NCBI GenBank assembly: GCA_020629175.1
Contig: JAHDDU010000009.1
Span: 1 to 64,000, forward strand
Length of the DNA: 64,000 bases
From: Flavimaricola sp.
Lineage (GTDB): Bacteria > Pseudomonadota > Alphaproteobacteria > Rhodobacterales > Rhodobacteraceae
Reading direction: 5' to 3'
Program-made: the position numbers and the translations under genes
Notes under the pieces: model-generated
The model's database searches: none
What the model was told of the DNA's origin: nothing
What the model saw: only the letters and a program-made list of their open reading frames with translations
In this document: in pieces, positions 1-64,000 of the stretch
Layout of the letters: each line of letters opens with the position of its first letter
Numbering within the stretch: position 1 is the stretch's first letter

Positions 1-1102
1 ACTGACTACTCGCCACCACAAACGCCACAGCCCCCAGCACGATCGCCCCCAGGATCACCGCAAAAGCAATCTTCCACGCGGAATAGGGCCGCTCGCCTTT
101 GACCTTGCCGGACCGCGCATTCACCACAAACCGGTAGGTCTTGCCGTTGTATTTATACGCCGCCAGCCAAATCGGCAGGAGGATGTGTTTGAAGGTGATG
201 TCGCGGTGGTCGGTGTCGATGTGGCCCACGCGTTGTTCGTCGCCGCCGATGTCGCGGCGGACGTCGCGGTGGATGACGTGGTCCATGTAGGCGGCGGCTT
301 CGTCAAAGCCCTGGGGGAGTTCGACCTGATAGCCTTCGGCGCGGAAACCGGCGAGGAATTCGGGTTGGTAGGCGACAAGGTTGTCCAAGTCCCAAGGCTC
401 CAGCGCGTCGGTGTATTTCTTGGGCAGGGAGTGTGAGGCGAGGACGACCACGTCGTCAAAGAACCGTGACACCCGGCCTGAAACGTTGCGCCAGCGGGTC
501 TTGCGGACGCGGACCTGCTCGCGCTTGCCGTCGCGCATGACAGTGCGGGTTTCATAGTAATGTGTGCCGCGTTGGCCGCGGTAGCGGCTGTGCGTGTCGC
601 TGTCGTAGGTCCAATAGGGGACGTAGATGCCGTTCATCCGGCGTCCTTTGCGGGCGTATTCCTTGAGGCCACCGGGGGCGAACCACAAACGGCCCATCCA
701 TTTGGTCATCTCGGCCCGCGCCTCGCGCTCTTCGAGCGTGAAGGGCAGGAGGGCTGCGGGTTTGATATGGCGGTGGGTGCCGGTGTCGGTCACCACGGGC
801 GTGTCGCAAAAGGGGCAGCGGGCGGCTTGCTCGTGGTCCTGAAACTCGGTTTGGGCCGCGCAATTGGGGCAGGTGACCACGCGGGTTGTTTCATACTCCG
901 CCGTGCTCATCAGTTTGGACAGGGCAGAGAGGTAGTCCCGTTCGCGGATGGCTGCGGCGCGGCCACGGGCGGTGTCGATGTCTTCGGTGTTGCCGCAGTT
1001 GGGGCAAAGGAGCTGATCGTCGCCGGGGTCAAAGTTCAGGCTCGACCCGCAATTGACGCAGGGAAACCGGTGTTCTTCGATGGGGACGGTGGTGTCAGTC
1101 AT
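1..1102 (-). CDS. Double zinc-ribbon membrane protein (C-terminus cut by window edge)
   Basis: The frame opens with ATG at 1102 and is still open at base 1, so at least 367 residues are coded and the end is missing. The N-terminus holds two zinc ribbons: a CVNCG...CPNCG pair in about residues 15-37 and a CPNC...CPFC pair near residues 75-95. A long beta-rich middle follows (KWMGRLWFAPGGLKEYARKG, then VPYWTYDSDTHSRYRGQRG), and the last visible stretch is hydrophobic (AFAVILGAVAVAFVV), probably a membrane anchor. Homologues are often labelled PriA or primosomal protein N', but only the zinc ribbons support that; no helicase motifs are present. The start lies two bases past the stop of the cytochrome-like gene upstream (TGATATG), so it is probably the last visible gene of the minus-strand run. 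Function unknown. Confidence 0.8.
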   Translation of the reverse strand, partial: MTDTTVPIEEHRFPCVNCGSSLNFDPGDDQLLCPNCGNTEDIDTARGRAAAIRERDYLSALSKLMSTAEYETTRVVTCPNCAAQTEFQDHEQAARCPFCDTPVVTDTGTHRHIKPAALLPFTLEEREARAEMTKWMGRLWFAPGGLKEYARKGRRMNGIYVPYWTYDSDTHSRYRGQRGTHYYETRTVMRDGKREQVRVRKTRWRNVSGRVSRFFDDVVVLASHSLPKKYTDALEPWDLDNLVAYQPEFLAGFRAEGYQVELPQGFDEAAAYMDHVIHRDVRRDIGGDEQRVGHIDTDHRDITFKHILLPIWLAAYKYNGKTYRFVVNARSGKVKGERPYSAWKIAFAVILGAIVLGAVAFVVASSQ

Positions 1103-1103
1103 A

Positions 1104-1526
1104 TCAGAGGTATTTGTGCATGACGCGCGGGGTGATCAAGCGCAAAGCGTTGTCATAGAGCGCTGTATGCCGCCAAAAGTGGAAAAGGCCGTGGATAGAG
1201 CCGAGCCCGAGCAGGACGAGGAGCGATATCCACGCGGGGCCGGGCGTGATCAGGCCTGTCAGTTCAGCGATGTTGAGGGCAGCGGAGACGCCGAGGGCCG
1301 CGTAGAGCGCGCGGTGCATCCACGGGTAAGCCGCGCGAATGGAAGGCGAGAGCTTTGGTCCCGGTTTCCCGATCAGACCGCGCGTGGCGGCGATGGCGAT
1401 CCAAAGTGCGATGGACAGGGAATAGGTCCAGCGCACCCACGGGGCGGCGGTGCCGCCTTTGACCATGGCGAGGAGGAGGAGGACGATGCTCCAATGAAGC
1501 AGGATGTGCAGGCTGCGGCGTGTCAT
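1104..1526 (-). CDS. Small cytochrome b561-like membrane protein (paralogue A)
   Basis: 140 residues with about four membrane segments. It is a paralogue of its upstream neighbour: both carry GKPGPKLSP after the second segment and end in HxWRH...DNALR...PR.(L/M)H. Candidate haem histidines are in LHILLHW (segment 1), WMHRAL (segment 3) and SIHGLFHFWRH (segment 4). Segment 2 (YSLSIALWIAIAATRGL) has no histidine, unlike the neighbour, so it may bind fewer haems or act only as a partner subunit. ATG at 1526 overlaps the neighbour's TGA (ATGA), pointing to translational coupling. A membrane electron-transfer role is inferred from the fold; no partner dehydrogenase is adjacent. Confidence 0.75.
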   Translation of the reverse strand: MTRRSLHILLHWSIVLLLLAMVKGGTAAPWVRWTYSLSIALWIAIAATRGLIGKPGPKLSPSIRAAYPWMHRALYAALGVSAALNIAELTGLITPGPAWISLLVLLGLGSIHGLFHFWRHTALYDNALRLITPRVMHKYL

Positions 1527-2101
1527 AGAAAGCGATGTAGGGCGCGGGGCGCCATTATCCGTAACGCATTGTCGCGCAGACGCAGGTGGCGCCAGATGTG
1601 AAAGGCGGCGTGGACTATGGCGATGAGGGCAAGAGCATAGAATTCAAAGATGTGGATCGCACCGATGAGGTGGTTCAGCTCGGGCAGTCCAAGCGGGTAG
1701 CCGATAGGGACAAGCCCTCCGGCCCAGAGTTGTGTGGTGGAGGTCAGGCCGAGGAGGAAGCCCGTGAGGGCAACACCGAAGAGGCCCCAGATCAGGGTGA
1801 TGTGCAGGGCTCGATGCAGGCGTTTGAGGCCGGGCGAGAGTTTGGGGCCGGGCTTGCCCACTAGGCCATGGCGCATGTGGCTGGCCGTCCACATCAAGGC
1901 GAGGCTGACGAAAATCAGGCCAAGGAAGGAGTGGACGCGGAAAGCGCCTTTGCCGAATTGAAGCACGTCATCCGGGGTAACGAACACAAACCAGATAAAC
2001 AGCGGCAGCGTCAGCCAGTGCAGCCATTTGACGGCGGTGCGACGCTGCATTTGAAACAAATGCAACAGGGGAGCAGTCGGATGGGTCATGCTATATGACA
2101 C
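1523..2101 (-). CDS. Cytochrome b/b6 (b561)-like membrane protein (paralogue B)
   Basis: About 192 residues with four to five membrane helices and histidines placed as in cytochrome b561-type di-haem proteins: WLHWLTL (helix 1), FRVHSFLGL and SHMRHGL (helix 2), LHRALHI (helix 3), HLIGAIHIFEF and HAAFHIWRH (helix 4). I chose GTG at 2101 because AGGGGAG lies six bases before it; TTG at 2107 and ATG at 2089 are in frame but worse placed. It is followed with a 4-base overlap by its shorter paralogue. It lies just after the SPFH gene, separated by a perfect hairpin. Likely role: transmembrane electron transfer; donor and acceptor unknown. Confidence 0.75.
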   Translation of the reverse strand: MSYSMTHPTAPLLHLFQMQRRTAVKWLHWLTLPLFIWFVFVTPDDVLQFGKGAFRVHSFLGLIFVSLALMWTASHMRHGLVGKPGPKLSPGLKRLHRALHITLIWGLFGVALTGFLLGLTSTTQLWAGGLVPIGYPLGLPELNHLIGAIHIFEFYALALIAIVHAAFHIWRHLRLRDNALRIMAPRALHRFL

Positions 2102-2136
2102 GGACAACTCCCCTGATGAGTTTCAACGCTAGGTGG

Positions 2137-2158
2137 GCCAAATTTGAATAAATTTGGC
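2137..2158 (-). terminator. Perfect 9-bp hairpin directly after the SPFH stop codon
   Basis: GCCAAATTT / AAATTTGGC with a 4-base loop, beginning at the base after the SPFH stop codon. No U-run follows on the minus strand, so it is not a standard intrinsic terminator; it could be a processing or mRNA-stability hairpin that sets the SPFH operon apart from the cytochrome genes. Confidence 0.45.
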
Positions 2159-3283
2159 TCAGCCCGCAGGCGGCGGTGGTGGGGGCATGACGGTGAAGAG
2201 GGTCGCAAGCTCTTCAATGTCGCCAGCTTTGAGCCAGCCGTCCTGACCCGCGGTCCACACCGTGGTATCACGCGTCAGCTCGCCCGACGCCACCTTTTGC
2301 CCCATGTCAGCGCGGCTGAACGGGCCTGAAGTCTCGCCGTTTTCGGCGATGTGCCAGACATGCTCTACAGGTGGCGGCGGCGGAGGTGGAGGCGCTGCTG
2401 CGGGCTGTCGCTGTGCGTTGCCACCCCATGGGCTGTTCATCATGCCGCCCATGGCCATGCCCATCCCCATGCCCATTCCGGCCCCCATGCCGGCACCTGC
2501 GCCGCCCTGGTTCTCGGAGGCTTTGGTCATCGCCTCGGCTGCCGAGAATTGTGTGTAGCGCCCCAGATCGCCGACGATGCCCATGGAGGTGCGCTTGTCG
2601 AGGACTTCTTCGACCGCTTCTGGCAGCGAGATGTTTTCGATGTAAAACTCGGGGATCGAAAGGCCGTATTCGTTGATCGTGGGCTGGATCGCAGACGTCA
2701 CCAGTTTACCCAGATCAGAGGTGTTCGCCGCCATGTCGAGGACAGGGATGCCGGAGCCTGCCAGCGTCTGGCTGATCGACTGCACCACAATGTTGCGGAT
2801 CTGGTAACTGATCTCATCGGATGTAAATTCGCCGTCAGTGCCGACAATCTCGGTCATGAAGCGACCTGGATCGGCCACGCGCATTGTATAGGTGCCGTAG
2901 GCGCGCAGGCGGACGGGGCCAAACTCTGGGTCGCGGCACATGATCGGGTTTTTGGTCCCCCATTTCATAGATGTGAAACGGGTTGTATTGACGAAGTAGA
3001 TTTCCGACTTGAACGGCGATTTGAAGCCGTGATCCCAGTGCTGAAGCGTCGTCATGATCGGCATGTTGTTCGTCTCGAGCATGTATAGCCCGGGCGTGAA
3101 CACATCAGCCAGCTGGCCTTCGTGGATGAAGACAGCAGCTTGCCCTTCGCGCACTGTAAGCTTGGCGCCGTATTTGATCTCATGGCCTTCGCGCTCAAAA
3201 CGCCAGACCATCGTGTCACGGGTGTCGTCCGTCCATTCGATAACGTCGATGAACTGGCCGGAGAGGAAGTCTAGGATGCCCAT
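2159..3283 (-). CDS. SPFH-domain protein with C-terminal GYF_2 domain
   Basis: 374 residues. Residues 1 to about 240 form an SPFH/band-7-like domain of the YdjL type (DFLSGQFIDVIEWTDDT... VIHEGQLADVFTPG), a family often labelled virion core protein-like although it is cellular. A low-complexity Gly/Met linker (MGAGMGMGMGMAMGG) and a proline run follow, then a GYF_2 (DUF4339) domain (WHIAENGETSGPFSRADMG... DGWLKAGD), a likely protein-interaction module, and a final proline run. Start: ATG 3283 with TTAAGGAG upstream; a longer in-frame start 17 codons earlier overlaps the preceding gene and is rejected. SPFH proteins form membrane-associated oligomers. It sits downstream of telA and xpaC homologues, which suggests a membrane-stress scaffold; that is inference. 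Confidence 0.85.
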   Translation of the reverse strand: MGILDFLSGQFIDVIEWTDDTRDTMVWRFEREGHEIKYGAKLTVREGQAAVFIHEGQLADVFTPGLYMLETNNMPIMTTLQHWDHGFKSPFKSEIYFVNTTRFTSMKWGTKNPIMCRDPEFGPVRLRAYGTYTMRVADPGRFMTEIVGTDGEFTSDEISYQIRNIVVQSISQTLAGSGIPVLDMAANTSDLGKLVTSAIQPTINEYGLSIPEFYIENISLPEAVEEVLDKRTSMGIVGDLGRYTQFSAAEAMTKASENQGGAGAGMGAGMGMGMGMAMGGMMNSPWGGNAQRQPAAAPPPPPPPPVEHVWHIAENGETSGPFSRADMGQKVASGELTRDTTVWTAGQDGWLKAGDIEELATLFTVMPPPPPPAG

Positions 3284-3300
3284 GAGGGAAGTCTCCTTAA

Positions 3301-3909
3301 TTATTCTAGTGTGACACCAGGTGGTGTCAGCCATTTGCCGTTTTGGTCACAGCCCATGAAGTCGGCAAATATTGCGCAAATTGTGCCTTGTGTGTCGGTC
3401 AATGTGAAGACCGGATATCCTCCGTCGCCCCATCCTGCATGCACATAAGGCACGGGTGTCCCATCTGGAAGAAGAACGATTTTTCTCTCGCCGCCGTTTG
3501 GGTCGTCGAATTTACAGAAGAATTTATTGTAAGGGTCCTGTCCGGGCTTCAACGATGCAGCAAAGGCCTTGAGCCCAGCGAAGGTCGTCGGGGTGAAGAC
3601 GCTGGCCAGCCCAGTGCTTACAAGACAGGTACCGACATCGGCACCCGAAGCAATGGCGTTGTCGTTGAAGATCAAGACCAGTTTGGAATTACGGCCTTGG
3701 TCTTCGTCATGCAGCACAACTAACCTGCTGCTTTTCTTTGGAACATCCACAAAGTTTGGGGAAGGCGGGTGGGCCAGTGGGTCTAGAAACACGACCTTGC
3801 CCTCTGGCGTAGGGAACTCACCGCAATCCGTGATCGTTAGGCGCGCTTGGGTATTGGAGACGATCCAGTCAAGCGCGGATTGAGAGGATGAATTTCGTGT
3901 GTCAGACAT
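3301..3909 (-). CDS. DUF4241-like protein of unknown function
   Basis: 202 residues, no signal peptide and no membrane segment. The C-terminal half (HAGWGDGGYPVFTLTD ... ICAIFADFMG) resembles DUF4241 proteins, which carry a GWGDG.YP motif and end in a short V/I-x-DF strand. No catalytic residues can be assigned. Its ATG overlaps the stop of the DUF2927 gene (ATGA) and it ends 17 bases before the SPFH start, so it is co-transcribed in the telA/xpaC run. The family call rests on the C-terminal motif only. Confidence 0.65.
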   Translation of the reverse strand: MSDTRNSSSQSALDWIVSNTQARLTITDCGEFPTPEGKVVFLDPLAHPPSPNFVDVPKKSSRLVVLHDEDQGRNSKLVLIFNDNAIASGADVGTCLVSTGLASVFTPTTFAGLKAFAASLKPGQDPYNKFFCKFDDPNGGERKIVLLPDGTPVPYVHAGWGDGGYPVFTLTDTQGTICAIFADFMGCDQNGKWLTPPGVTLE

Positions 3910-4874
3910 CAGCTTTCGCCCCCCATCAGCTCGCTTGCGATTTCGCGTGCAATAGGGGCTGCTTCGGCGGCGGACATGCCGGGGGAGAGGCGGTCGTCGT
4001 AGAGGATTTTCAGGAGAAGCTCGTCGTGGGTCGTCAGCAAGCCGAATTCTTCGTCGTCGTTAAAGATGGAGGGCCGCGCCTGAGGGCTATCGTTGGCAAG
4101 GCCCATGGCCTGGGCCAGCTCTTCATGGATGCAAGCCGTGCGCAACAGGTCAGGATGCTCGCCCCGGATCAGGACGACCGCGCGGGCATAGGATGCGGCG
4201 TCGCCTTCGGCAAAGGCGATGGCCAGACACAAGGTGCCGCGCGGCGGGTTGAGAAAGGCGCGGACAGTGGCGTCAGCAATTCCGGGGACGAGCTCGCGCA
4301 GGCGCGCGTCATAGCCGTCCTTGTCCCCTTCGTTAAGGATCATGACATGAAAGTTGGCCCGCGTGTCGGTCTGGCGAATTGGAACGCCGGTCAGCCGGGC
4401 GAGACGGTTAGAGTAAGTGCTAATTGTGTTGGTATCTCGGCTGCGTTGATCCAATGGGACGGATGCGCCGAATTCCACGGACATGCGGATCGGTTGTTCC
4501 CAGCGGCGCAGGCGGCTGACGGTGGTTTCGGCGCGGAATTCGCCTGTGTTGCCTAGCACGTATTCGTCAAAGAGTGCCACGCGCACAAAGTTGCGGGTGA
4601 GCATGGTGTCGGTGAAAGGTGTGTCCGGACCGCCACCGTCACCACGCAGGAGGCCTTGTGCCAGCAGATCGTTTTGCAGCCGTTGAAAAAAGACACCAAG
4701 GGCCGCGCTCTCGGCCGTTGGCTCTGTGACGGTCGGGGCGGGCGGTGCGGCGGGTGGTTCGGGCCGGACCGGTGGCGCCTCGGGGGCTGTAACCTGCGGG
4801 TCAGGGCAAGCGGCGAGCATTGTCAGAGCAAAAAGCCCCGCGATGCCGCGCCCGAATGCCCCGCCCATAGTCAT
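3909..4874 (-). CDS. DUF2927 lipoprotein
   Basis: 321 residues. The N-terminus is a lipoprotein signal with lipobox LAAC (Cys23), followed by a Pro/Ala-rich spacer to about residue 55, then a DUF2927 domain. The domain holds CIHEELAQAMGLANDSP, a histidine-glutamate pair in a helix that recalls zinc-protease helices (HExxQ rather than HExxH); whether it is an enzyme is unknown. Expected to be anchored to a membrane facing the periplasm. It follows telA by 2 bases and overlaps the next gene by 4 bases, so it belongs to the same operon. Confidence 0.8.
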   Translation of the reverse strand: MTMGGAFGRGIAGLFALTMLAACPDPQVTAPEAPPVRPEPPAAPPAPTVTEPTAESAALGVFFQRLQNDLLAQGLLRGDGGGPDTPFTDTMLTRNFVRVALFDEYVLGNTGEFRAETTVSRLRRWEQPIRMSVEFGASVPLDQRSRDTNTISTYSNRLARLTGVPIRQTDTRANFHVMILNEGDKDGYDARLRELVPGIADATVRAFLNPPRGTLCLAIAFAEGDAASYARAVVLIRGEHPDLLRTACIHEELAQAMGLANDSPQARPSIFNDDEEFGLLTTHDELLLKILYDDRLSPGMSAAEAAPIAREIASELMGGES

Positions 4875-4876
4875 GC

Positions 4877-6070
4877 TTAGCTGACGCTTTCGCCAACTTG
4901 ACCGCCCATGCCGGTGCCGCGCGCGGAGGCTGCGGCGAGCGTGTTCTTTAGTTCGGCTTCCATGGACTGAAGCTCGGCCTCGGCCTCGGCCCGCTTACGT
5001 TTGCCTTCGTCGGCAATCTGCAGGCTTTCTTCAATCGTCGAGATCAGGTTGGCGTTGGCGGATTTCACCGCTTCGATATCGAAGACGCCGCGCTCCATTT
5101 CGGTGCGGATCATCTTGTTGGCCGAGCGGAGGTTTTCGGCGTTGGCTGTCAGCAGCTCGTTCGTCAGATCATTGGCGTCACGCACCGCGGCGGCGGCTTC
5201 GGCGCTGCGTTGGATGGTGACGGCTTGGGCCAACTGGGTTTCCCAAAGGGGTACGGTGTTGACGAGGGTCGAGTTGATCTTGGTCACCAGCGACTTGTCG
5301 TTCTCCTGCACCAACCGGATGGAGGGCAGGGACTGCATCGTCACCTGACGCGTGAGCTTGAGGTCGTGCACCCGGCGCTCCAGATCGTCGCGGGCCGAGC
5401 GCATGTCACGCAGTTCCTGCGCTTTCATCACGCCTTGCTCTTCGGGAGCGGCCTGCACCTCTGCCTCTTTGGCGGGGATGTCGGTGCTGTCCATCTCGGC
5501 GATTTTGGCCTCGCCCGCGGCGATGTAGAGGGCCAGCTCGTCGTAGAAGGCGAGGGTTTTGTCATAGAGGACATCAAGGCTTTCGATGTCTTTTAGGAGC
5601 ACATGCTCGTGCTTTAAAAGATCGTCTGTCACACGGTCGATCTGGCCCTGCACCTCTTCAAAACGCGCGGTGAATTTTGCAAAGGGGGCAGCGCGGCCCA
5701 AAAGTTTTTCCCACCAGCTGCGCTCGCGCCGGACGTCGAGCTCGGAGACCGAGAAGCCGCGGATCGTGGTGACAATAGAGCGCAGGCTGTCGCCAGCGGG
5801 GCCAACATCCTTGTTGCGCACACCTTGCAGCATGGACTGCGAGATCGTCTGCAGCTCTGCCTGCGCGCCGGACCCAAACCGCACGATGGAGTTCGTGTCT
5901 GTCATGTCGAGCTCGCCCATCCGTTTGCGGATTTCGGCGGTCACGGGTGCGTCGGCCTGTTCGAGCGTGATCACTTCGTTGGCGGGCGCGGGTTCGGGCA
6001 GAACCACGGCGGTAATTTTCTCGACCTGGGCGAGGGTCTCTTGCGCCTGTTGGCGGACGGTCTCGGACAT
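4877..6070 (-). CDS. telA: TelA/KlaA family toxic-anion (tellurite) resistance protein
   Basis: 397 residues, cytoplasmic, almost wholly alpha-helical with long coiled coils. The family core begins around residue 60 (IVRFGSGAQAELQTISQSML) and runs through WWEKLLGR.APF and LLKDIESLDVLYDKTLAFY to near residue 360. TelA proteins are linked to resistance to tellurite, cell-wall antibiotics and colicins by an unknown mechanism and are usually next to an XpaC protein, as here. Start ATG 6070 has GGAGAATATT before it. The preceding xpaC-like gene ends 21 bases upstream. Confidence 0.9.
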   Translation of the reverse strand: MSETVRQQAQETLAQVEKITAVVLPEPAPANEVITLEQADAPVTAEIRKRMGELDMTDTNSIVRFGSGAQAELQTISQSMLQGVRNKDVGPAGDSLRSIVTTIRGFSVSELDVRRERSWWEKLLGRAAPFAKFTARFEEVQGQIDRVTDDLLKHEHVLLKDIESLDVLYDKTLAFYDELALYIAAGEAKIAEMDSTDIPAKEAEVQAAPEEQGVMKAQELRDMRSARDDLERRVHDLKLTRQVTMQSLPSIRLVQENDKSLVTKINSTLVNTVPLWETQLAQAVTIQRSAEAAAAVRDANDLTNELLTANAENLRSANKMIRTEMERGVFDIEAVKSANANLISTIEESLQIADEGKRKRAEAEAELQSMEAELKNTLAAASARGTGMGGQVGESVS

Positions 6071-6091
6071 AATATTCTCCTTTGTTCCCCG

Positions 6092-6985
6092 TTAATCTTT
6101 TGGCGTCACACCTTCGCGCTGCAACCTGTCGCGCAGCACTTTGATTTCGATGTCCATGTCGCTACGGTCCCCATCAAGCAGGGTCTCGGTGCGGGCGACG
6201 AAGTTGGTTTCCAGATCGGTCAGCAGTGCTTCATAATCAGCGCGGGCGCTGTCGTCCTTGGTGCGTTTGTAGAGGTCAACGAATTTGACCGTCGCGTCCC
6301 GTGCGCCCATCAAGTACACACCCAGGTACTTGCGGGCGGCCGTCAGGTCGCGCGGGTCTTCTTCGACGGTGCGGATCATTTTGCGGGCCATCGCCTGAAA
6401 GCCCGCGACTTTGAGATCAAGCTTGCGATCATTCAGGCTTGCCACGTGATCCGACATTGCAGCCAGATGTCCCTCAGCCTCATCCACCACGCGGGCCACG
6501 CGGTCTTGCTGAAAGGTATCAATGCCTTCGACGCGTTTGTCCTGAAGCGGGTCGATCCCGAAGGCCACAAAGCTGAGCCCGGATGCGATGACGCCGTAAA
6601 GAACGCTGGCCACAACGCCCGATGGTCCGGTCAATGCCGCCACTGCGATCCCGAGGCCGATCGCGAGGGACGCCAGAATTTTGCGCGGTATCGCGGGTTT
6701 GCGGGCCATGGCGCGGGCGTTGAAGGCCGCCTCCGCGCGCAAACCGTCCCGCATCAGCCATGCGCCAAGGGTCAAGAGAGCTGCGCCAACCAGAGACATG
6801 GCAATCGCCGTCGCCCCATCGTTGAAGGATGTTGCGACCAAAACAATGGCCGGCACAAAGAGGATCTTGGTGCGAGACCCTGCCGCATCTACCGCGCGCT
6901 CGGCAGCGCGCGCTTCTCGGATCGCGTCTTCTTTTGGAGTGGTGGAGCCGCCGCGGCTATACTTGCCGCCAAATCGCTGGGCCAT
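6092..6985 (-). CDS. xpaC: XpaC-like (5-bromo-4-chloroindolyl phosphate hydrolysis) membrane protein
   Basis: 297 residues: a charged N-terminus, two pairs of hydrophobic segments (about 38-80 and 100-140: ILFVPAIVLVATSF, ILASLAIGLGIAVAALTG), then a helical cytoplasmic half with coiled-coil character. The family is named from a Bacillus gene that stimulates indolyl-phosphate hydrolysis, but the activity is not established; its constant neighbour is telA, which follows here by 21 bases. I start at ATG 6985 (MAQRFGG), with GGAGGG eight bases before it; a GTG two codons earlier overlaps the upstream stop. Confidence 0.8.
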   Translation of the reverse strand: MAQRFGGKYSRGGSTTPKEDAIREARAAERAVDAAGSRTKILFVPAIVLVATSFNDGATAIAMSLVGAALLTLGAWLMRDGLRAEAAFNARAMARKPAIPRKILASLAIGLGIAVAALTGPSGVVASVLYGVIASGLSFVAFGIDPLQDKRVEGIDTFQQDRVARVVDEAEGHLAAMSDHVASLNDRKLDLKVAGFQAMARKMIRTVEEDPRDLTAARKYLGVYLMGARDATVKFVDLYKRTKDDSARADYEALLTDLETNFVARTETLLDGDRSDMDIEIKVLRDRLQREGVTPKD

Positions 6986-6987
6986 GA

Positions 6988-7191
6988 TCACAGCCCTCCA
7001 ATCGCGCCGGAGGTGACGCCAAACATCACAACAAGCAAGGCAATGAAAGCCGCGGTTCTAAGCTGATCTGGCATGGCGTCCTGTGTCCCCTTCTGACGCG
7101 TATCTTGGTTCGGCTGCATGATCGACATCGCAGCCGCGACGACGATCACAAGAATGATTGCCACAAGGGCAAAGAAAATAAGGCGCAGCAT
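6988..7191 (-). CDS. Small two-helix membrane protein
   Basis: 67 residues with two membrane helices (LIFFALVAIILVIVVAAAM near the N-terminus, TAAFIALLVVMFGVTSGAIG at the C-terminus) joined by a polar linker (QPNQDTRQKGTQD). I start at ATG 7191; an in-frame GTG at 7215 would place the start inside the large dyad at 7213-7255, which looks regulatory. The stop lies in the ribosome-binding region of the xpaC-like gene, so they are coupled. Family not recognised. Confidence 0.65.
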   Translation of the reverse strand: MLRLIFFALVAIILVIVVAAAMSIMQPNQDTRQKGTQDAMPDQLRTAAFIALLVVMFGVTSGAIGGL

Positions 7192-7212
7192 AAAACCCAA
7201 AGTCCCCAACCC

Positions 7213-7255
7213 CACTGAGCTAATTGTTAACGGCTCTTAAACAATAAGCCCAGTG
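7213..7255. promoter_or_regulatory. Large imperfect dyad between terC and the telA/xpaC operon
   Basis: Left arm CACTGAGCTAATTGTT (7213-7228) and right arm AACAATAAGCCCAGTG (7240-7255) pair at 14 of 16 positions around an 11-base centre. It begins 20 bases after the terC stop and ends 22 bases before the ATG of the next gene. No U-run follows, so an operator for a dimeric regulator (or an RNA stem) is more likely than a terminator. Confidence 0.5.
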
Positions 7256-7275
7256 CAGGGATTTTACGGGGAATT

Positions 7276-8130
7276 TTAGGAGTGTTTTTGCAAAGCCTCT
7301 CGTTCAGCGTTCAATTTGCGGCTGTAGCCCGATTGCAGAATTTCGACGGCAAAGAGCACCACAACCGAGAAGTAGAACGTCGATTTTGACATTGGCACGA
7401 TCTCACGTCCAAAGATCTTCAACGCTTCTTCCTTGGCAATGTCATGGTCCACGCCAGACGCTTCGAGCCCGTGAACGGCCGCTTGTCCGGCCTCACCCAG
7501 CAGAACGACACCGACGATCAGAAGGATAAAGAGGCCCAAAACCTCATACATCCGGTTCTTCTGCAAAAAGCGGGTCACGCCGTCAGCAAGGACGAGCATG
7601 GCTACACCAGAGAGCACGATAGCCGTGATCAGGATCGGAAGAACTTCGGTGATGGCGATGGCGGAGAGCACGCTGTCGAACGAAAAGATCAGGTTCATAA
7701 AGATGATCAGCATCACAACTTGTGTCGCGGATTTGCCTGACTTGCCCTCAACATCGTGACCAATGTGCTCGATCGACAGCATGTGGCGGATTTCTTTGAC
7801 CGCAGTGTAGATGATGAACGCGCCGCCAAAAATGAACACGCAGGTCGCAAAGTTGATGCTACCTTCGAGAATGCCTTCCCACGTAAATCGGTAGAACGGT
7901 TCAGAGAGAGCATCGATCAGGCTGACCATCACAAAGAGCAGAATGACCCGCAGCGCCACCGCCAGGATGATGCCCCAGCGCCGCACCGACTGCTGTTGGG
8001 CGACCGGCGCGCGCTGGCTTTCGATTGAAATGTAGAGAAGGTTGTCGAACCCGAGCACGGCCTGCAAAAAGCACAGCATCAGCAGATTGATCGCGTTTTC
8101 GAGTGTCAAAAGATCAGCAAAATAGTCCAT
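7276..8130 (-). CDS. TerC family integral membrane protein
   Basis: 284 residues with about seven to eight membrane helices. The two TerC half-signatures with membrane-embedded aspartates are present: LGFDNLLYISI in the first helix region and FSFDSVLSAIAI in the middle. A cytoplasmic loop (KEIRHMLSIEHIGHDVEGK) separates the halves. TerC proteins are linked to tellurite resistance and to metal (manganese) export during metalation of exported proteins. It begins the minus-strand run that includes telA and an xpaC-like gene, which supports a role in the same stress response, although the dyad at 7213-7255 may split the transcription unit. Confidence 0.88.
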   Translation of the reverse strand: MDYFADLLTLENAINLLMLCFLQAVLGFDNLLYISIESQRAPVAQQQSVRRWGIILAVALRVILLFVMVSLIDALSEPFYRFTWEGILEGSINFATCVFIFGGAFIIYTAVKEIRHMLSIEHIGHDVEGKSGKSATQVVMLIIFMNLIFSFDSVLSAIAITEVLPILITAIVLSGVAMLVLADGVTRFLQKNRMYEVLGLFILLIVGVVLLGEAGQAAVHGLEASGVDHDIAKEEALKIFGREIVPMSKSTFYFSVVVLFAVEILQSGYSRKLNAEREALQKHS

Positions 8131-8252
8131 GGCCTGTCCTTTGGCGGGTTGGATTAATGTTCAGTCTTTGATGCCTCAACACGCCAAGCGCGAAAAGGTT
8201 TAATTTCGGGGGAAAAGTGAGTGAGGGTTGCTCAACAGCTGAGCGGTGCTGA

Positions 8253-8717
8253 TCAATCGCCTGAGCCAACCGTCTCCATTAGCGCTGCGATCCGTTTGGC
8301 TCGGGTCTCGGGGCGTTTGGCTGTTTCGATCATATGCAGGTGTCCGCGCCGCTTGCCGGGGGTAAGAGCGACCCATGTCGAGGTCAATCCGTGGGCCGAT
8401 AGGGATTGCGCAACATCTGCCGGTGTCTCAACGGCGGCCGGGTCAGCCTTTTTCATTCGGACGTCGATTACGTCGCCAGGTGTAATGTCTGCCTGCCTGA
8501 GGACCGATTTGCCGGTGTAGATGAACGTTTTGTCAAGTGCAGGGGCTTTGGTCAGGGCCATGTTGAAGGGCACATCGTTAAGTTCAACATCGACCCGCTT
8601 GGCGCTTTGCCGGTTCAAGGTCTCCATCACACCGGTTGGGATTGGCAGGACTGTATACACACTCTTACCCCATTCCATTGGGATGATCGTCCCCTCAAAG
8701 GTTAGCCAGTCGTCCAT
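8253..8717 (-). CDS. DUF1905 / YdeI-OmpD-associated family protein
   Basis: 154 residues from ATG 8717 (MDDWLTFEGTIIPM); AGGCAGGG lies upstream, and a longer frame to 8867 would overlap the pseudouridine synthase by 80 bases and is rejected. Residues 1-90 match the DUF1905 beta-barrel type (GKSVYTVLPIP, GDVIDVRMKKADP); the C-terminus (WVALTPGKRRGHLHMIETAKRPETRAKRI) is the YdeI/OmpD-associated helical tail with the typical GxxR.H...I..AK.PETR pattern. Cytoplasmic; biochemical function unknown. Confidence 0.8.
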   Translation of the reverse strand: MDDWLTFEGTIIPMEWGKSVYTVLPIPTGVMETLNRQSAKRVDVELNDVPFNMALTKAPALDKTFIYTGKSVLRQADITPGDVIDVRMKKADPAAVETPADVAQSLSAHGLTSTWVALTPGKRRGHLHMIETAKRPETRAKRIAALMETVGSGD

Positions 8718-8787
8718 CAAACCCTGCCTTGCGCCTCGACATGTCGCAGTTGACACATAGCCGCGTTGGGGTGCCCGGCAAGGCGGA

Positions 8788-9570
8788 CTAAATTGCGGAT
8801 TTTCGGGGTGGGCGACGCTTGCGTTGCGGCTTGGGGCGTTTGTCGAGGCCGAGTTGATCGCGGACAACGCGTTGCTTGACCTCTTCGACCTCGCCGGCGG
8901 CGAGGGTGCCGATCTGAAAGGGACCGTAGCTGATGCGGATCAGGCGGTTCACCTTGACGTCGAGCGCCTGCATCGTGCGGCGGATTTCGCGGTTCTTGCC
9001 TTCGCGGATGGCCACGGTGAGCCAGGCGTTGGCGCCTTGCTGACGGTCAAAGGTGACGTCCATGGGCTGATAGCGCACGCCCTCGACCGTGATGCCTGCA
9101 CGCAGGATGTCGAGTTTGGCCTCGCTGACCGAGCCGTTGATGCGCACGCGGTAGCGGCGAAGCCAGCCGGTGGAGGGAAGTTCTAACTGGCGTTTGACGC
9201 CGCCGTCGTTTGTCAGGATCAGAAGGCCCTCGGAATTGAGGTCAAGCCTGCCTACGGACATCACGCGCGGCATCGTCTCGGGCAGGGCGTCATAGATCGT
9301 GGGGCGGTCTTTCTCGTCCTTGTCCGTTGTCACAACGCCGGTGGGCTTGTGGTAGAGCCAAAGGCGCGGCGGATCGGGCGGGCCCACAGGTTTGCCATCG
9401 ACGAGGATTTTATCTGCCGACGTCACCTTCATGGCTGGCGTATCGATCACCTTGCCGTTCACACGCACCCGGCCTTCGGCGATCATCTTTTCAGCGTCGC
9501 GTCGCGAGGCGATGCCTGCGCGCGAAAGGGCCTTGGCGATCCGGTCGCCGGGGGTGGGTGTGTCTGTCAT
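8788..9570 (-). CDS. rRNA pseudouridine synthase, RluB/RsuA family
   Basis: 260 residues. An S4 RNA-binding domain (RIAKALSRAGIASRRDAEKMI) at the N-terminus precedes the RsuA-type catalytic domain; the catalytic aspartate is in GRLDLNSEGLLILTNDG. A basic tail (KRPKPQRKRRPP) ends the protein. Members convert uridine to pseudouridine in rRNA; RluB (23S) is more likely than RsuA given the single N-terminal S4 domain and basic tail, but the exact site cannot be read from sequence. Start ATG 9570 (MTDTPTPGDR) was chosen over a longer frame to 9651 that would collide with the divergent tadA start. Confidence 0.88.
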   Translation of the reverse strand: MTDTPTPGDRIAKALSRAGIASRRDAEKMIAEGRVRVNGKVIDTPAMKVTSADKILVDGKPVGPPDPPRLWLYHKPTGVVTTDKDEKDRPTIYDALPETMPRVMSVGRLDLNSEGLLILTNDGGVKRQLELPSTGWLRRYRVRINGSVSEAKLDILRAGITVEGVRYQPMDVTFDRQQGANAWLTVAIREGKNREIRRTMQALDVKVNRLIRISYGPFQIGTLAAGEVEEVKQRVVRDQLGLDKRPKPQRKRRPPRKSAI

Positions 9571-9649
9571 GGCTGCGTCGTAGTGCGGTTGGACGTGTGG
9601 CGCAATGTCTGACTGGTGTTCGCAGGCAGGGTGAGGCATCACACGGAGC

Positions 9650-10096
9650 ATGGTTTTTACGTCCTACATGGATTTGGCGTTAGAGGAGGCGCGGTCCGCT
9701 GCCGAGCGCGGCGAGGTACCCGTTGGGGCGGTCATCGTGAGGGGCGGCGTCATTCTTGCCCGGGCCGGAAACCGGACGCGCGAATTGAATGATCCCACAG
9801 CGCATGCTGAAGTTTTAGCGATCCGCGCCGCTTGTGCCGAAGCGGAAAGCGAACGGCTGATCGGGGCGGATCTTTATGTCACGCTTGAGCCGTGTCCGAT
9901 GTGTGCAGCGGCCATCTCGGCGGCGCGGGTGGCGCGGTTGTATTATGGGGCTGCCGATCCCAAATCAGGTGGCGTCGCACAGGGCGCGCGGGTCTTTGCG
10001 CATCCTCAATGCCATCATGTGCCAGAGGTTTATGATGGGATATGTGAGGAGGCTGCGGCTTATATGTTGCGCTCCTTTTTTGACGGTCGCCGCTAG
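9650..10096 (+). CDS. tadA: tRNA-adenosine(34) deaminase TadA
   Basis: 148 residues. Zinc and catalytic motifs are complete: H52-A-E54 in TAHAEVLAIR and PCPMC (Cys82, Cys85). TadA deaminates A34 to inosine in tRNA-Arg(ACG), an essential step in decoding. GGAG lies just before ATG 9650. It is divergent from the pseudouridine synthase; the next gene, dnaG, starts 93 bases after its stop across a dispersed repeat. Confidence 0.95.
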   Translation: MVFTSYMDLALEEARSAAERGEVPVGAVIVRGGVILARAGNRTRELNDPTAHAEVLAIRAACAEAESERLIGADLYVTLEPCPMCAAAISAARVARLYYGAADPKSGGVAQGARVFAHPQCHHVPEVYDGICEEAAAYMLRSFFDGRR

Positions 10097-10105
10097 GGGC
10101 GGATG

Positions 10106-10143
10106 TCGGAGCCTCCGGCGGGGATTATTTTGGCCAGAAGAAG
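10106..10143. repeat. Dispersed intergenic repeat, copy A
   Basis: A short inverted repeat (CGGAG/CTCCG) is followed by GGATTATTTTGGCCAGAAG plus AAG; the 23 bases 10121-10143 recur without change at 39873-39895 and in diverged form at 19084-19105. Lies between tadA and dnaG. Function unknown. Confidence 0.7.
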
Positions 10144-10189
10144 TCAGGGTCGTGCTCGACTCTGGACCTCGTGCGAGGGATAAACGGGT

Positions 10190-12154
10190 ATGAGTTTGCC
10201 ACCGGGTTTCATTGATGAATTGCGCTCGCGCTTGTCCATTGGGCAGGTTGTGGGGCGCAAGGTGATGTGGGACAGCCGCAAATCGAACCCCGGCAAAGGC
10301 GATTTGTGGAGCCCGTGCCCGTTTCATCAGGAAAAAACCGCGTCCTTCCACGTCGATGATCAGAAGGGTTTCTACTATTGCTTTGGCTGTCATGCCAAAG
10401 GCGATGCATTTAAATTTGTGCAAGAAACCGAGAACGTGAGCTTTATGGAAGCCGTGCAAATTCTGGCGAATGAGGCCGGGATGCCGATGCCCGAGCGCGA
10501 TCCGCGCGCACAAGAGAAGGCCGATCATCGCAGCGTACTGGCTGAGGTCATGGAGCAGGCGGTGCAGTGGTACAAGATGCAACTGCGCTCGGCCGGGGCA
10601 GCGGCCGCGCGAGACTATTTGGCGGGGCGCGGGTTTGATGCGGCGGCACTCGAGCGGTGGGAGATTGGCTTTGCCCCCGATCTGCGGCAGGGCGTGTTTC
10701 AGGCGCTGACGGGCAAAGGTGTTCCTGCCGAGCATGTGGTCGAGGCAGGGCTCGCGGCGCGGCCGGATGACGGGGGGCAGCCGTTCGACCGGTTTCGCGG
10801 GCGCATCATCTTCCCCATCCGCGACGCGCGAGGGCGGGCAATTGCACTGGGCGGGCGGGCGATGGACCCGAATGCGCGTGCCAAGTATCTGAATTCGCCG
10901 GAGACGCCGCTCTTTGACAAGGGCCGCTCGCTCTACAACCACAAACCTGCGCGTGAGGCGGCGGGCAAGGGGGCGACGCTCATCGTCTCTGAGGGGTACA
11001 TGGACACGATCGCGCTGGTTGAGGCGGGGTTCCGCTCGACCGTGGCACCGCTGGGCACAGCGATCACCGAAGGGCAGCTGGCGCTAATGTGGCGGATGTC
11101 GCCCGAGCCTGTGATCGCCTTGGATGGGGACAAGGCGGGCCTGCGGGCGGCGATGCGCTTGATTGATCTGGCGCTACCACTTTTGGAAGCCGGTAAGTCG
11201 CTGCGATTTGCATTGATGCCGGAGGGGCTTGATCCGGATGATCTGATCAAAGCGCAGGGTCCCGCGGCAATGCAGGCGGTGATCGATGGCGCTTTGCCAC
11301 TGGTGCAGCTGCTCTGGCGGCGCGAGACGGAGGGCAAAGTGTTCGACAGCCCCGAGCGGAAAGCGGCGCTGGATAAGGTCTTGCGTGATGCGATCAAGGT
11401 GATCCCCGATCCCTCCCTTCGTGCGCATTACGGGCAGGAAATCAAAGATTTGCGCTGGGCCTTGTTCAATCCGCGCAAACCAACAGGTGGCGCGCGTACG
11501 CCTTGGCGCAAAGGCGGACCCGCGCCTTATGGGCAAGCAGCGCAAGTGACGACGAGCTCCAAGAGCAGTGTATTTGCGGCTGGTCCTGACGGTATTGAGG
11601 ACTATCTGCGCGAAGCTGTTATCCTTGCTGTGTTGATTACCCATCCGGGCCACATCGCTGAGTTCGAGCATCAGGTCGAGTTGATGGAATGTCGTGATCC
11701 TGGGCATGGGATGCTCCGCGATGCGGTGTTGCGTCATGCCGGGGCCAATGATCTGCGCGTGGCGATTTCTGAACAATTGGGCGCTGCCCCCCTTGAAAAG
11801 CTTTTCGGGCAGCGCCATGTCGCCATCGTACCTGCAATTCGACGCCCCGGCGAAACAGATGCCGCGCGGATGTGCTTGGTCGAAGAGCTTGCAAAATTGA
11901 ACGCACGTCGGGGTCATGCCCGTGAAGTCCAAGAAGCCATCGAAGATATCCACCACGCAGAAGACGAACGGCTGACCCATCGGTTAAGCGATGGCGTGGC
12001 AGCCCTTGATAAAGCAGGGCGCGGAGACGGCGAGGATCGAACGGAATATGAGACCAGCCATAATGGTGCCAAATTGCGCCGCGATGAACGCTCTGCGTTC
12101 GATGATCTTTTGGGCGGTATCGAGTTCGCCAAGAAGGATCGCCGCGCTAAATGA
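10190..12154 (+). CDS. dnaG: DNA primase
   Basis: 654 residues, close to the family's usual length. The N-terminal zinc-binding domain reads CPFHQEKTASF ... YYCFGC (residues about 43-66). The TOPRIM catalytic core follows, with the glutamate in VSEGYMDTIAL and the aspartates in IALDGDKAG. The C-terminal part is the helicase-binding region. It makes RNA primers at the replication fork together with DnaB. rpoD follows 149 bases later, the common alphaproteobacterial order, without rpsU in front. Confidence 0.96.
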   Translation: MSLPPGFIDELRSRLSIGQVVGRKVMWDSRKSNPGKGDLWSPCPFHQEKTASFHVDDQKGFYYCFGCHAKGDAFKFVQETENVSFMEAVQILANEAGMPMPERDPRAQEKADHRSVLAEVMEQAVQWYKMQLRSAGAAAARDYLAGRGFDAAALERWEIGFAPDLRQGVFQALTGKGVPAEHVVEAGLAARPDDGGQPFDRFRGRIIFPIRDARGRAIALGGRAMDPNARAKYLNSPETPLFDKGRSLYNHKPAREAAGKGATLIVSEGYMDTIALVEAGFRSTVAPLGTAITEGQLALMWRMSPEPVIALDGDKAGLRAAMRLIDLALPLLEAGKSLRFALMPEGLDPDDLIKAQGPAAMQAVIDGALPLVQLLWRRETEGKVFDSPERKAALDKVLRDAIKVIPDPSLRAHYGQEIKDLRWALFNPRKPTGGARTPWRKGGPAPYGQAAQVTTSSKSSVFAAGPDGIEDYLREAVILAVLITHPGHIAEFEHQVELMECRDPGHGMLRDAVLRHAGANDLRVAISEQLGAAPLEKLFGQRHVAIVPAIRRPGETDAARMCLVEELAKLNARRGHAREVQEAIEDIHHAEDERLTHRLSDGVAALDKAGRGDGEDRTEYETSHNGAKLRRDERSAFDDLLGGIEFAKKDRRAK

Positions 12155-12201
12155 CACATTACGGCCCAGCGTTCGCTGTGCAACATGTGAACGAAATAAG
12201 A

Positions 12202-12266
12202 TGATTCGTGGTTGCGAATCACAACCGCTACAGATTGATTCGCGTTAACGCACTGGTGACGAATCA
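12202..12266. promoter_or_regulatory. Cluster of four GANTC (CcrM) sites in the rpoD upstream region
   Basis: Four copies of the heptamer TGATTCG in alternating orientation: TGATTCG at 12202 and 12236, CGAATCA at 12215 and 12260, forming two inverted pairs. Each contains a GANTC site, the target of the alphaproteobacterial cell-cycle methylase CcrM. About 0.25 sites would be expected in this length. They lie 38-102 bases before the rpoD start and so probably in its promoter. Confidence 0.65.
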
Positions 12267-12303
12267 CCCGTTATGACGCCCGACATATCAGGAGCCCGTT
12301 TGA

Positions 12304-14286
12304 ATGGCCGCCAAAGACACTGACGACCGCACCAAAGATCAAGATGCCGACAGCGCGCACTCTCTCGACATGAGCCAAGCCGCCGTCAAGAAGATGATCG
12401 CCGAGGCAAGAGAACGGGGCTACATCACGTATGATCAGTTGAACGCCGTTTTGCCGCCTGATCAGGTGTCGTCGGATCAGATCGAAGATGTGATGTCGAT
12501 GTTGTCCGAGATGGGCATCCAGGTCACCGAAGACGAAGAAAGCGAAGAGGTCGAGGACGACGGCAAGAGCCGCGAGGTCGCCACCGTTGGGGCCCGTGAA
12601 GTGGCACTTGGCGGCGGTGAGACCGAAAAGCTGGACCGGACCGATGATCCGGTGCGCATGTACCTGCGCGAGATGGGCAGCGTCGAGCTTCTCTCCCGAG
12701 AGGGCGAGATTGCGATTGCCAAACGGATCGAGGCCGGCCGCAACACGATGATTTTGGGGCTCTGTGAGAGCCCGCTAACGTTCCAGGCGATCACCATCTG
12801 GCGTGATGAATTGCTGTCAGAAGACATTCTTCTGCGTGACGTGATTGATCTGGAAGCGACTTTCGGCAACCAAATGGGCGAGGACGGTGAGGAAGAGACC
12901 GTTGTTGCTCCTGCAGCCGGCGGTGAGGCGCCTAAGGCGGAGGCGGCGCAAGAGCTGGATGCGGATGGCAACCCTATTCAGGTTGACGATGATGATGACG
13001 AGGACGAGCAGGCGAATATGTCGCTCGCCGCGATGGAGGCCGCACTCAAGCCCCGTGTGCTGGAAACGCTTGAGGTCATCGCCCACGACTTTGCCGAACT
13101 GTCCGAGATGCAGGACGCGCGGATGTCGGCCACGCTGAACGAGGACTCCTCGTTCTCGGACAAGGCGGAGAAGACCTACCAAACCTTGCGCTCGCAAATT
13201 GTGCAGATGGTGGTGTCACTTCATTTGCACAACAACCGGATTGAGGCGCTGATTGACCAGCTTTATGGGATCAACCGGCGGATCATGTCGATTGATAGCA
13301 GCATGGTGAAGCTTGCCGATCAGGCACGCATCAACCGACGCGAGTTCATCGACGAATACCGAGGCCGCGAGCTTGATCCGACGTGGCTTGATGAGATGAG
13401 CCAGAAGTCTGGCCGTGGCTGGCAGGCGCTGATCGAGCGATCCTCTGGCAAGATTGAGGATTTGCGAGCCGACATGGCGCAGGTGGGCCAGTACGTTGGC
13501 GTTGATATCAACGAATTCCGCCGCATCGTGCAGCAGGTTCAGAAGGGTGAAAAAGAAGCCCGTCAGGCCAAGAAAGAAATGGTCGAGGCGAACCTGCGCC
13601 TCGTGATTTCGATTGCCAAAAAGTACACGAACCGTGGCCTGCAATTCCTTGATCTTATTCAGGAAGGCAACATCGGCCTGATGAAGGCGGTTGATAAGTT
13701 TGAATACCGCCGCGGCTATAAATTCTCGACCTATGCGACGTGGTGGATCCGGCAGGCTATCACCCGATCTATTGCCGATCAGGCGCGTACGATCCGTATT
13801 CCGGTACACATGATCGAAACGATCAACAAGCTGGTGCGCACAGGCCGCCAGATGCTGCATGAGATTGGCCGCGAACCGACGCCCGAAGAGCTGGCCGAAA
13901 AGCTGCAAATGCCGCTTGAGAAGGTTCGCAAGGTGATGAAGATTGCCAAAGAGCCGATCAGCCTTGAGACGCCGATTGGCGACGAGGAAGACAGCCAGCT
14001 TGGTGACTTCATCGAGGATAAGAACGCGATCCTGCCGCTCGACTCGGCCATTCAGGAAAACCTGAAAGAGACGACGACCCGGGTCCTGGCAAGCCTGACG
14101 CCGCGCGAAGAGCGGGTGCTGCGTATGCGCTTTGGCATCGGGATGAACACCGACCATACGCTTGAAGAAGTGGGCCAACAGTTCAGCGTGACACGCGAAC
14201 GTATCCGCCAGATTGAGGCGAAAGCGCTGCGCAAGCTCAAGCACCCAAGCCGGTCGCGCAAACTGCGCTCGTTCCTGGATCAGTAG
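12304..14286 (+). CDS. rpoD: RNA polymerase primary sigma factor (sigma-70)
   Basis: 660 residues, the long alphaproteobacterial form. Region 1.1 at the N-terminus; region 1.2 at [19 protein letters not shown]; an acidic non-conserved region (about 190-240, DDDDDEDEQ); region 2 with the -10 recognition helix ([20 protein letters not shown]); region 3 ([14 protein letters not shown]); region 4 with the -35 helix-turn-helix ([20 protein letters not shown]). AGGAG lies ten bases before ATG 12304. It directs housekeeping transcription. The GANTC cluster upstream suggests cell-cycle input. Confidence 0.97.
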
Positions 14287-14288
14287 GG

Positions 14289-14564
14289 ATGTCGCTGCTT
14301 TCGCGCTTGTTCGGTGGGAAGTCTGGTGCGGCCGCTGAGGTCACACCGGAGGAATACTCTGGCTATCTCATCTTCCCAGAGCCTGCCCAGGACGGCGGCC
14401 AGTTTCGCGTCGGTGCGCGGATCGAAAAGGACGTGGACGGTGAGGTGAAGGTGCATCACCTTATTCGCGCGGATACGATTGCGAACCGGGACGAAGCAGT
14501 GGCGCACTCAATCGTCAAGGCCAAGCAGGTGATTGATCAGCAAGGCGACGCGATCTTTCGCTGA
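14289..14564 (+). CDS. HlyU family protein
   Basis: 91 residues, starting two bases after the rpoD stop, so likely co-transcribed with it. It matches the HlyU family along its length (YSGYLIFPEPAQDGGQFRVG, ARIEKDVDGEVKVHHLIRAD). The family name comes from entries labelled transcriptional activator HlyU, but no helix-turn-helix is visible; these small proteins are predicted mixed alpha/beta domains of unproven role. Not related to the ArsR-type HlyU of Vibrio. Confidence 0.75.
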   Translation: MSLLSRLFGGKSGAAAEVTPEEYSGYLIFPEPAQDGGQFRVGARIEKDVDGEVKVHHLIRADTIANRDEAVAHSIVKAKQVIDQQGDAIFR

Positions 14565-14664
14565 GTTTTTCGAAAAGTCTTTGTAATGAAGGGTCGCGCG
14601 CGGTTACATCCGCGTGAGCGATTGTCGCAAATCCTTGTCCATGGTGGGGGTGCGCTCCATCTGA

Positions 14665-14687
14665 GGTGCAACACGAAGGATTGCACC
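14665..14687 (+). promoter_or_regulatory. Hairpin presenting the Shine-Dalgarno in its loop
   Basis: GGTGCAA (14665-14671) and TTGCACC (14681-14687) form a perfect 7-bp stem whose 9-base loop CACGAAGGA holds the ribosome-binding site AAGGA; the ATG of the next gene follows one base after the stem. This could tune translation of that gene. Confidence 0.5.
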
Positions 14688-14688
14688 C

Positions 14689-14925
14689 ATGACCACATTG
14701 AAAATGTCTATCGCGATGAGCGCTCTCGTCGTCACACTTGCTCCAGCCGCCCAAGCCTATGCCACATTCGACGAACAGCCATCGCCCGCGCTAGAGCGGT
14801 TACAGCTCGCGCTCGCGACAACTTTGGAGGCGCCGACAGCCTATGATGCTGAGGTCTGCGAGGTCGTGATTGGGACGGGCGAGAATGGCGCCCCGCGTAT
14901 CGAACTGGCTTGTGCCGCCAAATAG
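14689..14925 (+). CDS. Small exported protein, family not recognised
   Basis: 78 residues. A signal peptide with cleavage expected after residue 20-25 (SIAMSALVVTLAPAAQAYA) leaves a mature chain of about 55 residues with two cysteines (EVCEVV, LACAAK) that could form a disulphide in the periplasm. ATG 14689 follows a hairpin whose loop holds the ribosome-binding site. No family recognised. Confidence 0.65.
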   Translation: MTTLKMSIAMSALVVTLAPAAQAYATFDEQPSPALERLQLALATTLEAPTAYDAEVCEVVIGTGENGAPRIELACAAK

Positions 14926-14946
14926 CTCGGCGATAAAAGGGAGGCC

Positions 14947-15360
14947 ATGCATACGCTGTTCTCCATCCCAACCCGTGGCCCGGGGCTTTACGAATTCACG
15001 CGCGACGTGGAGGGCTGGGTTCAGGGAACTGGTGTGTTGACACTTTTTGTGCAGCACACGTCCTGTTCGTTGTTGATCCAAGAGAACGCTGACCCCGAAG
15101 TCCAGACTGACCTTCAGAATTTCTTTGCGCGATTGGTGCCGCCAACCACGGACCCGAGTATGGCTTATCTGACCCATACGTATGAGGGCCCGGACGACAT
15201 GCCCGCGCATATCAAGGCTGCGATGATGCCGGTCAGCTTGTCAATTCCTGTGATTGATGGGCGAATGACGCTCGGTACATGGCAAGGAGTTTACCTTTTC
15301 GAACATCGAAGTGCTCCACACCTGAGACGGGTGGTTGGGATGATGACACGTGCCGAGTGA
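14947..15360 (+). CDS. YjbQ family protein (secondary thiamine-phosphate synthase enzyme)
   Basis: 137 residues covering the whole UPF0047/YjbQ fold. Family motifs: LFVQHTSCSLLIQENADPEV, HTYEGPDDMPAHIK and LGTWQGVYLFEHR with the conserved histidines. Members have weak thiamine-phosphate synthase activity in vitro; the true role is not settled. GGGAGG lies before ATG 14947. The next gene overlaps its last 11 bases. Confidence 0.88.
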   Translation: MHTLFSIPTRGPGLYEFTRDVEGWVQGTGVLTLFVQHTSCSLLIQENADPEVQTDLQNFFARLVPPTTDPSMAYLTHTYEGPDDMPAHIKAAMMPVSLSIPVIDGRMTLGTWQGVYLFEHRSAPHLRRVVGMMTRAE

Positions 15361-15790
15361 TCCCGCACCGCTTGTTTTGCCAACGCCAGGCCTTGATGTG
15401 CTGGTCACAGAGGCGAGGAACGAAGGCTTTGGGTTCGTCGGCAGATTTCGCGACCGCTGGATGTCTGCAGAAAACCGCTTTGACCGTCTGGGCGAACGTT
15501 TGCTGGGGGTATGGGAGGACGGTCAACTCGTGGCATTCTGCGGATTGAACATTGATCCCTATCACAGCGATCCAAAGGTAGGCCGATTGCGGCATCTATA
15601 TGTGTCCGCACGTCTTCGGAGACACGGCGTCGGTGCGGGGCTGCTTTACGCCATTCTCAGACCATCTCCACCTTTCGACCGGCTTCGACTGCGGTCTGAC
15701 AGTCCTGCGTCCGCGCGGTTTTACCTGCGGCACGGCTGGACGCCATGCGACGAGGCGAATGCAACGCATCAGTTGCACTTGCCCACCTGA
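15350..15790 (+). CDS. GNAT family N-acetyltransferase
   Basis: 146 residues. The acetyl-CoA-binding motif is LYVSARLRRHGVGAGLL (residues about 83-99, R-x-H-G-V-G-A-G), followed by the helix and strand typical of GNAT folds (LRSDSPASARFYLRHGW). Substrate unknown. The start overlaps the end of the yjbQ-like gene by 11 bases, which suggests co-expression. It ends 47 bases before the amidohydrolase gene. Confidence 0.8.
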   Translation: MPSDPAPLVLPTPGLDVLVTEARNEGFGFVGRFRDRWMSAENRFDRLGERLLGVWEDGQLVAFCGLNIDPYHSDPKVGRLRHLYVSARLRRHGVGAGLLYAILRPSPPFDRLRLRSDSPASARFYLRHGWTPCDEANATHQLHLPT

Positions 15791-15837
15791 GGCGAGAACG
15801 GGCAGGGTGTTGCGACAACTATACGTCGGAGCATGCC

Positions 15838-17370
15838 ATGACCCCCGCCCAAAATGACGCAAAGGCGCATGTCGCAGCAATGGCGGCGGATCTGTCACAG
15901 GCTTGTGCGACCATCTTTGAATTCGCGGAACCGGCCTGGCGGGAGTATCGCTCCGCCGCTTGGTATGTGGAGCGGTTGCGGGCCGAGGGTTTTACGGTGG
16001 AGGAAGGGTCCGCCGGGATGCCGACGGCCTTTTGCGCCGAGTGGCACAACGGCGATGGACCGGTCGTCGGCATGTACGCCGAATATGATGCGGTCCCGGC
16101 CAATTGTCAGGCCGCAGCCCCCGAGCCCAAGCCCCGCGTCGGGCTGCCGCTGACCGCTGCAGGCCATACAGACCCGCATTCCGCCCTTGGGATCAGTGCC
16201 TTGGGTGGACTTCTTGCGACCAAGGCTGCGATGGAGAAACACGGGCTGAGGGGCGGCTTGCGATTTACCGGCGAGCCTGCGGAAAAGGTGCGCGGGTCCA
16301 AACCCATCCATGCCGCGGCAGGGTATTATGACGGGCTGGCGGGCATGCTGTCGTTTCATCCGTTCTACATGCTGCCGCTGTGCAACACGGTGCGGTGGGA
16401 CACGCAATGCGGTGCGGCCTATTCGATGATTTACCGGTTTGAGTGCCATGCGCCCCAGACTTGGGGCGCGCGCGACGGGGCACCTATTCCGCAAAGTCAT
16501 TCCGATATTCGCGCGCCCGGCGCGAATGAGGCGCTCATGGCGATGTTTCAGATGGGCAAGACCTTGCGCGACAGCATGTTGCCCCATCGCGGTGGCTGGT
16601 CGATCAGTGAGGCGATCCTGAGCGCGGGGCAGGCTACGGCCGACAATTTGCCCGCATTGCAGGCCGATTTGCAGTATATGATCCGCGTGCCCACGGTTGA
16701 GATGGCCGAGGATGTAACCGCTGCGTTGGACCGGAATGCCGCGGCGGTCGCTGCGATGACGGGCTGCACATGGTCGCGCCATTGGGTCTGCAAGTCGCGG
16801 CCCGGTTTGACCAATCACCGCATGGCCGAGATTGTTTGGGAGGGGTTGCAGGATGTGGGCGCGCCGCAATGGGATGCGGCAGCGCGCGACATCATGCGGC
16901 AGGTGCGTGACGCCTGCGGTGGAGGTGAGGGAGAACCTCTGCTTCCCGCCTGCGAGGCTTTGGTTGACCCGCGCGAGGCAGAGCGGATTCTGCGGCAGGA
17001 TTTGCCGCCGTCGCAGATAAGTTCAACCTCAGATGATTACACGGACATGACGTGGCATTGCCCCACGGCACGGTTCTATGTGGCGCGGCCTGCATTAGCA
17101 GGTGGGCCGTATCCGCCTTGGGCAATGAATGCCTTGGGCGGTATCCCGGCCACGATTGATCCGATGGTACAGGTTGCGGCCAAGGTGCTTGCGGTGTCTG
17201 CGCTGCGGCTGATCGAGGATGCACAGGCGCGGGAAGAGGCGTGGTCCGAGTTCGAGCGTCGCAAGGCCGAGACTGACATTCCGCCCTTGTGTGATTATCC
17301 GCCGCCGATTGATTTCGCCTGGCCGGAGTACGTTGAGACCGCGCGGGGGCGGGGGTGGTGTATCCCGTAG
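15838..17370 (+). CDS. M20-type amidohydrolase (AbgB-like)
   Basis: 510 residues from ATG 15838 (MTPAQNDAKAH); a longer frame reaches back into the GNAT gene and is rejected. Peptidase family M20, most like p-aminobenzoyl-glutamate hydrolase subunit AbgB: metal-site region GHTDPHSALGISALGG, catalytic glutamate in RFTGEPAEKVRGSKP, and a dimerisation insert in the middle. Expected to cleave an amide bond of an N-acyl amino acid or folate-type substrate; the real substrate is unknown and no AbgA or AbgT partner is nearby. Cytoplasmic. Confidence 0.82.
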   Translation: MTPAQNDAKAHVAAMAADLSQACATIFEFAEPAWREYRSAAWYVERLRAEGFTVEEGSAGMPTAFCAEWHNGDGPVVGMYAEYDAVPANCQAAAPEPKPRVGLPLTAAGHTDPHSALGISALGGLLATKAAMEKHGLRGGLRFTGEPAEKVRGSKPIHAAAGYYDGLAGMLSFHPFYMLPLCNTVRWDTQCGAAYSMIYRFECHAPQTWGARDGAPIPQSHSDIRAPGANEALMAMFQMGKTLRDSMLPHRGGWSISEAILSAGQATADNLPALQADLQYMIRVPTVEMAEDVTAALDRNAAAVAAMTGCTWSRHWVCKSRPGLTNHRMAEIVWEGLQDVGAPQWDAAARDIMRQVRDACGGGEGEPLLPACEALVDPREAERILRQDLPPSQISSTSDDYTDMTWHCPTARFYVARPALAGGPYPPWAMNALGGIPATIDPMVQVAAKVLAVSALRLIEDAQAREEAWSEFERRKAETDIPPLCDYPPPIDFAWPEYVETARGRGWCIP

Positions 17371-17446
17371 GACTCAGGTGCCGCGCCGATATGTGGTGAG
17401 GGCAACACGGGGGCTACTCTATACCTGCCGTGTGGCCTATAAGGGC

Positions 17447-17455
17447 TGTGGATAA
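17447..17455 (-). promoter_or_regulatory. Consensus DnaA box upstream of nrdR
   Basis: TGTGGATAA, the complement of TTATCCACA, 42 bases before the nrdR start. One exact match is close to chance for a window of this size, so this is only a candidate; DnaA control of ribonucleotide reductase genes is known in other bacteria. Confidence 0.3.
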
Positions 17456-17496
17456 GTGGGGGCCAACCCCAAGCCCAAACGACATGAGGACAGGAT

Positions 17497-17967
17497 ATGC
17501 GTTGCCCCTTTTGCGGAAATGTCGACACGCAAGTCAAAGACAGCCGCCCCGCCGAAGATCACGTTGCCATTCGCCGCCGCCGTTTTTGCCCGGCCTGTGG
17601 CGGGCGGTTCACCACATATGAACGCGTACAGCTTCGCGATCTGGTGGTGATCAAAAGCAATGGCCGCCGCGAAGATTTTGACCGAGACAAGCTGGAACGC
17701 GCGATCCGCATCGCCCTACAAAAACGCCCTGTCGAGCCTGAGCGCATGGATCAGATGATCAGCGGCATTGTACGGCGGTTGGAAAGCATGGGCGAGACGG
17801 ACATTCAATCCAAGGCCATCGGCGATATCGTGATGGAGAGCCTCGCCCGGATTGATACCGTGGCGTACGTTAGATTTGCGAGCGTTTACAAGAACTTCCA
17901 GGCGGCTGATGACTTTGAGAAGTTCATGGAAGAGATGCGCCCGGACATTAAGCCCGAAGAAAGTTGA
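17497..17967 (+). CDS. nrdR: Transcriptional repressor NrdR
   Basis: 156 residues, the family's usual length. N-terminal zinc ribbon (MRCPFCG ... [18 protein letters not shown]) and an ATP-cone (residues about 46-140, [16 protein letters not shown]) that senses ATP and dATP. It represses ribonucleotide reductase genes when dATP is high. RibD follows with a 4-base overlap, the usual alphaproteobacterial arrangement. Confidence 0.96.
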
Positions 17968-19058
17968 GCCCGGCTGAAGACCGCCGCTGGATGCAGCTGG
18001 CCCTGAGTTTGGGCCGGCGCGGGATGGGCCGTGTCTGGCCCAATCCGGCGGTGGGTTGCGTGATCGTTACGGACGGACGCCTCGTTGGACGTGGTCGGAC
18101 CGCGGATGGTGGACGGCCTCATGCCGAGACCGTGGCGCTCTCTCAGGCAGGCGACGCGGCGCGAGGGGGCGTGGCCTATGTCACGCTCGAGCCATGCGCG
18201 CACCATGGGCAGACACCGCCCTGTGCAGAGGCCTTGATCGCGGCAGGCGTGTCACGGGTCGTGGTGGCTTGTGGTGATCCCGATGCCCGGGTTGCGGGGC
18301 GCGGGATTGAGAGGCTGAGGTCTGCTGGGATCGATGTGACGACCGATCTGATGGCCGAGGACGCACGCGCCGATCATGCTGGTTTCTTTGGCAAGCTGCG
18401 CGGCAAACCCTTTGTCACTCTTAAGCTCGCCATGACTATTGACGGACGAATTGCGACGGCCAGCGGGCAAAGCCAGTGGATCACCGGGCCAGAGGCGCGT
18501 CGGACGGTTCATGCTCTGCGGGCGCGGCATGATGCGGTGATGGTCGGCGGCGGTACCGCGCGCGCCGATGACCCCAGCCTGACCGTTCGCGGATTGGGGG
18601 AGGTGCCGCAGCCGGTGCGGGTGGTGGTGTCGCGTGCTTTGGATGTGCCGCTGGGCAGTGCGCTTGCGCGCACCGCCAAGGATGTTCCCGTTTGGCTGTG
18701 TCATGGCGGTGCGCCACCGGAATTGGTTGAGACATGGACCGGACTGGGCGCCAAATGTATTAGTTGCGGCGTGTCCCAAGGGCGGGTGAGCTTGACGTCG
18801 GTGCTGAGTGCACTGGCAGAACGGGGTCTTACCCGGATCTTTTGTGAAGGTGGCGGAAGCGTTGCGGCGTCATTGCTGGCGGCCGGGCTTGTTGATGAGC
18901 TGGTCGTCTTCTCGGCGGGCAAAACCATCGGGGCAGAGGGCCTGCCGGGTGTGGGGCCGATGGGGCTGGGGCGGCTGGAAGATGCAGCGCAGTTTGAACT
19001 GGTAGAGCTGCGGCCCTTGGGGCAGGACGTTATGACGCGCTGGGCGTTCATGAGGTGA
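17964..19058 (+). CDS. ribD: Riboflavin biosynthesis protein RibD (deaminase/reductase)
   Basis: 364 residues. The N-terminal deaminase domain (to about 145) has the zinc motifs [10 protein letters not shown] and [13 protein letters not shown]; the C-terminal reductase domain ([20 protein letters not shown], then [13 protein letters not shown]) reduces the ribosyl side chain. It carries out steps two and three of riboflavin synthesis. The start is TTG at 17964, overlapping the nrdR stop (TTGA), so translation is probably coupled. The remaining rib genes are 38 kb downstream on the same strand. Confidence 0.94.
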
Positions 19059-19061
19059 GGG

Positions 19062-19105
19062 CTGGGGCGCTGCCCCAGACCCCGAGGTATTTGCGGCAAG
19101 ATGAG
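19062..19105. repeat. Dispersed intergenic repeat, copy C
   Basis: Hairpin CTGGGGC-GCT-GCCCCAG (19062-19078) followed by GAGGTATTTGCGGCAAGATG (to 19105). The hairpin core GGGGCGCTGCCCC is shared with copy B and the tail resembles copies A and B. It lies between the convergent ends of ribD and prpE and could also stop transcription. Confidence 0.6.
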
Positions 19106-19106
19106 A

Positions 19107-20996
19107 TTACGGCTTCGCGTAGCCCATGGCTTGAAGTGCTGCTTTGATCTCATCCAAAATTGCTGGGTCATCGATTGTTGCGGGCATTTTGAAATCCTCA
19201 CCATCGGCGATTTTTGCGATTGTGCCGCGCAGGATTTTGCCGGAGCGGGTTTTGGGCAGGCGGTCAACGACGGTGGCCAGCTTGAACGCGGCCACTGGGC
19301 CGATCTGATCCCGCATGCGGGTGACGCAATCTGCGATGATGTCTTCGCTGGCGCGGTCTGTCCCCTTGTTGACGCAGAGAAAGCCCATCGGCAATTGGCC
19401 TTTGAGCGTGTCGGCGACACCTACGACGCAGCATTCTGCGACATCCGGATGGCCTGCGAGCACTTCTTCCATGGCACCGGTCGATAGACGGTGACCGGCA
19501 ACATTGATGACGTCATCGGTGCGGGCCATGATGTAGACGTAGCCGTCCTCATCAATCATGCCCGCATCGCCTGTTTCATAGTAGCCGGGGAAGGTCGTAA
19601 GGTAGCTGGATTTATACCGTGCCTCGGCCTTCCAGAGAGTGGGTAAAGTGCCGGGGGGAAGCGGGAGTTTCACAGCTAAGGCGCCGAGTTTGCCCGCGGG
19701 CATCGGGTGGCCCGTTTCGTCCAGAACCTGAACATCGTAGCCAGGCATCGGCACCGTGGGGGAGCCGATCTTGACGGGAAGCGCCTCGATCCCGGCGGGG
19801 TTGCCCACGATGGTAAAGCCGGTTTCAGTTTGCCACCAATGATCATAGACGGGCACGCCCATCACCTTTTGCGCCCATTCGATGGTGTCAGGGTCCGCCC
19901 GCTCGCCCGCAAGGTAGAGCGCGCGCAGGCCGGACATGTCAAAATCTTTGATCATTGCGCCTGTCGGATCGTCGCGTTTGATGGCACGGAAAGCGGTTGG
20001 CGCGGTGAAGAAGGAGCGGACGTTGTGCTCGGCAATCACACGCCAGAAGGTGCTGGCGTCCGGGGTGCCGACGGGCTTGCCCTCAAATACGATTGTGGTG
20101 TTTCCGGCGATCAAGGGGCCGTAGCAGATGTAGCTGTGGCCAACGACCCAGCCCACGTCAGAGGCGGCCCAGAAGACATCGCCGGGGTCGACCTGATAGA
20201 TGTTTTTCATAGTCCAGTGCAGGGCGACGAGGTGGCCTGCGGTGTGACGCACAACGCCCTTGGGTGCGCCAGTCGTGCCGGAGGTATAGAGGATATAAGC
20301 TGGGTGGTTGCCGGCCACGGGAATGCAGGCTGCGGGATCGACACCTGCCTGTGCGGCGTGCCACTCGAAATCGTCCGGACCGAGTGTCGCTGGGCATTCA
20401 TCCCGTTGAAATATTAGCGTGAAATCAACTTTGTGGTCGGCAATGTCGCGGGCGCCGTCGAGGAGTGGTTTATAGTCAACGATCCGGCCCGGCTCGATCC
20501 CGCAAGAGCCTGCGATGATGGCTTTCGGCGTGCAATCGTCGATCCGAACGGCCAGTTCGTTGGCCGCAAATCCGCCGAAGACGACGGAATGCACGGCGCC
20601 AATCCGGGCACAGGCGAGCATAGCCACGAGCGCCTCTGGTACCATGGGCATGTAGATGATGACCCGATCACCGGGCTCAATGCCTTTGGCGATCAGTGCG
20701 CCGCCGAGGGAGGCTGTCTGGGATTGCAGCTCGGAAAAGGAGATGGTGCGTTTGCTGCCCGTGATAGGGCTGTCGTAGATGATGGCCGTTTGATCGCCGC
20801 GACCGGCCTCAACATGGCGGTCCACGGCGTTGTAACAGGCGTTAACCTCGGCGTCGGCGAACCATTCGTAGAGGTGATCACCCTTGTCCGTCAGCGCTTT
20901 GGAGGGGGGTGTTGTCCATGAAATCGCTTGCGCTTGCTCCATCCACCAGTCTTCCGGGTTGGCTTTCCAAGCGTCGTAAATCTCAGCGTATCCCAT
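19107..20996 (-). CDS. prpE: Propionyl-CoA synthetase
   Basis: 629 residues. An ANL-superfamily acyl-CoA synthetase: ATP-binding loop YILYTSGTTGAPKGVVR, the WWQTETG motif, YETGDAGMIDEDGY, and the catalytic lysine in RLPKTRSGKILRGT. The N-terminal part (YAEIYDAWKANPEDWW) and spacing match PrpE more closely than acetyl-CoA synthetase. It activates propionate, and in roseobacters also acrylate from DMSP breakdown, to the CoA ester. ATG 20996 has GGAGG seven bases before it. Methylmalonyl-CoA epimerase at 50519 supports propionate use. Confidence 0.92.
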   Translation of the reverse strand: MGYAEIYDAWKANPEDWWMEQAQAISWTTPPSKALTDKGDHLYEWFADAEVNACYNAVDRHVEAGRGDQTAIIYDSPITGSKRTISFSELQSQTASLGGALIAKGIEPGDRVIIYMPMVPEALVAMLACARIGAVHSVVFGGFAANELAVRIDDCTPKAIIAGSCGIEPGRIVDYKPLLDGARDIADHKVDFTLIFQRDECPATLGPDDFEWHAAQAGVDPAACIPVAGNHPAYILYTSGTTGAPKGVVRHTAGHLVALHWTMKNIYQVDPGDVFWAASDVGWVVGHSYICYGPLIAGNTTIVFEGKPVGTPDASTFWRVIAEHNVRSFFTAPTAFRAIKRDDPTGAMIKDFDMSGLRALYLAGERADPDTIEWAQKVMGVPVYDHWWQTETGFTIVGNPAGIEALPVKIGSPTVPMPGYDVQVLDETGHPMPAGKLGALAVKLPLPPGTLPTLWKAEARYKSSYLTTFPGYYETGDAGMIDEDGYVYIMARTDDVINVAGHRLSTGAMEEVLAGHPDVAECCVVGVADTLKGQLPMGFLCVNKGTDRASEDIIADCVTRMRDQIGPVAAFKLATVVDRLPKTRSGKILRGTIAKIADGEDFKMPATIDDPAILDEIKAALQAMGYAKP

Positions 20997-21164
20997 CACA
21001 TGTCCTCCCAGATCATGGGGGATTTATGCAGAGCCGTTTTGCAGGGCGCAAGGGCGTGATTGCATGTTCTCGCTAACGTTTGGAGTTTCGCATTCTGTCC
21101 CTAATCCTGCCGGATTCGTTCGCTAATATCGCGGCAAGTTTGGATGAATGGTTTGGAGAGTATT

Positions 21165-21641
21165 ATGCGAGTGATCCCCCTTGGCATGATTGTTGCCGCG
21201 ATGGCATCGATGGCGGGCTCAACCGCGGCGCAGGATCGGTGGGAAACCTTTGAGCATGCGGCGACGGAGCGGCAAGGTGCCTATATCTGTGATGCGCGTG
21301 ATCCTTCTCAGGGTGGGTTCTTTTGCGTTGAATTGGCCTGCTCTCCTGACCAGCCGCTGGCTGTTGAAATCTCACGTTCGGGCGCTTGGTTGGCAGAGGA
21401 ACTGGAGGCGCAGTTTGTGATCAATGGGGCGGTGCGCGGCGTCCATCAGTTTGCGCAGTCTGTGCCTGGCACGGCATCGAGCTATCGTAGTGAGGCTGCG
21501 GCCCAGGATGATACATTGCGATATTGGCTTTTGAACGGGCGGGCGATTGACTTGCGCGTAGGAGATGCCGAGCAGCGGCTGTCACTAAGCGGCTCCTCAC
21601 TGGCCTTGCGCGATGTTTTGGCCGCTTGTCCGATCGGCTAG
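21165..21641 (+). CDS. Exported protein, family not recognised
   Basis: 158 residues from ATG 21165 (GGAGAG six bases before it). Signal peptide to about residue 22 (IPLGMIVAAMASMAGSTAAQ). The mature part has four cysteines (YICDAR, FFCVELACS, AACPIG) consistent with two disulphides and a small beta domain. No catalytic motif is visible. It sits between the divergent prpE and the convergent maeB with no operon partner. Confidence 0.65.
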   Translation: MRVIPLGMIVAAMASMAGSTAAQDRWETFEHAATERQGAYICDARDPSQGGFFCVELACSPDQPLAVEISRSGAWLAEELEAQFVINGAVRGVHQFAQSVPGTASSYRSEAAAQDDTLRYWLLNGRAIDLRVGDAEQRLSLSGSSLALRDVLAACPIG

Positions 21642-21694
21642 GTCAATCAGGTACCTCTAATGGCGGGACGCAGCATGGCCTCCCACGTTCCGTA

Positions 21695-23986
21695 TCAGCC
21701 GTAGTGCGCGACCGGGGTGCCGGCGAGGGCAGACATATTCAGCAGCCCACGAGCGGTGATTGAGGGCGTGACGATATGAGCCTTATTTCCCATGCCCATC
21801 AGGATCGGCCCAACTTCAAGCCCGCCCGCCCGCATTTTCAGAATGTTGCGCACGCCAGAGGCTGCGTCTGAATTCGCAAAGATGAGCGCATTGGCCACGC
21901 CTGACAATCGGGAGCCGGGGAATATGCGGTCGCGCAGCTCTGGGTCGAGAGCGGCATCTGCGTGCATCTCGCCCTCGTAGGCAAAGTCACGCGGGGCACT
22001 GTCGAGGATCCTGAGGGCAGCGCGCATCCGCCGTCCACTGTCACAATCAAGGTTGCCAAACTGGCTATGTGAGCAGAGAGCGATCTGCGGCGTGACGCCG
22101 AACCGTTTGATGTGGCGCGCCGTCCCGATCACCGTCTCGGCAATTTGTTCCGGCGTTGGTTCGGGGTGCACCTGGGTGTCCGCCACAAAGAGCGGGCCGT
22201 CTTCGAGGATCATGAGCGAGAGGGCGGCGATGGGGTGGAGGTCCTCGCCGCCGAGGATTTGCTGGACGTAGTTCAGGTGCCACAGGAATTGGCCGAACGT
22301 CCCGCAGATCAGGCTATCCGCTTCGCCTCGCTGTACCATCACAGCTCCGATTGCGGTGGTGTTGGTACGCATAATGGCGCGGGCCAGATCCGGGGTGACG
22401 CCTTGGCGGGCCATAATCTGATGATACGTCGTCCAATAGTCGCGGTAGCGTGGATCGTTCTCTGGGTTGACCAGTTGAAAGTCTGTGCCGGGCTTGATCG
22501 TCAGGCCAGCCTTTTCAGCACGTTGTTCGATGACATCCGGGCGGCCGATCAGGATCGGCGCATCGGTCGTTTCCTCAATAATTGCCTGAGCTGCGCGCAG
22601 GACGCGTTCGTCCTCCCCCTCGGCAAAGACGATCCGGCGAGCGGTGCTGCGCGCGGCTTCGAACACCGGGCGCATGATCATTGAGGATTTGAAGACAGAG
22701 GCCGTGAGGTTTGCCTTGTACGCCTCAATATCCTCAATCGGGCGGGTGGCAACGCCGGTATCCATCGCCGCCTGAGCTACCGCAGAGGCGACAGTGGCCA
22801 TCAGGCGCGGATCAAATGGCTTGGGGATGAGGTAGTCCGGCCCAAAGGTCAGCTGCTCGCCCCGGTAGGCGGCGGCGGCCTCTGCCGACGTTGTGGCACG
22901 GGCGAGGGCGGCGATGCCCGCAATACAAGCGAGCTTCATCTCGTCATTGATGGTCGTGGCGCCGACGTCCAAAGCTCCGCGGAAGATAAAGGGAAAACAA
23001 AGGACGTTGTTGACCTGATTGGGAAAATCACTCCGGCCGGTTGCGATGATTGCCTTGGGATTGACCGCGCGGGCGGCATCGGGCGCGATCTCGGGCGTGG
23101 GGTTGGCCAGCGCAAAGATGATCGGCTGATCGGCCATTTTTCCAACCATGTCCGGCGTCAGAACGCCGGGGCCAGAGAGGCCGAGGAAAAGGTCGGCACC
23201 CGCGATAACCTCATCTAACTCTGCCGCTTTGGTACCTTGTGCGTAGGCCTCTTTCTGCGGGGTCATGTCCTCGGTCCGGCCATTGTAAACCAGTCCAGCA
23301 AGATCACAGAGGTAGACGTTCTCGCGTTTGACGCCAAGCTTGAGCAGCATATTGAGGCAGGCAATCCCCGCCGCCCCGCCGCCGGTAGAGACGACCTTGA
23401 TCTCCTCAAAGGACTTGCCTGCCACTTGCAATGCGTTTGTCGCTGCGGCCCCAACGACGATAGCGGTGCCGTGTTGGTCGTCATGAAACACGGGGATGTT
23501 CATGTGCTTGCGGCAGTACTCCTCAACAACAAAACAATCCGGCGCTTTGATATCTTCGAGGTTGATGGCCCCAAATGTAGGTTCCATGGCGCAAACGATC
23601 TTGGCGAGGGCGAGGGGGTCTGGCTCATTCAGTTCGATGTCAAAGCAATCAATGTCAGCGAATTTCTTGAAGAGCACGGCTTTGCCTTCCATCACCGGTT
23701 TGGATGCAAGACCGCCAATGTTACCGAGCCCCAGTACAGCCGTGCCGTTTGTGACCACAGCGACAAGGTTTCCACGCGCGGTATAGTCGCGGGCCGTTGT
23801 CGCGTCGGCCTTAATCTCAAGGCAAGCCTCCGCCACCCCCGGCGAATAAGCACGGGCAAGGTCGCGCCCGTTGGCCAAGGGCTTGGTCGCGCGGATTTCC
23901 AATTTACCGGGCTTGGGAAACTGGTGATACTCCAGCGCCGCTTGGCGAAGTGTCTTTTGCGTACCATCGCTTGGTGTCTCGACCAT
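21695..23986 (-). CDS. maeB: NADP-dependent malic enzyme with phosphotransacetylase-like domain
   Basis: 763 residues. The N-terminal malic enzyme (to about 430) has RDYTARGNLVAVVTNGTAVLG, the substrate aspartates in FHDDQHGTA, and a Rossmann loop VSTGGGAAGIA. The C-terminal half (MIMRPVFEAARSTARRIVFA onward) is homologous to phosphate acetyltransferase and works as an allosteric acetyl-CoA sensor in MaeB enzymes. It converts malate to pyruvate with NADPH formation. ATG 23986 is preferred over GTG 23998 on the purine-rich AGGCAGGAT spacing. The intergenic region upstream holds three inverted repeats. Confidence 0.94.
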   Translation of the reverse strand: MVETPSDGTQKTLRQAALEYHQFPKPGKLEIRATKPLANGRDLARAYSPGVAEACLEIKADATTARDYTARGNLVAVVTNGTAVLGLGNIGGLASKPVMEGKAVLFKKFADIDCFDIELNEPDPLALAKIVCAMEPTFGAINLEDIKAPDCFVVEEYCRKHMNIPVFHDDQHGTAIVVGAAATNALQVAGKSFEEIKVVSTGGGAAGIACLNMLLKLGVKRENVYLCDLAGLVYNGRTEDMTPQKEAYAQGTKAAELDEVIAGADLFLGLSGPGVLTPDMVGKMADQPIIFALANPTPEIAPDAARAVNPKAIIATGRSDFPNQVNNVLCFPFIFRGALDVGATTINDEMKLACIAGIAALARATTSAEAAAAYRGEQLTFGPDYLIPKPFDPRLMATVASAVAQAAMDTGVATRPIEDIEAYKANLTASVFKSSMIMRPVFEAARSTARRIVFAEGEDERVLRAAQAIIEETTDAPILIGRPDVIEQRAEKAGLTIKPGTDFQLVNPENDPRYRDYWTTYHQIMARQGVTPDLARAIMRTNTTAIGAVMVQRGEADSLICGTFGQFLWHLNYVQQILGGEDLHPIAALSLMILEDGPLFVADTQVHPEPTPEQIAETVIGTARHIKRFGVTPQIALCSHSQFGNLDCDSGRRMRAALRILDSAPRDFAYEGEMHADAALDPELRDRIFPGSRLSGVANALIFANSDAASGVRNILKMRAGGLEVGPILMGMGNKAHIVTPSITARGLLNMSALAGTPVAHYG

Positions 23987-24009
23987 ATCCTGCCTCACTT
24001 CAGATAATT

Positions 24010-24023
24010 GTTTAGCGTTAAAC
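24010..24023. promoter_or_regulatory. Inverted repeat GTTTA-GCGT-TAAAC, maeB upstream region
   Basis: A perfect 5-bp dyad 24 bases upstream of the maeB ATG, AT-rich and therefore possibly an operator at the maeB promoter. Confidence 0.4.
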
Positions 24024-24031
24024 TATTTTCG

Positions 24032-24051
24032 TTGCCCTAAGGAAAGGGCAA
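24032..24051. promoter_or_regulatory. Inverted repeat TTGCCC...GGGCAA between maeB and VOC-bicupin gene
   Basis: TTGCCC and GGGCAA around an 8-base centre, the middle of three dyads in the 143-base divergent region. Candidate operator. Confidence 0.4.
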
Positions 24052-24060
24052 TTCGCTACC

Positions 24061-24078
24061 GCGCAACGAAGGTTGCGC
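24061..24078. promoter_or_regulatory. Inverted repeat GCGCAAC-GAAG-GTTGCGC upstream of VOC-bicupin gene
   Basis: A perfect 7-bp dyad with a 4-base centre, 52 bases before the proposed GTG start. It could act as DNA operator or as a stem in the leader RNA. Confidence 0.45.
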
Positions 24079-24129
24079 TAACATTCCGGTCGCGTCATCT
24101 TGCCACGACAACAGCGAAAGGTGGACCCT

Positions 24130-25215
24130 GTGCAAAACATTCGGGCTGAGGTGGTGGTGGGCACATCTGACCTGCCCGCAGACATCGGGTTCTTTACCAA
24201 GACGCTGGGCTTTCGGATGCTCGAGATCTTCCCTGCGGATGATCCGGCACAGGCTCTGCTAGTGGGGCATGATACGCGACTGCGGCTTATGCGAGGGGCT
24301 GCGCCAGGGATCGTGCGCCTCTTGGCCGATGATCCGATCCTCGTGGCGGGAGGCGAGACGCAGCTCATGGCGCCCGGTGGGTCTACTATTGAAATCGCCG
24401 CTTTGAATCCGCCGGTTGTGTTGCCGCAAACCGAGCATGCGTTTGTTGTTCGCCGTTTGGCTGATCAGGCCCCTTGGGTCGTGGGCCGCGCGGGAATGGA
24501 GTATCGCGATCTGATCCCCAGCCGGCTTGGCGGGGCGATTATCGCCAGCCATATCCGCATTCCCGATGGTGGCCCCGTGCCGGACATGGTGCATTTCCAT
24601 AAGGTCGGTTTCCAGCTGATCTTTTGCATCAAAGGCTGGGTCGATGTGGTTTATGAGGATCAGGGACCGCCCATTCGCTTGACTGCGGGCGACTGCTTTA
24701 TCCAGCCGCCAGAAATTCGCCACCGCGTGCTGGAGGCAAGTGATGGGATCGAGGTCATTGAGATCGGTGTGCCTGCGGATCATGTGACCGAGATTGATCA
24801 TGATCTGACACTCCCTACGCCAGATCTGCGGCCAGACCGCAGATGGGAGGGGCAGAAATTTGTTTTTGACCAAGCCGCCAAGGCCAGCTGGGGGGGCAGC
24901 CGTCTTATCGGTTATGAGGCGCGCGACACGACGATTGCCGCCAACACCAATGGAGTGGCCGATGTTCAAGTTGTTCGAAAAGGGCAAGATGCGCCGACAT
25001 ATCAGCGGCACAATGCCGATATTATGTTCGGATTTGTCATGTCAGGCGGGATGACGCTTATGGCAGATGGCCAGTCAGACCATCCGCTTGAGGCGGGCGA
25101 CGCCTTTGTGATCCCGCCTGATATGGCAGCTTGCTGGAACGCGCCGACCGAGGACTTGGAAGTGTTGCAGGTCGTGCTGCCCGGAACGTATGAGACGAGG
25201 GAAATCGCCAAATGA
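24130..25215 (+). CDS. VOC (glyoxalase-fold)-bicupin fusion protein
   Basis: 361 residues from GTG 24130, chosen because AGGTGG lies five bases before it; TTG 24100 and GTG 24121 are alternatives. Residues 1-105 form a glyoxalase/VOC-type module (IRAEVVVGTSDLPADIGFF). Cupin 1 (about 135-215) keeps metal ligands H155-F-H157 and H198. Cupin 2 (about 265-350) has H294 but no C-terminal histidine in PPDMAACWNAPTED, so it may not bind metal. Likely an enzyme or sensor for a small hydroxy or keto metabolite; substrate unknown. It overlaps the next gene by 4 bases and is divergent from maeB. Confidence 0.75.
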   Translation: MQNIRAEVVVGTSDLPADIGFFTKTLGFRMLEIFPADDPAQALLVGHDTRLRLMRGAAPGIVRLLADDPILVAGGETQLMAPGGSTIEIAALNPPVVLPQTEHAFVVRRLADQAPWVVGRAGMEYRDLIPSRLGGAIIASHIRIPDGGPVPDMVHFHKVGFQLIFCIKGWVDVVYEDQGPPIRLTAGDCFIQPPEIRHRVLEASDGIEVIEIGVPADHVTEIDHDLTLPTPDLRPDRRWEGQKFVFDQAAKASWGGSRLIGYEARDTTIAANTNGVADVQVVRKGQDAPTYQRHNADIMFGFVMSGGMTLMADGQSDHPLEAGDAFVIPPDMAACWNAPTEDLEVLQVVLPGTYETREIAK

Positions 25216-25664
25216 GACACCTAGTCCTTGCCGCAAGCCTTGCGATGCCCGTACCGCTCGCCGCGCAAGAGCGCGCTCCAAGCGAGATTGAGGTGATCAC
25301 GACCTTTGTGCGGGAAGCGCCGACGTTGACGATGGATAACCCCCTTAACAGTGCCGCGCCCGAGGATGCGGCGACGCTGTTCCTGACCGAAGTTCTGTAC
25401 GAGCTTGGCGTTTATGATCATCCCGAAGGGGACAGCGCGTCGCTTTATGCCGGGTGTGATGAAGAGCTGCGCCCCGGCACTTATTTTTGTCACTTATCCC
25501 TCGGCATAAGGTGGGGGGACGCGGAAAGCGGTGTTTCGGTCTTCTTTGAAATGGAACGAACGGATAGGCCCTGTGAGACGCAACGCATCGGTGCCTTGGG
25601 TGAAACACTGATGTGTCAATGGCACATTCCTGGCAGCAGGGCTGAGTTCCTCCACGCGGGCTAA
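25212..25664 (+). CDS. Exported protein, family not recognised
   Basis: 150 residues, coupled to the VOC-bicupin gene by an ATGA overlap. A signal peptide (MRHLVLAASLAMPVPLAAQ) is followed by a mature domain with four cysteines (YAGCDEE, TYFCHLS, RPCETQ, LMCQWH), suggesting two disulphides in the periplasm. No known motif. Co-expression with the fusion protein is the only functional hint. Confidence 0.65.
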   Translation: MRHLVLAASLAMPVPLAAQERAPSEIEVITTFVREAPTLTMDNPLNSAAPEDAATLFLTEVLYELGVYDHPEGDSASLYAGCDEELRPGTYFCHLSLGIRWGDAESGVSVFFEMERTDRPCETQRIGALGETLMCQWHIPGSRAEFLHAG

Positions 25665-25771
25665 GCGCGACCTTTTGCCGACACGGCGGGGAAACTTCCC
25701 GCACTTTGCCCCGAAGACAGACCCGCGTCTGCGTTTTAACGTCGCGTCATCAAAGGCTTGGGGGAGTGTTG

Positions 25772-26155
25772 ATGTCACTGGTTCAGCGGGCGCGTGAAGC
25801 GCGGCAAAACGCTTATGCGCCGTATTCAAAGCAGAAGGTTGGCGCGGCTGTGAAGGCCACATCCGGGCGCATTTACACCGGCGTGAACGTTGAGAACGCG
25901 GATCACGCGGATTGGACTTGCGCCGAATCCGCTGCGATTGCCGCAATGATTGCTTATGGGGACCGCGAGATAGCGGAGGCTGCGATTGTCAGTAGCGGCA
26001 CCCACCCGATCTGTCCTTGTGCCGCCTGCCGCAGCCGTTTGGCAGAATTCGGCACAAAAGAGACCGTCGTGATCATGGCAACTCCAGACGGCTCGATCGA
26101 GCGGACCACCTTGAGACAGCTTGTTCCCCGCCACTACCGAGCTCTGCGGGACTAG
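25772..26155 (+). CDS. Cytidine deaminase paralogue 1 (divergent)
   Basis: 127 residues from ATG 25772 (GGGGGAG before it). It keeps the cytidine deaminase core: NVEN at 39-42, zinc and proton-shuttle motif C50-A-E52, and P82-C83-A-A-C86. It differs from the second copy in substrate-loop positions: DHADWT in place of YPEGT and PCAACRSR in place of PCGGCRQK. The first gene of the nucleoside salvage run, 71 bases before copy 2. It may act on a different pyrimidine nucleoside or be a weak deaminase. Confidence 0.8.
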   Translation: MSLVQRAREARQNAYAPYSKQKVGAAVKATSGRIYTGVNVENADHADWTCAESAAIAAMIAYGDREIAEAAIVSSGTHPICPCAACRSRLAEFGTKETVVIMATPDGSIERTTLRQLVPRHYRALRD

Positions 26156-26226
26156 CGACTTTTCCCTTTAGACGCTTGCATCTGGCGGGCTGGCCCGGCA
26201 CCTTGCTGCGATGAAAGAGAGGTCGG

Positions 26227-26619
26227 ATGTCGCTCGTTGATGATGCACGCGCCGTGCGCGAAAATGCCCATGCACCGTATTCAAATTTCAAGGTGGGTGC
26301 CGCACTGCGGACAGCCTCTGGCGCGGTCTATGTTGGCTGTAATGTCGAGAATGTCGCCTATCCGGAAGGGACCTGTGCAGAGGCGGGAGCCATCGCTGCG
26401 ATGGTCGCAGCAGGCGAGACCCGCTTTATTGAGGCGGCTGTGATTGCCGACAGTCCGCTGCCTGTTTCGCCTTGCGGCGGGTGCCGGCAAAAACTGGCTG
26501 AGTTTGGGGCTGGGGACGTGGTCGTCACGCTGGCCACGATGGACGGAGCGCGTCAGGACATCACCTTGGCAGAGCTGCTGCCCGGTGCCTTTACCCAAGA
26601 TTACATGGAGCGCAGCTGA
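26227..26619 (+). CDS. cdd: Cytidine deaminase
   Basis: 130 residues, the homotetrameric short type. Canonical motifs: YSNFKVGAAL, NVENVAYPEGTCAE (C50, E52), PCGGCRQKL (C83, C86). It converts cytidine or deoxycytidine to uridine or deoxyuridine. AGAGAGGTCGG precedes ATG 26227. deoA starts two bases after its stop, so the two are surely co-translated. Confidence 0.93.
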   Translation: MSLVDDARAVRENAHAPYSNFKVGAALRTASGAVYVGCNVENVAYPEGTCAEAGAIAAMVAAGETRFIEAAVIADSPLPVSPCGGCRQKLAEFGAGDVVVTLATMDGARQDITLAELLPGAFTQDYMERS

Positions 26620-26620
26620 G

Positions 26621-27922
26621 GTGGACGTGCGGCGCATCATTGCCGATGTCCGCCGTGGTGCCGCGCCCACAGCCGCTGAATTAGACGCCTTTGCCAAAGG
26701 GTTGGCCGATGGCGCGGTCAGCGATGCGCAGGCCGGGGCCTTTGCTATGGCGGTTTGCCTGAATGGATTGGGTGAGGCGGGGCGGGTGGCGCTGACCCAG
26801 GGGTTTCGCGATTCCGGCGATGTGCTGTCCTGGGATTTGCCCGGTCCTGTGCTCGACAAACATTCAACCGGCGGCATTGGCGATTGTGTGTCGCTGATCC
26901 TCGCCCCCGCATTGGCGGCCTGTGGCGTGTATGTGCCGATGATTTCCGGGCGCGGTCTGGGCCACACAGGCGGCACGCTGGACAAGATGGAGGCCATCCC
27001 CGGTGTGGTAACGTCGGTGGATGAGGCCCGGCTGCGGGCCATTGTGGCAGAGGCGGGCTGCGCAATTGTGGGGGCCACCGGTCGGATCGCCCCGGCGGAC
27101 AAGCGGCTCTATGCTGTCCGTGATGTGACCTCGACGGTGGACAGCATTGATCTGATCACCGCGTCCATCCTGTCCAAGAAGCTTGCTGCGGGGCTGGAAG
27201 GGCTTGTTCTCGATGTCAAATATGGCAGCGGAGCCTTTATGAAAACGCCAGACGAAGCGATGGATTTGGCCCGCGCGCTTGTCGGCACCGCCAATGGCGC
27301 GGGCTGTCCGACGGCGGCGCTCGTGACCGACATGAACGCGCCGCTCGCACCCTCGATTGGCAATGCGGTTGAGGTGGCAATCTGTATGGAGGTGCTCTCG
27401 GGCAACATTGATGCCGCTCCGCGCCTGTACGAGTTGGCCGTTGCACTTGGGGGGCGATTGCTTGCCCTCAGTGGTGGAACAATGGTGGACGGCTCGGCCA
27501 AAATTAAAGCCGCGATCCGCAGTGGGCAGGCGATGGAAAGATTTGCCACGATGGTGCGGATGCTCGGCGGTCCGCCCGATATGGCCGAGGATTGGCGCGC
27601 GCATCTGCGAGTGGCCCCCGTGGTGGGCGACATTGTGGCACCACAGGACGGTCAGATTGCAGCGATTGATGGCGAAGCTGTGGGTCTGGCAGTTGTCGGC
27701 CTTGGCGGAGGACGTCAGGTTGAGACGGACCGAATTGACCCGAGCGTTGGGCTGACGGACTTTGTCGCTCTTGGAGCCAAGGTCAAACACGGCGATCCGT
27801 TGGCCACTGTCCACGCAGCGAGCGAAGAGGCGGCTCAGCAGGCGGCACAGGCGGTAATTGCTGCGATAACTTTTGGCGATGCGCCCAAGGCCGGGCCTTT
27901 GATTTACGACGGGGTTGAGTAA
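26621..27922 (+). CDS. deoA: Thymidine phosphorylase
   Basis: 433 residues from GTG 26621 (VDVRRIIADVRRG), one base after the cdd stop; a longer open frame back to 26444 only runs through cdd in another frame. Motifs: KHSTGGIGDCVSL for phosphate binding, SGRGLGHTGGTLDK, and SILSKKLAAGLEGLVLDVK. It phosphorolyses thymidine and deoxyuridine to base plus deoxyribose-1-phosphate, which DeoB then isomerises. Overlaps the deoB start by one base. Confidence 0.94.
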   Translation: MDVRRIIADVRRGAAPTAAELDAFAKGLADGAVSDAQAGAFAMAVCLNGLGEAGRVALTQGFRDSGDVLSWDLPGPVLDKHSTGGIGDCVSLILAPALAACGVYVPMISGRGLGHTGGTLDKMEAIPGVVTSVDEARLRAIVAEAGCAIVGATGRIAPADKRLYAVRDVTSTVDSIDLITASILSKKLAAGLEGLVLDVKYGSGAFMKTPDEAMDLARALVGTANGAGCPTAALVTDMNAPLAPSIGNAVEVAICMEVLSGNIDAAPRLYELAVALGGRLLALSGGTMVDGSAKIKAAIRSGQAMERFATMVRMLGGPPDMAEDWRAHLRVAPVVGDIVAPQDGQIAAIDGEAVGLAVVGLGGGRQVETDRIDPSVGLTDFVALGAKVKHGDPLATVHAASEEAAQQAAQAVIAAITFGDAPKAGPLIYDGVE

Positions 27923-29133
27923 TGGCGCGTGCGTTTCTGGTTGTGATGGATTCAGCAGGTATCGGCGGTGCGCCGGATGCCGATGCGTTTTTCAACGATG
28001 GGAAGCCGGACACAGGGGCCAACACCCTTGGCCACATCGCGCAGGCCTGTGCCGCCGGACGGGCGGAGGAGGGGCGGAGTGGGCCCTTGCAAGTCCCACA
28101 CCTGGAAAGGTTAGGGCTGGGCGCAGCTCTGCGCCTCGCCTCGGATGCCGAGGTGCCGGGGTTCGGGGCCGTGCCTGATGGCGCTTGGGGTGCCGCGACG
28201 GAGCAATCGAATGGTAAGGACACGCCGTCCGGGCATTGGGAACTTGCCGGAGTGCCAGTGCCATGGGATTGGATGACCTTCCCCAAGACTGATCCGGCTT
28301 TTGACGAAGACCTGATTGTCGACATTTGCCTTGCCGCGGGCACCGGTGGAACCCTTGGCAACGTCCACGCCTCTGGGACACAAGTGATCGTTGATCATGG
28401 CGAGCGTCACGTCAAAACCGGCTGGCCGATTTGCTACACTTCCGTCGACAGCGTCTTGCAGATTGCAGCGCACGAGGATCCCGAAATTTTTGGGCTCGAG
28501 AGGTTGCTGGCGCTCTGTAAGGCGATTGCCCCACAGCTTCATGCGCAAAAACTTGGCCGCGTGATCGCAAGACCTTTTACGTGGTCCGTAGATGGCGGCT
28601 TTGAGCGCACCGCGAACCGCAAGGATTTTGCCATCGCGCCCCCGGCTCCGACGCTTTGTGACTGGGTCAAAGACGCGGGCGGTGCGGTGCATGCGGTTGG
28701 CAAGATCGGGGACATCTTTTCGATGCGGGGGATCACCGATGTCTGCAAAGGCAGAGATGCCGAGTTGATGGTCCATCTCGGCAGGCTGGTGGATGAGGCC
28801 GAAGATGGCGCGCTGACATTTGCCAATTTCGTCGAGTTTGACAGCGAATACGGCCACCGGCGCGATGTCTCGGGCTACGCTCGTCATTTGGAGTGGTTTG
28901 ACGCCGCATTGGGAGATCTTATCGCGCGGCTGCGACCTGGCGATCTGCTTGTTGTCACGGCAGATCATGGCAACGATCCTACGTGGATTGGCACCGATCA
29001 CACGCGTGAACGTGTTCCTGTGCTCGTTCACGGCTTGGGTTCAGGCGAGATTGGGCATATGGGCTTTACAGATGTCGCGGCCGGGGTTGCAGCGCATCTT
29101 GGCATCCAAGGCAAGGGAAAGGCGTTCTTATGA
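27922..29133 (+). CDS. deoB: Phosphopentomutase
   Basis: 403 residues. An alkaline-phosphatase-superfamily enzyme: metal motif VMDSAGIGGAPDA, catalytic threonine in GKDTPSGHWELAG, and metal site TADHGNDPTWIGTDHTRE. It converts (deoxy)ribose-1-phosphate to the 5-phosphate. TAATG overlap with deoA and ATGA overlap with add show a tight operon. No deoC aldolase is present in the window. Confidence 0.95.
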   Translation: MARAFLVVMDSAGIGGAPDADAFFNDGKPDTGANTLGHIAQACAAGRAEEGRSGPLQVPHLERLGLGAALRLASDAEVPGFGAVPDGAWGAATEQSNGKDTPSGHWELAGVPVPWDWMTFPKTDPAFDEDLIVDICLAAGTGGTLGNVHASGTQVIVDHGERHVKTGWPICYTSVDSVLQIAAHEDPEIFGLERLLALCKAIAPQLHAQKLGRVIARPFTWSVDGGFERTANRKDFAIAPPAPTLCDWVKDAGGAVHAVGKIGDIFSMRGITDVCKGRDAELMVHLGRLVDEAEDGALTFANFVEFDSEYGHRRDVSGYARHLEWFDAALGDLIARLRPGDLLVVTADHGNDPTWIGTDHTRERVPVLVHGLGSGEIGHMGFTDVAAGVAAHLGIQGKGKAFL

Positions 29134-30116
29134 GCTATCGATCAATGCCCAAGGTCGAGTTGCACATGCACCTTGAGGGGGCGGCACCTCCTGCGTTTAT
29201 CCGCGGATTGGCACGGGAAAAGAACATCGACATCTCAGGCATTTTTGATGCGGATGGTGGGTATGTCTTTCGCAACTTTGATCACTTTTTGTCTGTTTAC
29301 GAGGCGGCGTGCCAGCCGCTTACCGGCCCTGAGGAGTTTCGGCGCCTGACCCTTGCTGTGTTAGAGGAAAGCGCCTCGCACGGGGTGATCTATACCGAGA
29401 GCTTCATCTCGCCTGATTTCTGCGGTGGCGGTGACCTGGCCGCGTGGCGCGATTATCTGGCCGCGATGCAGGATGCGGCGCGCGAGGCAGAGGCCAAGTT
29501 TGGCATCACGATGAAAGGCATTGTTACCTGCATTCGCCATTTTGGCCCGGAACAGGCCAAGACAGCGGCCCATTGTGCGGCAGAAACCGCCGGAGAGTTC
29601 ATCACAGGTTTTGGCATGGGCGGGGCCGAGATGATGCACCGCCCGGGCGATTTTGCCTATTCGTTCGATATGGCGCGCGAGGCCGGGCTGCGGCTGACTT
29701 GCCACGCGGGCGAATGGGGTGGGCCGGACATGGTGGCCGACACCATCCGCGATCTAAAGGTTGAGCGGATTGGTCATGGGATCAATTGCATCAAGGATTT
29801 GGCACTCGTCGATCAGATTGCAGAGGCCGGCGTCGTCTTGGAGGTGTGTCCCGGGTCCAACGTTGTTTTGCGTGCGGTGGATGGCTGGGCCCAACATCCC
29901 ATCGCGCAACTGCGCGAGCGTGGGGTGAAGGTCACAGTCTCAACCGATGATCCGCCATTCTTCAAAACCACGATGACGGATGAATTTGATATGCTGGCCA
30001 AAACCTTTGGCTGGGAAGAGGACGTTTTGATGGAGCTGAACCACGCCGCGGTTGATGCCGCGTTTTGTGATACGGCGACAAAGGACAACATTCGCGCAAA
30101 ACTGGAGGCCGCATGA
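29130..30116 (+). CDS. add: Adenosine deaminase
   Basis: 328 residues. Zinc ligands in [10 protein letters not shown] (HxH), catalytic [17 protein letters not shown], and STDDPPFF are all present. It deaminates adenosine and deoxyadenosine to inosine forms. Because some family members act on adenine instead, substrate is slightly uncertain, but the nucleoside operon context favours adenosine. Overlaps upp by 4 bases. Confidence 0.92.
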
Positions 30117-30745
30117 CCGAACATTGCACATTGGTAGATCACCCGCTGGTTCAGCATAAGCTGACCTTGATGCGGCGGACGGAGACCTCCACCAGCGAGT
30201 TTCGGCAGCTGCTGCGCGAGATTTCGCATTTGTTGGCCTATGAGATCACGCGTGAGTTGCCGATGACGACGCGTAAAATTGAGACGCCTCTGACCGAGAT
30301 GGATGCGCCGGTGATTGCGGGCAAGAAACTTGCCCTGATCTCGATCTTGCGCGCAGGGAATGGGCTGCTGGACGGCATCCTCGAACTCATCCCCTCGGCG
30401 CGGGTGGGGTTCGTCGGCCTCTATCGCGACCATGACACGCTGGAGCCGGTGGAATATTATTTCAAGGTGCCTGCAGCACTTGAGGATCGGGTGACGATTG
30501 TTGTTGATCCGATGCTTGCCACGGGCAACTCCAGCGTGGCTGCGATTGATATGGTCAAGAAGGCCGGGGCCAAGAATGTCCGGTTCATGTGCCTGTTGGC
30601 GGCGCCTGAAGGCATTGCCCGGATGAAAGAGGCCCACCCCGATGTTCCGATCGTCACTGCGGCTGTCGACAGCCACCTGAACGAGCTTGGTTACATCGTT
30701 CCGGGACTAGGGGATGCGGGTGACCGCATGTTTGGCACAAAATAG
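30113..30745 (+). CDS. upp: Uracil phosphoribosyltransferase
   Basis: 210 residues. PRPP-binding loop [16 protein letters not shown] and the uracil-binding C-terminal [13 protein letters not shown] are intact. It turns the uracil released by DeoA into UMP. The last gene of the salvage operon. A TTATCCCC follows the stop; no intrinsic terminator is visible. Confidence 0.96.
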
Positions 30746-30821
30746 TGTAGTTATCCCCAGCTTGCGGCTTTACACACTGCTAACTGCTCAGGCATCATCC
30801 CTGTGATATTCTGCGGGGGAT

Positions 30822-31847
30822 ATGATGATGAAGACGACACTTTTGGCAGCCGTGTGCGGCACTCTGGGCTTTGTGAGCGGGGCAAACGCCCAGATCGCGA
30901 GCGATGTGATCCCGGCGGAGTTTCCGCCCGCAAGCTATACCGGCAATCAATATGTGGACAGCAACGGCTGCGCCTTTATTCGGGCTGGCATTTCGGGCAG
31001 CGTGAACTGGGTCCCCCGCGTCAATCGTCAGCGCCAGCAGCTATGCGGCTTCCAGCCGACGTTTGCACAAGCGCCTGAGCCGGACGCACCCGCAACCACA
31101 GCATCCGCACCGATCATCGAAATTCCTGCGCCGCCTGCGGCCTCAGCAGTGGAGGCACCCGTCGTAGCCGCCGCGCCAGTGCAGGCCGCGGCGACAGCAC
31201 CGATTGAAACGGTGGCGAGTTTGCCCGCGCCCTCCGCCGTGCGGCCCGTGACAACGCCTGTCGCAGTGCCAACCGCTCGGGTTATCGCTCCTGCACCGAC
31301 TGTTGCGGCACCCGCCATTCGCCGTGTCACTCTGGCCGAGATCTGCGCTGAAATAGCAGCCACAGGTCAAACCGTGATCAATCAAGCGACGGGGCAGCCG
31401 GTGAACTGCGCACCTACCAACCGTGTCTCTGGGATTGCGGCCTTCTTTGGCACACAGGTGCCCGCGTCCAATCCTGTTCCGGCCCCTGTGCCCGCAGCGC
31501 CCGCGCCCGGCTACCAAGCGGTGTTTGACGATGGCCGGGTCAACCCTCAGCGTGGGATTCCTGCCGCTAACGCACCAACGCCGACGGTTTCAACTATGTC
31601 GGCCCCTCAGGTGGCAAGCGGGCATCGGTTCGTTCAAGTTGGGACCTTTGGCAACGCAGGCAATGCCGAGCGGACAGCGGCGCGTCTTCGGGCTGCGGGT
31701 CTGCCGGTGAGCTTTGCCAACACCACGCGGAACGGTCAGGCCTTGCGCATCGTCGCGGCGGGACCCTTCTCGTCCGGTTCAGAGGTACAGCGGGCCTTGC
31801 AAGTTGCGCGTTCCATGGGCTTCTCGGACGCTTACAGCCGCCGCTAA
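30822..31847 (+). CDS. Exported SPOR-domain protein
   Basis: 341 residues. A signal peptide (about 1-23) and an N-terminal globular region with cysteines (SNGCAFIR, QQLCGF), then a long Ala/Pro/Val-rich disordered stretch (about 90-240). The C-terminal SPOR domain (GHRFVQVGTFGNAGNAERTA ... LRIVAAGPFSSGSEVQRAL) binds denuded peptidoglycan glycan strands, so it probably acts at the septum or in the cell wall. Its stop overlaps by four bases the stop of the convergent gene. Confidence 0.85.
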   Translation: MMMKTTLLAAVCGTLGFVSGANAQIASDVIPAEFPPASYTGNQYVDSNGCAFIRAGISGSVNWVPRVNRQRQQLCGFQPTFAQAPEPDAPATTASAPIIEIPAPPAASAVEAPVVAAAPVQAAATAPIETVASLPAPSAVRPVTTPVAVPTARVIAPAPTVAAPAIRRVTLAEICAEIAATGQTVINQATGQPVNCAPTNRVSGIAAFFGTQVPASNPVPAPVPAAPAPGYQAVFDDGRVNPQRGIPAANAPTPTVSTMSAPQVASGHRFVQVGTFGNAGNAERTAARLRAAGLPVSFANTTRNGQALRIVAAGPFSSGSEVQRALQVARSMGFSDAYSRR

Positions 31848-32863
31848 GACTGGCAGATACCCTGAAGGCTGACCCAGCTGCCGTCTGTCAGCAGACTGTC
31901 GGCGCCAATCCCCGTTGCCCAATCGGCATCGAACAAATCGCTCACGGTCGCGCCTGTCGGATCGAGCGAAAAAGCCCACGGCGTCAGGGGCACTTGTGCG
32001 CCTTCAAACGCTGCGGCAAGGGTCGGCGTGTCACTCAGCGGTGCCGCATGATCCACGATGTGCTGGGCATGCTGTTGCAAAACAACTTCGGGCACGTCGC
32101 CTGTGGTCAGCAGGCGAAACGTCTCCCGCAGACCCGCGATGTTGAGGAGCCGTTCCAAAGGTGGGAAATCCTCGCTGCTGGCCGCTGCCGCAATGATATG
32201 GCCTGCGACGACCTCTGGAGTGTCCGCATCTGCAATCACCCGTGCCGGGAGCACGATGATCCGTCCGGGCAGTACCGCAGGCGCAGCCATCTCGCCTTGC
32301 GCCACGACGACCTGAAAGGGCTCATCGCCAATGGCCACTTTTGACTGCAACGTTCCCAACGCACTGACACCAAGCGGATTGCGGCAAGTCTGCCCTGTGA
32401 TCCCCTGCAAATGTCCCAAGAGCCTTGCGCCAATCTCCGACCGCTTGCCTTCGGGCACGACCGACGCCGTTTGTGCCATCATCGCAGGGGGTAGCCACAC
32501 CCATGCGGCAGCGGCAAGCCCGGCGAGACCAATTCCCCATGTGAGAAGGCGAAGCCGGACCGCCGGACCCCGAGATTTACGCACCGCGGCCTGTATCCGT
32601 TCAAGCGCGTCAATCATCAGATCATCTTCGATCTCGAGTGTTTCGGTAGCATCCGGGTCCGGACTGTAGAGCGCTGGCCGGATCGTGGGGTTCAGCCGCT
32701 GAACCGCCGGTAGCGACCAATGGGTCAACGGGCGCCCCGCCGTGTCAGCGATCACAAGCGTGGCGTTGCCAAAGGACAGAACGACATTCTTGCGCTGCTC
32801 CTCAGGCGAGGGGCGCCAAAGGCCGCCGCTTTCAAGGCGGGCATATTCATCCAACGCTGTCAT
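31844..32863 (-). CDS. Membrane-anchored M48-like protein with lost HExxH motif
   Basis: 339 residues: a cytoplasmic N-terminus, one membrane helix (about 105-128, TWGIGLAGLAAAAWVWLPPA), and a C-terminal domain that resembles M48 zinc peptidases (GRIIVLPARVIADADTPEVVAGH ... FPPLERLLNIAGL). The expected HExxH is H222-I-I-A-A, so the catalytic glutamate and second zinc histidine are missing. It is therefore probably a pseudo-peptidase. The M48 link is my inference from the block order. Convergent with the SPOR gene. Confidence 0.6.
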   Translation of the reverse strand: MTALDEYARLESGGLWRPSPEEQRKNVVLSFGNATLVIADTAGRPLTHWSLPAVQRLNPTIRPALYSPDPDATETLEIEDDLMIDALERIQAAVRKSRGPAVRLRLLTWGIGLAGLAAAAWVWLPPAMMAQTASVVPEGKRSEIGARLLGHLQGITGQTCRNPLGVSALGTLQSKVAIGDEPFQVVVAQGEMAAPAVLPGRIIVLPARVIADADTPEVVAGHIIAAAASSEDFPPLERLLNIAGLRETFRLLTTGDVPEVVLQQHAQHIVDHAAPLSDTPTLAAAFEGAQVPLTPWAFSLDPTGATVSDLFDADWATGIGADSLLTDGSWVSLQGICQS

Positions 32864-32960
32864 CTGGGCCTGCTCGCCTCTTTTCTGGCGTTAGGTTAGC
32901 ATGTTTTGAGCCAAAGGAAATGCGATTGCGCCCGCCAGAAATGTCCCGCAGCATCGGGCT

Positions 32961-33611
32961 ATGATTATCTCACCTGGCCGCCGGTACATCTTTGTTCACA
33001 TTCCCAAGACTGGTGGCACATCGCTTGCCCTTGCTCTCGAAGATCGGGCGATGAAAGACGATATCCTGATCGGGGATACGCCCAAAGCGCAACGGCGCAA
33101 ACGTCGCTTGCAGGAAATCAACGCGCCGGGCCGCGTGTGGAAACACGCGACACTGGCCGATATTGAGGGCGTCGTGCCTCTGGACGACAAACTGGTATTT
33201 ACGCTCGTTCGAAATCCGTGGGACCGGGTCGTTAGCTACTATCACTGGCTGAAGGACCAGAACTTTAGTCACCCGGCTGTTGCCCTTGCAAAGCAACAGT
33301 CGTTTACAGATTTCGTCTGTGCACCAGCCACGCAGTCCGCGCTCCGCGCCAATCCCTATGGCCATTATGTGACGGGGGCAGCGGCCCCGGTCTTTGTCCG
33401 GATCGAGCACTTTGCGGCAGACATCGCCCCAGTCGTGGCGCATTTGGGCTTTGATCTTGAACTGCCAAGGGTAAATGCCTCTGATCGGGCGCGGGATTGG
33501 ACGCGCTATTATTGTGAGCGGTCAAAGGCCATTATTGCTGAGGTCTGTGCAGAAGATATCGAACGGTTTGGGTACACATTCGAGCACGCCTCCGCAATTG
33601 TTTCTGATTAA
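32961..33611 (+). CDS. Sulfotransferase family 2 protein
   Basis: 216 residues. The PAPS 5'-phosphosulfate loop is FVHIPKTGGTSLALAL (residues about 11-26) and the 3'-phosphate motif is TLVRNPWDRVVSYYHW (about 82-97). Such enzymes transfer sulfate to carbohydrates or other acceptors; the acceptor here is unknown, and surface polysaccharide is a guess. Cytoplasmic by appearance, no signal peptide. Stands alone between divergent and tandem genes. Confidence 0.82.
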   Translation: MIISPGRRYIFVHIPKTGGTSLALALEDRAMKDDILIGDTPKAQRRKRRLQEINAPGRVWKHATLADIEGVVPLDDKLVFTLVRNPWDRVVSYYHWLKDQNFSHPAVALAKQQSFTDFVCAPATQSALRANPYGHYVTGAAAPVFVRIEHFAADIAPVVAHLGFDLELPRVNASDRARDWTRYYCERSKAIIAEVCAEDIERFGYTFEHASAIVSD

Positions 33612-33776
33612 GCTCCAATTTTAGGGAATTATTGAAATTGGGCAGCTATGCCCCACCAATGACACAAACTCGCCCCAATGCCGCCCTTCCCATGGCATGC
33701 GAATCGATCGGAGTGGTCACAACAGTCTTATCGCGGTTCTGTATTTCTGAACTGCGCTGCTTTGGGGAGATATGTG

Positions 33777-34424
33777 ATGTTGATTTGGAATTCTGAAGCT
33801 CCGGGCTCGGACGGCACGGCGTCGCAGATCGGATCAGGCGGAAAGACAGGGCTCTTTGGATCAACGCGCGTCGCCACCACGCACGGTTGGCGTCAGGTTT
33901 CTTCGGTCAAAGCGGGCGACTCAGTTCTGACTTTTGATCATGGAATGCAAAAGGTTGTCGCGGTTGAGCGCAGCACACTTGCCCTCGACGCAGACGTGAG
34001 CGATCCCAGCGGCTGGCCCATGTATGTCCCCGCCGGAGCCCTTGGAAATCTTTCGGATTTCATCGTGATGCCGGGGCAGTCTGTCCTGGTCGAAAGCGAC
34101 CTGGCAGAGGATCTCATGGGCGACCCGTTCGCCCTCATCCGGGCGGAAGACCTTGACAGTGTCCGCGGTATCAGCCGCGTGGCACCATCTGAGCGGGTCG
34201 ACGTCATGACGCTTCAGTTCGAGAACGATGAGGTGGTCTTTGGCGCAGGCGGAGCCTTATTTTTGTGCGCCGCCGGCGGCTGCATGATCGAAGCTGCGAT
34301 GCGCGGCGCTGACACGCCCTACCGGACGTTGTCATCTGATGAGGCGGGTCTGGTTCTCAGCCATGAGATTATGCCAGCAGGTGCAGGCGAAGCATCGGCG
34401 GCGAAGTCGCGCTCCGCCGCCTGA
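33777..34424 (+). CDS. Hint-domain protein lacking the catalytic cysteine
   Basis: 215 residues from ATG 33777 (GGGGAGA six bases before it). The layout matches the Hint_2 family common in Rhodobacterales: entry strand GLFGSTRVATTHGW, then VKAGDSVLTFDHG, then a VMPGQSVLV block and FENDEVVFGAGG. The usual first residue, Cys, is Leu26, and the block-F type histidine (SPQHR in relatives) is replaced (PGQSV, about 99-103). Self-cleavage is thus unlikely; it may be a structural remnant or a binding domain. Confidence 0.7.
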   Translation: MLIWNSEAPGSDGTASQIGSGGKTGLFGSTRVATTHGWRQVSSVKAGDSVLTFDHGMQKVVAVERSTLALDADVSDPSGWPMYVPAGALGNLSDFIVMPGQSVLVESDLAEDLMGDPFALIRAEDLDSVRGISRVAPSERVDVMTLQFENDEVVFGAGGALFLCAAGGCMIEAAMRGADTPYRTLSSDEAGLVLSHEIMPAGAGEASAAKSRSAA

Positions 34425-34432
34425 TTTTCCTG

Positions 34433-36625
34433 TTAGGCTGCTTTGGCCTGAGGGCCAAACCGTCCATAAAAGTCCTGATTTTTCTCAGCCATTTCCCGCA
34501 GCAAGGCCGGGCATGCGAAGCGGTCGCCAAATTCGGCCGTCAACTCATCGCATCGTTCCGCAGCATAGGCCGAGCCCAGCATATCCAGCCATGAGAACGG
34601 GCCGCCGGACCAAGGGGCAAAGCCCCAGCCGAGGATCGCGCCCACGTCGCCTTCGCGGATGTCTTCGAGCACGCCTTCTTCCAATGCGCGCACCCCTTCG
34701 AGGACCTGGGCGAAGAGCAAGCGGTGCTGGACGGTGGTCAGATCTGGCTGCTCGTCGGCGGCCGGATATTTGGCGGCGAGACCATCCCAGAGGCCCTGAC
34801 GCTTGCCCTTTTCATCGTAGGCGTAGAAGCCCGCGTTTGACTTCCGACCGAGGCGGCCCTCATCGAACATCCAGAACAGCACTTCATCCTGCGCATCGTC
34901 GTAAGCGTCGCCCATGGCGGCCTTTGTTGCCTTGGCGATCTTGACGCCAAGATCGATGGAGGTTTCGTCCGTAAGCTGCAGCGGACCCAGCGGCATACCA
35001 ACGAGTTTGGCGGCGTTTTCGATCAGCGCGGGTTCGACACCCTCTTTCACCATGCGAATGCCTTCGTTGATGTAGGGGATGATACAGCGGTTGGCGTAGA
35101 AGAAGCGTTCGTCGTTGACGACAATTGGCGTCTTCTTAATCTGGCGCACAAAGTCGAGCGCCTTGGCGACGGCTTTGTCACCGGTTTCCTTACCCTTGAT
35201 GATTTCGACCAGCATCATCTTGTCGACGGGCGAGAAGAAGTGGATGCCGATGAAGTCTGCAGGATCTGAAGAGGCTTTGGCCAGCTCGGTGATCGGAAGA
35301 GTTGATGTGTTTGTGGCAAAGATCGCGTTGGGGCAGGCGGCTTGCACCTGCTTGGTGACCTCTGCCTTAACGCCCACATCCTCGAACACGGCCTCCACGA
35401 TCAGGTCACAGCCCGCGAGGGCTGCGTAATCCGTTGTCGCATTGATCAGGCCAAGGATGGCCTCTTTCTGCTCTGGCGTCGCCTTTTTGCGGGCGATGCC
35501 TTTATCCATGTAGGCTTCGGTGTAGGCTTTTCCCTTGTCAGCCGCCTCTTGTTTGGCGTCGATCAAGACGACTTCGATGCCTGCGCGGGCCGAGACGAGG
35601 GCGATGCCCGCGCCCATCATGCCAGCGCCAATGACGCCGACCTTCTTGACCGACTGGTCATCGACGGCAGGACGATTTGCACCTTTTTCCAGCGCTTCTT
35701 TGTTGATGAAGAGCGTGCGGATCATATTGGACGACGAGGGGTTCATCAGGACGTTCGTGAACCAGCGCGCCTCGATCTTGAGCGCGGTATCAAACGGGAC
35801 CATGGCCCCCTCATAGACCGCGCTGAGCAATGCCTTGGCGGCAGGGTAGACGCCTTGGGTCTTGCCATTGACCATCGCGGAAGCACCTACGAAAGTCATG
35901 AAACCAGCGGGATGATAGGGCGCACCGCCGGGCATTTTATAGCCTTTGGCATCCCATGGCTTGACGATGTCAGGCTCGGACAGGACCCATTCCTTGGCGC
36001 GCGCCAGCAGCTCGTCGGCGGGGACGACCTCGTCCACAACGCCCGCGGCTTTGGCTTTCTTCGGATCATTCAGCTTGCCCTCGAGCAACAGCGGAGAGGC
36101 GGCCATTGCGCCCATCTTGCGGACCAGTCGCGTGGTGCCGCCCATGCCGGGAAAGATGCCGACCATGATTTCGGGCAGGCCGATCTTGGCCTTGGGGTTG
36201 TCGGCGGCGAAAATCCGGTGGCAGGCGAGGGGAATTTCCAGACCGATGCCAAGTGCCGTGCCGGGCAGGCAACAGGCGATGGGCTTGCCGCCTTTGTTCG
36301 TCTTGGGATCCATACCAGCACGCTCGATCTTACGCAGCTGATGGTGGGTTTTCATGATCCCGTCAAAAAGGCCTTTGGCTGGATTGTCGCCTGCCATGTC
36401 CTTCATCTGGGCGATGATGTTGAGGTCCATACCACCGGCAAAAGAGCCTTCTTTGCCAGACGTCAGGATCACCCCTTTGATGCTGTCATCAGCAAGCGCT
36501 TGATCAATCAGCGCATCAAGGTCATCGAACCCCTTCTGGTTCATGACATTCATGGATTTGCCAACAGTGTCCCAAACGATGGTGGCGACGCCGTCGCTGT
36601 CGGTTGTCATGGAAAAATCGGACAT
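34433..36625 (-). CDS. fadJ: Fatty-acid oxidation multifunctional enzyme (enoyl-CoA hydratase / 3-hydroxyacyl-CoA dehydrogenase)
   Basis: 730 residues. The N-terminal crotonase domain has both catalytic glutamates (ALGIGLEIPLACHRI and GLPEIMVGIFPGMGGTTRL). The central NAD-binding domain begins at VGVIGAGMMGAGIALVSARA, with the catalytic histidine in GIHFFSPVDKM; two helical dimerisation domains follow. It catalyses hydration and NAD-linked oxidation in beta-oxidation. The thiolase gene lies 0.7 kb upstream on the same strand with one small gene between. FadB versus FadJ cannot be told apart by sequence alone. Confidence 0.92.
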   Translation of the reverse strand: MSDFSMTTDSDGVATIVWDTVGKSMNVMNQKGFDDLDALIDQALADDSIKGVILTSGKEGSFAGGMDLNIIAQMKDMAGDNPAKGLFDGIMKTHHQLRKIERAGMDPKTNKGGKPIACCLPGTALGIGLEIPLACHRIFAADNPKAKIGLPEIMVGIFPGMGGTTRLVRKMGAMAASPLLLEGKLNDPKKAKAAGVVDEVVPADELLARAKEWVLSEPDIVKPWDAKGYKMPGGAPYHPAGFMTFVGASAMVNGKTQGVYPAAKALLSAVYEGAMVPFDTALKIEARWFTNVLMNPSSSNMIRTLFINKEALEKGANRPAVDDQSVKKVGVIGAGMMGAGIALVSARAGIEVVLIDAKQEAADKGKAYTEAYMDKGIARKKATPEQKEAILGLINATTDYAALAGCDLIVEAVFEDVGVKAEVTKQVQAACPNAIFATNTSTLPITELAKASSDPADFIGIHFFSPVDKMMLVEIIKGKETGDKAVAKALDFVRQIKKTPIVVNDERFFYANRCIIPYINEGIRMVKEGVEPALIENAAKLVGMPLGPLQLTDETSIDLGVKIAKATKAAMGDAYDDAQDEVLFWMFDEGRLGRKSNAGFYAYDEKGKRQGLWDGLAAKYPAADEQPDLTTVQHRLLFAQVLEGVRALEEGVLEDIREGDVGAILGWGFAPWSGGPFSWLDMLGSAYAAERCDELTAEFGDRFACPALLREMAEKNQDFYGRFGPQAKAA

Positions 36626-36724
36626 GGAATGTCTCCTATCGTGATTGGGACGGCATCATACTGATCGGCGCCGCCTGTGCGGGCCGAACGAGCCGAGGTG
36701 CCAAAGTGTTTGATTGCGGTGTGG

Positions 36725-37177
36725 TCAGCCAGAGGCCGGACGGGTTGCCGCGTCCTGTTCGCCAAGGCTGACGCCGATTTCGTGCAGATAAGAATGCGTT
36801 GTTTGCGCGATCTGCACTTCCGGGCCGTCTGGTGTCTGACGGCAGTAGTAAATTGACTGGGTGGCTGCATGCTCGATCCGGTCCGCAAACCGGTAATCCC
36901 ATTGCACCCAAAGCCGGAACTGTTTGTCCCGCACCAGCTCGAGCGCTGTGGTTGTGCCCGAAATTCCCAGAACACCCGCCGATGTGTAGGTCTCGCGGCG
37001 TTTCACAACATCTTTGGAAAAGGCCGCCGTATCGGAAAAGACCTGAACCTGATTGCGAAAATAAACGGCCAATGGCGGTTTGTAGAACCGCAGAAGACGC
37101 GTCAAATCGCCGGTCTCGAAGTAGAGAACGTGTTCGGCGATAAAGGTATCGGCCGTTAAAAAGTCCACGGTTTGCAC
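36725..37177 (-). CDS. Uncharacterised protein, possibly NTF2/SnoaL-like fold
   Basis: 150 residues, soluble. The pattern of an N-terminal helix pair (LTADTFIAEHVLYFETGDLTR), a YKPPLAVYF strand, and long beta strands (FRLWVQWDYRF, AATQSIYYCRQ) resembles the NTF2-like/SnoaL fold, but no family was recognised. It lies between the thiolase and fadJ genes on the same strand, so a link to fatty-acid metabolism is possible. AAAACGTTTT, a perfect palindrome at 37235-37244, lies 58 bases upstream of its start. Confidence 0.6.
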   Translation of the reverse strand: MQTVDFLTADTFIAEHVLYFETGDLTRLLRFYKPPLAVYFRNQVQVFSDTAAFSKDVVKRRETYTSAGVLGISGTTTALELVRDKQFRLWVQWDYRFADRIEHAATQSIYYCRQTPDGPEVQIAQTTHSYLHEIGVSLGEQDAATRPASG

Positions 37178-37318
37178 TGCCTGCTACAAACTTCAATCGT
37201 TCGTAAACGCGCACCCGCAGCAAAGAGTTCCCCGAAAACGTTTTAAACGCTGAAATATTCGCTGCAGTGCAGCAATGCCCCGTGCGTTCGCTTTCAATTG
37301 ATTGACGCATTGAGCGCA

Positions 37319-38530
37319 TCAGATGCGCTCAATAATCGTCGCTGCACCCATGCCAGAGGCGATGCACAAGGTGGCGAGCCCAGTGCCCTTGCCTGTGCGC
37401 TCTAGCTCGTCCAACAACGTTCCAATGATGATTGCGCCAGTCGCACCAAGTGGGTGGCCCATAGCGATAGAGCCACCGTTGACGTTGACGATGCTGTCAT
37501 CCACATCAAAGGCCTGCATGAAACGCAGCACGACGGACGCAAAGGCTTCGTTGACTTCGAAGAGATCAATATCGCTGATCGACATGCCGCTGTCCGCGAG
37601 GATCTTTTCGGTCACAGGAACCGGCCCGGTAAGCATGATCGTCGGATCCGTCCCGATCTTCGCCGTCTGGCGAATGCGCGCCCGTGGTTTTAGCCCATTG
37701 GCTTCACCCCACTCCTTGGATCCGATCAGAACGCCTGCGGCGCCATCGACGATGCCGGACGAGTTGCCAGCGTGGTGAATGTGGTTGATCCGTTCGAGGT
37801 GCGGGTATTTCATCAGCGCGACTTTATCAAAGCCGGGCATTACCTCGCCCATGTCCTTGAACGCCGGCTTGAGCCCACCAAGGCTTTGCATGTCCGTGCC
37901 GGGGCGCATGTACTCGTCGTGCGCTAAAATTTCGAGGCCATTCTGATCCTTCACAGGAACGATGGATTTGGCAAATCGCTTGTCATCCCATGCGGCCGCG
38001 GCCCGCTCTTGGCTTTTCATGGCCAAAAGGTCAGCGTCATCACGGGAGAAGCCGTATTCCGTCGCGATAATATCTGCTGAGATGCCCTGTGGGACAAAAT
38101 ATGTGTCCATGGCGATTGATGGGTCAACGGCAATGGCCGCGCCGTCGCTGCCCATGGCCACGCGACCCATCATCTCAACGCCACCCGCGATATAGGCACC
38201 GCCTGCGCCACCTTTGACCTGATTGGCAGCGAGGTTTACCGCTTCCATCCCAGAGGCGCAGAACCGGTTGATGGCAAGCCCGGGGATGCTTTCATCGAGA
38301 TCAGAGGCAAGAACGGCGGTCCGCGCAAGGCAGCCGCCCTGTTCGCCAACCTGTGTGACGTTGCCCCAGATCACATCTTCTACAGCGTGCCCTTCAAGGT
38401 TGTTACGCTCTTTCAAGGCGTTCAGAACGCCCGAGGACAGACGAGCCGAGGTGACTTCGTGCAACGAGCCATCCTTGCGGCCTTTGCCGCGCGGCGTGCG
38501 GACAGTGTCATAGATGTAGGCTTCGGTCAT
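37319..38530 (-). CDS. fadA: Acetyl-CoA C-acyltransferase (thiolase)
   Basis: 403 residues from ATG 38530 (GGAGGACACACC before it). The nucleophilic cysteine is in NRFCASGMEAVNLAA, the histidine in GGSIAMGHPLGATGA, and the second cysteine near the C-terminus in TLCIASGMGAATI. It performs the last step of beta-oxidation. A perfect 16-bp palindrome lies 30 bases upstream (38560-38575). Biosynthetic versus degradative specificity is not certain, but the fadJ neighbour favours beta-oxidation. Confidence 0.9.
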   Translation of the reverse strand: MTEAYIYDTVRTPRGKGRKDGSLHEVTSARLSSGVLNALKERNNLEGHAVEDVIWGNVTQVGEQGGCLARTAVLASDLDESIPGLAINRFCASGMEAVNLAANQVKGGAGGAYIAGGVEMMGRVAMGSDGAAIAVDPSIAMDTYFVPQGISADIIATEYGFSRDDADLLAMKSQERAAAAWDDKRFAKSIVPVKDQNGLEILAHDEYMRPGTDMQSLGGLKPAFKDMGEVMPGFDKVALMKYPHLERINHIHHAGNSSGIVDGAAGVLIGSKEWGEANGLKPRARIRQTAKIGTDPTIMLTGPVPVTEKILADSGMSISDIDLFEVNEAFASVVLRFMQAFDVDDSIVNVNGGSIAMGHPLGATGAIIIGTLLDELERTGKGTGLATLCIASGMGAATIIERI

Positions 38531-38559
38531 GGTGTGTCCTCCTCGGCGATGTTGCCTAA

Positions 38560-38575
38560 TTGACGTGCACGTCAA
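38560..38575. promoter_or_regulatory. Perfect 16-bp palindrome upstream of the thiolase gene
   Basis: TTGACGTGCACGTCAA, 30 bases before the fadA-like start. Its ACGT-centred half sites resemble those of MerR-type regulators of branched-chain and fatty-acid degradation (LiuR type) and match the half site at 42248-42262 next to merR genes. Confidence 0.6.
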
Positions 38576-38652
38576 GCGGCGTCATTTCAAGCTCTGCCGT
38601 TGCGTCATCCTTTCGGACTGACCTTTGGTCAGGTAGCGGCGTATCGGTATCC

Positions 38653-39282
38653 TTACGCGCGGTCAGCGGGTGATCCGGGCATCAGATCGTAGGGCGCCTT
38701 CCAGCCGGGCAGGGCGGCTATTGCGTCGAGCCACCGGTCAATGTTGGCATAATTGGTCCGGTCAAAGGTGAACGGCTCGGGGTAAAAGAGATAGCCGCAA
38801 CAAGCGAGATCCGCGATGGTCACATCTTCACCGGCGAGCCATTTGCGTTGCCCCAACGCGCGATCCACGGTTTTAAGAGCTGCGGCCAGTCGCCCGGCCT
38901 GAAAGTTGATTACGTCGTCGCTGCGTTTGTTTTCCGGCAAAAAGTTCATCAAAAACCTCAGGTTGCCCGCGACACTGGACAGTTTGTGGTTGTCAAAAAA
39001 CATCCACCGGAGCACGTCGCGCCGTGCAGCCGCGGACGTGCCTCCCAGTTTGCCGGACTTGGAGCTGACGTAGTCCTGAATGACACCGGATTGCGAGAGG
39101 ACAAGGTCTCCATCCTCAAGCACCGGTACTTCGCCCATGTCATTCAGCGCCAGAAACTCCGGCGTCCGCACGCCGCCATTGAAGAAATCAACAAACACGG
39201 GCTCCCATTCTTGTTCCGCCAACGTAAGGGTCAGGGCCGCCTTATAAGCGTTACCGCTTTCGCCAAAGCAATGAAGTTTCAT
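38653..39282 (-). CDS. Glutathione S-transferase family protein
   Basis: 209 residues from ATG 39282 (AGGAGAG before it). The N-terminal thioredoxin-like domain (MKLHCFGESGNAYKAALTL; cis-proline in GEVPVLEDGDLVLSQSGVI with the SQS glutathione-binding element) and the all-helical C-terminal domain (WLAGEDVTIADLACCGYLFY) are complete. The active-site residue is probably Ser9 or Asn11. Substrate unknown; it stands alone between lipid-degradation genes. Confidence 0.85.
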   Translation of the reverse strand: MKLHCFGESGNAYKAALTLTLAEQEWEPVFVDFFNGGVRTPEFLALNDMGEVPVLEDGDLVLSQSGVIQDYVSSKSGKLGGTSAAARRDVLRWMFFDNHKLSSVAGNLRFLMNFLPENKRSDDVINFQAGRLAAALKTVDRALGQRKWLAGEDVTIADLACCGYLFYPEPFTFDRTNYANIDRWLDAIAALPGWKAPYDLMPGSPADRA

Positions 39283-39502
39283 CTGGTACTCTCCTGTTAT
39301 GGCCGGGGCCGGATTTGAGAGCATCGTAGAGACTTGCTGATGTTTGCCAAGGCAGGCTGCAGTCTAGCACCATTTACCGCGCGTCATTCATGCTTTGGGA
39401 CTTGGCCGCCTTGGTGGCATGACGGCCAAGTCTTCATGCGTCTCAGCTTCATCTGACCTGAGAAACTCCCCCCGGAGGGCCGTTCAGAAGCCGTGTCATC
39501 TG

Positions 39503-39715
39503 TTATTTTTTGCGCGCTTCCAGCTCGGAATTGAAAATGCGGAGCCTGTGCCCAAAGGTATCTTCATTCAAAATGCTGTCGAAATTCTCAAACAGAAAGG
39601 ACAGCGCTTCTCCTTCATCAAGGCCGGCCTCGCGGGCGAAGCGTTTCAGACGACGGTAGCCGTCTTCGGTCATGGCGACGGGGAACCGGCGGGTCAGGCG
39701 AAGGCGTTTGGGCAT
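39503..39715 (-). CDS. Small ribbon-helix-helix-like protein
   Basis: 70 residues. The sequence RRFPVAMTEDGYRRLKRFAREAGLDEGEALSFLF (given here only as the spacing strand-helix-helix; residues about 9-42) fits a ribbon-helix-helix fold, so DNA binding is possible. Very basic N-terminus (MPKRLRLTRR). No toxin gene is adjacent, so an antitoxin role is not supported. Family not recognised beyond the fold guess. Confidence 0.55.
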   Translation of the reverse strand: MPKRLRLTRRFPVAMTEDGYRRLKRFAREAGLDEGEALSFLFENFDSILNEDTFGHRLRIFNSELEARKK

Positions 39716-39837
39716 TTTTCTCTCATAGACGATTGGTGCCCTTAGACCGGTTCATTGTGGCCATTTTGGGGAGGAGCGCCGTGCGCCGCTGTTTGCCTGA
39801 CGGCAAATACGCCCCGCCCGCCGTCCCGGTTCGTTTG

Positions 39838-39895
39838 AGGGGCGCTGCCCCTCGCCCTTGCGGGCTCACCCCGGGATTATTTTGGCCAGAAGAAG
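39838..39895. repeat. Dispersed intergenic repeat, copy B
   Basis: Hairpin GAGGGGC-GCT-GCCCCTC (39838-39854), a spacer, then GGATTATTTTGGCCAGAAG with flanks; 39873-39895 is a perfect 23-base match to 10121-10143. The hairpin core GGGGCGCTGCCCC is shared with copy C at 19064. It lies upstream of the small RHH-like gene and downstream of the acyl-CoA dehydrogenase gene. Confidence 0.7.
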
Positions 39896-39958
39896 GGAGA
39901 GTGGTGACAAAAAGGCCCGCCAAAGGGGCGGGCCTTTGATTTCGACGACGCAGAAACT

Positions 39959-41737
39959 TTAGAAGTTTGCGGCCTCGAGCGCCATGACCGTGTCAGCGCC
40001 AGTATTGATCCGTGCAAGGTGCATGGATGTGGCGGGCAGCTGGCGGGCCATGTAGTAGCGGCCGGTGGCGATCTTGGTCTCATAGAAGGCCGTATCAGAG
40101 GCCCCTGCATCCAGCTGAGCCTTTGCGGCTTTGGCCATTTGTGCCCAGACGAGGCCAAGGCAGACATGCCCCATCATGTGCATGAAGTCATAGGAGCCGG
40201 AGAGCGCATTGTTGGGGTTCTTCATTCCATTTTGCATGAAGTACATGCCCGCGGCCTGGAGATCCTTGGAGGCGGCTTTGAGGGGCTCGAGGAAGTCCTT
40301 TTCGAACGCTTCGTCGCCTTTGTTCTCGGCGATGAAGGACTTCACCATCTCAAAGAAGGCCATGACATGCTTGCCGCCATCCTGGGCCAATTTGCGGCCG
40401 ACCAGATCGAGAGCCTGCACGCCATTGGCGCCTTCGTAGATCATGGCAATCCGGGCGTCGCGAGCGAATTGGGACATGCCCCATTCTTCGATGTAGCCAT
40501 GGCCGCCGTAGACCTGCTGGGCCGCTGTCGCGTATTCGAAACCCTTGTCGGTCAGGAATCCCTTGATGACAGGTGTCATGAGTGAGACGAGGCCGTCGGC
40601 GTCTTTGTCTTCCATGCGATGGGCTCGGTCAATCAGGCTGGAGCCCCAGTAGGTAAAGGCGCGGGCTCCTTCGACAAAGCTTTTCTGATCCATCAGATTT
40701 CGGCGGATATCGGGGTGCACGATCAGCGGATCAGCAGGGCCGTCAGGGTTTTTGGCGCCAGTGACGTCGCGGCCCTGCAGGCGGTCATTGGCGTAGGCCA
40801 CAGCGTTCTGGTATGCGACTTCGGCCTGCGCATAGCCTTGCAGGCCAACACCCAGTCGCGCTTCGTTCATCATGGTGAACATGGCGCGCATGCCTTTGTG
40901 CTCTTCGCCGATGAGAAAGCCGGTGGCTTCGTCATAGTTCATCACGCAGGTCGCATTGCCGTGGATGCCCATTTTCTCTTCGAGCTTGCCACAGGCGACG
41001 CCATTGCGGGCGCCCAGAGAGCCGTCTTCGTTCACCAGGAACTTGGGCACGATAAAGAGAGAGACGCCCTTGATCCCTTCTGGCCCGCCGGGAATTTTGG
41101 CGAGGACAAGGTGGATGATGTTCTCCGCCATGTCGTGTTCACCGGCGGAAATGAAAATCTTCTGGCCGGAGACTTTGAAGCTGCCGTCATCCTGCGGGAC
41201 GGCCTTGGTGCGCATCAGGCCCAGATCGGTGCCGCAATGCGGCTCTGTCAGGTTCATTGTGCCGGTCCATTCGCAGGAGGCGAGTTTGGGCAGGTACATG
41301 TCCTTTTGCGCGTCCGAGCCGTGGGCCAGGATGGCTGACAGTGCGCCATGGGTCAGACCTTGGTACATGTTGAAGGCCATGTTGGCGCTGACCATAGGCT
41401 CCTGAGCAGCGGTGTGCATGATGTAGGGCAGGCCTTGACCGCCGTATTGCTCGGGCACGTCCATCGCGGTCCAGCCGCCCTCTTTCATTTGCGTAAAGGC
41501 ATCGCTGAAGCCTGTTGGTGTACGGACGACACCGTTTTCGAGCACGCAGCCTTCGCGGTCGCCCACCTCGTTCAGCGGCATCAGAACTTCGGAGGAGACT
41601 TTGCCGGCTTCTTCAAGGACGGCGCTAGTGAAATCGCGGTCCAGGTCCTCGTAGCCAGGGATATCCTGCTCGCTCACTTTCAGCCAATCGTGAAAGATGA
41701 ACTGCATGTCCTTGAGGGGGGCTGAGTAGCTAGGCAT
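39959..41737 (-). CDS. Acyl-CoA dehydrogenase, 592-residue type
   Basis: 592 residues, the long form with an extra C-terminal helical domain. FAD/substrate motifs: [25 protein letters not shown]-type loop, [12 protein letters not shown], and the catalytic glutamate in [19 protein letters not shown]. It catalyses the first step of beta-oxidation for an acyl-CoA; the roseobacter DMSP enzyme DmdC belongs to the same long subfamily, so methylmercaptopropionyl-CoA cannot be excluded. It lies 34 bases after a merR gene on the same strand, and probably forms an operon with it. Confidence 0.9.
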
Positions 41738-41771
41738 TTGGTGGTGTCTCCCTAAAGTCCGCGGGTTTCGG

Positions 41772-42170
41772 CTAAGCCGCGGGTTCTGTGTTCGTCAGGC
41801 GCGCAAGTTTTTGGGCGCCCCATTCCATTTCTGCTGTCAGTTCGGCAATGGCTTCGTCCAGTTCAGCGCGCTGCGCTTTCATGGTTTCGAGATGTTTTTG
41901 AGCGAGCTTGTGGGTCTGCTCTAACTGCGTCGCTTGCTGGTCGCCCATGTCGTACAGATCGAGCAGTTGCCGGATCTCTTCCAGGGCGAAACCAAACCGC
42001 TTGCCACGCAAAATCAACTTGAGCCGAGCACGATCCCGCTTCGTAAACAGACGTTTTGTCCCTTCGCGTATCGGGAACAACAGCTCTTTGCCCTCGTAAA
42101 AACGAAGAGCGCGGGCTGTCACATCAAATTCGTCGCACATCTGCCGAATGGTCATCGTTGTCTCGGTCAT
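41772..42170 (-). CDS. MerR family transcriptional regulator 1
   Basis: 132 residues. The winged-helix N-terminus has the MerR signature ([19 protein letters not shown], residues about 7-25) and a long coiled coil ([29 protein letters not shown]) for dimerisation. It lacks the metal-binding cysteines of MerR/CueR types, as in the LiuR/fatty-acid regulator branch. The acyl-CoA dehydrogenase gene is next downstream, and ACGTTAACGT lies 78 bases upstream, so it may regulate its own operon. Confidence 0.85.
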
Positions 42171-42247
42171 CGCTAATTTCCTACATCAGAGTCACTGTCC
42201 GATACGAACGTCATCTGTGCAGGTTGGGAGCACCTTACAAGCAAAAC

Positions 42248-42262
42248 TGACGTTAACGTAAA
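42248..42262. promoter_or_regulatory. ACGTTAACGT palindrome upstream of merR1
   Basis: TGACGTTAACGTAAA with perfect core ACGTTAACGT, 78 bases before the merR1 start. It shares the TGACGT half site with the palindrome upstream of the thiolase gene and resembles LiuR-type MerR operators. Confidence 0.6.
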
Positions 42263-42335
42263 CCTGACGCCGCGTCACAGATCGCTTTACGAAAGGTCAG
42301 GTTCTGAATGCGGCGAATGTCACAAATAGAAAACC

Positions 42336-42357
42336 GGGAAAACTATTCTGTTTTCCC
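42336..42357. terminator. 8-bp inverted repeat, possible terminator of merR2
   Basis: GGGAAAAC / GTTTTCCC with a 6-base loop; on the minus strand GGTTTTCTATTT follows, which is a weak U-rich tail. It lies 163 bases after the merR2 stop. Terminator or operator; not decidable by eye. Confidence 0.35.
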
Positions 42358-42519
42358 CTCTTTAGGCCTATTTTTTTGGTGTTTGCGGTATGGAAATCCT
42401 TACCATCGCTTGGCAAGGCACTGCAAAAGTTGCGAAATTTTCAAAGCGCTTTGGGCCCGAGATCCAAGGCAGAAGCCTGACGCGAACGGAATGACGTAGG
42501 GTCGGTTTCGGGGGCTAGC

Positions 42520-42888
42520 CTACTTCAGCGAGGCCAAAGTCGAGTCGCGCAAAGATTTCAACTCGGTCATCGTTTCATCCAACTGTGTGCGCTGTTCTTC
42601 GAGTTCGACGAGTTGTCGATCCGCCAGTTCGACCCAGGCCTGCATCTGTGCCTCGGTCCCTTCATTCTCGTAAATCATCAGCCATTGGCGAATATCTTCA
42701 AGAGCAAAACCAAACCTGCGGCCACGTAGGATGAGGGTCATACGCGCCAGCTCTTTGCTGCCATAAAAGCGGGACCTGCCTTCCTTTTCAGGTGAGAGCA
42801 GTTCGATGTATTCATAGTACCGCAGCGTGCGCGGCGTCACATCAAACTTGGCGCACATCTCTTTGAAAGACAGGCGAACGTCACTCAT
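42520..42888 (-). CDS. MerR family transcriptional regulator 2
   Basis: 122 residues from ATG 42888 (GGAGATTTGCCC before it); a longer open frame to 43386 only reads through the divergent thioesterase gene. Helix-turn-helix FKEMCAKFDVTPRTLRYYEY and a coiled coil (WVELADRQLVELEEQRTQL). It is a paralogue of regulator 1, both with the pattern MCxxFDVTxRxLRxYE. CCTTAAGG at 42904-42911 lies just upstream and may be part of its own operator. Metal-site cysteines are absent. Confidence 0.85.
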   Translation of the reverse strand: MSDVRLSFKEMCAKFDVTPRTLRYYEYIELLSPEKEGRSRFYGSKELARMTLILRGRRFGFALEDIRQWLMIYENEGTEAQMQAWVELADRQLVELEEQRTQLDETMTELKSLRDSTLASLK

Positions 42889-43056
42889 GGGCAAATCTCC
42901 TTGCCTTAAGGTTACTGTCGAGAGTGTGACGGGGCAACCGTGCAGTTCAAATTGGTGCTTGGGAGTGTTTGGGTACATAGACCGCGGGTTGCGGTGGCCA
43001 GAAATATTTGCGACGTCAGTATCACCACATTGGCCCGCCGGGCTGCGGGGGCCAAA

Positions 43057-43488
43057 ATGACAGATCAAAACAAGCGGCAGGAAATGATTGCCAAAACCTT
43101 TATCGAGGTGTTGCCGCATGCCAAGGCATTGGGCATGTGCATTGATGACATTGGCGCAGGCACTGCGCGGCTCACCATGCCCTATGATGCCAAGCTGATC
43201 GGGGATCCTGCTACGGGTGTGATCCACGGTGGGGCAGTGTCCGCGCTGATGGACACTTGCGGTGGGGCAGCCGTGATGGCCCATACCGCCGAACCCATCA
43301 GCACGGCGACACTCGACCTGCGGATTGATTACATGCGCCCCGCCACGCCGGGGCAGACGATCACCGCAGAGGCGGAATGCTATCACGTCACGCGTTCGGT
43401 TGCTTTCGTCCGCGCCACTGCCATGGATGAGGATCGCGAGCGTCCTGTTGCCACCGCGACGGGCGCCTTCTCTGTGGTGCGTCCATGA
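43057..43488 (+). CDS. PaaI-type hotdog thioesterase 1
   Basis: 143 residues from ATG 43057. A hotdog-fold acyl-CoA thioesterase: the active-site region is [17 protein letters not shown], followed by [20 protein letters not shown]. Cytoplasmic, expected to hydrolyse small or aromatic acyl-CoA esters. Overlaps the next thioesterase by 4 bases (ATGA) and is divergent from merR2, which may control it. Confidence 0.86.
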
Positions 43489-43967
43489 AAACGCCTGAAC
43501 CTGTACACGTGATCAAACAAAGGCGTGACGAGGCGTTGAGCGGTCTGATCAAGGCGGTTCCGTACATCGGATTTCTGGGCGTGGAGTTTGAGCGGCGTGG
43601 CGACGAGCTGACCGCGACAATGCCGTATCAGGACATGTTGATCGGCAACCCCGCGCTGCCAGCGCTTCATGGCGGGGCGACGGCGGCCTTTTTGGAGATC
43701 ACTGCCATCATTGAGCTCAGCTGGGCCATGATGTGGTCCGAGATGGAGGCAGGGGGCGAGGCGCGGGTGCCGGTGCTGCCCAAGACGATTGATTTCACCG
43801 TCGACTATCTTCGTCCCGGTTTGCCCAGGGATGCCTATGCCCGCGCACGGGTTAACCGCTCGGGTCGGCGTTATGCCAGCGTGCATGTCGAGGGGTGGCA
43901 GGACAATCGCTCCAAGCTTTTCACTCAGGCCACCGGTCATTTTCTGATGCCGCCACGCGATGGCTGA
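43485..43967 (+). CDS. PaaI-type hotdog thioesterase 2
   Basis: 160 residues, a diverged paralogue of the preceding gene. Hotdog motif [19 protein letters not shown]; the strand [20 protein letters not shown] matches the family. It may form a heteromeric enzyme with copy 1, or act on other acyl-CoA substrates. Its last 8 bases overlap the MATE gene, so the three genes form an operon. Confidence 0.84.
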
Positions 43968-45273
43968 GGCCGCGCTGACCCACCGGCGGGTGGTGTCGAT
44001 TGCGTTTCCCATCGTTTTGGCGAATGCCACCGTTCCTCTGTTGGGGTTGGTCGACACCGGCGTGGTGGGCCAGATCGGAGAGGCAGCACCCATCGGCGCA
44101 GTGGGCATTGGCGCGATTATCCTGACGGCGGCCTATTGGATCTTTGGGTTCTTGAGAATGGGCACCACAGGCCTGGCCGCGCAGGCGCTCGGGGCGGGCG
44201 AGAAGGCTGAGGTTGCGGCCCTTCTTGCGCGGGGTCTGCTGATCGGGGCGGGCGCCGGAGCTATCATGATCCTGTTTCAGGTTCCGATTATGGCCTTTGG
44301 CTTTTGGGCGTCACCCGCGAGCACAGAGGTCGAGGAGCTGGCCCGCGGCTATATGCAGATCCGTCTGTGGTCTGCGCCCGCGGCAATTTCGCTTTATGCC
44401 ATCACCGGCTGGCTGATTGCGCAGGAAAGGACACGGGCGGTCCTGTTGCTGCAGCTTTGGATGAACGGCGTGAACATTCTGCTCGATCTGTGGTTCGTTC
44501 TGGGGCTGGGATGGGGTGTAAACGGCGTAGCATTTGCGACGTTCCTTGCCGAATGGAGTGGCTTGGCGCTGGGGCTCTGGCTTTGTCGAGGTGCGTTTCG
44601 GGGGCCAAGCTGGCGCGATCCTGCGCTCATTTTTGCGCGAGATCGATTGCGCCGGATGATTGCGGTGAACGGCGACATCATGATCCGGTCGGTACTTCTG
44701 CAAGCGATCTTTGTCTCTTTTCTGTTCTGGAGTGGGGGCCTCGGCGACGTGCCCTTGGCAGCCAATCAAATCCTGATCCAGTTTCTCGGATTTACTGCCC
44801 ATGCGCTCGACGGCTTTGCTTTTGCCGCTGAGGCGTTGGTGGGGCAGGCGGTGGGCGCGCGGGCGGCGCAGGCCTTTCGCCGCTCCGTTTGGCTGGCGAG
44901 CCTTTGGGGTGGTGTCGTGTGCGTTGCTCTTGCCTTGGCCTTTTGGCTCTGTGGCAGCTGGGTCGTGGCCGTCATGGCCAAATCGGTGGAGGTGCAGGCC
45001 GAAGCGGCGCGCTACCTACCTTGGATGGTGGCCGCCCCCTTGGTGGGCTGTGCAGCTTGGATGCTGGATGGCGTCTTCATCGGCGCCACCCGCACCCGCG
45101 ATATGCGCAACATGATGATCGTCTCTGCGGCTGTCTATTTCTCAGTCGTTTGGCCGCTGATCTGGAGCTTTGGGAACCACGGTCTGTGGATGGCCATGCT
45201 GATCAGCTTTGTCGTGCGCGGGGCGACGCTGGCATGGCGCTTCCCGACGCTTGAGCGCAGCATCGCCGACTGA
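43960..45273 (+). CDS. MATE family efflux transporter
   Basis: 437 residues with twelve predicted helices and the two-fold MATE repeat (VVSIAFPIVLANATVPLLGLV in helix 1, RMIAVNGDIMIRSVLLQAIF in the second half). DinF-branch MATE proteins export drugs or metabolites using sodium or proton gradients. Co-transcribed with two thioesterases, so it might export a product such as an organic acid, but that is inference. Its stop touches that of the convergent pyrD. Confidence 0.88.
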   Translation: MAEAALTHRRVVSIAFPIVLANATVPLLGLVDTGVVGQIGEAAPIGAVGIGAIILTAAYWIFGFLRMGTTGLAAQALGAGEKAEVAALLARGLLIGAGAGAIMILFQVPIMAFGFWASPASTEVEELARGYMQIRLWSAPAAISLYAITGWLIAQERTRAVLLLQLWMNGVNILLDLWFVLGLGWGVNGVAFATFLAEWSGLALGLWLCRGAFRGPSWRDPALIFARDRLRRMIAVNGDIMIRSVLLQAIFVSFLFWSGGLGDVPLAANQILIQFLGFTAHALDGFAFAAEALVGQAVGARAAQAFRRSVWLASLWGGVVCVALALAFWLCGSWVVAVMAKSVEVQAEAARYLPWMVAAPLVGCAAWMLDGVFIGATRTRDMRNMMIVSAAVYFSVVWPLIWSFGNHGLWMAMLISFVVRGATLAWRFPTLERSIAD

Positions 45274-46320
45274 TCAGAGCCAGCGATCACGTTCCGTGCC
45301 CACCGCATCTGCCACATTGGCAAAACCATCTCGGGCGAGCAGAGCGTCCAGCCCGTGCAAAATGTCCGAGGCCAGCGACACGCCGCCATAGACCAACCCA
45401 GTGTACAATTGGACGGCCGACGCGCCCGCGCGGATTTTGGCATAGGCCTGCTCAGCTGAGGCCACCCCACCCACGCCTATCAGAGGCAGATCAGTCAACG
45501 TCGACATCTTGGCCAGAACGCGGGTGGCTTTTTCAAACAGCGGCTGGCCTGAAAGCCCGCCCGCTTCGTCCTTGTGCGGGCTTTGCAGGCCCTCGCGGTC
45601 CAACGTTGTGTTGGTCGTGATGATCCCGGCAAGGCCCGCGTCCGTCGCCACTTTGGCCACATCGGCGAGGTCCGCGTCCGTCAAGTCCGGTGCAATCTTC
45701 AGAAAGATCGGAATGTCGATGCCAGCGTTGGCCTCATTCACCCCGGCAAGCAGAGAGGCCAGCGCCTCTGGCCCCTGCAAATCCCGCAGCTTTTCGGTGT
45801 TGGGAGAAGAAACATTGACGGTCGCGAAATCCACATGCGGGCCACAGGTGCGCAGGACGATCGCAAAGTCCGCAGCACGGTCTTCGCTGTCTTTGTTCGC
45901 GCCGAGGTTGAGGCCGGTGATCATGCCCTTGGGCCGGCGCGCCAGACGCCCGGCAATCAGCGCCATCCCGTCGTTGTTAAAGCCGAACCGATTGATTGCC
46001 GCCTGATCTTCGGTCAAGCGGAACAGGCGGGGCTTGGGATTACCCGGCTGCGGGCGCGGCGTAGCGGCGCCTACCTCAACAAAGCCGAAAGCTGTCCGTG
46101 ACAGCGGTTTGAGGCACATAGCGTTCTTGTCAAAACCGGCCGCGATCCCCAGCGGGTTCGGTAAATCCAACCCGGCGACGGTGGTTCTCAACCGGGGTGT
46201 TGCCATTGGCCCGCCGCGTGGGCCAAATCCGAAGCGAAGTGCCTGCAGCGCCAATCCATGCGCCGTCTCAGGGTCCATCTGGCGCAGACCGCGCAGACCC
46301 GCCTGTTCTAGCGCCCTCAT
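45274..46320 (-). CDS. pyrD: Dihydroorotate dehydrogenase (quinone), class 2
   Basis: 348 residues. Class 2 features: an N-terminal helical membrane-association region, FMN-binding [32 protein letters not shown], and the catalytic serine in [17 protein letters not shown]. It oxidises dihydroorotate to orotate with reduction of quinone, step four of pyrimidine synthesis. The ATG overlaps the DUF952 stop by 4 bases. Confidence 0.95.
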
Positions 46321-46652
46321 GTCAGCTCAGGAAAAATGTGCTGCCCGTCGACCAACTCAAGCTCTTTGGTCCACGCCACATCTTCCATGCGGAACATGCG
46401 GAACAAGTGCGGAAACAGATCGCCCCCGCGCGACGGCTCCCACTTCAACGCATCGCCTAGTGGATCAGAAGGCACGGCCAGAAGCATCAGCCCTTCGACA
46501 TCGGCAAAGTACAGCTCTGCCGTCTTTTCCACCTGTGCCGCGGTCGAGAAATGGACATAGCCGTCCTCGACATCAATTGGCGCGCCGGTTGTCTCACCGG
46601 ACGATTGCATCTGCTCCCATTCGGAAGGGCGAAAGAGCTTGTAAATCATCAT
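46317..46652 (-). CDS. DUF952 protein
   Basis: 111 residues. Family motifs [33 protein letters not shown] and [19 protein letters not shown] match DUF952, a small cytoplasmic domain of unknown biochemical role that is often upstream of pyrD in alphaproteobacteria, as here. The two genes overlap by 4 bases. Confidence 0.86.
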
Positions 46653-46798
46653 GCCCTTTCATGCGCAGCCGCAAGGATCGCGTCAACCGTCACATAGCCG
46701 TTTCTTTTTGCCCTTACGGCATTGGGCGGGTTTGGCCTTTGACTCTTCGCAAACAGAGGCTCAGTCTGACGGCATAACGAACAACAGGGGATCTATTG

Positions 46799-48367
46799 AT
46801 GATGTCACGCTTCCTACTTTCATCCTGCGCTTTGGCGCTGACCGCGAGCGCTGCTGCGGCGGACTACACATTGCATGTTATTCATATCAACGATCTGCAC
46901 AGCCGGGTCGAGCCCATCAACCGTTTCGACTCGACCTGTAATGCCGAAGACAACGCGGCAGGCGAGTGCTTTGGCGGCTATGCCCGCGTCATCACCAAAA
47001 TCAATGAACTGCGCGAGCAGTTGGCAGGCGAGAACGTCATCGTTCTGGATGCTGGAGACCAGTATCAGGGCAGCCTGATGTACACGACCTACAAGGGCGC
47101 GGTAGAGGCCGAGTTTGCCGAGATCGTGGGCTTTGACGCAATGGCTGTGGGTAACCACGAGTTTGATGACGGCGATCAGGGTCTGCGCGATCTGACAGAT
47201 GGTGTCTCTTTCCCCGTCATCTCGGGCAACATCGATGTGTCTCAGTCCAACATTCTCGCAGGGCAGGTCGACAATCACGTCGTGCTTGAGGTGGGTGGCA
47301 AACGCATCGGTATCATCTCGGCCCTCGCGGCGGACACAGTTGAAACCTCCAGCCCCTCTGATGCCGTGATCTTTTCAAATGAGATCGAGAGCCTTCAGGC
47401 CGATGTTGCCGCCCTGCAGGCGGATGGCGTCGACATGATCATCGCGCTGAACCACGTTGGCGTCACGATGGACATGGAAATCGCCGAGGCGGTTGACGGC
47501 ATTGACGCGGTGGTCGGCGGTCACTCCCACACGCTGATGTCGAACACTGTCGAAGGGGCGATGGCCTATCCGACAATGGTGGGTGATGTGCCGGTTGTGC
47601 AGGCCTATGCCTATTCGAAATACGTTGGACATCTGACGCTGACCTTTGACGATGCAGGCAACGTGACAGCCGCCAGCGGCGACACGATTTTGCTTGATGC
47701 CAGCGTGGCAGAGGATGAAGCCGCTGTGGCCCGCATCGCCGAGCTGGCTGGTCCCATCGAAGAGATGAAGACCGAGGTGGTTGGGTCTGCAGCCGAGCCG
47801 ATTGAAGGGGATCGTTCGGTGTGCCGCGCTGTTGAGTGTGCCATGGGCAACCTCGTCGCCGACGCCATGCTTGACCGTGTTGCCGATCAGGGTGTCCAGT
47901 TCGCCATCCAAAACGGCGGTGGCCTGCGTGCCTCCATCGACGGAGGCGAGATCACGATGGGCGAAGTGCTGACCGTTCTGCCGTTCCAGAACACGCTGGC
48001 GACATTCGAAGTATCGGGTGCTGACGTGCTGGCGGCGCTTGAGAATGGCGTCAGCCAGGTCGCTGATGGTGCTGGCCGGTTCCCACAAGTCGCAGGCATG
48101 ACTTTTGCCGTCGATTTGGGCGCCGAACCCGGCAGCCGTATCAGCGATGTGATGATCGCGGGTGCCGCACTGGACGAAGGCGCGACCTACCTTGCCGTCA
48201 CGAACAACTATGTCCGCAACGGCGGCGACGGCTACTCGATGTTCGAGGACGCGGCCAACGCCTATGACTTTGGCCCCGGGCTGGAACGTGTCGTAGCCGA
48301 CTACCTTGTCGCCCAAGGTGGAGCTTACCAGCCCTACACTGACGGACGAATTTCCGTCAGCGAGTAA
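46799..48367 (+). CDS. ushA: Periplasmic bifunctional 5'-nucleotidase / UDP-sugar hydrolase
   Basis: 522 residues. Signal peptide to about residue 22 (LLSSCALALTASAAAA). The metallophosphatase domain has VIHINDLHSRVEP, DAGDQYQGS, GNHEFDDG and VGGHSHT; the C-terminal nucleotide-binding domain has NGGGLRASIDGGEITMGE and NNYVRNGGDGYSMFE. It dephosphorylates extracellular nucleotides to nucleosides for uptake, which fits the salvage operon at 25.8-30.7 kb. AGGGG lies nine bases before ATG 46799. A strong terminator follows. The gene symbol is by family; the exact specificity is not shown. Confidence 0.9.
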   Translation: MMSRFLLSSCALALTASAAAADYTLHVIHINDLHSRVEPINRFDSTCNAEDNAAGECFGGYARVITKINELREQLAGENVIVLDAGDQYQGSLMYTTYKGAVEAEFAEIVGFDAMAVGNHEFDDGDQGLRDLTDGVSFPVISGNIDVSQSNILAGQVDNHVVLEVGGKRIGIISALAADTVETSSPSDAVIFSNEIESLQADVAALQADGVDMIIALNHVGVTMDMEIAEAVDGIDAVVGGHSHTLMSNTVEGAMAYPTMVGDVPVVQAYAYSKYVGHLTLTFDDAGNVTAASGDTILLDASVAEDEAAVARIAELAGPIEEMKTEVVGSAAEPIEGDRSVCRAVECAMGNLVADAMLDRVADQGVQFAIQNGGGLRASIDGGEITMGEVLTVLPFQNTLATFEVSGADVLAALENGVSQVADGAGRFPQVAGMTFAVDLGAEPGSRISDVMIAGAALDEGATYLAVTNNYVRNGGDGYSMFEDAANAYDFGPGLERVVADYLVAQGGAYQPYTDGRISVSE

Positions 48368-48389
48368 GCTGGTTGCCAGTCACGTTAGG

Positions 48390-48418
48390 AAGGGTCGCCC
48401 AAGGGCGGCCCTTTTTTA
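48390..48418 (+). terminator. Rho-independent terminator after the 5'-nucleotidase gene
   Basis: A GC-rich stem AAGGGTCGC / GCGGCCCTT with one wobble pair and a 6-base loop, followed by TTTTTT. It lies 22 bases after the stop. Confidence 0.85.
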
Positions 48419-48769
48419 GTTTGTGATGTCTGTGCAGCGCTCCAGACGCCAATCATAACCGCCGCGCAGATTGAGATCTTCGCCCGTGAAATGCACGACG
48501 ATCTGATTGTCCGGCGAAGGCTCTCCTTCGGCGTTGCAACGCACAAGGTTCAGCTGCAGCGCGCCTTCGGGCAAGCCGACAACGCTGTCCAGAGCGCAGC
48601 CCGTTTCGCCCAGGTTCACGCGATCCTCCATCATGCTGACGATGAATTCCTGTCCAATGCATTGTGATTGGGGGGAGTAGTGGCCCACAAACCGGTCCAG
48701 ATAGTCCGCCATCGGATCAGCGGCGGCGGGAGCGGCGAGGAGGGTCAGAAGGGGGAGAAGGCGGTTCAT
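48416..48769 (-). CDS. Small exported protein, family not recognised
   Basis: 117 residues with a signal peptide (LLPLLTLLAAPAAA, to about residue 17). The mature part has four cysteines (SQCIGQ, GCALDS, VRCNAE, ERCTDI), suggesting two disulphides, and is rich in short beta strands (LQLNLVRC, QIVVHFTGEDLNL). It ends inside the terminator of the convergent nucleotidase. Family unknown. Confidence 0.65.
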   Translation of the reverse strand: MNRLLPLLTLLAAPAAADPMADYLDRFVGHYSPQSQCIGQEFIVSMMEDRVNLGETGCALDSVVGLPEGALQLNLVRCNAEGEPSPDNQIVVHFTGEDLNLRGGYDWRLERCTDITN

Positions 48770-48844
48770 GGCATAGGTCCTTTGGCAAACGAGTGAGAGT
48801 TTGACGTGCTGGCAATGCCAATACTTGGGGCATACACTAAGTCA

Positions 48845-49528
48845 ATGTGCGGACGAATGGCGATTACCCTTCCTCATGATGCGATGGCGCAAATGTTTGC
48901 TGCCGCGCCCGACAACGATTTGCCGGACGTCCCGAATTTCAACGTGTGCCCCACGGTGCACGTCCACACTGTGACATCTGCTGAAGGGACACGGCGGCTG
49001 CGCCCGATGCGCTGGGGCTTTATCCCGCATTGGTACAAGTCGCCCACCGACGGCCCGTTGTTGATCAACGCCAGAAGCGAGACGATTGCCGACAAACCTG
49101 CATTTGGCGCTGCCGCGCGTCAGCGGCGATGTCTGATCCCAACGAGCGGGTTTTATGAATGGACGGTGACGCCAGACAAAACGCGTCTGCCTTGGTACAT
49201 CACGCGCGCGGATGCAGCGCCCATGGTGTTCGCCGGGATCTGGCAAGAATGGACAGCGCCCGGAACGGAAGACGTTCTCACAACCTGCGCCATTGTCACG
49301 ACCGCGGCCAATCCGGTCATGGGACAAATCCACAAGCGGATGCCAGTGGTGCTCGAACCGGACGAATGGCCGCTGTGGCTGGGCGAGGCGGGCAAAGGCG
49401 CGGCACGGCTGATGGATGCCGCGGACGAGGATGCCTTGAAATTCCACCGGGTTGATCGTGCCGTGAATTCCAACCGTGCCGAAGGACCGATGTTGATTGA
49501 ACCGATTGAGTCCGAAGACGCTGGTTAG
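48845..49528 (+). CDS. SOS response-associated peptidase (SRAP, YedK/HMCES type)
   Basis: 227 residues from ATG 48845, fixed by the required Cys2 after Met removal. SRAP residues: NARSE at 75-79, GFYEW with Glu105, and the histidine in QIHKRMPVVL. It binds single-stranded DNA and forms a covalent link to abasic sites through Cys2, shielding them. Despite the family name I see no GTTC-N7-GTTC LexA box in the 75 bases upstream. Confidence 0.92.
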   Translation: MCGRMAITLPHDAMAQMFAAAPDNDLPDVPNFNVCPTVHVHTVTSAEGTRRLRPMRWGFIPHWYKSPTDGPLLINARSETIADKPAFGAAARQRRCLIPTSGFYEWTVTPDKTRLPWYITRADAAPMVFAGIWQEWTAPGTEDVLTTCAIVTTAANPVMGQIHKRMPVVLEPDEWPLWLGEAGKGAARLMDAADEDALKFHRVDRAVNSNRAEGPMLIEPIESEDAG

Positions 49529-49573
49529 CGGCTTGACGATCTGGTGGACGTGTCCTAGGCAGAGGGCGGTCTT

Positions 49574-49647
49574 GCGGGCGTTGTGTAATGGTAAGACCTC
49601 AGCCTTCCAAGCTGATGATACGGGTTCGATTCCCGTCGCCCGCTCCA
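49574..49647 (+). tRNA. tRNA-Gly (TCC)
   Basis: A complete 74-base cloverleaf with encoded CCA: acceptor GCGGGCG/CGCCCGC, anticodon loop CTTCCAA (anticodon TCC), T-loop GGTTCGATTCC. It lies between the SRAP gene and the convergent response-regulator gene. Confidence 0.96.
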
Positions 49648-49654
49648 CCTCTCC

Positions 49655-50371
49655 TCAAAATGCTGATGTCGATGCCAGGCGCTCTTGCACGAGCGATGAG
49701 AGGGCGGCGATGTGGGCATGAATGTCAGATGCTTCCGCCTGCGCGGCTGCTATGTGGTTAACCGCGTCTTCAAGGTCTGTGTCACCGGCGCTGATGGCGA
49801 TGCCGCCTAGAAACGTCTGCGCGTAGTCCAATGTATCCCGGCCTGATTGGGCGGAGAGGACATTGGCCACATGTTCAAGATCGTCGCGAAACGCGATGCT
49901 GTCGGGAAAAATGCGCTCATCATGGACGACCCGCGGGCCGGGGGGCTGTCTGTCCGCGGGGAGGTGCTGCAAAACGGCCGCCTGAAATTCGGCCAAACGG
50001 TCTACAGGTTTGCCCAGAAAGCCGTCGGCACCAGCGGCCATCGCGGCATGCTCAAGGCTGGTATCGCCACTGGTGGCAAGCAGGATGTCAATCCGGGGGG
50101 TCGCCGCGTTCAATTCATCGATCAGGGCCAGCCCATTGCCGTCCGGCAGACCCAGATCAATGATCGCCGCTATTGGCATGTAAATGCGCAAATGTTTGCG
50201 TGCGGCGTCAATACTGTCAGCTCGCCGGATCCGCGCACCGGAGCGAAGGCACATCAGCCGAAACGCCTCCGATGCATAGCGGCTATCCTCGACCAGCAGA
50301 ACAGTGAGGCCAAGAAGCGGGCGCGCCGCGGTTGGTGGCCGCGCGCGAATAAAGTCGTCCAGCGTATCCAT
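49655..50371 (-). CDS. Response regulator with undefined helical C-terminal domain
   Basis: 238 residues from ATG 50371 (AGGGGAAC before it). The receiver domain (residues about 22-140) is complete: acidic pair Glu28-Asp29 in LLVEDS, phosphoacceptor Asp72 in AIIDLGLPDGNG, Thr100-Ser101 and Lys121 in FLGKPVD. The C-terminal 95 residues are helical (DLEHVANVLSAQ, LEDAVNHIAAAQ) and match no DNA-binding or enzymatic output domain I know. No histidine kinase is adjacent. It may act by protein contact. Confidence 0.82.
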   Translation of the reverse strand: MDTLDDFIRARPPTAARPLLGLTVLLVEDSRYASEAFRLMCLRSGARIRRADSIDAARKHLRIYMPIAAIIDLGLPDGNGLALIDELNAATPRIDILLATSGDTSLEHAAMAAGADGFLGKPVDRLAEFQAAVLQHLPADRQPPGPRVVHDERIFPDSIAFRDDLEHVANVLSAQSGRDTLDYAQTFLGGIAISAGDTDLEDAVNHIAAAQAEASDIHAHIAALSSLVQERLASTSAF

Positions 50372-50518
50372 CCCAGTTCCCCTTTGGATCAGACCGACAG
50401 TTCTAAATTGCATAAAACTTGTGAAGGTTATCTTAACAGGTGTGGCGCATTGCCCCGCTGACTTGCGCCGCACCATCTCTCGCGACATAACCTGCGCGAA
50501 GAATGAAAGGATCGGGAC

Positions 50519-50923
50519 ATGATCGGACGATTGAATCACGTGGCCATTGCAGTGCCAGACCTTGAGGCGGCATCCGCTCAGTATCGCGACACGCTAGGCG
50601 CCAATGTCGGTGCACCCCAAGATGAGCCGGACCACGGCGTGACGGTCGTGTTCATCGAACTGCCAAACACCAAGATCGAACTGCTCTATCCCTTGGGTGA
50701 CGGCTCTCCGATCCAAGGTTTCCTCGACAAAAATCCATCCGGCGGCATTCATCACATGTGCTATGAGGTGGACGACATCATTGCGTCCCGTGACACACTT
50801 GTTGAAAAAGGGGCCCGCGTCCTGGGCACAGGCGAACCAAAGATCGGTGCCCATGGCAAGCCTGTTCTGTTCCTGCATCCCAAGGATTTCAACGGCTGCC
50901 TGATTGAGTTGGAGCAGGTATGA
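50519..50923 (+). CDS. mce: Methylmalonyl-CoA epimerase
   Basis: 134 residues, a VOC-fold enzyme: MIGRLNHVAIAVPDLEAASA, metal ligands in NHVAIAV, GGIHHMCYEVDDI and the C-terminal CLIELEQV. It interconverts the (R) and (S) epimers of methylmalonyl-CoA on the way from propionyl-CoA to succinyl-CoA, in line with prpE in this window. The following DUF1467 gene overlaps by 4 bases, a known alphaproteobacterial pairing. Confidence 0.93.
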   Translation: MIGRLNHVAIAVPDLEAASAQYRDTLGANVGAPQDEPDHGVTVVFIELPNTKIELLYPLGDGSPIQGFLDKNPSGGIHHMCYEVDDIIASRDTLVEKGARVLGTGEPKIGAHGKPVLFLHPKDFNGCLIELEQV

Positions 50924-51198
50924 GCATTACCGCCGCCGCCGTCCTGTTCGCTGTCATCTGGTTCATGACGTTCCTGATCGTCCTGCCACTGCGCCTGACA
51001 ACACAAGGCGACACCGGCGAAGTGGTTCCCGGCACCCATAAATCGGCGCCCGAGAATCCTCAGATTGGAAAACGGGCCAAGATCACCACGATCATCGCGG
51101 CAGTGCTCTGGGTCATCATCGGTGGCATCATCATCTCGGGTGTGATCTCGGTCCGCGACATCGACTGGTTCAATCAGATGTCGCCGATATCTGAGTGA
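50920..51198 (+). CDS. DUF1467 membrane protein
   Basis: 92 residues with two membrane helices (AAAVLFAVIWFMTFLIVLPL and ITTIIAAVLWVIIGGIIISG) around a short polar loop (GTHKSAPENPQIGKRAK). DUF1467 proteins are small inner-membrane proteins, usually next to mce; function unknown. Its last 25 bases overlap the end of the convergent EI24 gene. Confidence 0.88.
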   Translation: MSITAAAVLFAVIWFMTFLIVLPLRLTTQGDTGEVVPGTHKSAPENPQIGKRAKITTIIAAVLWVIIGGIIISGVISVRDIDWFNQMSPISE

Positions 51199-51881
51199 GC
51201 GGCCAGCCGGTGATAGAGGTGCGTGAAGGTCGCGGCCCCTAACACCGGGATCAGGAGATTGACGAAAGGAATGGTGAGCGGCAGCGCCATCAGGACGCCT
51301 GCCATCCAGATCTCACCATTATGTCGCTGGCGCAATGCTTTGGCCCCTGCGCGCCCCTCGCGGCGCATGGCGGCAATCTGAAAGTATTCGCGCCCCAGGA
51401 GATACCCGTTCAGGCCAAAGAAGATGAACGGGGTGGCCAGTGGCAGCATGGCATAGAGGAAAAGAGCCGCCACATTGGCAATAATGAGTGTCGCGCCAAA
51501 GCTCAGCGTGTCTTTGGCGGCATCCACCCAGCTGACCTTTGGCGGAACGGGAAGATGCGGATAGTGGCGGTCCTCAACGGCTTGGGCAATGTCATCGAGA
51601 AAGAGTGACGTCATGGCCGAGGCAACCGGGATCAGCAGGAACATCGACAATACGACGAGCAGGAACATCGATCCCCATGTGAAGAGATCGCCTAACCACG
51701 TGATGGGCCCGACTATTGGCAGTTCGATCGGCTCTGACGTGGCCCATTCGACCAGAGACAAGAACCCGGCATAGGCACCAAAAAGCAGCGCAATTGTCAG
51801 GCCGATGCCGAGGAACAAGACATTGCGGAATTTGGGGTCGTCCATTTGCCCGATGGCACGGAAGAAATCGTTAAAGATCAT
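51174..51881 (-). CDS. EI24-domain (CysZ-like) membrane protein
   Basis: 235 residues with four to six hydrophobic segments (VLFLGIGLTIALLFGAYAGF, MFLLVVLSMFLLIPVASAM, and others). It belongs to the EI24/CysZ family; CysZ is a sulfate transporter, but no cys genes are near, so sulfate transport is not supported here. The ATG overlaps the nitroreductase stop by 4 bases. Confidence 0.82.
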   Translation of the reverse strand: MIFNDFFRAIGQMDDPKFRNVLFLGIGLTIALLFGAYAGFLSLVEWATSEPIELPIVGPITWLGDLFTWGSMFLLVVLSMFLLIPVASAMTSLFLDDIAQAVEDRHYPHLPVPPKVSWVDAAKDTLSFGATLIIANVAALFLYAMLPLATPFIFFGLNGYLLGREYFQIAAMRREGRAGAKALRQRHNGEIWMAGVLMALPLTIPFVNLLIPVLGAATFTHLYHRLAAHSDIGDI

Positions 51882-52477
51882 GCGCTCAGCCAGGTTGTCA
51901 GCGCGGGCACCTGTGGTCTGGGCCGCTCGGGCGGAGGGGTTGTTTCCGTCCCGATGTGGATCAGGCCGGCGATGGTTTCGCCGTCTTTTAGGCCCATTCC
52001 ATCTGTGACGAAAACCGGATCGTGGCTGGCCCAGCCCGACAGCCAGTTGGCGCCCCAGCCTGAGGCCAGCGCGGCGTTCAACAGCGCAAGGCAGACCGCC
52101 CCAGCCGAATAGACCTGCTCAATCACTGGAACTTTGGCGTTTGCGTCAGGGCAGGACACGACTGCGATAGCAAGATCGGCGTTAGCGTATTGTGCGATGG
52201 CCTTGTCAATCTTGTCTGGCGCAATGTTCAGCGCGGCGGCCCGCTCGGGGATCATGCCCGCCAGACGCGCCAGCGCCGGTTTCTCCAACACGACAAAGCG
52301 CCAAGGTTCCAGCTTGCCGTGATCCGGTGTTCGCGCTGCGATTTCGAGCAGCGCCTCAATTTCAGGCCTGTCTGGGGTTGGGCCGGTCAATGTTTTAGCC
52401 GGGCGGGACCGGCGGCACCGCAAGAACTCCAGAACTTCGGGGTGAGGTGTGGCGGGGTTGATGGTGTGCGCGGTCAT
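51878..52477 (-). CDS. Nitroreductase family protein
   Basis: 199 residues from ATG 52477. The FMN-binding nitroreductase fold: CRRSRPAKTLTGPTPDR near the start, ARTPDHGKLEPWRFVVL and YSAGAVCLALLNAALASGWGA. It is closest to the YdjA-like branch of small nitroreductases. Substrate unknown. It follows kpsC by 52 bases and is translationally coupled to the EI24 gene. Confidence 0.85.
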   Translation of the reverse strand: MTAHTINPATPHPEVLEFLRCRRSRPAKTLTGPTPDRPEIEALLEIAARTPDHGKLEPWRFVVLEKPALARLAGMIPERAAALNIAPDKIDKAIAQYANADLAIAVVSCPDANAKVPVIEQVYSAGAVCLALLNAALASGWGANWLSGWASHDPVFVTDGMGLKDGETIAGLIHIGTETTPPPERPRPQVPALTTWLSA

Positions 52478-52529
52478 AGGCTGCCTTTGCGGTTGAGTGC
52501 CCTTGATGTCGGGGCTTGGCCGCGCGTCG

Positions 52530-54542
52530 TCAACCGCCCCCGCGCCAAAGAAACGCGTAGCTTGCAAAAACACCCTGCAGTTTTGACAGCAGACGGTTGC
52601 CTCTGCCGGGGGGTGGCACGGCCCCGCTCGTAAGTCGTTCGACGATGATCTCCGGGGGGCATGGACGGCGGGTGATGGGATCAAAGTAGCGGGGATAGTC
52701 GATCAGAACCGCATGGACGAGGGCCACGATGTCTGGTCGTGCAGTGCGCCGTTCGACCAAAAGCCCCCGATCATCGGTCAGGCCCCAGCCCGCGTAGAAC
52801 GGTTGGCCCAGGCAGGTGACAGGCGTATCGCGGAGCAGCGCCTCAAACCCAAGCGTTGAGGTCATCGTCCATACATGATCAGCGAGTTCAATGGCGTCAA
52901 CGGCAGCGATGCCGTCCAGGATCACATCGGCATATGCACCGGCATTCTCTACCTTGCCGGGCCGCAGACCCGCCTCAACGTCCGGGTGCGGTTTATAGAG
53001 GACTACTGCCGCTGGATTGGCGTCGCGCACAGCGCGCAGCAACCCGTCGTTGGTTTTAACCTCTCCAGTGCCCAGCAGGATCGACGCGTCATCCTCGACC
53101 TGTCCAGGCACCAGAATGCGTCGACCTTGGGGCAGATCGGGCAGGGCGTGGCCACTAAGGTTGTATTTGCTCAAACCGCCGGAAAGGATCGCTCCGATCA
53201 ATGCTACAGCCCGCGCCCTTTGTCCCTCGGTCAGCGTATCGCTCTCGTTGATCAATCGCTCAAGTCGGCTCTCACTACTGGGGTCATAATAAATTCCCAG
53301 GTCATCCAGCACGAGGCTCATCGGTGGGACAAGCGTCGCACCCAACCCGTTGGAGCGCAGAAAGCCGTCTTCGACCCGGACGGCCCTGTCTGCGGGGCTC
53401 GGTTTGCTGCCCCATACCATTGTTTTGCGCGGTGGCATCGGCCGTTCAGCAAACCGCATCTTGCGGTAGCCACCGAACGCCGTCTGCAATGCACCGCGCT
53501 TCCACAGCCGCATGCCCGCACCAACCCAGCCTTGATGGTCATCCCGCCACGCCCGCGTCTCTGCCTCATGCGCGTCTAAAGCCGTCTCAAGCGTGCCAAG
53601 CTGGTCATGGTAGGGGTCATACCACTTTGGATAAAGGATCATCGCTGCGGCAAAGAGCTGCGCGCGGGTCAATCGGCGCTGTCTGCGGTCCAACGGTTTG
53701 CGATCATCCGTGAGGCCCCATCCCATGTAGAATGGTTGCCCAAAGACCACGGGCTTGTGACCGGCCAGGATGGCCTCAAACCCCAGCTGCGATGACACCG
53801 TATAGACGGCCAGAGCGCCGCTGAGCAGGTGCCAAGGCGACACTGGCTCACTGACAAAGGTGGCGTTGTCGATCAGGTGCTCGTCTTTATAATGCCCGTC
53901 GCGATGGCCATTCTGCGTTTCGGGATGCGTTTTGATGATAATCCGCGCGTTCGGCCATTCCTCCCGCGCGACAAAGAGCATCTCAAGGAATGTGTTGCGA
54001 TCTGCGCCACTTGCTTTGACCGAGGCATCGCCAAAGGTTTGATCGATGATCAGAACATAGCCGGGCTCTGGCGCAGCCAAGGCAGGGTCAAAACAGGTGT
54101 ATTTGGACAGATGCGCCGTCTGCAGCTTGTCCATTGCTGCCTTCGCCCGATTGAGAAGAGCGGTGTCGTCCAGCGGCTCTTCTGACAGGATTGCCTCAAG
54201 GTCTGACTTGGTCGAGGGATCAAAATGAACGCCCCGCGTGTCAAGGTGCAGCCCGATGGGAGGCTGTCCTTCGCGACCGGGCAGGACCGACCGCAAAAAC
54301 GCGTCTTCGACCCTCAAAATGGGCGTGTCCTTGCGCGCTGCAACCTTCTCTCCGCGCGGGCTCGTCGGGGACTGACCCCAGACACCGACCATATCCTCTT
54401 CGTCCGGGAGCCCGAGCCGGACATCGTAGCCAGAGAGCTGCAGGATACGCTTTATGCGCGGCTGGGTCAGGAACCCACCGTTATAAACGAAAAGCCGCCG
54501 CGAGGTTTCCCCTGCGACGGCAGAATTATCGTTTGAGTTCAA
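52530..54542 (-). CDS. kpsC: Capsule polysaccharide biosynthesis protein KpsC
   Basis: 670 residues built from two homologous halves (each with an FxGWGLTDDR motif: QPFYMGWGLTDDRKPLDRRQ and QPFYAGWGLTDDRGLLVERR, and HPDVE/HPETQ motifs). KpsC is a retaining beta-Kdo transferase with two active sites that builds the poly-Kdo linker of group 2 capsules on lipid. Length is as expected. The Wza-type gene precedes it by 3 bases. Confidence 0.92.
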   Translation of the reverse strand: MNSNDNSAVAGETSRRLFVYNGGFLTQPRIKRILQLSGYDVRLGLPDEEDMVGVWGQSPTSPRGEKVAARKDTPILRVEDAFLRSVLPGREGQPPIGLHLDTRGVHFDPSTKSDLEAILSEEPLDDTALLNRAKAAMDKLQTAHLSKYTCFDPALAAPEPGYVLIIDQTFGDASVKASGADRNTFLEMLFVAREEWPNARIIIKTHPETQNGHRDGHYKDEHLIDNATFVSEPVSPWHLLSGALAVYTVSSQLGFEAILAGHKPVVFGQPFYMGWGLTDDRKPLDRRQRRLTRAQLFAAAMILYPKWYDPYHDQLGTLETALDAHEAETRAWRDDHQGWVGAGMRLWKRGALQTAFGGYRKMRFAERPMPPRKTMVWGSKPSPADRAVRVEDGFLRSNGLGATLVPPMSLVLDDLGIYYDPSSESRLERLINESDTLTEGQRARAVALIGAILSGGLSKYNLSGHALPDLPQGRRILVPGQVEDDASILLGTGEVKTNDGLLRAVRDANPAAVVLYKPHPDVEAGLRPGKVENAGAYADVILDGIAAVDAIELADHVWTMTSTLGFEALLRDTPVTCLGQPFYAGWGLTDDRGLLVERRTARPDIVALVHAVLIDYPRYFDPITRRPCPPEIIVERLTSGAVPPPGRGNRLLSKLQGVFASYAFLWRGGG

Positions 54543-54545
54543 GGA

Positions 54546-55679
54546 TTACTCGCCCACAGTTGAGAGAGTATCAACGGCAGACAGCGTGCCTGTCAGCGCC
54601 GCAATTACCTTGTTGAACTGCGTAATCGGTGCCTCGGTGACGTACACAGTGTCGCCATCCCGAATGGCAAAGTCGCGGGCAAAGAACATGCCGTTGGGAC
54701 GGGTAAGGTCGAGCACGTAGACTACACGTTGCGTACCGGTAAGATCGCTGCGGCCCACCAGCTCGCGGGCAATTTCCTCGGGTTCGTTGCGGAACACGAA
54801 AACGCCGGTTGGATCGGCAGAGGCGGTGCTGAGACCGCCCACCTGCGCGAGCGCCTCGATGGCAGAAATCGCCTGGCTCTCGAATTCAACGCGGTTCTGG
54901 GCGCCGGTGGCCCCCAGCGCTGTGAAAGCACGGGAGTCTTCTTGCACGAAAATCCGGTCCCCATCGCGCAAGGCGATGTCGTGGCCCGCGTGATCGTAAA
55001 GGTCTTCGAACCAGATGGTGCCTGTGTGATTGCCGCGCACGACGGTCACTTGGGCAATTTCCGGTTCAATCGCGATGCCACCGGCGCGGCCGATCATTTC
55101 GGTCAACATGCGGGTGGGGCGTTCAATGGCGTAGACACCTTGCGCACCCACACCACCTACGACCGTGACCGTTGCGCCGTCACCGGCTGTCCGAGCCACT
55201 TCAACCTGTGGGTCGGGCGTTTGCTGTTCAAGCCTGCGGGTGATCGTGCCACGCACAGCTTCTGGCGAGTTGCCAGCGGCGCGGATGCGGCCGGCGTAAG
55301 GGACGAAGATCATCCCATTTCCATCGACCTGAACCTCCTCCAATACGGCGAAAGCTGTCGTTGCGTTGCCAAGAAGTGGATCATCCACGTTTTCCCAAAC
55401 GCGGATCAAGAGCGTGTCTCCCGCACGTAGCGTATCTGACCCAAGGGGGGCTGCGTTTCGGAAGCCTGCTGCAAAACCGAGGGCAGGGGTGACGCCTGCG
55501 ATCGCGTTTACGCGATCATCCACGGTGAGGATAAAGCTGTCGCCCTCCTGCATGACGGAGCCAGAAAAAATCTCGCCACGTGTCGGGCCAGAACGGGGTA
55601 GCCAAGTACATGATGCCACCAATGCGATAGCCGAAACGACGGCCACGCCCTTGGTCAGGCGTTTGCGAATAGAAGTCAC
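54546..55679 (-). CDS. Polysaccharide export lipoprotein, Wza/KpsD type
   Basis: 377 residues. Lipobox VASC (Cys24) after a hydrophobic signal, so an outer-membrane lipoprotein. Poly_export domain (LRAGDTLLIRVWENVDDPL, VQVDGNGMIFVPYAGRI) followed by SLBB-type repeats (VTVVGGVGAQGVYAIERP, DGDRIFVQEDS, VFVFRNEPEE). It should form the export channel for the capsule made by KpsC and KpsS. The ABC transporter partners (KpsM, KpsT, KpsE) are not in the window. Confidence 0.88.
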   Translation of the reverse strand: MTSIRKRLTKGVAVVSAIALVASCTWLPRSGPTRGEIFSGSVMQEGDSFILTVDDRVNAIAGVTPALGFAAGFRNAAPLGSDTLRAGDTLLIRVWENVDDPLLGNATTAFAVLEEVQVDGNGMIFVPYAGRIRAAGNSPEAVRGTITRRLEQQTPDPQVEVARTAGDGATVTVVGGVGAQGVYAIERPTRMLTEMIGRAGGIAIEPEIAQVTVVRGNHTGTIWFEDLYDHAGHDIALRDGDRIFVQEDSRAFTALGATGAQNRVEFESQAISAIEALAQVGGLSTASADPTGVFVFRNEPEEIARELVGRSDLTGTQRVVYVLDLTRPNGMFFARDFAIRDGDTVYVTEAPITQFNKVIAALTGTLSAVDTLSTVGE

Positions 55680-55852
55680 TGCGCGGTCTCCTCGACCTAT
55701 GTCTGCCTCAAGTATTTTTTTTGAAGATTACGCAGGAACCGCAGCAAAAATCCAGTTGTTGCCGGCAATTGGGCGGACTTGTGACTGCCATGTGTTGCGT
55801 CAATGCCCGAATTCGCCCGTGCTGAGGGCCCATACACAAGGGGTGGTATGGT

Positions 55853-57157
55853 TTACTTGACCACCCGCAAGGGTTGGCGATGGGCGAGGTGTCCAGATGT
55901 CAGCGCATCATAGGGATCGTGCGGCGCGAGCATCATATCGACCACCTGCCGGAGCAACTGTCGGCGGCCTTTGGCCGAGTAGAACCCGCCCGGGACCTGA
56001 CTGGTTTCCAGCAAATACCGCCTGTATTCCCTGTAGGCCCGATTGTCTGGGCGGGTGGGCGAGGCGAAAAAGTCCTGCAGGCTTTGCGTTGTGGCAAATT
56101 CCGGTTTGTTATAGACCGCGTCGCCGAACACTTTGATTGGTATTCCGCGCCACAGCACTTGTTGCCCAGCGGTGGAGTTGACGGTCACTGCCGTGCGCGC
56201 CACATCCAAAAGCTTTGCCAATTTGCCGCCGCGCACGTAGTGCACGCGGGCCTCGACACCATGTTGCCTCGCCAAATCGCGGATGATCCGGCGCAGCGGT
56301 GCGCGCCCGGTTTCAAGTGGATGCGCTTTGAAGACGAGGTGATGATGCTTGGGCGCGCCTTCGGCAAAACCATCGATAACCACTTTAAGAAAGTCACTCA
56401 TCTCATTGAAAGGGGAATGCTTTTGAAAGCTCGCATCGTGCTCAAGCTGAAGCAGGGCGAGGTGATAGGGATACCCTCCCGCCTTGATCCGCGCCGTGGC
56501 AAAGATACGGTGCATCGCGAAGAACGGCATCAGCATCAGTCGTTTGGTGTAGAGCCATGTTTCCGTTCGCAGAGGCACCTCTCGGTGCGGACGGAACCCG
56601 CAATACTTGCCGTTTCGAAACATCACAAACCAATGGTAGAGTGCGCCGTACAGCACGTGCTGACGCATATCGCCCCATTGGGTCGGCGCTTCTGGCACAT
56701 CAAGGTCTGAAAGGGCGAGCGCTTTGGACATATCCTCAATGCTCATGTTCATTAACCGCGAATGGCCGTTCGCGCCGTCCCGTTCGTAGGTCACCCAATA
56801 GGGGCGCATGTAGCCCTCTTCAAAAACGTGGACGGTCAGCCCCTTGGACTTGGCGTGTCGGATGGCGTCTGCGTGAACGGGCCGCGTGTCGCCGTAAAGG
56901 ACGATATCTGTGATCGCATGATCTTTGACGAGACTTGCAAACTTCGCGGGCCAATCCTCTGGCGTGCCAGTGTAGGGCAGGAACCCCGCCCCCCGGAACC
57001 AGAACGCCTGATCACCAGCATTAAACCCCACACGAAGGACATCATGCCCGGCGGCACGAAGCATTTTGCCCAGCCTGTGGAAGAATGGGCCATGCGGGCC
57101 TTGGAGGAACAAAAAACGTTTGGTCACGGACACAATCACATTCGAAGGTTGGCGCAT
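55853..57157 (-). CDS. kpsS: Capsule polysaccharide biosynthesis protein KpsS
   Basis: About 434 residues from ATG 57157; GTG 57211 gives a longer form and GTG 57127 a form starting MTKRFLFLQGPHGPFF, which is the usual family beginning. Motifs: FLQGPHGPFFHRLGKML at the N-terminus, FEEGYMRPYWVTYERDG, FKAHPLETGR and NSTAGQQVLWRGIPI. KpsS is a beta-Kdo transferase that adds the first Kdo to the phosphatidylglycerol acceptor. It is upstream of the Wza-type gene by 173 bases on the same strand. Confidence 0.88.
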   Translation of the reverse strand: MRQPSNVIVSVTKRFLFLQGPHGPFFHRLGKMLRAAGHDVLRVGFNAGDQAFWFRGAGFLPYTGTPEDWPAKFASLVKDHAITDIVLYGDTRPVHADAIRHAKSKGLTVHVFEEGYMRPYWVTYERDGANGHSRLMNMSIEDMSKALALSDLDVPEAPTQWGDMRQHVLYGALYHWFVMFRNGKYCGFRPHREVPLRTETWLYTKRLMLMPFFAMHRIFATARIKAGGYPYHLALLQLEHDASFQKHSPFNEMSDFLKVVIDGFAEGAPKHHHLVFKAHPLETGRAPLRRIIRDLARQHGVEARVHYVRGGKLAKLLDVARTAVTVNSTAGQQVLWRGIPIKVFGDAVYNKPEFATTQSLQDFFASPTRPDNRAYREYRRYLLETSQVPGGFYSAKGRRQLLRQVVDMMLAPHDPYDALTSGHLAHRQPLRVVK

Positions 57158-57331
57158 ATCATGCGGTGAGCCTTGGCTAACCTCAAGGTTTGGCACAATT
57201 GTGGCGGTCACAGTATTATTGTTGCCGTTTCAGCATCAATAAACCGCGGCCTGCGGCATTGAGGAATTTTCCGGCTCCGCTTGCAGCATAGCTTTGACCG
57301 GGCTACCTCTGACCCAAAGCAGGAGACGCCA

Positions 57332-57934
57332 ATGTTCACCGGGATCATCACAGATGTAGGGACCGTCCTCGCAGTAGAGCAGCAGGGCGATCTGCGTGCG
57401 CGGATTGGGACAGCCTATGACATTGATGGCATTGATATCGGGGCCTCCATCGCCTGCAACGGCGTCTGTCTGACCGTTGTCGCCTTGGGGCGGGACCCTC
57501 AGAACTGGTTTGATGTCCAAATATCGGCAGAGACCGTCAACCTCACCAACATTGGCAGACAGGGGTGGCGGGTTGGAACGCCCCTCAATCTCGAACGTGC
57601 GCTCAAGGTTGGGGACGAACTGGGTGGGCATATCGTCTCGGGCCATGTGGATGGCGTGGCGGATCTGATTGAGATGCGCGATGAAGGCGATAGCACGCGC
57701 ATGCTCTTTCGTGCGCCCGAAACTTTGGCCCGGTTCATCGCGCCAAAGGGATCGGTCGCGCTCAATGGAACGTCGCTCACTGTGAATGAAGTTGATGGGG
57801 TGACCTTTGGCATCAATGTCATCCCTCATACCAAAACGGTCACCACGTGGGCGAACGTCGCGGTTGGTGATGGCATCAACCTCGAGATTGACACGATGGC
57901 GCGATATGTCGCGCGATTGCGCGAATGGGAATGA
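57332..57934 (+). CDS. ribE: Riboflavin synthase (alpha subunit)
   Basis: 200 residues from ATG 57332 (AGGAGA eight bases before it). Two lumazine-binding repeats: MFTGIITDVGTV ... SIACNGVCLTVV and GGHIVSGHVDGVADL ... SVALNGTSLTVNEV. It dismutates two lumazine molecules to riboflavin. An 8-base-coupled small gene follows, then ribBX, ribH and nusB. Confidence 0.95.
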   Translation: MFTGIITDVGTVLAVEQQGDLRARIGTAYDIDGIDIGASIACNGVCLTVVALGRDPQNWFDVQISAETVNLTNIGRQGWRVGTPLNLERALKVGDELGGHIVSGHVDGVADLIEMRDEGDSTRMLFRAPETLARFIAPKGSVALNGTSLTVNEVDGVTFGINVIPHTKTVTTWANVAVGDGINLEIDTMARYVARLREWE

Positions 57935-58161
57935 AACCCCGAGTGACGGCTTCGCACGAGGATGTGCATGGGCAAGTGTGTGTTGATGTCCTGGCCTTTG
58001 ACGACGGCACTTTCGGCTGGTGCGCCTACCGCCGCGATCCGGAGGAAAACCACGGTTGGCGCCCACTGGCCGGGCCACCTATCACCGGCTTCGCAACTGA
58101 GGCCAAAGCGCTGCAGGATGCAATCACCCTTCACCCCTGGGCCATCCCGCGCGAAAATTAG
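57925..58161 (+). CDS. Small conserved-looking protein inside the rib cluster, unknown
   Basis: 78 residues, starting within the last codons of ribE (10-base overlap). The sequence HGQVCVDVLAFDDGTFGWCAYRR then HGWRPLAG suggests one small beta domain with two cysteines; no signal peptide. The family is not recognised. Position between ribE and ribBX and coupled translation suggest a link to flavin metabolism, but nothing in the sequence proves it. Confidence 0.6.
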   Translation: MGMKPRVTASHEDVHGQVCVDVLAFDDGTFGWCAYRRDPEENHGWRPLAGPPITGFATEAKALQDAITLHPWAIPREN

Positions 58162-58239
58162 GCAAAGAACGCAACGCCCTCCCTTTGCAAGTGGGGCTGC
58201 TTGGTCTATCTGGCGGGCAAAGCATGTAAGGCCAGCCAG

Positions 58240-59370
58240 ATGTCAGACACCTATGAAAACCCCGGCCCCGTAGAACGCGATTGGTCTGATGCGATTTCTT
58301 CCATAGAAGAGATCATTGATGACGCGCGGAATGGGCGGATGTTCATCCTTGTCGATCACGAGGATCGCGAAAACGAGGGCGATCTGGTGATCCCTGCGCA
58401 AATGGCGACACCAGATGCCATTAACTTTATGGCCACGCATGGCCGGGGTCTGATCTGCCTGACATTGCCGGGTGAGCGGATTGACGCGCTGGGCCTGAAC
58501 CTGATGTCGACACAGAATTCCTCGCGGCATGAGACGGCCTTCACAACCTCGATTGAGGCGCGTGAGGGCGTGACAACGGGGATTAGCGCCGCCGATCGCG
58601 CGCGCACCGTGGCTGTGGCCATCGACCATTCCAAGGGGCCAGAGGATATCGCGACACCGGGTCACGTTTTCCCACTCCGCGCCAAAGAGGGTGGTGTGTT
58701 GGTCCGCGCAGGACACACCGAGGCAGCGGTCGATATTTCGCGTCTGGCTGGCCTGAATGCGGCGGGCGTGATCTGTGAGATCATGAAAGAAGATGGCGAG
58801 ATGGCGCGGTTGCCCGATCTGGTCAGCTTTGCCCAGCTTCACGGCCTTAAGATCGGGACGATCAGCGACCTGATCGCCTACCGCCGGCGCAACGATAACC
58901 TTGTAAAAGTGCGGGACAGCCAAACCGTGACGTCCGAGTTTGGCGGCGAGTGGGAGATGCGGATTTATACCGACAAAACCCAAGGCGCCGAGCACATCGC
59001 ATTGATCAAAGGCGATATTTCGACGGATGAACCGGTTTTGGTGCGGATGCATGCAATGGATCCAATGCTGGATGTGATTGGCCTTGGGCCCGTGGGGCGG
59101 ACCCAGGAATTCGGAGATGCGATGCAGTTGATCGCGGACGAGGGCAGGGGTGCTTTGGTCCTGCTGCGCGACTTGCACATGCAGCTAGCGGCTGAAGATG
59201 CGGCCTCTCCCCAGACCTTGCGGCAATACGGCGTGGGGGCGCAAATCCTGTCGTCATTGGGGCTGAGTGACATCGTGCTCCTGACCAACTCACCACAGCC
59301 AAAAGTGGTGGGTCTTGACGCCTATGGTATTGAAATCGTGGGCACTCGTAAAATTTCGGAGATAGGTTAA
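58240..59370 (+). CDS. ribB: 3,4-dihydroxy-2-butanone 4-phosphate synthase with inactive GTP cyclohydrolase II-like domain (RibBX)
   Basis: 376 residues from ATG 58240. The N-terminal RibB domain is intact (LVDHEDRENEGDLV, THGRGLICL, PGHVFPLRAKEGG, AGHTEAAVDISRLAG). The C-terminal domain has the RibA fold but lacks the three zinc cysteines (the family's SECLTGDVFGSLRCDCG region reads HAMDPMLDVIGLGPVGRTQE here), so it should not open GTP. This is the RibBX variant described for Proteobacteria; a separate ribA gene is expected elsewhere. Overlaps ribH by one base. Confidence 0.9.
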   Translation: MSDTYENPGPVERDWSDAISSIEEIIDDARNGRMFILVDHEDRENEGDLVIPAQMATPDAINFMATHGRGLICLTLPGERIDALGLNLMSTQNSSRHETAFTTSIEAREGVTTGISAADRARTVAVAIDHSKGPEDIATPGHVFPLRAKEGGVLVRAGHTEAAVDISRLAGLNAAGVICEIMKEDGEMARLPDLVSFAQLHGLKIGTISDLIAYRRRNDNLVKVRDSQTVTSEFGGEWEMRIYTDKTQGAEHIALIKGDISTDEPVLVRMHAMDPMLDVIGLGPVGRTQEFGDAMQLIADEGRGALVLLRDLHMQLAAEDAASPQTLRQYGVGAQILSSLGLSDIVLLTNSPQPKVVGLDAYGIEIVGTRKISEIG

Positions 59371-59897
59371 TGGCTGGCGCATCGCACTACCAACTGGACC
59401 GGCCAACGTTTGACCAGGGCCCTAAAATCCTGATCGTCGTGGCACCGTATTACAAAGACATCGCCGACGCGCTTGTGGCGGGGGCCAAGGCCGAAGTTGC
59501 TGCCGCTGGCGGGACAACCGAGGTTGTAGAAGTACCCGGTGCGCTGGAAATCCCCACCGCCATCGGCATGGCGGCGCGGATGAAAAACTACGACGGGTTC
59601 GTGGCATTGGGCTGTGTGATCCGCGGCGAGACCACGCATTACGATACGGTCTGCAATGACAGCAGCCGGGCAATCACGCTTTTGGGCCTTCAGGGCTATG
59701 CCATCGGCAATGGAATTCTGACGGTTGAGAACATGGCGCAGGCTGAGGCGCGTGCCGAAGTGGGGGGACAGAACAAGGGTGGCGGAGCGGCAGCTGCGGC
59801 GCTCCATCTGATCGCACTCGCACGTGAATGGGGCGGGTCGGGCAAGTCGGTCGGCTTCACCTCTGAGATCCTCGCACGGGGTGGCACGGCAGTATGA
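59370..59897 (+). CDS. ribH: 6,7-dimethyl-8-ribityllumazine synthase
   Basis: 175 residues. Motifs: ILIVVAPYYKDIADAL, VPGALEIPTAIGMAA, GCVIRGETTHYD and NGILTVENMAQAEARA. It condenses the RibB and RibD products to lumazine, the substrate of RibE, in a large icosahedral or pentameric complex. The reading frame overlaps ribBX by one base and nusB by four. Confidence 0.96.
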   Translation: MAGASHYQLDRPTFDQGPKILIVVAPYYKDIADALVAGAKAEVAAAGGTTEVVEVPGALEIPTAIGMAARMKNYDGFVALGCVIRGETTHYDTVCNDSSRAITLLGLQGYAIGNGILTVENMAQAEARAEVGGQNKGGGAAAAALHLIALAREWGGSGKSVGFTSEILARGGTAV

Positions 59898-60367
59898 CCC
59901 TTTCCGGCAACCAAAAACGTAAGATGCGGTCAGCCGCGAGGCTTTACGCCGTTCAAGCCTTGTTCCAGATGGAGCATTCCGGCCAGACGGTAGAGGCCGT
60001 GGTCCGAGAGTTCGAAGATCACCGGTTTGGCGCCGTCTACGAGGGTGACGAGATGGCGGAAGGGGACGTCGACACGTTCCGTCAGCTGATGAACGACGCG
60101 GTGAACCATCAGGCGCAAATTGACCAGATGACAGACCGTGCCTTGGTCGCCAAATGGCCAATCGGGCGGATCGACCCAACCTTGCGCGGCCTGTTCCGCG
60201 CCGCAGGGGCTGAGTTCCTCGCCAAGAAGACGCCGCCAAAGGTTGTTATCGTCGAGTTCGTCGATGTAGCCCGCGCGTTCTTTCCTGAAAGCAAAGAGCC
60301 ACAGTTCGTCAACGCCGTGCTCGATCACATGGCGCGTGAGGCGCGACCGGAGGCGTTTGAGGGCTAG
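59894..60367 (+). CDS. nusB: Transcription antitermination protein NusB
   Basis: 157 residues, all helical. Motifs: RSAARLYAVQALFQMEHSG at the N-terminus, RPIGRIDPTLRGLFRAAGAE-type segment and VVIVEFVDVARAFFPESKEPQFVNAVLD. With NusE it binds boxA RNA in rRNA leaders. The last gene of the rib operon, the standard alphaproteobacterial position. Confidence 0.95.
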   Translation: MTLSGNQKRKMRSAARLYAVQALFQMEHSGQTVEAVVREFEDHRFGAVYEGDEMAEGDVDTFRQLMNDAVNHQAQIDQMTDRALVAKWPIGRIDPTLRGLFRAAGAEFLAKKTPPKVVIVEFVDVARAFFPESKEPQFVNAVLDHMAREARPEAFEG

Positions 60368-60420
60368 GGGGATCGGGTGGCGGGAACCGCGCGCATCCGT
60401 TCGAACAGCTATTCCCGAGG

Positions 60421-60436
60421 ACCTGTATATACAGGT
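60421..60436. promoter_or_regulatory. Perfect 16-bp palindrome downstream of nusB
   Basis: ACCTGTATATACAGGT, 54 bases after the nusB stop. It looks like an operator for a dimeric regulator; the closest gene that could be controlled is the minus-strand small gene starting at 60732, about 300 bases away. It is shorter than an E. coli LexA box. Confidence 0.4.
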
Positions 60437-60555
60437 GGGCGCCAGGTAACCAAGCCAGGGCAAGGACAGAGCCAGCTCCCTCGGATTTGCTTAAGGCCAC
60501 TGGAATTGTGTTCGTTGGTAACGAGAAGGGCAGAAGCCCGCCGTTCTCACAGGTA

Positions 60556-60571
60556 GGGCGGCGGCCCGCCC
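60556..60571. terminator. GC hairpin downstream of the 49-codon gene
   Basis: GGGCGG-CGGC-CCGCCC, 12 bases past the stop of the minus-strand small gene. No U-run follows, so it is a weak terminator candidate or an mRNA 3' stabiliser. Confidence 0.35.
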
Positions 60572-60582
60572 TTCGCAAGGTC

Positions 60583-60732
60583 TTACTTGTCGGTGGTCAG
60601 CAACCAGCCTTCAGGTCCGACCATGGTTTCGGGCAAACGGACAACAACGCGCTCGATCAGGCCAACGGCAAGCAGGCTCATCGCAACTTCGAAGAATGTG
60701 ATTTCGCTGATCAAGGTCTGAAAGAGTGTCAT
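60583..60732 (-). CDS. 49-residue single-helix membrane protein
   Basis: ATG 60732 is preceded by TTTAGGAGCGACCCA (AGGAG, seven bases spacing) and the frame closes with TAA at 60583. The product begins MTLFQTLISEITFFEVAMSL, continues with a short hydrophobic stretch (VAMSLLAVGLIERVVV) that could span or lie on the membrane, and ends polar (TTDK). No family recognised. Upstream there is an AT-rich tract at 60863-60892 that could hold its promoter. Confidence 0.6.
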   Translation of the reverse strand: MTLFQTLISEITFFEVAMSLLAVGLIERVVVRLPETMVGPEGWLLTTDK

Positions 60733-61144
60733 TGGGTCGCTCCTAAACATTTGTTGATCCTGTTGTCCTCAATGCCCGTGGCGCAATCATGTCCTCGCTG
60801 TGAAAGCTGTGTTTGTGACGTAGGGTCGAAAGTCTTATTCCTGCCCCAATGTTTGCAGGGAAGTAGAAATTAATAAATAAAAACAGATAGTTGCTGTCAC
60901 ATCGGTTCAGGTGCAGATTTGGGCGGCAAGGCTCACTTTTATTCAAGTTTGTCCCGGGGATCGACATATGGCAAAGCGTCGATAAGGGCGACTTATGACA
61001 GATTGAAAACAATCATTGTCCTGAACTTGGGAGTGTTGCGGGCTCGCCCAAAATCGAACCGGGTCGGTTTGGATATCTGACCTCAAGATTCGCGCGGGAT
61101 TCGTCCGCATTGCAATTTGTTCACGTATTGTTCATGTTTGCGCT
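60733..61144. other. 412-base non-coding region between the small gene and mmcB
   Basis: Divergent region. It holds an AT-rich tract (60863-60892, AAATTAATAAATAAAAAC), two GATTC (CcrM) sites at 61087 and 61098, and the LexA box at 61119-61133. No ORF with a ribosome-binding site was found; a minus-strand frame at 60743-61012 has none. Confidence 0.5.
61119..61133 (+). promoter_or_regulatory. LexA box (SOS box) for mmcB
   Basis: GTTCACGTATTGTTC, an exact match to the alphaproteobacterial consensus GTTC-N7-GTTC, centred 19 bases before the mmcB start. LexA bound here would block transcription until DNA damage. Confidence 0.88.
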
Positions 61145-61606
61145 ATGTTGACGGATATCTCGCCCCCTGACCTCAAGCCCGGCCAATTGCTCGCCCGCGG
61201 CGTTTGCCGTCATCTCATCAGCCATGATTTCGTGAGTGTCGAAGAGTTGGTGCCAACGAATGGCCTGCGTGTGGATGTCATGGCTGTTGGGCCAAAGGGC
61301 GAGATTTGGGTGATTGAATGCAAGTCCAGCCGCGCAGATTTCCAGTCTGATCACAAGTGGCAGGGCTATCTGGAATGGTGCGACAGATTTTTCTGGGCGG
61401 TCGACGCTGAATTTCCGACGGAGTTATTGCCAGACGAGACGGGGCTCATCATTGCAGACGGGTACGACGCTGAAATTCTGCGCATGGCGCCGGAGGACAA
61501 GCTGCCGCCCGCCCGACGCAAAGTGATGATGCAAAAGTTCGCGCGGCATGCGGCGTTGCGTTGGCATGCCGCACGCGATCCAGGGTTCACTTTTTCCGCG
61601 TACTGA
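61145..61606 (+). CDS. mmcB: MmcB family DNA-repair protein
   Basis: 153 residues. A PD-(D/E)xK nuclease-like core: Asp44 in LRVDVMAVG, and Glu58-x-Lys60 in WVIECKSSRADFQSD. In Caulobacter the SOS-induced mmcB contributes to mitomycin C resistance. The exact LexA box in front supports the same control here. The end overlaps that of the convergent small gene by 20 bases. Confidence 0.9.
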   Translation: MLTDISPPDLKPGQLLARGVCRHLISHDFVSVEELVPTNGLRVDVMAVGPKGEIWVIECKSSRADFQSDHKWQGYLEWCDRFFWAVDAEFPTELLPDETGLIIADGYDAEILRMAPEDKLPPARRKVMMQKFARHAALRWHAARDPGFTFSAY

Positions 61607-61784
61607 GTCCGCGCGCGGCCATTGCAGCAGCTTTGATCTCGTCTGCAATGTCATCGGCCTCGTCAGGATCAAAGTCCATCGGGATTTCAATCCCATTGGC
61701 CTCAACAAAAATGCGAACGGCCCCCTGATCGGTCGGACCGATCTGAAGATTGGCTTCGATGTCGCGTTCAGTGTCGATACCCAT
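61587..61784 (-). CDS. DUF6324 family small protein
   Basis: 65 residues, acidic (MDFDPDEADDIADEIKAAA), cytoplasmic. It matches the pattern of small DUF6324 proteins of Rhodobacterales (DIEANLQIGPTDQGAVRIFVE). Function unknown. Convergent with mmcB, overlapping its end by 20 bases. Confidence 0.7.
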   Translation of the reverse strand: MGIDTERDIEANLQIGPTDQGAVRIFVEANGIEIPMDFDPDEADDIADEIKAAAMAARGLSTRKK

Positions 61785-61918
61785 GGTCTGGCCTCATCGT
61801 TCAACTCTCCCGTCAAGTACAGCGGCTGGCCGGGTGTTTGCAAGGCAATCGATTGCGCCAAAAACGACGGGCTGCCCCCTTGCAATCGCACGCGGCCCCG
61901 GCTAATTCCCGTGCCAGT

Positions 61919-61995
61919 GCCGCCTTAGCTCAGTTGGTTAGAGCGCTTGATTGTGGATCAAGAGGTCCCTGGTTCGAGACCAGGAGGTGGTACCA
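61919..61995 (+). tRNA. tRNA-His (GTG) without G-1
   Basis: 77 bases with encoded CCA: acceptor GCCGCCT/AGGTGGT, anticodon loop TTGTGGA (anticodon GTG), T arm CCTGG/CCAGG. The discriminator is A73 (61992) and the base before position 1 is T (61918), so no G-1 is coded. This loss is known in part of the Alphaproteobacteria, where HisRS recognises A73. Confidence 0.95.
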
Positions 61996-62031
61996 CTCCA
62001 CTCCAGTTATAATCGTGTGAGGGGCGGGGCC

Positions 62032-63066
62032 ATGGCCGAGCGGCGTGTAGAATTCCAGATTGGTCAGCAACCAGCCGCCCGGTTGGACAAAGCGCTCGCG
62101 CAGAACGTGCCGCCTGAGGCGTCGCTGAGCCGCTCGCGGCTCGGTAAATTGATTGCGGATGGTCAAGTGCGGGTGAATGGAGCGGTCATTTCAGACCCGC
62201 GCGCCCGCGTAGCTGAGGGCGACACTATACAGATCAGCGTCGCTGAGGCCGAAGAGAGCCACATGGTGGGCGAAGACATCCCGCTTGATGTAGTGTGGGA
62301 GGATGACGACCTCATCGTTGTGAACAAACCTGCAGGTATGGTCGTTCACCCCGCGCCTGGGACGCCCTCGGGCACTTTGGTTAACGCGCTGATCCATCAT
62401 TGCGGTGAAACGCTCTCCGGCGTCGGCGGTGAAAAACGGCCCGGCATCGTTCACCGGATTGATAAGGACACCAGCGGCCTGTTGGTCGTGGCGAAGTCTG
62501 ATGCGGCCCACCATGGGCTTGCAGATCAGTTCGCCGCCCATACGGTCCACAGGCGCTATCTTGCGGTTTGTCACGGCGCGCCGGACGCCAATGATCCGCG
62601 CCTGCGCGGGATTAAGGGGACAAGCTTTGAGCCGGGCAATATCCTCAAGATCCAGACGCATCTTGCCCGACACAAGACAGACCGACAGAAACAGGCAGTT
62701 CTGTTTGGAGCCGGTCGACATGCGGTCACTCGATCCCGCATTGTAGAAACGCTTGGCGATCCGATCGCGGCGGCCGTGATCGAATGCTGGCTGGAGACCG
62801 GGCGGACGCATCAGATCAGGGTGCATCTGGCCCATTGCGGCCACGGGCTGATCGGTGACCCGGTCTATGGCGGCCGCCGCAAACTGGCGGTGAAATCCGT
62901 GGGCGAGGGCGGGCAGGCCGCAGCGATGGCATTTGCCCGTCAGGCGCTACATGCGGCCACCCTCGGCTTTGTTCATCCGGTCACACAAGACGAGCTGTCA
63001 TTCTCAGCCGCTTTGCCCGCGGATATGCAATCACTCATTTCGGCGCTCGGCGGATCGGTTCTGTAA
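62032..63066 (+). CDS. Large-subunit rRNA pseudouridine synthase, RluD/RluA family
   Basis: 344 residues from ATG 62032. N-terminal S4 domain (ASLSRSRLGKLIADGQVRVN), the catalytic aspartate in HRIDKDTSGLLVVAK, and GRTHQIRVHLAHCGHGLIGD. RluD-type enzymes modify helix 69 of 23S rRNA. A TTATAAT sequence at 62007-62013, just after tRNA-His, may be its -10 element. A short hairpin (CACGCA/TGCGTG, 63067-63085) follows the stop. Confidence 0.9.
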   Translation: MAERRVEFQIGQQPAARLDKALAQNVPPEASLSRSRLGKLIADGQVRVNGAVISDPRARVAEGDTIQISVAEAEESHMVGEDIPLDVVWEDDDLIVVNKPAGMVVHPAPGTPSGTLVNALIHHCGETLSGVGGEKRPGIVHRIDKDTSGLLVVAKSDAAHHGLADQFAAHTVHRRYLAVCHGAPDANDPRLRGIKGTSFEPGNILKIQTHLARHKTDRQKQAVLFGAGRHAVTRSRIVETLGDPIAAAVIECWLETGRTHQIRVHLAHCGHGLIGDPVYGGRRKLAVKSVGEGGQAAAMAFARQALHAATLGFVHPVTQDELSFSAALPADMQSLISALGGSVL

Positions 63067-63158
63067 CACGCATCTCTTGTGCGTGAGCGCACTGCAATCT
63101 GCTTTGAACTTTTCTTTGTGCATATTAGTTGAGTGTTAACGGAAGTTGAGTAAAGCCT

Positions 63159-63187
63159 CTTGAAGCGCTGCCGCTCAGCCCCCATAT
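63159..63187 (+). promoter_or_regulatory. rpoH: Sigma-32 (heat-shock) type promoter for rpoH
   Basis: CTTGAA (63159-63164), 15 bases, then CCCCATAT (63180-63187), matching the sigma-32 consensus CTTGAA / CCCCATnT, 62 bases before the rpoH start. It suggests that RpoH, or a second RpoH in this genome, drives its own gene. Confidence 0.8.
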
Positions 63188-63249
63188 CGATGTTAATGGA
63201 TTAAACATAAGGCCTCGCAGAACGAGGCGTTTGAGCACTGGAGGGATAC

Positions 63250-64000
63250 ATGGCCAATTATGCAAACCTGCCGGCACCTTCGCCGGAACAAGGTCTGAAC
63301 CGCTACATGCAGGAAATTCGGAAGTTCCCGCTTTTGGAGCCTGAAGAAGAATACATGCTCGCCAAGCGTTGGGTTGACCATGAGGATACGGACGCCGCGC
63401 ACAAAATGGTCACCTCCCACCTTCGCCTAGCAGCCAAAATTGCCATGGGTTATCGCGGTTACGGTCTCCCGCAGGCCGAAGTTGTGTCGGAAGCCAACGT
63501 TGGCCTGATGCAGGCGGTCAAAAGATTTGACCCTGAGAAGGGCTTTCGCCTTGCGACTTACGCGATGTGGTGGATCCGCGCGTCTATTCAGGAGTATATC
63601 TTGCGCTCTTGGAGCCTTGTGAAGCTCGGCACCACGTCTGCGCAAAAGAAACTGTTCTTTAACCTTCGGAAAGCGAAAAACCGCATCGGTGCGTTGGAAG
63701 AAGGCGATCTACGCCCCGAAAACGTAGCGCGCATCGCCAACGACCTTGGCGTGACTGAGGATGAAGTGATCAGCATGAACCGCCGTATGTCCGGCGGCGA
63801 CGCGTCGCTGAATGCCACCGTGGGGTCCGAAGGCGAAGGCACGATGCAGTGGCAGGACTGGCTTGAGGACGAGGATGCCGATCAGGCTTCTGATTTCGAA
63901 GCGCGGGATGAACTGGACACGCGCCGTGAGATGCTCGCTGCCGCAATGGACGTGCTGAACGATCGCGAAAAGGACATCCTCGTACAGCGCCGCCTGCAGG
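63250..64000 (+). CDS. rpoH: RNA polymerase heat-shock sigma factor RpoH (C-terminus cut by window edge)
   Basis: First 250 residues. GGAGGG lies before ATG 63250. Region 1.2-2 motifs: GLNRYMQEIRKFPLLEPEEE, FRLATYAMWWIRASIQEYIL; the RpoH box QKKLFFNLRKAK at about residues 137-148 separates it from RpoD. Region 4 is beyond the window. It directs heat-shock genes; a sigma-32-type promoter lies upstream. Confidence 0.95.
   Translation, partial: MANYANLPAPSPEQGLNRYMQEIRKFPLLEPEEEYMLAKRWVDHEDTDAAHKMVTSHLRLAAKIAMGYRGYGLPQAEVVSEANVGLMQAVKRFDPEKGFRLATYAMWWIRASIQEYILRSWSLVKLGTTSAQKKLFFNLRKAKNRIGALEEGDLRPENVARIANDLGVTEDEVISMNRRMSGGDASLNATVGSEGEGTMQWQDWLEDEDADQASDFEARDELDTRREMLAAAMDVLNDREKDILVQRRLQ

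Follow-up and report, generated by a model that had tools for sequence, protein, structure and literature searches.

Four GANTC sites lie between dnaG and rpoD

In the window, by which we mean the whole 64-kb stretch of DNA that was analysed, the gene for DNA primase is followed by that for the primary sigma factor, and the short gap between the two contains four TGATTCG heptamers in alternating orientation (Table 1). All four lie upstream of rpoD exactly where the first-pass annotation had placed them; each includes a GANTC site of the CcrM type, and each stands in the extended TGATTCG/YGAKTCG context (4/4). The heptamer occurs nowhere else in the 64-kb window. Neighbouring GANTC sites are offset by 13, 21 and 24 bp, and together the four (12203-12265) span the interval from 39 to 101 bp before the rpoD ATG.

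Table 1 Features of the dnaG-rpoD region in the window.
Feature	Position	Strand	Remarks
dnaG (DNA primase), upstream gene	10190..12154	+	DNAG_N, Zn_ribbon_DnaG and Toprim domains
dnaG-rpoD intergenic region	12155..12303	none	149 bp; contains the array
Site 1, TGATTCG	12202..12208	+	GANTC 12203-12207
Site 2, TGATTCG	12215..12221	-	GANTC 12216-12220; 13 bp from site 1
Inferred -10 position	12233..12238	+	GATTGA in the window, degenerate; from anchored alignment of relatives
Site 3, TGATTCG	12236..12242	+	GANTC 12237-12241
Site 4, TGATTCG	12260..12266	-	GANTC 12261-12265; 24 bp downstream of site 3
rpoD, primary sigma factor, presumed target	12304..14286	+	660 aa; sigma-70 regions 1.1 to 4

The initial estimate that about 0.25 such sites would be expected in 65 bp proved too generous. 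GANTC occurs 30 times in the window as against 269 times in dinucleotide shuffles, a roughly ninefold depletion that lowers the expectation to about 0.03 per 65 bp and makes the cluster even less expected than had been supposed. The first-pass annotation had also proposed a genome-wide count; this gave 85 YGATTCG in the complete 3.14-Mb assembly of 85 contigs. A Poisson estimate for the occurrence of four of them in any 65-bp stretch of the genome comes to about 6e-8, which bears out the claim that CcrM-type sites are clustered here beyond chance. The rpoD array is the largest such group in the genome, the others being one triple (contig C38) and two pairs (contigs C40 and C54).

The array recurs across the Rhodobacteraceae

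The annotation had reasoned that a real array should be found in relatives, its absence there counting against it, and we found it retained throughout the core Rhodobacteraceae sampled. In a set of 74 rpoD upstream regions from genomes whose RpoD is at least 76% identical, from which one contig-edge case was excluded, every locus (74/74) has two or more YGAKTCG within a 70-bp stretch upstream of rpoD and 67 of the 74 have three or more. When the letters of these upstream regions were shuffled, a mean of 0.24 loci had an array, with a maximum of 3. Chance origin of the array was rejected by shuffles and Poisson estimates at the level of the window, the genome and the family. The array usually lies 30-100 bp before the rpoD start codon, and at about 150-200 bp in two relatives (L037 and L040).

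GANTC density in these loci reaches 28.6 per kb over the 130 bp that precede rpoD, compared with 1.14 per kb elsewhere in them, and 178 of the 202 upstream GANTC (0.88) stand in the YGAKTCG context, against 0.175 in the background; among the rare upstream sites that are not GATTC, some have the GAGTC form that the K of YGAKTCG permits. In other orders of Alphaproteobacteria, 55 rpoD loci from Rhizobiales, Caulobacterales, Sphingomonadales, acetic-acid bacteria and others have 0-1 YGAKTCG in the 130 bp upstream of the gene. By these comparisons of upstream sequence, the array is a family trait of Rhodobacteraceae.

Many relatives (L010, L013, L038, L042, L045 and others) share an additional CGAATCA that lies within the 3' end of dnaG, 122-125 bp before the array and about 184-197 bp before the rpoD ATG.

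Site spacing is retained while orientation varies

The distances that recur between successive sites across the 74 loci are 21, 13, 14, 8 and 15 bp, of which 8, 13 and 21 bp make up a spacing lattice, with a pair at 13-15 bp in 53 loci and a pair at 20-22 bp in 51. Site orientation, by contrast, varies widely, and in some relatives (for example L024, L025, L027 and L029) all sites point the same way. The description of the four heptamers as two inverted pairs is correct for the window as far as their alternating order goes, but does not hold up as a functional arrangement: fixed orientation would be needed for an RNA hairpin or for the dyad of a repressor, whereas GANTC is itself palindromic and takes its direction from the flanks only. 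That spacing and type of site are kept while orientation changes freely argues against a palindrome-binding repressor, and the suggestion that the heptamer is a repressor half site is likewise not supported, the order of orientations differing widely over the 74 loci.

The same variation bears on the idea that the rpoD leader acts as an attenuator or riboregulator by means of RNA hairpins between inverted heptamers. TGATTCG-N6-CGAATCA is able to pair, and there is a terminator-like match, on the minus strand; against this, the leader folds no better than its shuffles (z -0.75), the heptamer pairing is absent from the minimum-energy structure and an Rfam search of the leader gave no match of note. 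Such hairpins are impossible in the relatives whose sites all share one orientation, which largely refutes this reading and leaves it scarcely credible.

Relatives were aligned on site B, which is defined by its position 21 bp downstream of a further site, A; the counterparts in the window are site 3 for B, which in relatives often has GCTAW before it, and site 2 for A. Anchored in this way, relatives read CGAATC ... GCTAWTGATTCG, with a -10-like TAWTGA overlapping site B in many of them, site A close to the -35/spacer region and a third often 13-15 bp further downstream. A scan of the window returned no consensus sigma-70 promoter and its -10-like element is degenerate, so the exact promoter position is an extrapolation from the alignment of relatives, which would put the -10, with some uncertainty, over site B.

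This register also helps in weighing a role outside transcription, such as a mark of hemimethylated DNA or a repair or replication signal near dnaG. The neighbouring dnaG is indeed a replication gene, and the rest of the window avoids GANTC; the array, however, stands directly before the start of rpoD, keeps a constant register with a -10-like element in many relatives and carries flanks specific to GcrA, and we regard a non-transcriptional role as very improbable.

The sites match the motif of GcrA

The window's genome encodes one GcrA (contig C9, E 8e-49) and one CcrM-type methylase (contig C33) in which an N6_N4_Mtase domain is joined to a RAMA C-terminus, so that both partners of the Caulobacter system are present here. 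The DNA-binding domain of this GcrA is conserved, aligning almost residue for residue with the Caulobacter GcrA chains 5yiu and 7ye1, and its sigma-interacting domain is recognisable.

In Caulobacter, the extended motif of the methylated sites at which GcrA activates is given as TGATTCG, or more broadly YGAKTCK or YGAKTCG (PMC7987155). Its definition comes from Caulobacter and not from Rhodobacteraceae, and in Brevundimonas the genes activated by GcrA showed no preference for it (PMC7987155). GcrA associates with sigma-70 polymerase, which it recruits to m6A promoters, and speeds open-complex formation there (PMC7403470). The array shares with the GcrA/CcrM sigma-70 promoters of Caulobacter crescentus (ctrA P1, mipZ and others) both the GANTC in the promoter region and the TGATTCG/YGAKTCG context.

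The array could instead be a platform for some other transcription factor, perhaps a repressor, whose site contains GATTCG by coincidence and for which methylation would be incidental. The heptamer extends beyond GANTC and is highly specific, as such a factor would lead one to expect. Yet the motif exactly equals the published GcrA one, including the few variants with G at K, and sites occur in either orientation and in variable combinations, unlike a fixed dyad. The motif match, with its few GAGTC variants, is the strongest reason for naming GcrA over another factor.

Array and CcrM tend to be absent together

We surveyed 345 genomes of the family, of completeness at least about 95%, for CcrM, and 10 had no RAMA match. 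One apparent case, G282, was set aside as its ccrM is present in part, split off on a contig. GcrA was present in every CcrM-less genome checked. Of 52 genomes with CcrM, 48 have the array, as do 2 of the 8 in which CcrM was not detected (Fisher p 1e-4), these eight being the ones with a readable rpoD upstream region and six of them having 0-1 sites; the association is, however, confounded with phylogeny, as the CcrM-less lineages are long, fast-evolving branches and yield only five independent phylogenetic pairs, with which a sign test is unable to reach significance.

Individual lineages are informative. Three CcrM-less genomes, the pair L033/L158 and L163, nest within the array-bearing clade of the rpoD tree but have 0-1 sites each, which suggests that their array was lost along with CcrM. 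In L161/L164, absence of the array again goes with absence of CcrM. There are exceptions on both sides: L154 and L159 retain three sites where CcrM was not detected, possibly owing to an assembly gap in L154, and the array is absent from four CcrM-positive, mostly basal genomes (L160, L167, L168 and L169). With so few pairs and these four array-less genomes, we count the association as support only, and the pattern of CcrM loss lends moderate support to a methylation-dependent role.

The three sites of L154 and L159 would also suit a factor other than GcrA, to which methylation is immaterial. Such a factor would not, however, readily explain why absence of the array tracks that of CcrM in L033/L158, L163 and L161/L164 although GcrA stays, and we judge it unlikely.

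Seven Rhodobacteraceae genomes (G016, G031, G371, G084, G124, G201 and G213) keep gcrA, have no detectable RAMA-type CcrM and tend to have a fast-evolving RpoD, which suggests that CcrM was lost more than once.

A probable GcrA-dependent promoter of rpoD

We propose, with a probability of about 0.7, that the array is a CcrM-methylated promoter of rpoD activated by GcrA with sigma-70, where methylation, GcrA binding, activation and timing are what we infer from the sequences. CcrM would methylate the adenines of the GANTC sites; GcrA, carried on RNA polymerase through sigma-70 domain 2, would read the methylated sites and help the polymerase to open an rpoD promoter whose core elements are weak; and rpoD would then be transcribed by the GcrA-sigma-70 holoenzyme. 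Because the product of rpoD is sigma-70, the partner of GcrA, a positive loop would be closed, and because replication hemimethylates the sites, output from rpoD may respond to passage of the fork. This arrangement suggests a link between the supply of sigma-70 and DNA methylation, and perhaps replication as well. The broader proposition, that rpoD is a main conserved target of CcrM and GcrA in Rhodobacteraceae and that a self-reinforcing loop couples global transcription capacity to chromosome replication, we advance tentatively, at rather less than even odds.

GcrA might also act negatively, holding or blocking polymerase at a fully methylated rpoD promoter that would fire only in the hemimethylated window after replication. 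At fully methylated Caulobacter ctrA P1, GcrA covers the region from -35 to beyond +1, and interference with polymerase has been proposed (PMC3667746); expression reaches its minimum in mid-cycle in one of the cell-cycle groups, whose GANTC lies outside the -10/-35 spacer (PMC4287350); and the presumed -10 is upstream of site 4 and of the sites that correspond to it. It is unlikely, however, that a housekeeping sigma gene, being essential, would be off for most of the cycle, and the GcrA effects documented at YGAKTCG are described as activation (PMC7987155). Negative action thus seems to us decidedly improbable.

Activation of rpoD by GcrA at methylated sites would extend a kind of promoter that is already known. 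Arrays before rpoD have three to five sites with recurring 13-15/21-bp spacings; in Caulobacter, of the 96 cell-cycle start sites with GANTC, only 11 have two or more within 50 bp (PMC4287350). Also similar are the multi-GANTC ctrA promoters of Caulobacterales and Sphingomonadales, where up to five or six GANTC precede a core regulator gene and are conserved within the order, as here (PMC8116508). The target differs from those of Caulobacter in being rpoD itself, and the Caulobacter relatives sampled (L098 and L100) have no array upstream of that gene. Among the ctrA promoters of Rhodobacterales, GANTC occurs in only 45% (PMC8116508), whereas the rpoD array is present in every core member sampled.

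On the strength of that low ctrA GANTC count and of the location of ctrA near the terminus, changes in methylation have been held to lack a major regulatory role in Rhodobacterales (PMC8116508). The rpoD array is a candidate for a conserved exception to this view; if its proposed role is correct, methylation control matters in an order where it was thought unimportant for gene expression. In the papers searched, we found no description of rpoD as a target, of the form of the array or of its family-wide conservation, and the combination of the three may be new; earlier notice could lie in subscription papers. The array points to a methylation-controlled promoter of the housekeeping sigma factor across a large and ecologically important bacterial family, and is a place to ask whether GcrA, a cofactor of sigma-70, controls the gene of its own partner.

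Other groups of GANTC sites

The leader of Caulobacter ccrM carries GANTC sites and is associated with autoregulation. Upstream of its own ccrM, the window's genome likewise has three GANTC in about 40 bp (TGATTCA, CGAATCG and TGACTCA; L035 about 622-665, contig C33 about 3841-3884), although just one of the three has the YGAKTCG context, unlike the rpoD array. Their presence suggests that ccrM may itself be under methylation control in this genome.

The second-largest group in the genome consists of three TGATTCG-type sites, 7 and 22 bp apart, at C38:27056-27091 (L135:2557-2592), upstream of a gene for a LysM-domain protein with a similar LysM gene nearby. At C54:22366-22396 (L134 about 1567-1597), GGAATCA, CGAATCA and CGAATCG are spaced 8 and 14 bp, like the rpoD arrays, at the start of a gene for an sCache-domain histidine kinase that is divergent from one for a DctP-family solute-binding protein. 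The pair on contig C40 lies within an IclR-type coding sequence and looks like chance. Within the window, two GATTCG 11 bp apart adjoin a LexA-like direct repeat, GTTC-N7-GTTC, at 61087-61160, just upstream of a 153-aa open reading frame at 61145 whose product we take to resemble MmcB.
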